Shown here: in pieces, positions 1-34,801 of the stretch
How positions within the stretch are numbered: position 1 is the stretch's first letter
Layout of the letters: each line of letters opens with the position of its first letter
Source of the DNA: Deltaproteobacteria bacterium
GTDB taxonomy: Bacteria; Myxococcota_A; UBA796; SXON01
NCBI GenBank assembly: GCA_016875435.1
Contig: VGRE01000010.1
Coordinates: 1 to 34,801 of the forward strand
Reading direction: 5' to 3'
Length of the DNA: 34,801 nt
Notes under the pieces: generated by a model
The model's database searches: none
Seen by the model: only the letters and a program-made list of their open reading frames with translations
What the model was told of the DNA's origin: nothing
Made by a program: the position numbers and the translations under genes

Positions 1-928
<928 letters not shown>

Positions 929-963
929 CGGCGGGCGGGAGGGAAGATCGGTCTCGGGTCTCG

Positions 964-1206
964 GTGGAGGAGTTCGAGTTCCAGCTCCCCCACGAGACGC
1001 TCGACGCGCACGCAGCCGCGCTCGAAGTGGCGCGCGGCTGCGGGGCTATCCGGGGCGGCGACGCGGGAAGGAACCAGTACCGGATCGCCTCCGGCTCGGC
1101 CGCCGCGGCCTGCGCGGTACTGGGCCTTGTCGGGACGCCCGAGGTGCGGGAGCACCAGGCTAAGCTGCGTCGCGTCGGTGCTCTGCTGCACGGACTGCAG
1201 CGCTAG
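964..1206 (+). CDS. Small protein of unknown function (80 aa)
   Basis: A short open frame starting at GTG (964) and ending with TAG, between the preceding secreted-protein gene and nadB (34-base gap). Third codon positions are almost all G or C, as in the real genes around it, and a purine-rich GGGAGGGAAG lies about 20 bases upstream. The predicted protein is soluble, with no signal or membrane segment; it has an acidic N-terminus (EEFEFQLPHE) and an Ala-rich helical middle. No family is recognised. The frame is also open upstream in antiphase to the previous gene, so the start is uncertain and the gene might be spurious. Confidence 0.5.
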   Translation: MEEFEFQLPHETLDAHAAALEVARGCGAIRGGDAGRNQYRIASGSAAAACAVLGLVGTPEVREHQAKLRRVGALLHGLQR

Positions 1207-1240
1207 TCGCCCGTCGCGCCGCGATAGACGCCGACCCACC

Positions 1241-2833
1241 ATGGCCGACTTTCTCGTCATCGGCTCCGGCCTCGCGGGCCTGTCCTTCGCCCTGAAGGCG
1301 GCGCGTCACGGCCACGTCCGCGTGCTCTGCAAGACGACGCGGGCCGAGTCGAACACCGCCTTCGCGCAGGGCGGCATCGCGGCAGTGTGGTCGACCGACG
1401 ACAGCGCCGAGGCCCACGTCAACGACACGCTCGTCGCCGGCGCGGGCCTCTGCCGTCCCGACGCCGTGCAGCAGACGGTGCGGGAAGCGCCTGAACGCGT
1501 GCGCGAGCTCATCGAGCAAGGCGTGCGCTTCTCGCAAACCGACGGCGAGTACAGCCTGCATCGCGAGGGCGGTCACTCGGCGCGGAGGATCCTGCATGCC
1601 GACGACCTCACCGGCGCCGAGCTCGTGCGCGCCTTGCTCGCGGCGGTGGAGGCCGAGCCGAACATCGAGCTGGTCGAGCACCAGCTCGCGGTGGATCTCG
1701 TCACCGAGAACAGCCTCGCGCGTCGTCACGGTCGTGCACCGGTCGAGCCCGACCGGGTGTTCGGCGCCTACGTGCTCGACGTGCCATCGGGCAAGGTGCG
1801 CGTGGAGAGCGCCCGGGTGGTGGCGCTCTGCACCGGTGGCGCCGGGAAAGTCTATCTCTACACCAGCAACCCCGATGTCGCGAGCGGCGACGGCATCGCC
1901 ATGGCCTGGCGAGCGGGCGCGCGCATCGCGAACATGGAGTTCGTCCAGTTCCACCCCACCATCCTCTTCCACCCTCACGCGAAGAGTTTCCTCGTGTCCG
2001 AGGCGCTGCGCGGCGAGGGGGGCGTGCTGCGCCTGTCGAGCGGCGAGGCCTTCATGGGCCGCTACGATCCGCGGAAAGAGCTCGCCCCGCGCGACATCGT
2101 GGCGAGGGCCATCGACGCCGAGTTGAAACGGCGAGGTGACGACTGCGTGTACCTCGACATGACCCACCTCGACCGTTCCACCATCGAGGCCAAGTTCCCC
2201 AACATCGACAAGCGCTGCCGCGAGCTGGGCATCGACATGGCGGTGGCGCCCATCCCGGTGGTGCCGGCTGCCCACTACTTCTGCGGCGGCGTGCAGACCG
2301 ACCTCCACGGCGAGTCGAGCGTACACAACTTGTTTGCCCTCGGCGAGTGCGCCTGCACGGGGCTCCACGGGGCGAATCGGCTCGCCAGCAACTCGCTCCT
2401 GGAGGCGGTGGTGTTCGCCGACCACGCGGCGCGGGTGGCCGTGTCGCGACTGCCGGAGGCCCCGCCACCGGGCGACATCCCCGACTGGGACCCCGGCCGC
2501 GCCGTCGACAGCGACGAGCAGGTGGTCATCACCCAGACCTGGGACGAGATCCGCCGCTTCATGTGGAACTACGTGGGCATCGTCCGCACCAGCAAGCGCC
2601 TCTTCCGCGCGCGTGCCCGCATCGACCTCGTGAAAGACGAGGTCCGCGACTACTACTGGGATTTCAAGCTCACGGCTCCCTTGCTGGAGCTGCGCAACCT
2701 CGCCGACGTGGCCTCGCTGGTGGTGGAGAGCGCGGTGCGAAGGAAAGAGAGTCGCGGGCTGCACTACTCGCTGGACTTCCCGGCTGAGGACCCGCGCTGG
2801 GTGCGCGACACCGTGCTGCGGCGCCGGTGGTGA
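1241..2833 (+). CDS. nadB: L-aspartate oxidase
   Basis: A 530-residue flavoprotein that oxidises L-aspartate to iminoaspartate, the first step of de novo NAD synthesis. The N-terminus has the FAD dinucleotide-binding motif VIGSGLAGLSFAL (residues 5-17), followed by TAFAQGGIAAV, the substrate-region motif HREGGHSARRILHADD, the family signature ANMEFVQFHPT, and FALGECACTGLHGANRLASN with LLEAVVFA near the end of the FAD domain. The C-terminal helical domain contains the usual MWNYVGIVR segment. Length matches NadB, and these signatures favour it over fumarate reductase/succinate dehydrogenase flavoprotein. The ATG at 1241 gives an N-terminus that starts right at the Rossmann strand. nadA and nadC are not in the window. 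Its stop overlaps the start of the next gene. Confidence 0.95.
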   Translation: MADFLVIGSGLAGLSFALKAARHGHVRVLCKTTRAESNTAFAQGGIAAVWSTDDSAEAHVNDTLVAGAGLCRPDAVQQTVREAPERVRELIEQGVRFSQTDGEYSLHREGGHSARRILHADDLTGAELVRALLAAVEAEPNIELVEHQLAVDLVTENSLARRHGRAPVEPDRVFGAYVLDVPSGKVRVESARVVALCTGGAGKVYLYTSNPDVASGDGIAMAWRAGARIANMEFVQFHPTILFHPHAKSFLVSEALRGEGGVLRLSSGEAFMGRYDPRKELAPRDIVARAIDAELKRRGDDCVYLDMTHLDRSTIEAKFPNIDKRCRELGIDMAVAPIPVVPAAHYFCGGVQTDLHGESSVHNLFALGECACTGLHGANRLASNSLLEAVVFADHAARVAVSRLPEAPPPGDIPDWDPGRAVDSDEQVVITQTWDEIRRFMWNYVGIVRTSKRLFRARARIDLVKDEVRDYYWDFKLTAPLLELRNLADVASLVVESAVRRKESRGLHYSLDFPAEDPRWVRDTVLRRRW

Positions 2834-4686
2834 GTCGCTGGCCCTGGCTGCCGTCGGCGGTGGCTGGGCTGGGCTTCGCGCTGTGGTGGCTGGGTGGCGC
2901 CATCGTCGACCCCACGGTGCTCGCCGCGGGATCGGTGTACAGCGAGGCGCCGGGGCACCTGTGGGCGCTGTGGGGCGCGTCGGAGGGCCTCGCGACGCAC
3001 GGCCCCTTCGTGCGCGAGGTGGCGGCGGCGCACCCCCGGGGACTGCGCATGCACATGATGGACGCGGTCAACCTCGCGGTCTTCTGGCCGGCACTCCGAC
3101 TCTGCGGTCCGGTGGTGGCGTGGAACATCTTGCACGCCGTCTGGCCCCTCGTGGGCGCCCTCGGCGTGTACCAGCTCGCTCGGCGCGTGGCGGGGACCGG
3201 TCCCGCGTTGCCCTGGGCCGCGCTCCTGGGCGTGGTGGTCACCCTCGGCAACCCCTTCTTCCTGCTCTACGGCCAGCAAGGTCGCACCGAGTACCTCCCG
3301 GCGTTGCTGTACCCGCTGCACCTCGCCTTGTTGCATCGCTGGCTGCGTCGCGACGAGCATGATGGTGTCGCGAGCGGTCGCCCGCCGACCTGGGTGGGCG
3401 TCGGCGCGGGATTGTCGCTCGGCGCGGTGGCGCTCGGAGGCTGGTACCTCGCCGCTTTCGCCGCGATCCTCGATGTCGCCGTGGGGCTGGCGTGGAGCCG
3501 GGGCGTCCCGGTCGCCGAGCGGGCGATGCGCCTGGCCCTGCCGGGGACCGTGGCGCTGGCTTGCCTTGTCCCGGCCGCGCGGGCGCTGGTGCACCAGGAG
3601 GGCAGCGAGTGGCTGCTGTCGCCGGGCACGTCGACGTCGATGGCATCGCCCGATCCGTTGCTCGCGGCCTTTCGCCTGGCCGACCCGGCGACGACCGGGA
3701 TGATGGACAGCCAGCCCTACCTCGGGGTGCTCGCGCTGGCGCTCGGGGCGCTGGGAGCGTGGTGGACAAGACGCTGGAGCTGGCTCGCGGTCGCGATGCT
3801 GGCCCTGGTGCTGGCGCACGGGACGACGCTGTCGCTCGGTTTCCTCGATGGTGCCTCGCTCCCGGCGGCGTGGCTGGTAGAGCTGTGCCCCCCGCTGGCC
3901 TACGTCCGCACCTGGTCGCGGGTGTTGTCGCTGGGCGCGGCCCTGGCCGGCGGCGCGGCGATGATCGGCGTGGTCGCGCTATGGTCGCGGCTTGGTCGGT
4001 GGGGCGTGTCGGCGATCCTCGTCCTCTCGGCGCTCTGCCTCGTCGACCAGGGCACCTGGCCGGAGCGCGCCACGCCATCGTCGTTCGAGGCTCGCGCCCC
4101 GCGGGCGGCGCACGATGCGCTGGCGACGATGGCGCCGGGCGGCGTGCTCACCCTGCCCATCGATCGCTCGCTCCGGCTGCCCGACGGCCGCGAGGAACAT
4201 GCCCTGTGGCTGGTATGGCAACTCGACCTTGGCCGCCCGGTCTCGGCCTCGTTCATGGGCACCGCCGACAACCTCGCCGGCCTGGCGCTGGTCGAGGCCG
4301 CCGCCGAGGCGCAGGCGGCCTGCGTGGCGAGCCGTCGCGACGCATGCCTGGGGAAGGACCTGCGCGAGGCGTGGACACTGTCGGCGAGCACCAGCACCCT
4401 CGCGCGGGTACGGGCGGAGGCGGCGGCGCTGTGGTCGGCCGGCTACGGCGGGGTGTTGCTCGCCGAGGACCGCGAGGCCGGCGGGGCGTTGCGCGCGTTG
4501 CTGGTGGCGGTGATGGGCGGCCCGCAGTTCGACCGCGAGGGCATCGTCGCGTGGAACCTCCGCGACGTGGCCGGCTGGGCGCGAGAGGCACCCCGGACGG
4601 TGGCGCGAGTGCGCGACGACACCGAGACGGCAACGGTGGCGCTGTCCACGCGTGGCACGCGGAAACCGGGACGCGGTGGGCGGTAG
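2830..4686 (+). CDS. Polytopic membrane protein, GT-C glycosyltransferase-like
   Basis: About 618 residues with roughly ten hydrophobic segments in the first 420 residues and a soluble C-terminal domain of about 190 residues. The layout resembles lipid-linked-sugar (GT-C) glycosyltransferases and YfhO-like proteins: after the first membrane helix there is an acidic loop (VYSEAPGHLWALWG), and later EYLPALLYPLHLALLHRWLRR and the AYVRTWSRVLSLG helix that commonly follows the last periplasmic loop. Its sugar donor and acceptor cannot be told. The GTG start at 2830 overlaps the nadB stop (GTGA), implying co-translation with nadB although no functional link is obvious; GTG at 2827 is an alternative. 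No signal for regulation is visible. Confidence 0.7.
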   Translation: MSRWPWLPSAVAGLGFALWWLGGAIVDPTVLAAGSVYSEAPGHLWALWGASEGLATHGPFVREVAAAHPRGLRMHMMDAVNLAVFWPALRLCGPVVAWNILHAVWPLVGALGVYQLARRVAGTGPALPWAALLGVVVTLGNPFFLLYGQQGRTEYLPALLYPLHLALLHRWLRRDEHDGVASGRPPTWVGVGAGLSLGAVALGGWYLAAFAAILDVAVGLAWSRGVPVAERAMRLALPGTVALACLVPAARALVHQEGSEWLLSPGTSTSMASPDPLLAAFRLADPATTGMMDSQPYLGVLALALGALGAWWTRRWSWLAVAMLALVLAHGTTLSLGFLDGASLPAAWLVELCPPLAYVRTWSRVLSLGAALAGGAAMIGVVALWSRLGRWGVSAILVLSALCLVDQGTWPERATPSSFEARAPRAAHDALATMAPGGVLTLPIDRSLRLPDGREEHALWLVWQLDLGRPVSASFMGTADNLAGLALVEAAAEAQAACVASRRDACLGKDLREAWTLSASTSTLARVRAEAAALWSAGYGGVLLAEDREAGGALRALLVAVMGGPQFDREGIVAWNLRDVAGWAREAPRTVARVRDDTETATVALSTRGTRKPGRGGR

Positions 4687-4704
4687 CGGCTAGGGTCGCA
4701 GGGC

Positions 4705-5280
4705 ATGTGGACGATCTTCCTCGCGGCCTGCGCCGGCTCGCCCGCCCCGGGGAAGGACTCCGCTGCGGATACGGCCGACACCGCGATCGTCGAGGACCTC
4801 CCCTGGACGGAAACCCCCTTCACCGGCGACCCGCGCGCCTGCGCCTGAGGCTGGCTCTTGTGGGACGAGGCCGAGGGCTGGCTCGTGCAAGTCACCTTGC
4901 CGATGACGCGCGACCGGGGGGCCGACGCGATGTACTTCGCGCTGGAGGCGAGCTTTCCTGCCGAGGCGGAGCTGGTGATCGTGGCGGGCAGCTCGATCTG
5001 GGACGACGCCGGGCTCAGCGAGTACTGTAGCTTCGAGACGGAGGACCCCTCCGGCTACACCACGCCGGGCACCTGGTGGTTCGCGACGGCGGGGACGGTG
5101 ACCCTCGATGCCACCTGGGTGGAGACCCGCGACGACAACCTGGGCGACGACTGCGGCACCGACGAGCGATTCAGCTTCGATGTCGCGACCACGGGCGTGA
5201 CCATCGACGGCGGGACGACGCTGCCCGATGGGCGCTGGGCGGGGCTCGACGTGTGGTTCGCCGGGTGCCCGCCCGAGTAG
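4705..5280 (+). CDS. Lipoprotein gene with in-frame TGA (selenocysteine candidate or nonsense-broken)
   Basis: ATG at 4705 starts a lipoprotein: MWTIFLAAC puts the lipobox cysteine at residue 9, followed by a DSAADTADTA linker. After codon 47 comes TGA (4846-4848). The same frame then stays open with the same codon bias for 143 more codons to TAG at 5278, encoding a cysteine-containing domain (GWLLWDEAEGWLVQV...AGCPPE). Reading TGA as one residue gives 191 aa with the context ACA-U-GW, a C-x-U arrangement. A hairpin with a G-containing apical loop lies just downstream (see 4857). Either this is a selenoprotein or a Cys/Trp codon has mutated to stop (or was misread). No other start with an export signal exists for the downstream half. 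No selA/B/C/D gene is in the window. Confidence 0.55.
4857..4891 (+). promoter_or_regulatory. SECIS-like hairpin downstream of in-frame TGA
   Basis: Eight bases after the TGA at 4846-4848 the RNA can fold as CUUG / CGAG / GCC - loop GAG - GGC / CUCG / CAAG, with an asymmetric internal loop (UGGGA against UG) and a UGG bulge. The apical loop starts 24 bases after the UGA and begins with G, within the loose limits known for bacterial SECIS elements. Stems of this size are common in GC-rich DNA, so this is supportive only. Confidence 0.35.
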
Positions 5281-5283
5281 AAT
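5278..5283 (+). promoter_or_regulatory. -10-like TAGAAT six bases before phhA start
   Basis: TAGAAT matches TATAAT at five of six positions and ends exactly six bases before the GTG start of phhA, so transcription would begin at the start codon. No Shine-Dalgarno sequence and no clear -35 are visible. The hexamer includes the TAG stop of the preceding gene. Confidence 0.35.
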
Positions 5284-5289
5284 CGACGC

Positions 5290-6147
5290 GTGAGCCCACC
5301 CCACGTCCACGAGCCTCACGCCGGCGGTGCCGCCGCCCTCGTGATCCTCGACCCCGACCACCCGGGCTTCCGCGACGCGGCCTACCGCGCCCGTCGCGAC
5401 GCGATCGCCGCCATCGCGCTGCGTCACCGGGCGGGCGGACCCGTGGAGGACGCGCCCTACGTGGAGGAAGAGCACGAGGTGTGGCGCACTGTCTGGGGCG
5501 CGCTCGCCCCGCTGCACCAAGAGAGGGTGTGCCGGGAGATCCTGGAGCTCCAGGAGGTGCTGCCGCTCGGCCCGTCTGGGATCCCACAACTCGCGTCCTT
5601 GAACGACCGCTTGTTCGCGTCGAGCGGCTTCCGGATGGAGCCTGTGGCCGGGCTGGTGAGCGCCCGCACCTTCATGCAGCACCTGGGGCGGCAGGTGTTC
5701 CTGTCCACCCAGTACATCCGCCACCACAGCCGCCCCTTCTACACGCCGGAGCCCGACGTGGTGCACGAGCTGGTGGGCCACGCCGCCACCCTCGCCCACC
5801 CCGCGATCGCCGAGCTGAACCGTCTCCTCGGCCTCGCCGCCAGCGAGGCGAACGAGGCCGAGATGAGTCGACTCGACCGCGTGTACTGGTACACGCTGGA
5901 GTTCGGCCTCGTGGCCGAGAACGGCGAGCCCCGGGCCTTCGGCGCGGGCTTGCTCTCGAGCGCGGGCGAGCTCCGCGACTTCGCCACCCACGCCCAGCTC
6001 CGTCCCTGGGATCTCGACATCATGGCGCAGACCCCCTTCGACCCCACGCGCTACCAGGACGTGCTCTTCGTGGCGCCCACGTTCACGCGCTTGCTGGTGG
6101 ACCTGAGCACCTGGGTGCGGACGGGGCGGTGGCGCGGGCGCGGGTGA
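5290..6147 (+). CDS. phhA: Phenylalanine 4-monooxygenase
   Basis: A 285-residue non-haem iron, tetrahydropterin-dependent hydroxylase converting phenylalanine to tyrosine. The iron ligands of the 2-His-1-carboxylate facial triad are visible: H159 and H164 in PDVVHELVGHAATL and E204 in YWYTLEFGLV. Family blocks LNDRLFASSGFRMEPVAGLVS and RHHSRPFYTPEPD are also present. Size fits the bacterial monomeric enzyme, which lacks the eukaryotic ACT regulatory domain. The GTG at 5290 is the only reasonable start; it lies nine bases after the stop of the TGA-interrupted lipoprotein gene and has a -10-like TAGAAT immediately upstream. Usual partners (pterin-4a-carbinolamine dehydratase, tyrosine degradation genes) are not nearby. 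Confidence 0.95.
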   Translation: MSPPHVHEPHAGGAAALVILDPDHPGFRDAAYRARRDAIAAIALRHRAGGPVEDAPYVEEEHEVWRTVWGALAPLHQERVCREILELQEVLPLGPSGIPQLASLNDRLFASSGFRMEPVAGLVSARTFMQHLGRQVFLSTQYIRHHSRPFYTPEPDVVHELVGHAATLAHPAIAELNRLLGLAASEANEAEMSRLDRVYWYTLEFGLVAENGEPRAFGAGLLSSAGELRDFATHAQLRPWDLDIMAQTPFDPTRYQDVLFVAPTFTRLLVDLSTWVRTGRWRGRG

Positions 6148-6159
6148 GTCGCCGTGGCC

Positions 6160-7302
6160 CTACCACCGCTCGCCCGCCGCCCGCCGCGCCTCGAGGATCG
6201 CCACCTGCTCGGCGAGCTCGCTGGCCACGCGGTCGGCGCGGGCATCGGCGAGGGTTTCCTGGAGCAGGAGCACCTCGAGGGTGGAAGCCAGCCCGGCCTG
6301 GAGGCGGAGCTGGCCCACCTTGAGCGACTCGGCGGCGAGCGCCTCGCGGGCGCGGGCGGCCTCGGCCACGTCGTGTGCGGCGCGGGACTGGGCGCGGGCG
6401 CTGTCGATGGCGAGGTCGAGGTCGCGACGGGCGGCGTCGAGCTCGGTCTCGGCGATCTTGACGGCGAGGGCGCTGTTGCGCTCGCGCAGGAAGGGCCCGG
6501 CGAGGCCGTCGAAGGTCCAGGTGGCGCCGATGGTCACGCGCCAGTCCACCGGGTCGAGCGCGGTGGAGGTGGCAAGCGAGCCCGAGGGCAAGAGCCCGGC
6601 GATGTCCTGGCCGTGCTCCCAGCGCGCGGCGGCGAGGCTCTCGCGGGCGGCGTCGAGGTAGGGCGAGGCCAGGCTGTCGCCCGGGAGCAACGCGTCGGCG
6701 GGCTCGGCGAGGGCGCCGAGATCGCTGGCGGGCATCGACAGCGCCCGGGCAAGCTGCAGTCGCGACACCCGCACCAGCGAATCGGCGCTGGCGCGGTCGG
6801 CGCGGGCGAGGAGCGCGGCGGCCTCGGCGGATCGGCCCACCAGCTCGCTGTCGAGCCCCGCCGCCACGCGCGCTTTCACGGCGGCCAGCGTGGCCTGAGC
6901 CACCTCCTCGCCCTGCTGGGCCGCGAGGAGCGCGGCCTCGGCGGAGAGCACCGAGTGGTACAGCACGGCGGCGGCGTACTGGGCGTCGAGCGTGGTGGCC
7001 TCGGCCGAGTGGCGGGCGGAGCGCGCCTGCGCCGACTGCTCGGCGGCATCGAAGTAGGCCTGCGGGTCGAGCGCGCCGGAGCTGAGCGTGAAGTTCGAGG
7101 TGTCGGTGGTGACCCCGCCGAGGCTGGTGGACTGCCAGCCGAGCTGCGCGGTGGCGAGGACGCCCGACCAGCGCTCGGCGGCGTCGAGCTGCGCCTGTTT
7201 CCAGGACAAGGTGGCGACGACCGCGCCGGGATCGACCTCGGCGGCGCGCTGCACCGCCTCGTCGAGGGTGAGCGCGAGCGCCGGGGCGACGACGAGCATC
7301 AT
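6160..7302 (-). CDS. TolC-family outer membrane efflux protein
   Basis: 380 residues. A short signal peptide (MMLVVAPALA) is followed by LTLDEAVQRAAEVDPGA, the typical start of a TolC/OEP domain, then long Ala/Glu/Leu-rich amphipathic helices and a repeated second half ending LLLQETLADARADRVASE. This is the trimeric outer-membrane channel type used by tripartite efflux and type I secretion systems, on the short side for the family (usually above 400). The ATG overlaps the stop of pepP (ATGA, 7299-7302), so it is last in the pyrE-pepP chain. No periplasmic adaptor or inner-membrane pump gene is adjacent, so its partner must be elsewhere. Confidence 0.85.
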   Translation of the reverse strand: MMLVVAPALALTLDEAVQRAAEVDPGAVVATLSWKQAQLDAAERWSGVLATAQLGWQSTSLGGVTTDTSNFTLSSGALDPQAYFDAAEQSAQARSARHSAEATTLDAQYAAAVLYHSVLSAEAALLAAQQGEEVAQATLAAVKARVAAGLDSELVGRSAEAAALLARADRASADSLVRVSRLQLARALSMPASDLGALAEPADALLPGDSLASPYLDAARESLAAARWEHGQDIAGLLPSGSLATSTALDPVDWRVTIGATWTFDGLAGPFLRERNSALAVKIAETELDAARRDLDLAIDSARAQSRAAHDVAEAARAREALAAESLKVGQLRLQAGLASTLEVLLLQETLADARADRVASELAEQVAILEARRAAGERW

Positions 7303-8699
7303 GGCGACAACCTCTCCCGCGCCGAGGGACCGGTGCCCACGAGCGCCTCGATATCGGCGACGGACTTGGGAATGTCGGCGGTGAGCACCTCGGGCGCCTC
7401 GCCCTCCCCGCGCACGCGCACGTCGTCTTCCACGCGGATGCCGCCGAAGCCGAGCCAGGCCTCCGCCGCCGTGAAGTCGACCATGCCCTCGAACTCGGCG
7501 CGAAGCGCCGGGTCGTGGAGGATGGCCGGGACGAAGTAGATACCGGGCTCGATGGTCACCACCACGTCGGCCGGGAGGTCGAGGTCGAGGCGCAAGAAAC
7601 GCGCGCCGAACTGTTTCGGTCGCGACCGGCCCTGGGCATAGGCCGGGCGGTCGCCGAAGTTCTCGAGGTCGTGGACGTCGAGCCCGATGAGGTGACCCAC
7701 GCCGTGCGGGAAGAAGACGCCGGCGGCGCCGCTCTCCACCAGCCCGTCGACGCCGCCCCGGAGGAGCCCGAGATCGCGCAGGCCAGCGGCGAGGTAGCGG
7801 GTGGCCGCCCAGTGGATGTCGGCGTACCGCCGCCCCGCCGTGCACATGGGTATGCAGTGCTCGTTGGCTTCCAGGCAGAGCTGGTACATGTCGCGCTGTC
7901 GCGACGTGAACTTGCCGTTGACAGGCCAGGTTCGAGTCACGTCGCTGGCGTAGCCGCTGGGCGTCTCCGCGCCGCCGTCGAGCAGGAGCAGGTCGCCCTC
8001 GCGCAGCGGGTTCTTGTAGTCGGGGTTGTGGAGGATCTCGCCGCGGACGGTGACGATGGAGTGGTAGGAGGTCGTTGCCCCTTGCGACGCCACCACCGCG
8101 TCGAAGAGGGCGGCGATCTCGCGCTCGTGGCCGCCGGCGCGCGTGGCCCGCATCGCGGCCCGGTGGGCGAGCGAGGCCACCCGCGCCGCCTCGCGCATCT
8201 CGTCGATCTCCCATGCGTCACGACTACGGCGCAGTTGCATCACCGCGTCGACCAGCGCCTCGGCGCCGGGCGAGCCGGTGTAGGCGAGGGCTTTTCCCGT
8301 CAGACCGCTGAGCCGCTGGTTCACCGCGAGGTCGGGCACCGCCAAGGAGACGAGGCGCCCGCGGAGGCCCTCGCAGGCGGCGTCGAGCTCGGCGAGGGCC
8401 TTCACCGCGTGTACGCCGTAGCGCTGCCGTCGCGACTCCAGGCTCTCCACCTCGCCGTGCCAGAGCTCGTCGCCCGGCTCGGGCGGTTGCAGGAACAGCG
8501 TGCACTGGCCGTCGACGACGAGCGCGTAGGCGCCCGGCTCGGCGCAGCCGGTGAAGTAGAGGAAGCTGCTGTCGGCGCGGAAGGGGACCGAGTTCATCGG
8601 CAGGTTGCGCGCGCGGGTGCCGTTGTTGCCGAGCAGGACGGGGGCCCCCACGCGCTCGCAGAGCTGGCGGCGGCGCTGGGCGAAGTCTGGCGCGCTCAT
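7299..8699 (-). CDS. pepP: Xaa-Pro aminopeptidase (M24B)
   Basis: 466 residues that remove N-terminal residues before proline. It has an N-terminal AMP_N domain (about 1-150, with NNGTRARNLPMNSVPFRADS) and a C-terminal pita-bread domain (about 160-450). Dinuclear metal ligands are in place: D241 (LLLLDGGAE), D253 (YASDVTRTW), H336 (PHGVGHLIGLDVHD), E384 (VTIEPGIYF) and E424 (GIRVEDDV). The ATG at 8699 overlaps the TGA of the upstream gene (ATGA), favouring it over an in-frame GTG at 8711. It is cytoplasmic, with no signal peptide. Third gene of the four-gene chain starting at pyrE. Confidence 0.95.
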   Translation of the reverse strand: MSAPDFAQRRRQLCERVGAPVLLGNNGTRARNLPMNSVPFRADSSFLYFTGCAEPGAYALVVDGQCTLFLQPPEPGDELWHGEVESLESRRQRYGVHAVKALAELDAACEGLRGRLVSLAVPDLAVNQRLSGLTGKALAYTGSPGAEALVDAVMQLRRSRDAWEIDEMREAARVASLAHRAAMRATRAGGHEREIAALFDAVVASQGATTSYHSIVTVRGEILHNPDYKNPLREGDLLLLDGGAETPSGYASDVTRTWPVNGKFTSRQRDMYQLCLEANEHCIPMCTAGRRYADIHWAATRYLAAGLRDLGLLRGGVDGLVESGAAGVFFPHGVGHLIGLDVHDLENFGDRPAYAQGRSRPKQFGARFLRLDLDLPADVVVTIEPGIYFVPAILHDPALRAEFEGMVDFTAAEAWLGFGGIRVEDDVRVRGEGEAPEVLTADIPKSVADIEALVGTGPSARERLSP

Positions 8700-9199
8700 G
8701 GCGCCGCCCACCGTAGCTCCGCGCGGCCGCGCGCGCTGGTGAGCAAGAGTCCATCGGGCTCGCGGCCCCCGCAGGCGCCCGGGTCGAGATGGAGAATCAC
8801 GAGCTGGTCCCAGGCGGTGAGGTGGGGGTAAAGCGCCTCGTCGAGCGTCGAGGGCTTCTTGCGCGTGGTGATCTCAATGTCGCGACAGGACGTGCTCCCG
8901 GCCGACACGCGCGCGGTCCAGGGCGTGGTCCCGTCGGTCCCGAAGCGCAGCTCGTCCTTGAACTGGCCCGACACGGCGAGCACGAGGTCGGTGCCTGCCG
9001 CTCCGGCTGCTCCTTGTCCCGTGATGGCGGCGACGTGCTCGGACTGGGTGGCGCGGAGCGCCTCGTCCACCCGGGTGGCCCGGACCAGGAGCGCCGTGTA
9101 CCAGCCGTCGTACACCCGCGCCTCCTCGGTGGCGGCGGCGACGGTGCGCGCGTAGTCGCGGCTCTCGTTGGCGAGGGCGAGGGCGAGCGAGAGGATCAC
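8696..9199 (-). CDS. Predicted exported protein of unknown function
   Basis: 167 residues starting at GTG 9199, which overlaps the pyrE TGA (GTGA). The first residues (ILSLALALANES) form a short hydrophobic stretch that could be a minimal signal peptide. The C-terminal half has a beta-rich pattern (QFKDELRFGTDGTTPWTARVSAG, then HLTAWDQLVILHLDPGACG) with two cysteines. I do not recognise the family. Its position between pyrE and pepP with overlapping starts and stops on both sides implies translational coupling, not necessarily a shared function. Confidence 0.75.
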   Translation of the reverse strand: MILSLALALANESRDYARTVAAATEEARVYDGWYTALLVRATRVDEALRATQSEHVAAITGQGAAGAAGTDLVLAVSGQFKDELRFGTDGTTPWTARVSAGSTSCRDIEITTRKKPSTLDEALYPHLTAWDQLVILHLDPGACGGREPDGLLLTSARGRAELRWAAP

Positions 9200-9735
9200 G
9201 AGGCCTCCAGGTCACGACGGCGCACCAGCGCCTCGAGCACGTAGCCGCGGGCGGCGAGCGCCTCGGCCGCGCCCTCCTCGCGATCCACCACGGTGAAACA
9301 CTGCACCACGCGCAGCCCATCCAGCTGGGCGCGATCGATGGCCTTGAGCAGCGAGCCACCGGTGGTGGTGGTGTCTTCCAGGATGGCCACCGGCGAGCCC
9401 GGCGGCAGGTTGCCGCGCCCCTCGACCCAGACCTGGGTGCCGTGCCCTTTCGGCTCCTTGCGCACGATGAAGGCGTGGATCGGGCGCTGTCGGCACCACG
9501 ACACGGTGGCGACGGCGCTGGCGACGGGGTCGGCGCCCATGGTGAGCCCCCCGGCACCTACCACCTCGGGCGAGAGCCGGTCGCAGATGAGCGAGCCGAT
9601 GATCCAGCTGCCCTCGGCGTGGAGCGTGGTTTGCCGCGCGTCGACGTAGAAATCAGACTCCCGGCCGCTGGCCAGCACCACCTTCATGCGACGGTAGGAC
9701 TTCTCGCGGAGGAGCGCGACGAGGCGATTCTGCAT
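9196..9735 (-). CDS. pyrE: Orotate phosphoribosyltransferase
   Basis: 179 residues. It transfers orotate onto PRPP to make orotidine monophosphate in UMP synthesis. The PRPP-binding loop VAILEDTTTTGGSLL (residues 116-130) is clear, with the flexible-loop block VRKEPKGHG (91-99) and the N-terminal substrate strand FYVDARQTTLHAEG (29-42). It is slightly shorter than the E. coli enzyme and normal for the short bacterial class. It is first in a minus-strand chain with an exported protein, pepP and a TolC-like gene; no other pyr gene is present. Upstream, TAGGCT stands seven bases before the ATG and no Shine-Dalgarno sequence is seen, so the transcript may be leaderless. Confidence 0.95.
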   Translation of the reverse strand: MQNRLVALLREKSYRRMKVVLASGRESDFYVDARQTTLHAEGSWIIGSLICDRLSPEVVGAGGLTMGADPVASAVATVSWCRQRPIHAFIVRKEPKGHGTQVWVEGRGNLPPGSPVAILEDTTTTGGSLLKAIDRAQLDGLRVVQCFTVVDREEGAAEALAARGYVLEALVRRRDLEAS

Positions 9736-9773
9736 CGCCGCCAGCCTACCCCGACGGCGCAGCGCGGGGCAGC

Positions 9774-9779
9774 TATGAT
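9774..9779 (+). promoter_or_regulatory. -10-like TATGAT six bases before a lipoprotein start
   Basis: TATGAT (five of six matches to TATAAT) ends six bases before the ATG at 9786. The expected transcription start is the A of the ATG, and there is no Shine-Dalgarno sequence. The -35 region is GC-rich with no recognisable TTGACA. Confidence 0.4.
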
Positions 9780-9785
9780 GCGCCG

Positions 9786-10784
9786 ATGCTCGTACTCGTC
9801 GCCTGTCGCACCGTCACCGAGGTGGTCACGAGCGCGCCCGACTCCGCGGTCGACACCGGCGCCATCGACGACGGCGACTCGGCGGTAGACAGCGGTGGCG
9901 ACTCCGGGGTCGTCGACAGCGGCGACAGCGGGAGCGGCGGCCCCGGCCCCGTGGAGTGGCCCGAGGCCGGCCCGGCCTGCGAGAGCTGGGGCGAGGCCGA
10001 GCAGACGGGCACCGTGGTCGACGTGGAGCTCGAGGAGATCTCCGGCCTCGTGGTGTCGTTCCAGAACCCCGGCGTGCTCTGGGTGCTCGAAGACCACGGC
10101 AACCCGGCGGACATCGTGGCGATCGACCCAGCGGGCAACACGATCGCCACGCTCACGCTGGAGGTCGAGGAGAACGTGGACTGGGAGGAGCTGATCCTCG
10201 CGCCCTGCGGGACCTCGGCCTGCCTGGTGGTGGTCGACGCGGGCGACAACTCGGGTGCGCGCGACGCCCTCGCCCTGCTCGTCGTGGAGGAGCCCGTGCT
10301 CGACGGGGTGACGACGGAACTCACGGCGTTGCCCGACGCCTACGGCTTCACCTACCCCGAGGCCCCCGAGAACTGCGAGGCGGCGGCGATGGCGCCCGAC
10401 GGCCGCTTCTTCCTCTACACCAAGCGCCCCGACAACACCGCCGGGGTGTACGTGCTGCCGGCCTACGAGGACGCCGCCGTGGCCTCGGTGGTGGGCGACA
10501 TCCCGACCGGTCCCGAGGAAGATCCCGGCCCGCAGAACGCGGCCACCGGCGCGTCGTTCTGGCCCGACGGCTCGCGGCTTCTCCTACGCACCTACACGGG
10601 GTCACTCGAGTACCTCTTGCCCGGCGGCCCGGAGAAGCTCGACGCCGTCAGCTTCACGCCCCTGCCCACGCCGCCGATCGACCACATCGAGACCATCGCC
10701 TACGACGTGGTCAACCGCGGCTACTGGACGATCCCCGAGGCGATGGAGGGCGCGCCGATCTTCTGGGTGCCTTGCCTCGATTAA
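9786..10784 (+). CDS. Lipoprotein with Asp/Ser/Gly linker and beta-propeller-like domain
   Basis: 332 residues. The signal is unusually short: MLVLVAC places the lipobox cysteine at residue 7, and no ATG, GTG or TTG exists in frame in the preceding 60 bases, so a longer signal is excluded. A 40-residue linker rich in Asp, Ser, Gly and Val follows (DSAVDTGAIDDGDSAVDSGG). The rest has repeating beta-propeller-like blades: GVLWVLEDHGNPADIVAID, CEAAAMAPDGRFFLYTKR, ASFWPDGSRLLLRTYTG, HIETIAYDVVNRGYWTI. The role is unknown; proteins of this shape are often surface-anchored binding or esterase-like propellers. It is transcribed alone, divergent from pyrE. Confidence 0.8.
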   Translation: MLVLVACRTVTEVVTSAPDSAVDTGAIDDGDSAVDSGGDSGVVDSGDSGSGGPGPVEWPEAGPACESWGEAEQTGTVVDVELEEISGLVVSFQNPGVLWVLEDHGNPADIVAIDPAGNTIATLTLEVEENVDWEELILAPCGTSACLVVVDAGDNSGARDALALLVVEEPVLDGVTTELTALPDAYGFTYPEAPENCEAAAMAPDGRFFLYTKRPDNTAGVYVLPAYEDAAVASVVGDIPTGPEEDPGPQNAATGASFWPDGSRLLLRTYTGSLEYLLPGGPEKLDAVSFTPLPTPPIDHIETIAYDVVNRGYWTIPEAMEGAPIFWVPCLD

Positions 10785-10787
10785 GAT
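10782..10787 (+). promoter_or_regulatory. -10-like TAAGAT six bases before a lipoprotein start
   Basis: TAAGAT begins at the second base before the end of the previous gene's TAA stop and ends six bases before the ATG at 10794, the same geometry as at 9774 and 5278. No -35 is apparent. Confidence 0.3.
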
Positions 10788-10793
10788 GGGCCG

Positions 10794-10910
10794 ATGCGGC
10801 TCCTCCTCCTCGCCTGCAACGAAGACCCCGCGCCGGTGAGCCACCCCGTCCTCGTGGTCCAGACCCGGTGCGCCGACGTCGCGACTACCTGCCGAGCTAC
10901 AGCCTACAGC
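10794..10910 (+). pseudogene. Lipoprotein gene start, apparently truncated
   Basis: ATG at 10794 opens a minimal lipoprotein signal, MRLLLLAC, with lipobox Cys8, followed by about 30 plausible residues (NEDPAPVSHPVLVVQTRCAD). An in-frame TAA at 10782 excludes an earlier start. After about 10910 the frame only continues because it runs antisense through the convergent hydrolase gene on the minus strand, so no real C-terminus is visible. It is best read as the remnant of a lipoprotein gene cut off by a deletion or rearrangement. A very short expressed lipopeptide cannot be excluded. Confidence 0.45.
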
Positions 10911-11690
10911 CTAGGAAAGGAGCCAGTCCCCGACCACCGAGATCACTTCTTCCTTGCCGATCTCGTTCACGATCTCGTGCCGCATGTCGGCCCAGGCGTG
11001 AACGTGGGCCCCGGCGCGCGCCGCGAATGCGCGAGCGGTGGGCGGGTCGGTGATGGGGTCGGCCTCGCCGATGAAGACGGCGAGGGGAATCGGCCAGTTC
11101 GGCTCGGCCAGGACCCGCGCCTGGGCGGCCGTCATCTCGGTATACCAGCGGGCGGTGACCTTCTTGTAGACGTCGGGGTCGGCGGCGTAGGCCTGGCCGA
11201 TCGCCGGATCGCGGGAGAGACCGGCTGGGTCGAGCTCGTTGGCCAGCGCCATGGATGGAATGAGTCGCGACAGGACGCGGCCGGCGGTGGTCTTCCAGGC
11301 GGGCACCCTCATGCGCACGCCCAGCAGGGGGTTCGACAGGGCGAGCTTGGCAGGGCGCAGCCCATCGCGCACCGCGTCGAGCGCCACGAGGCCGCCCATG
11401 CTGTGCGCGAAGAGGCGCCAGCCGGGGCGCATGGACCCCGCCACCGCCTTGACGTCGGCCACGTACTGGCCCCAGCTGTCCACGTGGCTGCGGCGCCCTC
11501 CCGAGCGGCCGTGCCCGCGCAGCTCCATGACCGTCACGCGGCAGCCGCGGGCCGCCCAGGCCCGCGCGACGTGGTCGTAGCGCCCGACGTGCTCGGCGAG
11601 ACCGTGCGCCAGGAGGACGTCGGTGTCGCCGTCGCCGGTGGTGACGACGTGGAGCTTGGTCCCGTCGGCGCTGTCGAGGAAGGTGCTCAT
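10911..11690 (-). CDS. Alpha/beta hydrolase, monoacylglycerol lipase-like
   Basis: 259 residues of the serine aminopeptidase S33/Hydrolase_4 type, probably hydrolysing monoacylglycerols or lysophospholipids. The catalytic triad is visible: S97 in the nucleophile elbow AHSMGG, D211 in FIGEADPITDPP and H238 in ADMRHEIVNEIG. The oxyanion-side motif LLAHGLAEHVGRYDH (26-40) and ELRGHGRSGGRR are typical of MGL-like enzymes. No signal peptide. Its ATG overlaps the TGA of the upstream TatT-type gene by one base (TGATG), so the two are co-translated. The 3' end abuts the truncated lipoprotein on the other strand. Confidence 0.9.
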   Translation of the reverse strand: MSTFLDSADGTKLHVVTTGDGDTDVLLAHGLAEHVGRYDHVARAWAARGCRVTVMELRGHGRSGGRRSHVDSWGQYVADVKAVAGSMRPGWRLFAHSMGGLVALDAVRDGLRPAKLALSNPLLGVRMRVPAWKTTAGRVLSRLIPSMALANELDPAGLSRDPAIGQAYAADPDVYKKVTARWYTEMTAAQARVLAEPNWPIPLAVFIGEADPITDPPTARAFAARAGAHVHAWADMRHEIVNEIGKEEVISVVGDWLLS

Positions 11691-12553
11691 CAGTTCGCGA
11701 AGAGATCGCCCGACTGGGCCAGGAGCTCCTTGGCCTTGCGCTGCTCGGCCTCCATCTCCGGCTTCACCTCGGGGATGGCGTCGACGGGCTGGGCGAGCAC
11801 CCAGTTCAGCTCCTTCTCGAAGGTGTCCTTGTCCTGCTTCTTCACGGCCCACTGCTCGGCCAGCAGCACGTGGGTACCGAGGAAGTTCGGGTAGGTGGCG
11901 ATGGCCTTGTCGAAGTACTCCTTCGACTTGGTGAGGTCCTGGCCGGCGAAGCTGGGGATGGCGGCGTAGTAGGCGCCCCAGTAGCGGTCGGGGCCGGAGT
12001 AGTAAAAGGTGGGCTCGAGCTCGGCCACGCGGGTCATGTAGGCCTTCACGGTGGGCAGGTGTTTGAGCGTGGTGCCGATGCCGCTGGCCTTGGCCCACTT
12101 GCCAAGCCCGGTGCTGGTCCAGTAGATGCAGGGGACGTCGCTCGGGGTGAAGGCGCGGGCGGCGGTGGCCTCGGTCTCGTCGCCCTTGGCGAGGAGCGCC
12201 GTGAAGTCGGTGTTGATCGCGAGGCACTTCTTGCCCCACTCGATGCTGGTCTCCCAGGCGGCGAGCTTGGCGTCCTTCTCGGTCTCGTGACCGTCGCCGA
12301 GGAAGTACCAGCCGCGGACGAGATGCATGGCCACGTCGCGGTCGGAAGGGTTCAGCGCGTAGAGCGCCTCGTACTTCTGGACTGCCATCTGGAGCTGGGC
12401 CTTGTCGCCCCGGTTGGCCCAGGCCGAGTCCGCCTCGGTCTTCAACGCGGCGGCGGCGTCGGGTGCGGCGGTGGGGGCCACCGCAGCAACTTCATAGGTT
12501 CCAGCTTGCTTGGCGCAGCCGACGAGCAAGGCGAGCAGGGCGAAGCGGTACAT
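11690..12553 (-). CDS. TatT-type TPR lipoprotein (TRAP-associated component family)
   Basis: 287 residues. A lipoprotein signal MYRFALLALLVGC puts the lipidated Cys at 13, followed by TPR-like helical repeats. The C-terminal half carries what I take to be the family signature: YYSGPDRYWGAYYAAIP, then DLTKSKEYFDKAIATYPNF and THVLLAEQWAVKKQD, as in TatT proteins, the periplasmic TPR lipoprotein (first described in Treponema) that forms a trimer with a TRAP-transporter binding protein. No TRAP transporter gene is in the window, so its partner is unknown; the lipase-like hydrolase is directly coupled to it. A good sigma-70-type promoter precedes it. Confidence 0.8.
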   Translation of the reverse strand: MYRFALLALLVGCAKQAGTYEVAAVAPTAAPDAAAALKTEADSAWANRGDKAQLQMAVQKYEALYALNPSDRDVAMHLVRGWYFLGDGHETEKDAKLAAWETSIEWGKKCLAINTDFTALLAKGDETEATAARAFTPSDVPCIYWTSTGLGKWAKASGIGTTLKHLPTVKAYMTRVAELEPTFYYSGPDRYWGAYYAAIPSFAGQDLTKSKEYFDKAIATYPNFLGTHVLLAEQWAVKKQDKDTFEKELNWVLAQPVDAIPEVKPEMEAEQRKAKELLAQSGDLFAN

Positions 12554-12568
12554 GAGGGTCTCCGGGGC

Positions 12569-12577
12569 GGGGGGGGG
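12569..12577 (-). repeat. C9 homopolymer at the predicted transcript start of the TatT-type gene
   Basis: Nine G on the plus strand, so nine C in the minus-strand transcript. The promoter at 12584-12612 predicts +1 at 12577, the first C of the run. The Shine-Dalgarno-like GGAGA and the ATG follow downstream. Confidence 0.6.
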
Positions 12578-12583
12578 CGGCGC

Positions 12584-12612
12584 GTTCTACGGCGGTGAAG
12601 CCCGGGTGTCAA
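12584..12612 (-). promoter_or_regulatory. Sigma-70-type promoter of the TatT-hydrolase pair
   Basis: On the minus strand a perfect TTGACA (plus 12607-12612) is separated by exactly 17 bases from TAGAAC (plus 12584-12589, four of six matches to TATAAT). This is the best canonical promoter in the window, about 30 bases upstream of the ATG at 12553. Confidence 0.65.
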
Positions 12613-12639
12613 TGGACCGTTCCCATCGCCCACCGTGGT

Positions 12640-12668
12640 GCGACCGCGGGTCGCAGTTCTCCTGCGAC
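12640..12668 (+). promoter_or_regulatory. Two overlapping inverted repeats upstream of the diguanylate cyclase gene
   Basis: GCGACC-gcg-GGTCGC (12640-12654) and GTCGCAG-ttctc-CTGCGAC (12650-12668) share the GTCGC arm, so only one hairpin can form at a time. They lie 65-95 bases before the GTG start. The role is unknown: leader RNA switch or operator are both possible. Confidence 0.35.
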
Positions 12669-12720
12669 TCGCCCTCAAGTTGGCCCGGTTGCCAGCCGAA
12701 ACCCGTGGGTTAGTAGGACT

Positions 12721-12736
12721 AGGAGGGTTTACCGTG
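12721..12736 (+). promoter_or_regulatory. Strong ribosome binding site fixing a GTG start
   Basis: A consensus AGGAGG (12721-12726) sits seven bases before GTG 12734. It selects this start over the downstream ATG at 12761, which has no comparable site. Confidence 0.75.
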
Positions 12737-14278
12737 CAGCAGAGGCACGCAGCCGCAGGTATGAGCACCGCCGACATGCCCTCCCCGCCCGCAGCGGTGG
12801 CCCGGGTGGTGCGCATGGCCTCCGACCCCGAGGTGAACGCCGAGAAACTCGGCGCCGTGGTCGGCTCGGACCCTGCGTTCACGGCAGAGCTGCTACGCAC
12901 GGTGAACTCGGCGTTCTACGGACTGAAGTTGCCGGTGACCTCCGCTCAACGCGCTGTCACCGTGCTGGGCAACCTCGCCCTGCGCAACCTCGCCATCTGC
13001 TTCGCGGTGCGCGACGCGCTCCGCACCTCTGGCTTCCGGGCTGCCGACCTGGAAAAGTTATGGGAGGATGCCCTTCGTCGGGGCATCTCCGCCCGGGTGC
13101 TGGCCCGGGAGACGGGCGTGGCCCAGGCCGACGACGCCTTCACCGTGTCGCTTCTGCAAGACTTTGGAATGTTGGCCTTCCTCAGGGCCCACCCCCAGGA
13201 GTTCCAGCACTACGATCGCTGGCGGGGGATGTCGCCCGAGGCGCGCCGAGATGAAGAGAAGCAGCGCTTCGGCGCGTCGCACGACGAGCTGGCGGAGGCG
13301 CTCGGCGTGGGATGGGGCTTGCCGCCCTCCATCACCGACGCGCTCGCCAGGCACCATGAACCCACGCCAGTTGGCGGCGCGTGCGGAGCCAACGCCCTGG
13401 CACGTCTGGCCCACGTTGCCGACATCGCGTGCTGGCTGCTCGCCGCGCGCAGCCAGGCGAGCGTCGAGGCGCTCCACGCGGCCATGAAGGTCGAGCTGGG
13501 CCTGGAGCCCAAGGCGGCCGACAAGATGATGGAGCCGCTGGCACGCGAGATCAGGAGCGCGGCCTCGGCACTTGGCATGCGCGTGTCGCGACAGCCGTCC
13601 TTCGGCGACGTCATGGCGGAGGCGAATCGCGCCCTCGCCCAGATGAACCTCAGCTACGAGGAGCTCACCGCCCGGCTCGAGCGGTCGCTGGCCGAGCGCG
13701 AGCAGCTGACCCAGCGACTGCAGGAGGCCAACGCGGCGCTGGAGCGGCTCGCCTACTTCGACCCGCTCACCGGTCTCTGCAATCGTCGTCGCTACGACGC
13801 GCTCTTGCGCGACCTGCTCCTGCGCGTCGCCGTGGAGAGGCGCTCGGTCTCGCTGGTGATGATGGATCTCGACAAGTTCAAGGCGGTCAACGACAGCCAC
13901 GGGCACGCGGTAGGGGACGCCGTTCTCCGCATGTCGGCGACCGCAGTCGTCGGCGCCTGTCGCGACGCCGACATCAAGGCGCGGCTCGGCGGCGAGGAAC
14001 TGGCGGTGGTGTTGCCCGACACGGACGCCGACGCGGCTTTGGCGGCAGCGGAGAGCTTCCGCGCGGCCGTCGCGGCGGGGAGCGTGTCGACGCCGCAGGG
14101 CTTGCTGCGGGTGACCGCCTCCTTCGGGGTGGTCACTTTCGAGGGCGGCGGCACGCAGGTGGACGTCGACCGCCTGGTGCAAGTGCTCCACGACATGTGT
14201 GACAAGGCTCTCTACGAGAGCAAACACGCTGGTCGCAACCGGGTGACGATGGGCGGGGTGGTGCGCGAGCCGTCCTGA
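12734..14278 (+). CDS. HDOD-GGDEF diguanylate cyclase
   Basis: 514 residues. An N-terminal HDOD domain (about 14-210; PSPPAAVARVVRMASDPE, DPAFTAELLRTVNSAFYG, ALRRGISARVLARETG) is a regulatory module related to HD phosphohydrolases but without their catalytic His-Asp pairs. A coiled coil (about 295-340) leads to a GGDEF domain (about 340-508) with YFDPLTGLCNRRRYD, MMDLDKFKAVNDSHGHAVGD and the active-site motif GGEEL at 419-423. A product-inhibition I-site RDAD (410-413) lies five residues before it. The protein should make c-di-GMP with feedback control. It is cytosolic, with no membrane helices. It converges on two PilZ-type genes, likely effectors of the same signal. Confidence 0.92.
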   Translation: MQQRHAAAGMSTADMPSPPAAVARVVRMASDPEVNAEKLGAVVGSDPAFTAELLRTVNSAFYGLKLPVTSAQRAVTVLGNLALRNLAICFAVRDALRTSGFRAADLEKLWEDALRRGISARVLARETGVAQADDAFTVSLLQDFGMLAFLRAHPQEFQHYDRWRGMSPEARRDEEKQRFGASHDELAEALGVGWGLPPSITDALARHHEPTPVGGACGANALARLAHVADIACWLLAARSQASVEALHAAMKVELGLEPKAADKMMEPLAREIRSAASALGMRVSRQPSFGDVMAEANRALAQMNLSYEELTARLERSLAEREQLTQRLQEANAALERLAYFDPLTGLCNRRRYDALLRDLLLRVAVERRSVSLVMMDLDKFKAVNDSHGHAVGDAVLRMSATAVVGACRDADIKARLGGEELAVVLPDTDADAALAAAESFRAAVAAGSVSTPQGLLRVTASFGVVTFEGGGTQVDVDRLVQVLHDMCDKALYESKHAGRNRVTMGGVVREPS

Positions 14279-14281
14279 TCG

Positions 14282-14303
14282 GCGCGACCTAGCCAGGTCG
14301 CGC
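14282..14303. terminator. Bidirectional hairpin between convergent genes
   Basis: Perfect 9-bp stem GCGCGACCT / AGGTCGCGC with a four-base loop, lying between the ends of the diguanylate cyclase (plus) and the PilZ gene (minus). A weak T-rich tail (TCGTTCT) follows on the plus strand. Its position and strength suggest a shared terminator. Confidence 0.65.
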
Positions 14304-14340
14304 TCGTTCTAGACGGCTCGCTGTCGCCTGCACGCGGTCT

Positions 14341-15327
14341 CTAGGGGGAGATCGCCCGCATCAGGCGGAGCCGCTCGTCGGCGCCAAGGGCCTCGAAGCC
14401 GAGGGTGGCGAAGGCGCCGCCGTCGAGTCCCTCGAGCCGCTCGACGGTCATCGCCGCGCGGAAGATGGCCTTGCCGGCGACGCGCAGCTCCACGCTCTCG
14501 ACACGCGTGCCGGGCACGAGATCGTCGTCCTCGTCGTAGACCGCGACGCGCGCTGTCCGAGCGCCGAGGGCGGCAACGGCGCGCATGCGGGTGCGGTTGC
14601 CGGGCCCGTCCAGTAGCAGGACGGCGCCGTCTATGGGGCGGGCGGGCTCGCGGGCACGCACCTTCAGGGTTGCGCGCTCGCGCTCGGTCACCCACGCGAT
14701 CAGGCGCTCCTGGTCGCGGGACGCCACGCCCTCGAACTCCACGCCCACGACCTTGTCGGCCTTCCAGACGCCGGAGCGACTGGCGCGCTGCCGGATGGTG
14801 GCGGCCGCGATGAACCACCGTCCCGCGTCGAGCGCAAACTGGACCATCTCCAGGGGAGCTCCGGGCACCAGGTCAACGTCGCCCTCGTGGACGCGAAAGG
14901 CGGCGCCATTCCCGGACACGTCCACCAGAGTACGCGCACGCACGTCGTCGCCCTGGTGGACGAGCACCTCCATGCCCTCGGGCGCGCGCACCCGGTAGAA
15001 GCGGCGGCGCTGCACTCGCAGCAGTCGCGAGGGTAGGGACAGGCGCAGCCCTTCCTTGCTCGAGGCGCTCAGCACGCGCACCTGCGCCGAGACGGGGAGG
15101 CTAGCCACCGTGAATTCGATGCGAACCGCGCCGAGTAGGCGCTCGAGGACAAGGTTGCCGTGGATGGGGCGGACGGGCTCGAGGTCGAGGCCCTCGTCGT
15201 CGGCGTCGCGCATGGTGGTGACGAAGGACTCCCGGGCGTTTTCCAGGTAGATCTGGACGGGCACGCCGAGATCGGCGGCTGCGCGCAGGAGGTGGTCTCG
15301 CACCAAGGGGGGCTGGCTCCCGGACAT
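14341..15327 (-). CDS. PilZ-domain c-di-GMP-binding protein (YcgR-like)
   Basis: 328 residues. An N-terminal PilZN/YcgR-like beta domain (about 20-100) precedes a PilZ domain (about 103-225) with both c-di-GMP motifs intact: RxxxR in QRRRFYRVR (R108, R112) and DxSxxG in LVDVSGNG (D136, S138, G141). A further about 90-residue C-terminal beta-rich extension (DGAVLLLDGPGNRTRM...) resembles the C-terminus of its upstream neighbour. The ATG at 15327 lies 43 bases after the stop of that paralogue, so they form one unit. It probably transmits the signal of the facing diguanylate cyclase, perhaps to motility. No membrane segment. Confidence 0.85.
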   Translation of the reverse strand: MSGSQPPLVRDHLLRAAADLGVPVQIYLENARESFVTTMRDADDEGLDLEPVRPIHGNLVLERLLGAVRIEFTVASLPVSAQVRVLSASSKEGLRLSLPSRLLRVQRRRFYRVRAPEGMEVLVHQGDDVRARTLVDVSGNGAAFRVHEGDVDLVPGAPLEMVQFALDAGRWFIAAATIRQRASRSGVWKADKVVGVEFEGVASRDQERLIAWVTERERATLKVRAREPARPIDGAVLLLDGPGNRTRMRAVAALGARTARVAVYDEDDDLVPGTRVESVELRVAGKAIFRAAMTVERLEGLDGGAFATLGFEALGADERLRLMRAISP

Positions 15328-15370
15328 GCTGCGAGATCGGCCGCTCGCGGCAGGAGTTGAGTGTTGAGCG

Positions 15371-16345
15371 CTACTTACCCGCCAGGGCGCGGGCTGGGGC
15401 ATCGTCGAAGAGCCGCTTGATTCGACGGCGGTCGGCAAGCGGCAAGATGGACCAACTTAGGAGGGCGCGGACTAGCTTGCCACGGTGACTCTGCACGCGT
15501 ACGACTTCCATGGGCCCGGTCGCGATGCACTCGCCGTTGACCCAGAGCTCCACCGCCTCGAGGCGGCGGCCCTCGATGAGTTCGATGTCTGCGTCGTCGA
15601 GAGAGATCTCGAGCGTGCCCGGCGCGAGACGCAGCACGACGTGGTCGCGGCTCATCGCGCGCACCGTGGCTTGCTCGACGCCGCGGCTCTTCAGGGCACG
15701 CCGCTCCTTGGCGCGCGGGCCGGACTGGCCCCTCACCCAGGCGTCGAGCCGTCGCGCGTCGAGGGGATGGAGATCGAGCAGTTCGATGCCGGCGACGAGG
15801 GCCGGGGGGGCGAGGCCGGGGCGCAGGCGGACGTGCTTCACCAGGCCCGCGGTGGTGATTGGGCTGCCGAGCGGAAGGGTGAAGCGGAGGCGGTCGATGG
15901 TGGTCCCGGCGGCGAAGCAGTCATCGCTCGTTTCCAAGGCCACGCCGAGGCCGGTGCCTGCGAGGTCGACGATAGCGCGGCGCACCACCCGCTCGCCGCA
16001 GCTGAGCAGCACCTCGGCGCGTGCGGGCGCGTCGACGCGGGCAGTGGCTCGGCGCTGGGCCAGGCGTAGGCGCCCGGGTAGCTCGATGTCGAGCCCCTGC
16101 TCGCGCGGCGCCCACGCGGCCGACCGGAAGGAGCGAGGGCGCTCGTCCACCTGGAGCGACACGCGCAGGTGCCGGCTCGGGGTGAGGGGTCGGCCCTCGT
16201 CGAAGACTAGGCGCGCCCGATGCTCCGAGAGAAAAAAAAGACGCCCTGGACGAGGATGATCGTCGTCGACGAAGGCCTCGACGGCCACGCCACGCGCGTC
16301 GGCCTCCGAGAGCTTTCTTCGAAGCTCGGAAATGAAATGTGCCAT
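15371..16345 (-). CDS. Second PilZ-type protein with altered binding motif
   Basis: 324 residues from the ATG at 16345, with the same layout as its downstream neighbour: N-terminal beta domain, PilZ-like domain, and a C-terminal extension containing RRLEAVELWVNGE, parallel to TRVESVELRVAGK in the paralogue. The RxxxR motif is present (R99, R103 in QRRATARVD), but the second motif is DLAGTG (D127, A129, G132), with Ala for the usual Ser, so binding may be weakened. An in-frame ATG at 16360 overlaps a good -10 hexamer (TAGAAT), so it would lie outside the transcript; the start at 16345 is preferred but not certain. The gene pair is probably a tandem duplication. Confidence 0.8.
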   Translation of the reverse strand: MAHFISELRRKLSEADARGVAVEAFVDDDHPRPGRLFFLSEHRARLVFDEGRPLTPSRHLRVSLQVDERPRSFRSAAWAPREQGLDIELPGRLRLAQRRATARVDAPARAEVLLSCGERVVRRAIVDLAGTGLGVALETSDDCFAAGTTIDRLRFTLPLGSPITTAGLVKHVRLRPGLAPPALVAGIELLDLHPLDARRLDAWVRGQSGPRAKERRALKSRGVEQATVRAMSRDHVVLRLAPGTLEISLDDADIELIEGRRLEAVELWVNGECIATGPMEVVRVQSHRGKLVRALLSWSILPLADRRRIKRLFDDAPARALAGK

Positions 16346-16358
16346 TACGTGCAGGCCC

Positions 16359-16387
16359 ATTCTAGCCGAACACGGAAAGCCCGCAAA
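16359..16387 (-). promoter_or_regulatory. Putative promoter of the PilZ pair
   Basis: On the minus strand TTTGCG (plus 16382-16387), a 17-base spacer and TAGAAT (plus 16359-16364, five of six matches to TATAAT). The predicted start near 16352 leaves about seven bases before ATG 16345. Confidence 0.4.
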
Positions 16388-16404
16388 GAGCCAAAAGTCG
16401 ATAA

Positions 16405-17931
<1,527 letters not shown>

Positions 17932-17957
17932 TTAGGCCACGCCGCCCCGGAGATCGC

Positions 17958-18668
17958 ATGAACAAGGTGTACGCGAGCGCGGAGGCCGCCGTCGCCGACA
18001 TCACCGACGGCGCCACGATCATGGCCGGGGGCTTCGGCCTGTGCGGCATCCCCGAGAACCTCATCCTCGCTCTGCGCGACCGGGGCGTGAAGGGGCTCAC
18101 CATCATCAGCAACAACTGCGGCGTCGACGACTGGGGGCTCGGGCCGCTGCTTCAGACGCGCCAGATTCGGAAAATGATCTCCTCCTACGTGGGCGAGAAC
18201 AAGGAGTTCGAACGCCAGTACCTGTCGGGCGAGCTCGAAGTGGAGCTCTGTCCGCAGGGCACCCTCGCCGAGCGCATCCGGGCCGGGGGCGCGGGCATCC
18301 CCGCTTTCTTCACGCCCACCGGCTTCGGCACCGTCGTGGCCGAGGGCAAGGAGACGAGGGACTTCGACGGCCGGAGCTACGTGATGGAGAGGGCCCTCGT
18401 TGCCGACTTCGCCCTCGTCAAGGCACAGCGCGGTGATCGCGCGGGAAACCTCGTGTACAACAAGACGGCGCGCAACTTCAACCCCATGATGGCCACGGCC
18501 GCCCGGGTGACCATCGCTGAGGTAGAGGCGCTGGTGGAGGTCGGCGAGATCGATCCCGACGCGGTCCACACCCCGGGCATCTACGTCAAGCGCGTCCTGC
18601 GCGGCCCTTCCTACCAGAAGCGCATCGAGCGCCGCACGGTGTCGACCCCCACTGGCCGGGAGGCCTAG
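17958..18668 (+). CDS. scoA: 3-oxoacid CoA-transferase, subunit A
   Basis: 236 residues, the alpha subunit of succinyl-CoA:3-ketoacid (acetoacetate) CoA-transferase. Family motifs: [15 protein letters not shown] near residues 22-36, [46 protein letters not shown] and [17 protein letters not shown]. The enzyme moves CoA between succinate and acetoacetate in ketone-body or butyrate-type metabolism; the exact donor cannot be read from sequence. The ATG at 17958 follows the guaB stop by 26 bases; subunit B follows after four bases, so A and B form an operon and a heteromeric enzyme. Confidence 0.93.
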
Positions 18669-18672
18669 CCAA

Positions 18673-19326
18673 ATGCCGCTAACTCGCGATGGAATCGTCA
18701 AGCGCGCCGCGGAGGAACTCCGCGACGGCTACTACGTCAACCTCGGCATCGGCATCCCCACGCTCGTGGCGAACTTCATCCCCCTGGGCATGGACATCGT
18801 GCTGCACTCGGAGAATGGCCTCTGCGGGATGGGTCCCTTCCCCGCCGAGGCCGAGGTCGATCCCGACCTTATCAACGCCGGCAAGCAGACCGTCACCGCG
18901 CTGCCGGGCTCGAGTTTCTTCTCCAGCGCCGACAGCTTCGGCATGATCCGTGGCGGCCACATCGATCTCACCATCCTCGGGGCGATGCAGGTGAGCGCCT
19001 CGGGCGACCTCGCCAACTGGATGATCCCCGGTAAAATGGTGAAGGGCATGGGCGGCGCGATGGACCTGGTCTCCGGCGCTCGACGTGTCGTCGTGACGAT
19101 GGAGCACACGGCCAAGGGCGAGCCGAAGCTGCTCCCAGCGTGCAACCTGCCGCTCACCGGGGTGGGCTGCGTCGACCTGCTGATCACGGACTACGGCGTG
19201 TTCACGTTCAAGGGCGGCTTGACGCTCGCCGAGATCGCGGAAGACCTGTCCCTCGAGCAAGTGCGCGCGGCGACGGGCGCCACCTTCGCGGTGGCACCCG
19301 AGCTGCGGAGACTTCCGCTCGCCTAG
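18673..19326 (+). CDS. scoB: 3-oxoacid CoA-transferase, subunit B
   Basis: 217 residues, the beta subunit carrying the catalytic glutamate that forms the enzyme-CoA thioester: E47 in [11 protein letters not shown]. Also visible are [18 protein letters not shown], the block [25 protein letters not shown] (residues about 79-103), [20 protein letters not shown] and the C-terminal [12 protein letters not shown]. It follows scoA at four bases. Its TAG stop shares the CTAG tetranucleotide with the stop of rplC on the opposite strand, so the two genes meet tail to tail with no spacer or terminator. Confidence 0.93.
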
Positions 19327-19976
19327 CCCTTGACGGCGGGACGGAGCGCCACGCGGGCGCCTCGGGGCCCGGGCACGCCACCCTTGAGGAACACCAGGTT
19401 GCGCTCCGCGTCGATCTTCACGATCTTGATGTTCTGCACCGAAACCTTCCGGTCGCCCATGTGACCCGGCATCTTGGTGCCCTTCATGGTCATGCCGGGG
19501 GTGAGGCGGGTGCCGATCGAGCCACCGTGCCGGTAGTACTCGTGCACGCCGTGGCTGCTGCCGAAGCCCGCGAAGTTGTGGCGCACCATGACGCCCTTGA
19601 AGCCCTTGCCCTTGCTCTGGCCCTGCACGTCGACCAGGTCGCCCACCTTGAAGAGGTCGCCGATGGACAGCTGCGCGCCGGCGGCCGCGCTCGCGGCGGC
19701 GGCGGCGGTGACCCGGAACTCGTGGATGTACTTGGGCAGCGCGACGCCGAGCTTCTCGGCTCGGATCGCGTTGCTGCGGGCGGCCTGCTTCTTCTTGCCC
19801 TCGCCCGCGCCGAGCTGCAGGGCGTTGTACCCGTCCTTGCCGGCGGTGGTCTTGACCTGGAGGATGGTGTTGGGGGTGACCTCGACCACGGTGACACCGT
19901 GCACGGTGCCGGTGTCGTCGTAGATCTGGATCATGCCAAGTTTCTTGCCAATCAAACCAAGCTTTTCGTTCGCCAT
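19323..19976 (-). CDS. rplC: 50S ribosomal protein L3, outside the S10 operon
   Basis: 217 residues. L3 is an early assembly protein of the 50S subunit that reaches toward the peptidyl-transferase centre. Signatures: [15 protein letters not shown] at the N-terminus, [42 protein letters not shown] and [26 protein letters not shown]. The tip segment reads [14 protein letters not shown] rather than the common HRAPGSIG. A GAGGTG ribosome site precedes the ATG. Normally rplC follows rpsJ and precedes rplD, rplW and rplB; here no ribosomal gene is adjacent, and a terminator separates it from the gene upstream, so it should have its own promoter, not identified. Confidence 0.95.
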
Positions 19977-20012
19977 CTGACACCTCGCATTGGACGGCCC
20001 TGCCGTCGTACG

Positions 20013-20039
20013 AAAAAGGCCTCCCCGGGATGGGGGGCC
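20013..20039 (-). terminator. Rho-independent terminator after the Glt operon's last gene
   Basis: On the minus strand GGCCCCCC-ATCCC-GGGGAGGCC forms a GC-rich stem with one mismatch, followed by TTTTT. It lies between the end of the Ig-like lipoprotein gene and the rplC start, and separates the motility operon from rplC. Confidence 0.65.
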
Positions 20040-20079
20040 GCGCGCGGTTAGCGTGGCGCCGCGGGGCGCGCAAGCAGGG

Positions 20080-21183
20080 CTAGAAGCCCGAGGCCTGGAG
20101 CTCGATGACGTAGTCGGGCTCGGCGGGGTCGTTGCTGATGATGTGGAGCACGTTCTGGTCGAGCGACTTCCATGCCAGTTCGATGCACTCGGCCACGGCG
20201 TCGTAGGTGAGCGAGAAGCTGGTGCTGTCGCCCGGGGCGAGCGAGGTCATTCCCCCCCAGCCGCTCACGTAGAACTCGCCGCAGGTGGAGAACATGTCGT
20301 TGTTGACGTACACGCTGTTGACGGTGAGCACCTGGTCGCCGTCGTTGCTCACCACGATCGTCCGCGTGTCGGGGCCGAACCAGGCGGCGAAGTCGGTGAT
20401 GGCGTAGGGGTCGCCTCCGGTGTCGACGTCGATGCGGGGCGCGCACACCGTGCATCCCTCTTCCGCGCCGCCGCTCAGCGCCACGTCGAGGTTGCGCTCG
20501 TCGGGATCGTCGGACTCGAGGGTGAGCTTCGCGCTGTACAAGCCAGCGGCGCTGGGCTCGAAGTACACCTCGAGCGTGCGCTCGTCGCCCGGGTCGATGG
20601 CGTCGCCCGGGTCGAGGTTCCCTCGCGTCGTGAAGGCGCTGTCACTGGTGGCGAAATCGACGATGGTGAGCACGTCGTCGCCCACGTTTCGCACGGTGAG
20701 CGACTGCATCTCCGTGTCGCCCACGGTGAGGGTCGAGAAAGTCAGGGAGGTGGGATCCACGCTGATGTCGCCCGCGGGACCGGAGTCGTCGGGCGCCTCG
20801 TCGCTCGCGCTGCCCGCCAGCGCCACGTCGAGAGCTTCGTCGCCGGTGGAAAGCGTGACGACCCCCGCGTACTCCCCTTCAGCTTCGGGCTCGAAGGAGA
20901 GGGTGAGCACCTCGCTCGCTCCCGGGCCCACGTCGAGCGACGACAAGTCGAGGCTGAACGCCTCGCCCTCGAGCACGGCCTCGACCTTCACCTCGGCGCT
21001 CCCCTCGTTGCTGAGGGTGAGTGACTCCTCGCGCATGTCGCCCGGCTGAACCTCACCAAAGTCGATGAAGGTCGAGCTCACCCCGAGGTCGCCCACCTCG
21101 CCCGGACCACCCGAGTCGCTCGCCGTGTCCTTGCCACCGGGGACGCCCTGCAGGCCGAAGCACGCTAGCGCGAAGAGGATCAA
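20080..21183 (-). CDS. Lipoprotein with three Ig-like (ASH/HYDIN-type) domains
   Basis: 367 residues. The TTG start at 21183 has GGAGGG just upstream and gives a very short signal, MILFALAC, with lipidated Cys8. A short linker (GGKDTASDSGG) precedes three beta-sandwich repeats at about 31-124, 139-237 and 249-365. Each has the pattern of ASPM-SPD-2-Hydin/choice-of-anchor domains: STFIDFGEVQPGDMREESLTL, PTSLTFSTLTVGDTEMQSLTV, then LSFEPEAEGEYAGVVTLS and VYFEPSAAGLYSAKLTLES. The third repeat is more divergent and holds four cysteines. It starts 13 bases after gltH and ends at a terminator, so it is the last gene of the motility operon, where gltI/gltJ would follow in Myxococcus. A surface adhesin or scaffold role is an inference. 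Confidence 0.85.
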   Translation of the reverse strand: MILFALACFGLQGVPGGKDTASDSGGPGEVGDLGVSSTFIDFGEVQPGDMREESLTLSNEGSAEVKVEAVLEGEAFSLDLSSLDVGPGASEVLTLSFEPEAEGEYAGVVTLSTGDEALDVALAGSASDEAPDDSGPAGDISVDPTSLTFSTLTVGDTEMQSLTVRNVGDDVLTIVDFATSDSAFTTRGNLDPGDAIDPGDERTLEVYFEPSAAGLYSAKLTLESDDPDERNLDVALSGGAEEGCTVCAPRIDVDTGGDPYAITDFAAWFGPDTRTIVVSNDGDQVLTVNSVYVNNDMFSTCGEFYVSGWGGMTSLAPGDSTSFSLTYDAVAECIELAWKSLDQNVLHIISNDPAEPDYVIELQASGF

Positions 21184-21196
21184 CGACCCTCCGAGT

Positions 21197-21943
21197 TCAG
21201 AAGGTGTACTTCAGGCTACCCGCGGCGTTCACGCCGAGATCGCTGAAGCCGTTGACCACGTAGAACACGTCGGCGTCGACGCCCAGGGAAACGTGGGAGA
21301 GCTTGGTGTAGTACTCGAAGCTGGGCCCGCCGAAGGCGTACACCATGGGGAGGTCGTGCTTCTGCGGGTCGCCGCCGTAGGTCCCCAGGATCTCCTCCTG
21401 GTAGTGCGTGGGCTCCAGCAGGAGCGGGCTGTACATCGCGCCACCGCCGGCGCGGGCTCCGATGCCAACGCGCCGCGTGGGGTAGACCGAGAACTCGAGG
21501 GAGGCCTGGGCGGAATAGGTCCGCAGGTCGCCCTGGGTACACGCGTAGCTGCCGCCCACGACTTGGCAGCCAGCGGCGGCCTGGACCGACCAGTCGAGCC
21601 CGTTGTGTACGCCCTGGTTGAGCGCGAGCTCCCACGCCATCGAGTGCTTCTCGTTGTCGACGAAGTCCTGGCCGAAGGCGATGCCCACCAGCGTGCCGGG
21701 CTGCACGGCGGCTCCGGCGCCCTTGTCGGTGCCGAGGTCGAGGAGGTAGAGCGCGGCGCCCACGTTGGCCTTGGCGTAGAAGCCGCGGACGATCTCGCGG
21801 AGGCGCGCCTCGTCGTTGGCCTTCGGGAGTTCCTCGCCGTCGTCTTCGTCTTCGTCTTGCGCGACGGCCACTAGCCAGTCTTCGACCGGCGCCTCGTCGG
21901 CAAAGGCGGGCGTTGCGAGGACGGCAATCGGGAACAGCAGCAT
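21197..21943 (-). CDS. gltH: Gliding motility outer-membrane barrel GltH/CglE-like
   Basis: 248 residues. A signal peptide (MLLFPIAVLATPAFA) and an acidic segment (QDEDEDDGEELPK) are followed by alternating beta strands and a C-terminal aromatic end (LKYTF) typical of Bam substrates. In Myxococcus xanthus gltH/cglE, a small outer-membrane barrel of the A-motility complex, directly follows gltG; this gene has the same place, size and topology. Sequence alone says only beta-barrel; the name rests mainly on gene order. The ATG lies 33 bases after the gltG stop, and the Ig-like lipoprotein follows at 13 bases. Confidence 0.75.
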   Translation of the reverse strand: MLLFPIAVLATPAFADEAPVEDWLVAVAQDEDEDDGEELPKANDEARLREIVRGFYAKANVGAALYLLDLGTDKGAGAAVQPGTLVGIAFGQDFVDNEKHSMAWELALNQGVHNGLDWSVQAAAGCQVVGGSYACTQGDLRTYSAQASLEFSVYPTRRVGIGARAGGGAMYSPLLLEPTHYQEEILGTYGGDPQKHDLPMVYAFGGPSFEYYTKLSHVSLGVDADVFYVVNGFSDLGVNAAGSLKYTF

Positions 21944-21976
21944 CAGGACCTCGACGGGGCGCGTGGGCTTATCACG

Positions 21977-23812
21977 CTACCCGGGGGAGAAGATGAACGG
22001 GTAGGAGACGATGACGATACCGCCGCCCTTGGGCTCGGGGAACTGGAAGCGCATGAAGCGGCCGTTGATGCAGGACTCGACGGCGGGGCTGTTCATCGTC
22101 GAGGACTTCGTCGTCGCCGAGGACACGGTGCCGTCCTTGGCGATGACGAACTTCACCGTGATCTTGCCGCCAAGCGCCGGGTTCTTGGTGAGCTCGCGCT
22201 GGTAGCAGTACCGGATCTGGTTCATGTTGCGCTTGATGACCGCGTCGATGAGCGACTTGTCGAGCGCGCCGAGGATGATGGGGTCGCCACCGATGGTACC
22301 GATGCCGCCCTCGCCCTTGCTGCCGAAGTTGCCACCGCCCGAGCCGTAGCCGCTCGCGCCCGACCCACGGCCACGGGTGCCGAGGCCGCCGAGACCGTCG
22401 GCCGTGCCGCCACCGCCGAGGCCGGAGCCACGGCCGCCGAGGCCGCCCGATCCGATCTGCGTGCCCTTGGTACCGATGAGGCCGCCGATGCCGCTCATGG
22501 TATCGGCGTTGAGGCCGGTGGCGCCGAGCGCCGCGTCGAGCGCTGAGTCGTTGCGAAGCGATCCGAGCACGCCGGCGTTCTCGGCGATCTCCTTGTCCAG
22601 TTGCTGCTTCTGCATCTGGACCTTCTCACCCTTGGCCTTGTCCTGCTTGGCATCCTTCTTGCCGACCTTGCCCTCTTCCTTCTTGGCCTTCGCGCCCTCG
22701 CCGGCGTCGGGGTTCTTGTCTTCCTTCTTGTCGTCCTTCTTCTCCTGTTCCTTCTGGAGGAGGAGCTCGACCATGCGGTCGTCGAGGCCATGACGGGAGC
22801 TGTCGGGAGGCGGCGGGACGAAGGCGATCGCGATGCCGAGCATGAAGGCGATGAAGCCCATGAAGCCGACGATGCCGACGAGCGGCCAGTCGATGTTGCT
22901 CTGGGTCTTCGCGGCCGGCTTGCCCGGGTACACCTGGTGCGCGACGAACAGGGTGGGGCCGAGGTCGACCACGAGGCGAGCGTCCTCGGTGATGTCGACG
23001 GTGAGCATGCCATCGCCGCCCTTCTTGGCGGTGCCGTCGGCGAGGAGCTCCTCGAAGCTGCGGCGCGTCTCGCCCACGTCGACGAAGCCGGCCCAGCGGT
23101 CGGAGATGCGCGCCACCCAGCGCCCGCTCTGGTTCTCGAAGAGGCGGAAGTTCGGGTTGGGGAGGAACTCGACCGGGACGAAGAAGTCGGACTGCGGCTT
23201 GGTCGCCATAATGCTCTGGGCGAGGCCGGAGCCCACCGTGATGGGGCGCATCCGCGCGTACTTGACATCAACCACCGAGTCGCCGAAGACCTGCGCCACC
23301 TCGAGCACTCGACCGCGGCTGCGGTCGGCCGCCGGGTCGTTGGCGGAGGCGCTGGCCCGCATGACGAAGGCCATCACGTCTTCCTCGGGCTCGTCGTCGT
23401 CGGTGACGACGGGCTCGCCCTCGGGGGCGGCGTGGTCGTCGCCCAAGCTCCCTGCGGCCGGGGTCGCAGGCGCGGAGTCGTCGGCCACCTGTCGCTCGCC
23501 CTCGGGCAGACCGACGACAATGCGCACCGAGCCGATGCTGATGGCGTCGCCGTTGCTCAGGATCACGTTGCTCACGGCCGCGTCGTTGACGCGCGTGCTC
23601 TGGTCGCCCACGAGGTCGAGCAGCTGCACCGCCCCCTCGTCGGTGACGTTGATGACCGCGTGAAGGTCCTGCAGCCCCGGGTCTTCGATTCGCAGCATCG
23701 CCGCGGGACCCTTGCCGATGGTGACGCTCTCGTGCCGCAGTTCCTCGCGCCGCACGAGCGTGTCGCCATTGTAGATCTCGAAGGTCAGCGAGATCGCGGT
23801 GTTTCCGGCCAT
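21977..23812 (-). CDS. gltG: Gliding motility protein GltG (FHA - membrane helix - TonB-like C-terminus)
   Basis: 611 residues in one membrane-spanning design: a cytoplasmic FHA-like domain (about 8-105), a second beta-rich region (165-295), one membrane helix (309-331, IDWPLVGIVGFMGFIAFML), a Pro stretch, a Lys/Glu/Asp-rich segment (341-410), a Gly-rich low-complexity stretch (441-510), and an AgmX/PglI TonB-like domain (515-608) with IRYCYQRELTKNPALGGK and paired Cys536/Cys581. This is the layout of GltG (PglI), thought to carry proton-motive work from the AglRQS motor across the periplasm. The FHA phosphothreonine site looks degenerate (TIGKGP and LQDLH instead of GR...S..H). Same operon order as Myxococcus G1. 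Confidence 0.88.
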   Translation of the reverse strand: MAGNTAISLTFEIYNGDTLVRREELRHESVTIGKGPAAMLRIEDPGLQDLHAVINVTDEGAVQLLDLVGDQSTRVNDAAVSNVILSNGDAISIGSVRIVVGLPEGERQVADDSAPATPAAGSLGDDHAAPEGEPVVTDDDEPEEDVMAFVMRASASANDPAADRSRGRVLEVAQVFGDSVVDVKYARMRPITVGSGLAQSIMATKPQSDFFVPVEFLPNPNFRLFENQSGRWVARISDRWAGFVDVGETRRSFEELLADGTAKKGGDGMLTVDITEDARLVVDLGPTLFVAHQVYPGKPAAKTQSNIDWPLVGIVGFMGFIAFMLGIAIAFVPPPPDSSRHGLDDRMVELLLQKEQEKKDDKKEDKNPDAGEGAKAKKEEGKVGKKDAKQDKAKGEKVQMQKQQLDKEIAENAGVLGSLRNDSALDAALGATGLNADTMSGIGGLIGTKGTQIGSGGLGGRGSGLGGGGTADGLGGLGTRGRGSGASGYGSGGGNFGSKGEGGIGTIGGDPIILGALDKSLIDAVIKRNMNQIRYCYQRELTKNPALGGKITVKFVIAKDGTVSSATTKSSTMNSPAVESCINGRFMRFQFPEPKGGGIVIVSYPFIFSPG

Positions 23813-23876
23813 GGTCGTTCCTCTGGAATGCGCGGCCCCGGGCCGCGCGGCTGCGCGTGGGCGGGTGGGCGGAGGT

Positions 23877-24149
23877 CTACTTGACCTCGTCGATCGACTG
23901 TTCCATCTCGCTGTTGAAGTCGTAGCGGAGCTTGATCAGCGGATTGAACTGGGCCTTCTTTCGATCTAGCACGAGGGCGCTCTGGGGCTTCACCAGCTCG
24001 CCGCTCACGTCGAGGCCCTCGAAATCGATCTCGGTCTTCTGCTTGTACACGACCTTCCGATCGTCGTCTCCGCCCTCGTCCTGCGCGAGCGCCGCAGGCG
24101 CGTAGACGAGGATCGAGGCGAGAGCGAGGCGGGGGACGAGTTTGGTCAT
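23877..24149 (-). CDS. gltF: Small periplasmic motility protein GltF/CglF-like
   Basis: 90 residues. A signal peptide (MTKLVPRLALASILVYAPAALA, here split: MTKLVPRLALA then SILVYAPAALA) precedes a short mature protein whose core, VVYKQKTEIDFEGLDVSG, then LVLDRKKAQFNPLIKLRYDF and EMEQSIDEVK, matches my recollection of the small protein between GltE and GltG in myxobacteria (GltF/CglF). The ATG at 24149 has GGAG six bases upstream and is preferred over the longer frame from 24224. A promoter-like element and a hairpin lie in the 94-base gap after gltE, so gltF may start its own transcript. Confidence 0.75.
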   Translation of the reverse strand: MTKLVPRLALASILVYAPAALAQDEGGDDDRKVVYKQKTEIDFEGLDVSGELVKPQSALVLDRKKAQFNPLIKLRYDFNSEMEQSIDEVK

Positions 24150-24194
24150 GCACGACTCCGAGCGGCGAGATTGTTCCCGACCACGTGGCTTGGG

Positions 24195-24224
24195 ACAATA
24201 GGGGCGACGAAAGGTTCCCGTCAA
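24195..24224 (-). promoter_or_regulatory. Putative internal promoter upstream of gltF
   Basis: Minus strand TTGACG (plus 24219-24224, five of six) with an 18-base spacer to TATTGT (plus 24195-24200, four of six). The predicted start near 24188 leaves a 38-40 base leader containing the gltF ribosome site. A perfect 6-bp inverted repeat (CCCGTC/GACGGG, plus 24217-24233) overlaps the -35. Confidence 0.45.
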
Positions 24225-24243
24225 AAGGACGGGCAGCAGAATG

Positions 24244-25704
24244 CTACTGCGGTGAGGGCGCCGGAGCCGGCGGTGCCGGTGCCTCCGCGGGCGCGGGCGC
24301 CTCGGTGGGCGCTGGGGCGGCGGTGCACGCGGCGAGCGCGTCGGCCAACTGGAGCTTGGCGTCGTCGACGAAGGTCTTCATGTCGTTCGCCATTGAGGCG
24401 TCGTTCTCGGCGATCACCGGCTTGGCTTGCTCGATGACGATGGGCACCACCTCGAAGACGTCGGGCCGGTTGGTCATGACGCAGTCCTGATTCTTCGCGA
24501 GATCGGCCTCCATCTTGGCGATGTCGGCCGCCATTTCCTTGAGCAGGGCCTTGGCGCGCTCTTCGCGCTCCTTGGCCTCCTTCTCCTTCTCCGCGGCGAT
24601 GCGCTTGCGCTCCTTTTCCTCCTCCTCGAGCTTCTTCACCATCTCGATCTCGGTGAGGAGCGGGTCGTCGGGGGAAAGCTGGCCGACCATCTGCTTCTGG
24701 AAGTCTTCCAGGATGCCTCGCGCCTTGTCGAACTTCTTGGTGTAGCGGGAGTGCAGGGTGCTCGCGTTCATCACCAGCGTGCGGTTCTTCGAGTCGCGCT
24801 TGAGCAGGTCGTCGTAGATCTTGGCGGCCTCGTCGTAGGCCTTGGTGCCGCGCAGCGCGATGGCATAGCCCATCATGATGTCGACGTTGCCGGGGTATTC
24901 TTTCGAGATCGGCTCGAAGCACTGCAGCGCCAGGTCATAGTCGCCTGAGTTGAGCGCGGTGTAGCCGAGGTTGAGGTTGGCCTGGAGGTTGTTCGGGTCG
25001 ATCTTCAGCGCGGTTCGGAACTCCTGGATCGCGGCCGGTTCGTTCTTCTGGGCGAGGTAGGTGACGCCCATGTTGTTGTAGATGCCCGGGTCGGCGTCGT
25101 TGAGCGAGCGGGCCTTGTCAGCCGCCAGCGTGCTCATCGCGTAGTTCCCCTGCGCGTAGTAGGCGCGGGAGAGGTTGCGGTAGGCGCCCACGTTCTTGGG
25201 GTCGCGGGCCAGTACTTCCTGCGCGGCGGCGACGGCCTCGTCGTAGCGCTTGGCGGCGGTGAGGGCGTCGACGAGGTTGTTTCGCACCTCGAGGTCGCTC
25301 GGGTGGCTCTCGACGTACTTCTGGTACACGTCGACGGCCTCGCTCGCCTTGCCGTTCGCCGCCAGCGTGCCGCCGAGGTTGTAGATGGCGGCGTCGTAGT
25401 CGGGCTTCAACTCGAGCGCCTTGCGGTAGCAGGCCTCGGCCTTGGGGAGGTCGCCGGCTCGCTCGGCGGCGAAGCCGCAGTTGAACCAGGCCTTCACGAA
25501 GCCCGGGTCGGCCGTGGTGGCGGACTCGAACTTCGCGAGCGCGGCGTTGTAGTCGACGGTGCCGCCGCCGTCCCCGAGGAGCTTGACGCCGGCGGCGAAC
25601 TCCGCCTTGGGATTCACCACCTGACCGGCGGTGAGGTTGGTGTTGGCCGCGTTCTTGCCGCCACAGCCGACAAGCACGAGCGCGATGAGTAGGGTGCGGT
25701 ACAT
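24244..25704 (-). CDS. gltE: Gliding motility TPR lipoprotein GltE
   Basis: 486 residues. Lipoprotein signal MYRTLLIALVLVGC (Cys14), then about eight TPR repeats (roughly 35-335; for example AWFNCGFAAERAGDLPKAEA and AIYNLGGTLAANGKASEAVD), a charged Lys/Glu coiled coil (about 350-410) and an Ala/Pro-rich tail (APAPTEAPAPAEAPAPP). This is the architecture of GltE (AglT), a periplasmic-face TPR lipoprotein of the A-motility complex that binds the outer-membrane barrels. It lies 24 bases after gltD and 94 bases before gltF, as in the Myxococcus G1 cluster. Confidence 0.88.
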   Translation of the reverse strand: MYRTLLIALVLVGCGGKNAANTNLTAGQVVNPKAEFAAGVKLLGDGGGTVDYNAALAKFESATTADPGFVKAWFNCGFAAERAGDLPKAEACYRKALELKPDYDAAIYNLGGTLAANGKASEAVDVYQKYVESHPSDLEVRNNLVDALTAAKRYDEAVAAAQEVLARDPKNVGAYRNLSRAYYAQGNYAMSTLAADKARSLNDADPGIYNNMGVTYLAQKNEPAAIQEFRTALKIDPNNLQANLNLGYTALNSGDYDLALQCFEPISKEYPGNVDIMMGYAIALRGTKAYDEAAKIYDDLLKRDSKNRTLVMNASTLHSRYTKKFDKARGILEDFQKQMVGQLSPDDPLLTEIEMVKKLEEEEKERKRIAAEKEKEAKEREERAKALLKEMAADIAKMEADLAKNQDCVMTNRPDVFEVVPIVIEQAKPVIAENDASMANDMKTFVDDAKLQLADALAACTAAPAPTEAPAPAEAPAPPAPAPSPQ

Positions 25705-25728
25705 GGGGCGAGTTGTCTCCTGTCCTGC

Positions 25729-28700
25729 CTAGGGGGCGGACTCGAAGGAAGCGAGCTTGGTGGACGGCGCGGCATACCGCGGGGCCGGGACGGTTTCGAA
25801 GAGGCCGGGGTACTCGTCGGGCGCGATGACGCCCAGGCGGCGCGTGGCCTCGGCGGTGTCGTCGTTGTAGATACTCAGCTCGAAGGCCTTGTCCAGCGCC
25901 GCCTGGTAGCCGGCCGCCGCCTTCTGAGCGGCGGGGTAGGCCTTGTCTTCGAGGGCCATGCGGTAGATCTCGGCCTGATCTTCGGTGAGGTAGGACGGGA
26001 CGTGCGAGGTAAGCAGGCTCTCACCTAGGTTCTCGTAGGCGCGGCCGAGGCGCACGAGGCTCGCGAGACCCCAGCGGCCCGCGCCGGTCGCGATGATCTT
26101 GTTGTAGGTGGCCTCGAGGGCGGTGATCGCCTTCGCCTTGTTCACCAGCTGCTCCTTCAGCAGCTTGTCGACCTGCTTCTGCGGAAGCTTCTTGTCGCCG
26201 GGGCCGTTGATCTTCATCGCGATGTAGGCGTTGTACTCGGGCTCGGCGAGAATGAACATCATCTGGCCCTGCGCCTCGGTCGCGATGTCGCCGGCCTTGG
26301 CACCCGTTTTCGCAGCGTCGCTCGCGGCCTTCTCGAACCAGGCCAGCGAGTCCTTCCAGTGCTGCGTGATCTTGGCGGCCTGGCCGATCTTGTCCATCAT
26401 GAGGCCGTAGCGAAGGCGGCAGAACATCTGCTCGTCGATGGTCGCGTTGGCGGGGGGCTTGGTGTAGTAGCCGAGGTAGATCTTGGAGGCCTCGGCCCAC
26501 TTCCCGTGCGACTCGTAGATCTTGGCGATCTCGAGGTTCACGCCGTTGATGTTGGACTTGCTGGGGAAGGTCGTGACGTACTGCTGATAGTCCTTGATCG
26601 ACTGCTCCCACTGGCCCAGCGCGCTGCGGAACAGCGCCGCCGAGTAGATCGCGTCGGAAGCGCCGGCGTGCGCCTTGTCGAGCGCGAACAGCTTCTCGTA
26701 CCAGGACGCGGCGTCGTCGAAGTCGGCCAAGGACTCGTAGTTGAAGCCGAGCGCGGCCACCTGGTCCTTGAAGTACTTGGACTTGGGGAACTTCTCGATC
26801 AGCTCGTGACGGACCTTCATCTCGTCGCGCGTGTTGCCCAGATCGTGGTGGTAGACGCTGGCGTTGTTGAGCGCGAGGTCGGCATTCGTCGAGGTGGGGA
26901 ACTCCTTGTAAAAGGCCCAGTAGTCGGTGGCGCCCTTCGCCTTGTCGTTGGTCTTCTTGAAGGCTTCCTCGATGAGCTTCAGAGAGGCGTTCTCGTAGAT
27001 GCCGTACACCTCCTTCTTGAAGTCGGAGGAGCCCAGGCCCGCCTGGTCGTAGAAGGCCTTGCCCACCTCCTTGAGGCTCGGCCAGTCCTGGACGAGCGCG
27101 AAGCTGTCGAGGATGAGGTTGGCGGCCTGCTCGGCTTCCTTGGATTTCGGGTCCATGCCGATGACGACGCGGAAGCGGTCGGACGCCTCCTTGAACTGGT
27201 TCTTATAGTAAAGGAGGTAGGCCGACCGGTAGATGATGTTGCGGACCTTGCCGTCGTCGGGGAAGAGTTTGGCGTACTGGTCGAGCGAGGCCAGGAGCTT
27301 CTTCTCCCAGTCGCTGAGCTCGATGGCGGCGGTCTTGTTGCCGGGGTCGGGTCCACCACCGGCGGCCTTCGATTCCTTCTTCACCATCTCGTCGGCGGCG
27401 AAGATCGACGACTCGGCGCAGAACTTGGAGTGCTGACCCTTCGGGTCGACGGCCACCACCTTCATGTACTGGGCGTAGGCCAGGTCGAACTTCTTCAGCT
27501 TGTACAGCAACTCGCCGTAGGCGTAGCGCATGTCGTAGCTGTACTTGGAGTCGGGGAACTCATCGAGGTAGGTGGCGTAGGCGCCCTCGGCCAGCAGGAG
27601 CACCTTCTTGGCCGCGTCGCCGCTGAGCTTCTTGCCCTCGATCTGGTAGTTGGTCGCGACGGTGCGGAGGTTCTTCTCGATGAACTCGCCGGCCGTCTTG
27701 AGCGCTTCGGTGTTGCTCGCGTTGGCGCGGGCCCAGGCGCTGTTCTTGCCGTAGGTGGAGCGCAGACGGTCGATCTCGGCGATCGTGTCTTCCTTCCTCC
27801 CCATCTTGGTGAGGCACTGGATGATCTCGTTCTGGTAGTCGGGGGCGTTCGCGGCCTGGGGCGCCTCGGTGATGAGGCGGCGGTAGGTCTGGATCGCCTG
27901 CTCGAACTTGCCCTGCTCGAAGTACGTCGCCGCGAGGCGCTTGAGCATGTCGCGGATGAGCTCGGGCTTGCCGAGCTTGTTGAAGTACTCGTAGGCCTCG
28001 TCGAGGTCGCCGGCGTCGGCGAAGAAGCGGACGAGGTCCTTCAGGGCCTCTTCCTGGAGCTGCACGTTGGAGCGGCCACTCTGCCCGGCCGCCTCGAGCT
28101 TCGTGGAGTAGTCGACGACGGTCTTCATCGTGTCGATGGACTTGCCGTACTCGCCGACGTTGTACCAGCACCAGGCCAGCTTGTAGTTAGCGAAGGCGTA
28201 CTTGTCGTAGTCCTTGTAGGCGGCGGCGCGCTGGTAGGCCATCAGGGCCTTCATCGCCTCGTTCTTCTCGAAGTAGTACTCGCCGATCAGCAGGTAGGCA
28301 TCGGGGATGAAGCGGCTGTCGGGGTAGGTCTTGACCAGCCGGGTGAGCTCGATGTTCGCCTCGTCCTTCTTCTTGGCGTCGTTGTTGGCGTTGGCGATCT
28401 CGTTGAGCGCTTGCCCGAGGTAGAACGTGGCCTCGTCGGCGCGGGCGAACTGGGGGTAGTTCGCGAGGATCTGCTTGTATAGTTTGACTGACTTCTCCTG
28501 CCAGCCCGACGACTCGACGTGGACTTGTGGCACCTGCTCGGGCGAGCAGCCCTGGGTGTTGAAGCACTTGTCGTACTCTACCTGGTACCCCTCCATCTCC
28601 CCCTGGTAGAGGTAGCGCCCCTTCTCGAAGTAGAGGTCGGCCAGGCGCAGGAGCATCTCCGCCTTGGTGTCGCCCTCGACCGGGCTGTCCTTCAAAAGCT

Positions 28701-28923
28701 GCTTCAGGCGCTCGATGGACTCGTCGCGGGCAGCGTTGGCCTTGGCCTCGAGTTCCTTCTGGGCCGCGTCGCGAGCGGTGATGTCGGTGCTCTTGAGCAC
28801 TCGACGCTCGCTCTTGCTGTCACGGCTCTGCGCATAGGCCTCGCCTGGCAGGGCGGAGCCCGCGAAGGCCGCGAAGGCCAGGGCGAGAAGGAACGAAGAA
28901 CGCAAAGAAATTTGGCGGAACAT
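25729..28923 (-). CDS. gltD: Large periplasmic TPR protein GltD
   Basis: 1064 residues. An N-terminal signal peptide (FRQISLRSSFLLALAFAAF, cleavage likely near AYAQS) is followed almost entirely by TPR and Sel1-like helical repeats, such as KAEMLLRLADLYFEKGRYLY, DEATFYLGQALNEIANANND and LKRLAATYFEQGKFEQAIQT. Size, export signal and position before gltE identify GltD of the gliding machinery, a periplasmic scaffold. A CFNTQGC pair near residue 125 may form a disulfide. The gap to gltC (67 bases) has no clear terminator, so read-through from gltC is expected. The third-codon G/C bias is slightly weaker here because of the Lys-rich composition. Confidence 0.87.
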   Translation of the reverse strand: MFRQISLRSSFLLALAFAAFAGSALPGEAYAQSRDSKSERRVLKSTDITARDAAQKELEAKANAARDESIERLKQLLKDSPVEGDTKAEMLLRLADLYFEKGRYLYQGEMEGYQVEYDKCFNTQGCSPEQVPQVHVESSGWQEKSVKLYKQILANYPQFARADEATFYLGQALNEIANANNDAKKKDEANIELTRLVKTYPDSRFIPDAYLLIGEYYFEKNEAMKALMAYQRAAAYKDYDKYAFANYKLAWCWYNVGEYGKSIDTMKTVVDYSTKLEAAGQSGRSNVQLQEEALKDLVRFFADAGDLDEAYEYFNKLGKPELIRDMLKRLAATYFEQGKFEQAIQTYRRLITEAPQAANAPDYQNEIIQCLTKMGRKEDTIAEIDRLRSTYGKNSAWARANASNTEALKTAGEFIEKNLRTVATNYQIEGKKLSGDAAKKVLLLAEGAYATYLDEFPDSKYSYDMRYAYGELLYKLKKFDLAYAQYMKVVAVDPKGQHSKFCAESSIFAADEMVKKESKAAGGGPDPGNKTAAIELSDWEKKLLASLDQYAKLFPDDGKVRNIIYRSAYLLYYKNQFKEASDRFRVVIGMDPKSKEAEQAANLILDSFALVQDWPSLKEVGKAFYDQAGLGSSDFKKEVYGIYENASLKLIEEAFKKTNDKAKGATDYWAFYKEFPTSTNADLALNNASVYHHDLGNTRDEMKVRHELIEKFPKSKYFKDQVAALGFNYESLADFDDAASWYEKLFALDKAHAGASDAIYSAALFRSALGQWEQSIKDYQQYVTTFPSKSNINGVNLEIAKIYESHGKWAEASKIYLGYYTKPPANATIDEQMFCRLRYGLMMDKIGQAAKITQHWKDSLAWFEKAASDAAKTGAKAGDIATEAQGQMMFILAEPEYNAYIAMKINGPGDKKLPQKQVDKLLKEQLVNKAKAITALEATYNKIIATGAGRWGLASLVRLGRAYENLGESLLTSHVPSYLTEDQAEIYRMALEDKAYPAAQKAAAGYQAALDKAFELSIYNDDTAEATRRLGVIAPDEYPGLFETVPAPRYAAPSTKLASFESAP

Positions 28924-28990
28924 GATCCTCGACTCCAGGGAGCGCCGGCGTCAGACAGTCAAGAGGGAGAAAAGTTCTAACGGCGAGGGA

Positions 28991-30832
28991 CTACTTGCAC
29001 TTCGCCTGCTCGGTGTATCGATACCATCCGAGCTCGTCCTTCCAGAACTCGCCGTTGAAGGGCCAGTAGATGAACTTCGGCGAGGTGGCGAAGTCGATGT
29101 CGACGTCCTTGGAGGTGTCGACCATGTCGATGTTCTGGAGGCGGTAGGTGTAGTCGGCACGGCGGGCGTCGACGACCTCGAAGCGGATGATCTGCGCCTG
29201 GCCGATCAGGTCGCCGAGCTGCTTCGCCAGGTCGACCATGTTGCGCAAGAGCGCGCGGCCGGCACGCTTCTTGAGGCGCTCCCGGCTCTCGGCGATGATC
29301 TTCAGCAGGGACTCGCCGACGGCGTTCTTCCATTGCGTCTTCTGCGCGCCGATCAGCTCTTCCTCGCGGTCGAGCAGCCCGAGGTGGCTGACGAGACCCG
29401 CGAGCTCCTGGTCGCGCAGGAGCCGCGCGAACACCGGCTTGGGGATGGTGGTGTCGCCCTTGCCCTCGAAGTACCGCTCGTAGGCCTGGTCGGCGAGTTC
29501 CTTGCCCTCGTCGGTCGAGTACGTCTTCAGCACGTCCTTCAGCTCGGTGTGGACCGGGGTGAAGGTCTGCTCGAACTCGAGGAGGGTACGCTCGACGTCG
29601 CTGAAGGCGCACAGGTTGAAGTAGGTCAACGCCTTGAGCACCGTGGCCTCGGGCACAAACTCCGTTTCGCGGAAGTATGGGCTTTCCACGGTGAGGATCT
29701 GACCGAGCGTGAGGTTCAGGTCGTTGCGCATGAAGCTGGCCCACGCCGACTCGAACTGAGCCTCGGGCCAGTAGACGGAGTCGCGAGGCACCTGCCCGTA
29801 GTAGGTCTGGGCATCGGCATAGCTTTCGATCCCGTAGTAGATGCGGGCGATATTCAGTACGCTGAGGTCGCGGAGCCGGTCGAGGGCCTGGAGTTCCTGG
29901 AGGGTGGGGGCCTCGGCGTTGGTGCGAGCCACCTCGGTGAAGGCCTTGTGGGCTGACTTGAGCTTGCCCTGCTTGTGGTTGATCACGCCCTCGAGGTACT
30001 TCGCCCGGGTGTAGAGGTCGGACTTCTCGCTCACCTGCCCGAGCATCTTCTTGGCGTCGGACAACTTGTCCTGCTCATACAGGCGCACGCCGAGCAGGTA
30101 GTAGAGGTTGTTGCGGGCCGAGCGCGGGAACTCCTCGGGGGGCACCTTGGCAACCACCCGCTCGAGGTCGCTGCGGTCGCCCGTGTACGCCGAGATCGCC
30201 ACGAGCTTGGGGAGGGCGTACTTGAAGTAGGCGCTGCCGGTGCCCTTCTTGAGCACCTCGATGAAGTAGTACTGGGCCGAGTGGTACATGCCCCCGTCGA
30301 AGAGCGAGAGACCCATGTAGTACAGGATCTTCGTTTCCTTGTCGGGGAAGGCGTTCTCCTTCATCAGGTCGTGGAGGCACAGCGACGACGACTGCCACTT
30401 CTTCGCCTTGTACTGCTTGATGCAGTCACCGAGCGCCTCGGGGTCGCGGCCCTCGTACTCCTCGTCGTCGCCGCCCTTGTCGGTGAGCTCCGACTTGCTC
30501 GACGACTTCGATCTCTTGCCGACCTCCGCCTCCTTGTCGAAGGACTCCCTGGAGCTTGACTTGGAGCTCTTCGGCGCCTCCTCCTCGGCCTCTTCCTCCT
30601 CGGCGGGCGCGGAGTTCTTGCTGATGGACCTCTTGACGGCCGCGATCACCCCGTCGGGGGCGCCCTCGTTGGTGAGGCAGCGGACAAAGTCGGCGCTGAA
30701 GGTCTCTCCCGAATCTTCGATCGTCTGCACCACAATCGACTCGGGGACGTTGACGTTCACCATGTTCATCACCTCGTCGCACGTGAGAGCGTGCGCCGGG
30801 GCCGAGAGGGCGAGCCAGAGAAGTGCAGACAT
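28991..30832 (-). CDS. gltC: Gliding motility protein GltC (periplasmic TPR)
   Basis: 613 residues from ATG 30832 (GTG at 30835 also possible; both overlap the previous stop). Signal peptide MSALLWLALSAPAHA, then a small domain with two cysteines (LTCDEVMNMV...FVRCLTNEG), a Ser/Glu/Lys low-complexity linker (about 75-125), TPR-like repeats (about 130-420) and a C-terminal region ending FIYWPFNGEFWKDELGWYRY. The combination matches GltC of the M. xanthus G2 cluster, where it also follows the GltA/GltB barrels. It presumably bridges those barrels to the periplasmic TPR scaffold encoded by gltD and gltE downstream. Confidence 0.87.
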   Translation of the reverse strand: MSALLWLALSAPAHALTCDEVMNMVNVNVPESIVVQTIEDSGETFSADFVRCLTNEGAPDGVIAAVKRSISKNSAPAEEEEAEEEAPKSSKSSSRESFDKEAEVGKRSKSSSKSELTDKGGDDEEYEGRDPEALGDCIKQYKAKKWQSSSLCLHDLMKENAFPDKETKILYYMGLSLFDGGMYHSAQYYFIEVLKKGTGSAYFKYALPKLVAISAYTGDRSDLERVVAKVPPEEFPRSARNNLYYLLGVRLYEQDKLSDAKKMLGQVSEKSDLYTRAKYLEGVINHKQGKLKSAHKAFTEVARTNAEAPTLQELQALDRLRDLSVLNIARIYYGIESYADAQTYYGQVPRDSVYWPEAQFESAWASFMRNDLNLTLGQILTVESPYFRETEFVPEATVLKALTYFNLCAFSDVERTLLEFEQTFTPVHTELKDVLKTYSTDEGKELADQAYERYFEGKGDTTIPKPVFARLLRDQELAGLVSHLGLLDREEELIGAQKTQWKNAVGESLLKIIAESRERLKKRAGRALLRNMVDLAKQLGDLIGQAQIIRFEVVDARRADYTYRLQNIDMVDTSKDVDIDFATSPKFIYWPFNGEFWKDELGWYRYTEQAKCK

Positions 30833-31671
30833 CACTTCATCCCCGGGAAGAAGAAGGACACGTTGGCCTGGACGATGAGGTTGTTCTTCATCTCGAGCGT
30901 CTCAGAGTTGATGACCTCGATGTAGGTCATGGACTTCACCTCGGTGCGAAGCGCGAGCGACTCGCTGAAGGCGATGCGCGCCCCGCCGCCGATGGTGGTG
31001 GTGGGGTGAACCTGGTTCTCGGTGCGCTCGGCTTCCTCGACACCCACCGCCTGGAGGGCCACCAGGTCGTCGACGGTGTTGGTGGCGCCGAGGCCGAAGG
31101 TGCCGTAGATGTCGAAGGCGAAGATCTTGTCGCCCACGGCGGCCTTGCCATAGATCGGCGCGAACTGAAGCCCCAGGCTTCCGTGCCCGGTGAGCCGGGA
31201 GATGTCTGGGGAGACGCTGTTCTTCTCGAGCAGCTGGCAAGAGAGCGGCTTCCAGTCGGGGTCGTCGCAGCCGCCGTCGCCGAGTATGGGGGCGTAGCCG
31301 ACCTGGACCTCGATCGCGAAGATCTCGGTGGCGTGGTAGTCGAACACGCCGCCGATGATGTAGCGGTTGAGGAAGGGGTCGTTGGCCACGAGGCCAATCG
31401 ATGGGCCCACCTCGTAGCGGTGGAGCTTCATGAAGGTCTTGGGTTGAATGGTCTTGATGACCTTCTTCCTGGCCTTCTCCTCGATGACCTGCTTCTCGCT
31501 GACCTTGACGGCGGCCTTCTCCGCCTTGACCGAGTCTCCTGGCTCATCGTCGTCGCCACCGCCGTCGTCTTCGGCGACAGCGGGGAAGGGGGCGGCGGAG
31601 GGGTGCGCCTCGCCCTCGGCGGCGAGGGCGAAGGAAGCGAGCAGCGCGAACGACAACGTGAGGCTCAGCAT
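30832..31671 (-). CDS. Outer-membrane beta-barrel of the gliding complex, GltA/GltB type (second copy)
   Basis: 279 residues. Signal peptide MLSLTLSFALLASFALA, an acidic and Lys-rich stretch (about 20-75), then the myxobacterial outer-membrane barrel pattern starting FMKLHRYEVGPSIGLVANDP, with YIIGGVFDYHATEIFAIEVQ and FAPIYGKAAVGDKIFAFDIY. The upstream gene has the same sequence of strands (APVYGKINLIGEGVMNFDVY), so the two are paralogues. GltA and GltB of M. xanthus are paralogous barrels encoded just before gltC; by order this second copy would be GltA. It starts 21 bases after the first barrel gene, and its TGA overlaps the gltC start. Confidence 0.82.
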   Translation of the reverse strand: MLSLTLSFALLASFALAAEGEAHPSAAPFPAVAEDDGGGDDDEPGDSVKAEKAAVKVSEKQVIEEKARKKVIKTIQPKTFMKLHRYEVGPSIGLVANDPFLNRYIIGGVFDYHATEIFAIEVQVGYAPILGDGGCDDPDWKPLSCQLLEKNSVSPDISRLTGHGSLGLQFAPIYGKAAVGDKIFAFDIYGTFGLGATNTVDDLVALQAVGVEEAERTENQVHPTTTIGGGARIAFSESLALRTEVKSMTYIEVINSETLEMKNNLIVQANVSFFFPGMK

Positions 31672-31692
31672 GGGTGGGCTTGCTCCGCCGCT

Positions 31693-32586
31693 TTAGAAGT
31701 TGAAGGCGCGCGACTTCATCCTGGGGATGAAGATGCTGACGCCTGCGCTGGTGATGAATTGGCTCTGGATCTCGCTGTCGAGCGCCTCGGGCTGGCCCGT
31801 CTGCGGGTCGATGTTGCCGTAGTCGGCTTCCTTGCCGATGTAGGCCAGCGTGCGCGCGTCGAGCTTGAGCGCGATGGACTGGCTCAGGAAGAAGTTGAGA
31901 CCGACGCCGAGATTGAGCGCCGGCGTCGCGACTGGATCGGAGGGGATGAGCGAGACAGGATCTGCCCCCTCGACGCCGCTCTTGTAGTCCTCGCTCACGA
32001 CGGCGACATCCTTGCGGACGAGTAGGAGCCCGAGCCCGGCCGTGCCGTACACGTCGAAGTTCATTACCCCTTCGCCGATCAGATTGATTTTTCCATAGAC
32101 CGGGGCGTAGCGGAGGCTGAAGGCCGCGCCGCCCTGCAGGCTGTCGAGCGGCTGCTGGAAGGTGGTGTTCGGGTCGCCCTGGTAGGCGATGTCGAGCAGG
32201 GTCTTGGCGAGGTTCTTGACGCCGGCGTTGCCCAGGGCGGGGGCGTACAAGAAGGCGCCCTCGACTGCCACCTGCTCGCTGAAGTGGTAGGCAAGATGCA
32301 CGCCGCCGACGGGGTTGTCGACGAAGGAGTTGCTGGGGACGTAGCCGAAGGTGGGCGCGATCTCGAACCGATTGCCCTTCAGGAAGAAGCGGTTCTCGAT
32401 GGCCTGGGGGAGGACTTGCTTGCCGTTGAACTCGGCGAGCGCCTCCTCCGCGGCGTTGGATTCCTTCGCCTCCGCGCTCGCGGGCAGCGTCGCGCCCAGC
32501 GCGAGCGCCGACAGCGCCAGGGCGGGGATGGCGAGTGCGCTCAGCGAGCGCGCCAGGGGTTGCAGCAATCGGCCTGCAGGCGTCAT
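31693..32586 (-). CDS. Outer-membrane beta-barrel of the gliding complex, GltA/GltB type (first copy)
   Basis: 297 residues, first gene of the motility operon. A long signal peptide (to about ATLPASAEA) is followed by ENRFFLKGNRFEIAPTFGY, the usual opening of this myxobacterial barrel family, then VGGVHLAYHFSEQVAVEGAF, APVYGKINLIGEGVMNFDVY and a C-terminal aromatic end (SRAFNF). By order (barrel - barrel - gltC) it corresponds to GltB. The ATG at 32586 has GGAGAG upstream; the frame is open further upstream, but that stretch is antisense to the divergent small gene and carries no signal peptide. A C9 tract lies in the leader. Confidence 0.82.
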   Translation of the reverse strand: MTPAGRLLQPLARSLSALAIPALALSALALGATLPASAEAKESNAAEEALAEFNGKQVLPQAIENRFFLKGNRFEIAPTFGYVPSNSFVDNPVGGVHLAYHFSEQVAVEGAFLYAPALGNAGVKNLAKTLLDIAYQGDPNTTFQQPLDSLQGGAAFSLRYAPVYGKINLIGEGVMNFDVYGTAGLGLLLVRKDVAVVSEDYKSGVEGADPVSLIPSDPVATPALNLGVGLNFFLSQSIALKLDARTLAYIGKEADYGNIDPQTGQPEALDSEIQSQFITSAGVSIFIPRMKSRAFNF

Positions 32587-32614
32587 TCCAGCTCTCCAGC
32601 GTGCCCTCGGGCTC

Positions 32615-32623
32615 GGGGGGGGG
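32615..32623 (-). repeat. C9 homopolymer in the Glt operon leader
   Basis: Nine G on the plus strand (nine C in the operon's transcript), 29-37 bases before the first start codon and just upstream of the GGAGAG ribosome site. Confidence 0.6.
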
Positions 32624-32639
32624 TAGCCGAGGGCGCCGC

Positions 32640-32648
32640 ACCATAGCA
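32640..32648 (-). promoter_or_regulatory. Possible extended -10 of the Glt operon
   Basis: The minus strand reads TGCTATGGT: an extended -10 TG followed by TATGGT (four of six), about 55 bases before the first gene. No -35 match. It is the best candidate in the 111-base divergent gap, but weak. Confidence 0.25.
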
Positions 32649-32697
32649 CGGTTGCCCAGGTTAGGCTCCGCTCCGGGAGGTCAGCCTGACGCCAGGG

Positions 32698-33105
32698 ATG
32701 CTCGTCGTGGGTCTCGCCTTCGCGGCTGGCGCGCCGAGCTTGGAGGGGCCGCAGGGCCCGGTCGCCGAGGCCGGGGCCGTCGTGCTGCAACTGAGCGGCA
32801 GTGGCTCCTTGCTGATCGACTCCTGCGCGCCGGTGGAGCTTGAACGTCGCGAGGGCAAGGCCTGGGTGGGTGTCGCCACGGCCCCGTGCGAGCGTAGCCA
32901 GCCTGCAACAGTGGTCACCGGCCCGCTGACGCTCACCTTGCCCGCGCCGGCTCCCGGTGAATACCGCGGCGTGGTGGCCTGGGGCTCGAGCTGCGCCGAG
33001 AAGCTTCCCTTTCACCTGGCGGCTTGCAAGAAGCTGGGCGTGGCACGCTCGGGGCCCTTCACCGTGGAGACCCCGCCGGCAATGCCGGAGCCTCAGTCGC
33101 CGTAG
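32698..33105 (+). CDS. Small exported protein of unknown function
   Basis: 135 residues. The N-terminus MLVVGLAFAAGAPSLEG looks like a short signal peptide; the mature part has four cysteines (IDSCAP, APCERS, SSCAEK, AACKK) and a beta-rich pattern (GAVVLQLSGSGSLLID, PGEYRGVVAWGSS), suggesting a small disulfide-bonded beta sandwich. Divergent from the Glt operon. Its last 13 bases overlap the end of the convergent lipoprotein gene. The family is not recognised. Confidence 0.7.
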   Translation: MLVVGLAFAAGAPSLEGPQGPVAEAGAVVLQLSGSGSLLIDSCAPVELERREGKAWVGVATAPCERSQPATVVTGPLTLTLPAPAPGEYRGVVAWGSSCAEKLPFHLAACKKLGVARSGPFTVETPPAMPEPQSP

Positions 33106-33938
33106 ACGACGGTGATGCTGGCCCAGCCCATGCCGCCGCGACGGTCGCGGACGACTACCCAGAGCGACTGCGCCGCGAGGGTAGGCTCGCCCGGGGCGGT
33201 GAACTCCACCTCGGCGTCGGGCCACACGGCATAAGGCTGGTCGAAGCTTCCTTCCTGCAAATAGAAGGTGGCGTACGGCTCCTCTTCGCGTTCCTCGTCC
33301 TGCCCCGCCGAGTTGCGATAAGCATAGGTTTCGACGGAGCCCTCGGCCATCGCGTAGCCCAGGGTGTAGGTCTTGCCCGGCTCGACACGGATCGTCGCCC
33401 CCTCGGGCACCACGTAGCCGCCGATGCTCAGCGCCGTCACCACCGGGTTGTCGTTCGGCGTCGTGGCGAGCGAGACCGGCACGCGCTTGTAGGCGACCTC
33501 GATGTCGGCCTCATCCACGTTCTCCTTGTCCGGGAAGGCCATGATGTAGACCATGCCGAAGGTGCCCTCGAGCTTGGCGTCGTCGTCGAGGGCGTCGAGG
33601 TAGTCGCCGGGGACGGTCCAGGAGGGGGCCAGGTACGGCAGGAAGCCGATCATCCCCGCCTCTGCGAGCGTGGCGGGGTCGATCTCGCCCCCCTCCGCGC
33701 CCTCGAGCAGGGCGGGATCGACCTCGCAACCGTAGTCGCTGGAGAGCTCGGCGGAGCAGGCGAACCAGGCGCTCCCGGCCAGCGGCTCGACCGGCGACAC
33801 GATGAGGGAACTGAAGGTGACGGTGTCGCCGGGGCGAGGCTCGGCCGGCTCGGCGGCCACCGCGAGCACGCGCAGGCGATCGACCTGCCAGGACTGGGAC
33901 AGCTCGTCGGCCGCGCAGGCGAGGAGGAAGATGACCAT
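33093..33938 (-). CDS. Lipoprotein of unknown function, coupled to a TonB-dependent receptor
   Basis: 281 residues. MVIFLLAC gives a minimal signal with lipidated Cys8; no earlier in-frame start is near. The mature protein is beta-rich with two further cysteines (WFACSAELSSDYGCEV) and strands such as ATIRVEPGKTYTLGYA and SLWVVVRDRRGGMGWASI, compatible with one or two Ig-like domains. Its ATG overlaps the stop of the receptor gene (TAATG), so the two are co-translated; lipoproteins in such pairs often help the receptor bind substrate at the cell surface (inference). The substrate is not known. Confidence 0.78.
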   Translation of the reverse strand: MVIFLLACAADELSQSWQVDRLRVLAVAAEPAEPRPGDTVTFSSLIVSPVEPLAGSAWFACSAELSSDYGCEVDPALLEGAEGGEIDPATLAEAGMIGFLPYLAPSWTVPGDYLDALDDDAKLEGTFGMVYIMAFPDKENVDEADIEVAYKRVPVSLATTPNDNPVVTALSIGGYVVPEGATIRVEPGKTYTLGYAMAEGSVETYAYRNSAGQDEEREEEPYATFYLQEGSFDQPYAVWPDAEVEFTAPGEPTLAAQSLWVVVRDRRGGMGWASITVVYGD

Positions 33939-34801
33939 TAGAACTCCACCTTGGCCTCGAAACCGGGGCTGGGGATGAAAGGGAGCCCACTGAAGTAGGT
34001 CTTCTCGGTGTAGTCGTAGTTGTACTGCTCGAACTCTGGGTTCTCGCCGTGGAGCGCGTTGATGAGGTCGAGGTAAAGCAACAGCTGCCAGGACTTGAAG
34101 GTGAACAGCTTGTCAATCCTCCCCGACACGGCCCAGTACGGGGGGAGGCGCTCGGAGTTGTACGCGCTGCTCTGGAAGGCCTGGTAGTAGTCCTGGTCGA
34201 TGTCGTAGACCCCCAGCGCGTAGGGCGTCGTCGGGTTCCCCGTGGTGTACTGGGCCTTGAGGCCGGCGCTGAGGTCGTAGGGCAGCCGGTAGCTCGCGAC
34301 CAGCACGAGGATGTGAGTCTGGTCGAAGTTGAAGGGGTACCACTCGTCGCCGGGGTGGTCGCGACGCTCGCTCTTGCTCAGCGTGTAGGACACCCAGCCG
34401 TACAGGTTGCCGACCGGATCGAGCCGCGCCATGAGCTCCGCGCCGTACACGCGTCCGACGCCCTCGTTGACGAAGTAGTTGTCGTCGAGGCTGCCGAAGT
34501 CGGAGTTGGTGACGATCAGCCCCGTGAGATCCTTGTAGAAGGCTTCCACGTCGACCCGGAAGGCCGACCCGATCTGCTGCTCCAGGCCGAGGCTCGTGGC
34601 CCAGGACTGCTCGGCATCGACGTTCGCGTCCCTGTCGTCGGGGCGGTAGTTCTGGTAGGGCTGGGGTGGCTGGTGGTACAGCCCGGTCGAGCCCTTGAGC
34701 CAGGTGCTGTGACCGAGTCGCCACCGGGTGGAGAAGCGGGGGTCGACGGCGAAGACCTCGTTCTCGCCCGGGATGTTGACGTACATCGCGCGCACCCCCG
34801 C
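33938..34801 (-). CDS. TonB-dependent outer-membrane receptor, C-terminal part
   Basis: 287 residues visible; the N-terminus (plug domain, TonB box, signal) lies beyond the window. The fragment has the long amphipathic strands of a TonB-dependent receptor barrel: VDPRFSTRWRLGHSTWLKGS, GLEQQIGSAFRVDVEAFYKD, NLYGWVSYTLSKSERRDHPG, then NFDQTHILVLVASYRLPY and a C-terminal FEAKVEF ending in Phe. The segment RVYGAELMARLDP and the FNFDQTH strand are typical of carboxypeptidase-regulatory or peptide-type receptors, but the substrate cannot be assigned. It is followed directly by the lipoprotein gene with an overlapping start. Confidence 0.88.
   Translation of the reverse strand, partial: AGVRAMYVNIPGENEVFAVDPRFSTRWRLGHSTWLKGSTGLYHQPPQPYQNYRPDDRDANVDAEQSWATSLGLEQQIGSAFRVDVEAFYKDLTGLIVTNSDFGSLDDNYFVNEGVGRVYGAELMARLDPVGNLYGWVSYTLSKSERRDHPGDEWYPFNFDQTHILVLVASYRLPYDLSAGLKAQYTTGNPTTPYALGVYDIDQDYYQAFQSSAYNSERLPPYWAVSGRIDKLFTFKSWQLLLYLDLINALHGENPEFEQYNYDYTEKTYFSGLPFIPSPGFEAKVEF

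Follow-up and report, generated by a model that had tools for sequence, protein, structure and literature searches.

The 34,801 nucleotides analysed here (the window; contig VGRE01000010.1 of a deltaproteobacterial genome) contain a lipoprotein-like reading frame with an in-frame TGA, and the question is whether this codon is read as selenocysteine (Sec), as an earlier note on this DNA had proposed, or acts as a stop. The features of the locus are collected in Table 1.

Layout and coding quality of the interrupted frame

The frame 4705-5280 reads MWTIFLAAC(lipobox)...DPRACA-U48-GWLLWDEAEGW...AGCPPE*, with 47 codons on the 5' side of the TGA, 143 codons on the 3' side and a TAG end. By inspection, MWTIFLAAC has the lipobox Cys of a lipoprotein signal of the short type that is frequent in the lineage; other lipoproteins of the genome start with the same kind of signal (MMLLLVAC, VIGLLLAC, MWLLLLAC).

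Table 1. Features of the interrupted lipoprotein frame and its surroundings
Feature	Position	Strand	Remarks
Start codon ATG with a very short lipoprotein signal, MWTIFLAAC	4705-4731	+	lipobox Cys9; by inspection
Linker, D/T/A/P rich	4732-4845	+	ends ...DPRACA; Cys46 is two residues ahead of the TGA
In-frame TGA, codon 48	4846-4848	+	stop or selenocysteine; identical in G010 (VGRQ01000159.1)
In-frame codons after the TGA (143)	4849-5277	+	beta-rich exported-type domain; Cys108, 150, 188; without family match
Minimum-energy hairpin	4849-4883	+	12 bp, bulged U, loop GGACGAGG
TTG, possible translation restart	4858-4860	+	GAGG (4847-4850) 7 nt upstream
Hairpin of the earlier note	4869-4883	+	stem GGCC/GGCT, loop GAGGGCT (4873-4879) at +24; weak, -3.8 kcal/mol
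Following gene, for a biopterin-dependent aromatic amino-acid hydroxylase	5290-6147	+	

A three-periodic Markov model, with the genome itself as training set, supplied the coding scores, and the background and paralogue scans were run on a 2.2-Mb sample, roughly half of the genome. The frame scores 0.48 bits/codon before the TGA and 0.47 after it, the top value of the six frames on either side, and is therefore coding on both sides. It ranks first among the TGA-bridged frames without a nearby ATG or GTG in the sample, and over its first 15 codons past the TGA it reaches 0.72, the best in the sampled genome. In neither copy of the gene, i.e. in this genome and in the related genome G010, do the 143 codons after the TGA carry a further lesion. 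An in-frame UGA within a coding region, as called for in a selenoprotein gene, is present at 4705-5280. The earlier description of a lipoprotein signal and linker followed by well-biased codons is thus borne out, and so is the C-A-U-G site on read-through, which contains a C-x-U motif (Cys46, U48). TGA is also a normal stop codon in this genome, since it terminates 265 of 619 long well-scored frames.

Selenocysteine decoding and the hairpins after the TGA

Judged by its gene content, the organism is a Sec decoder. The genome encodes a tRNA-Sec (selC, 61.8 bits; called tRNA-SeC by ARAGORN), SelB (302 bits) and SelD, the gene of which itself has a Sec-UGA that is kept in all 11 genus genomes; SelA is represented by a C-terminal fragment only, cut by a contig end, and is complete in 8 of the 11 genus genomes. 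The search for selA, selB, selC and selD that the earlier note had proposed has accordingly found the set, with selA as a fragment.

A scan of the genome for interrupted frames found at least two further genes for selenoproteins that belong to known families, a peroxiredoxin and a UshA-like protein, and both families are included in published selenoprotein lists (PMC13188914, PMC2398784). The PrxQ/BCP-type peroxiredoxin gene (L037, contig C1, minus strand; frame 9722-10309) has its TGA at 10051, at the peroxidatic position of PxxxTxxU, together with the lipoprotein signal MMLLLVAC and a strong SECIS stem, and its product is a well-supported candidate for a lipidated selenoprotein. The UshA-like PCGU protein (L069, contig C27, minus strand; TGA at 17647) has a C-terminal multihaem cytochrome part and scores 246 bits against NF041198, for which the curated cut-off is 275. 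A UshA-like gene with one TGA occurs in at least 42 of the 63 genomes of the order with a uniform GGUCU-loop SECIS, and by inspection 20 of 20 fetched copies start with a short hydrophobic stretch that closes with [AG]-C, in the manner of a lipoprotein signal (L069; L165-L184 in relatives). Because the peroxiredoxin and the UshA-like lipoproteins carry a Sec-UGA, Sec on putative lipoproteins is already habitual in the lineage, and a lipidated selenoprotein would not be the novelty that the earlier note expected. In the literature, we found no description of Sec on lipidated surface proteins in this order, nor of lipidation of the listed families.

The candidate shares with the UshA-like gene (NF041198, PCGU) the genome, an in-frame UGA soon after a lipobox signal and linker, and C-x-U; the latter gene differs in its spread over at least 42 of the 63 genomes of the order, in its clear GGUCU SECIS at +18 and in its UshA-like domain with multihaem part, and there is no sequence relation between the two. 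The Sec peroxiredoxin (PF00578) of the same genome likewise has a Sec-UGA domain behind a lipoprotein signal, but it belongs to a recognisable family and has an 8-bp SECIS stem. SelD (UGCK), the Sec-UGA gene used as SECIS yardstick, differs from the candidate as an enzyme of Sec synthesis with a genus-wide conserved TGA.

The bacterial SECIS model comprises a loop of 3-9 nt, a stem of 4-16 bp, a G in the first two loop positions, a distance of 16-37 nt from the UGA and a minimum free energy of <= -7.5 (PMC13188914). The elements of the organism itself are CUGGGUCC-GGC-GGACCUGG for SelD (-11.0 kcal/mol, loop at +17), GGUUGCGG-GUA-CCGCGACC for the peroxiredoxin (GUA/GGUAC loop, -13.3 kcal/mol, loop at +17) and a GGUCU-loop hairpin for UshA (-9.9 kcal/mol), i.e. 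a strong stem with a G-leading loop 16-18 nt after the UGA. No element of this type follows the TGA at 4846-4848; the position scores -3.2, which is equalled by 46% of random TGAs. The candidate gene fits the loose bSECIS constraints, its best hairpin within a wide window reaching -14.2. The genome is GC-rich, however, and a bSECIS-like hairpin of <= -7.5 kcal/mol accompanies 63% of its arbitrary TGAs, while 24% of them equal the candidate's best. The stem of the minimum-energy hairpin abuts the UGA, and its loop, 14 nt after the UGA, falls outside the published spacing. The G-leading loop 24 bases after the UGA on which the earlier note relied does exist and agrees with the loose pattern, but its stem is weak and within chance by the same background. 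Synonymous-codon shuffles of the hairpin region gave no codon bias towards folding, and both copies are identical there, which leaves no covariation. We regard the predicted hairpin as no evidence for Sec and as mildly against it.

Relatives and divergence of the gene

No homologue beyond the G010 copy was found among 71 genomes of the class and 379 sampled from the phylum, and the same search returned no Cys or Sec form at codon 48; the alignment for a Cys or Trp homologue at this position, proposed in the earlier note, therefore consists of the candidate and one copy that also has TGA. A paralogue is absent from the 2.2 Mb of the genome that were searched, and the read-through protein gave no usable match to Pfam, NCBIfam or PDB sequences. 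A match in another genome (G053, E 2e-4) was spurious, as it lies antisense to a glycosyltransferase-like frame. Structure prediction of the read-through protein yielded a mean pLDDT of 38 with two sequences and of 48 with one, too poor for a fold search. Nearly all known selenoproteins possess Cys homologues (PMC13188914).

The G010 copy, in a separately binned deltaproteobacterial metagenome-assembled genome, is 98% identical and has the same TGA; over the stretches compared, identity between the two genomes is about 97%. An error in a single assembly, another alternative of the earlier note, is unlikely because a closely related second genome has the identical TGA. The two copies differ by five changes (two synonymous, three nonsynonymous) and lie in a low-divergence tract with a mosaic pattern: dS between the two genomes is about 0.015 in the tract that holds the lipoprotein gene vs 0.12-0.19 in two upstream genes. 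A decay test (dN/dS after the TGA) is uninformative, since the two copies sit in a recently shared tract with few changes; the TGA can be young for the same reason, and the two copies are not strong evidence for its long conservation. Between window positions 1217-8806 and a sister genome (L024), divergence is several percent upstream and drops abruptly to almost zero at 5.7-8.4 kb; mosaic divergence of this kind between sister genomes suggests a recombination tract.

The hydroxylase gene that adjoins the lipoprotein gene is present in 3 of 21 relatives searched (this genome, G010 and G012) and is, like the lipoprotein gene, confined to few genomes of the genus or family.

Another interrupted frame of the genome, for a Cys-rich lipoprotein (L081, contig C39, plus strand), has a TGA at 5551-5553 after ECV, where the sister genome G008 (L186) has TGT (Cys). 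Omega is 0.15 after this TGA, yet the copy with TGA has no terminal stop, and no SECIS-like hairpin was found in it. This TGA is probably a lesion; from the TGT in G008 and the lost stop, broken lipoprotein genes therefore probably occur in the genome.

Readings of the TGA at codon 48

The best explanation, which we hold tentatively, is a lineage-specific lipoprotein gene broken by a TGA that acts as an ordinary stop; a change of a Cys or another codon to a stop, the main alternative of the earlier note, stays in contention. The gene would code for an outer-surface lipoprotein known only from this genome and one close relative, and its reading would formerly have continued past codon 48; a nonsense change may have occurred in a recent common ancestor, or may have spread via recombination. 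The present product would be a 47-residue lipidated stub, with the remainder untranslated or poorly translated, and the TGA would be a lesion and not a Sec codon. Consistent with this are the lack of a hairpin of the kind used for the organism's own SelD, peroxiredoxin and UshA, the lack of a Cys or Sec relative at codon 48 in the class and phylum sample, unlike nearly all selenoproteins, the room for a young TGA in the low-divergence tract, and the second lipoprotein frame with TGA vs TGT and a lost stop; the same facts are accounted for without special decoding. An ordinary stop sits less well with 143 codons free of further lesions in both copies, with the exceptional coding score directly after the TGA, with the Cys two residues away that yields a redox-like C-x-U, with an organism that decodes Sec and employs it in other lipoproteins, and with a TGA that persists across two genomes about 97% identical.

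An ordinary stop is slightly likelier than the selenoprotein, which is a possible reading that we do not prefer. SelB and tRNA-Sec would here decode UGA-48 to give an exported, lipid-anchored protein of 191 residues, with a Cys46-x-Sec48 redox pair opening the mature beta-domain. This would agree with the full Sec trait, with the two other Sec-UGA lipoproteins as company, with the top coding score on each side of a TGA shared by a second genome, with C-x-U and the loose bSECIS constraints, and with an exported-looking domain that requires the signal located before the TGA. It is opposed by the missing SECIS of the lineage type, by a codon choice not skewed towards folding, by the failure to find Cys or Sec homologues and by the odd number of non-lipid Cys/Sec positions. 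Of the earlier proposal, Sec decoding, the shared TGA, coding on both sides and C-x-U stand, and a specific SECIS and a Sec/Cys homologue do not. What this reading would amount to, an orphan lipid-anchored C-x-U selenoprotein whose SECIS is non-canonical and differs from the others of the genome, in a lineage with surface Sec in several unrelated lipoproteins, appears rather doubtful. Two cistrons, i.e. a 47-residue lipoprotein stub that ends at the TGA and a 140-residue protein made from TTG 4858 by coupled re-initiation, are improbable. The SD-like GAGG is well spaced for this TTG, in a genome where an SD-like motif stands ahead of only 9% of all TTGs vs 27% of likely ATG starts, and in-frame gene junctions are frequent; but the upstream product would be a lipoprotein of signal and linker alone, the downstream part looks exported yet would have no signal, and the other in-frame junctions have a long gene as the upstream frame. 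A sequencing or assembly error, or a TGA read genome-wide as an ordinary amino acid, is very improbable: the genomes are metagenome-assembled, but a separately binned genome, about 3% different, has the identical TGA, and the many long frames ended by TGA speak against reassignment. These weightings are judgements and not computed probabilities.

If Sec is inserted at codon 48, the gene would represent a selenoprotein family that lacks Cys homologues and is for this reason invisible to the usual searches for Cys/Sec pairs, and SelB would be shown to accept a different hairpin. Aside from the candidate, the genes for the UshA-like protein and the peroxiredoxin, which are better supported, indicate that the order carries Sec on putatively lipidated surface proteins.
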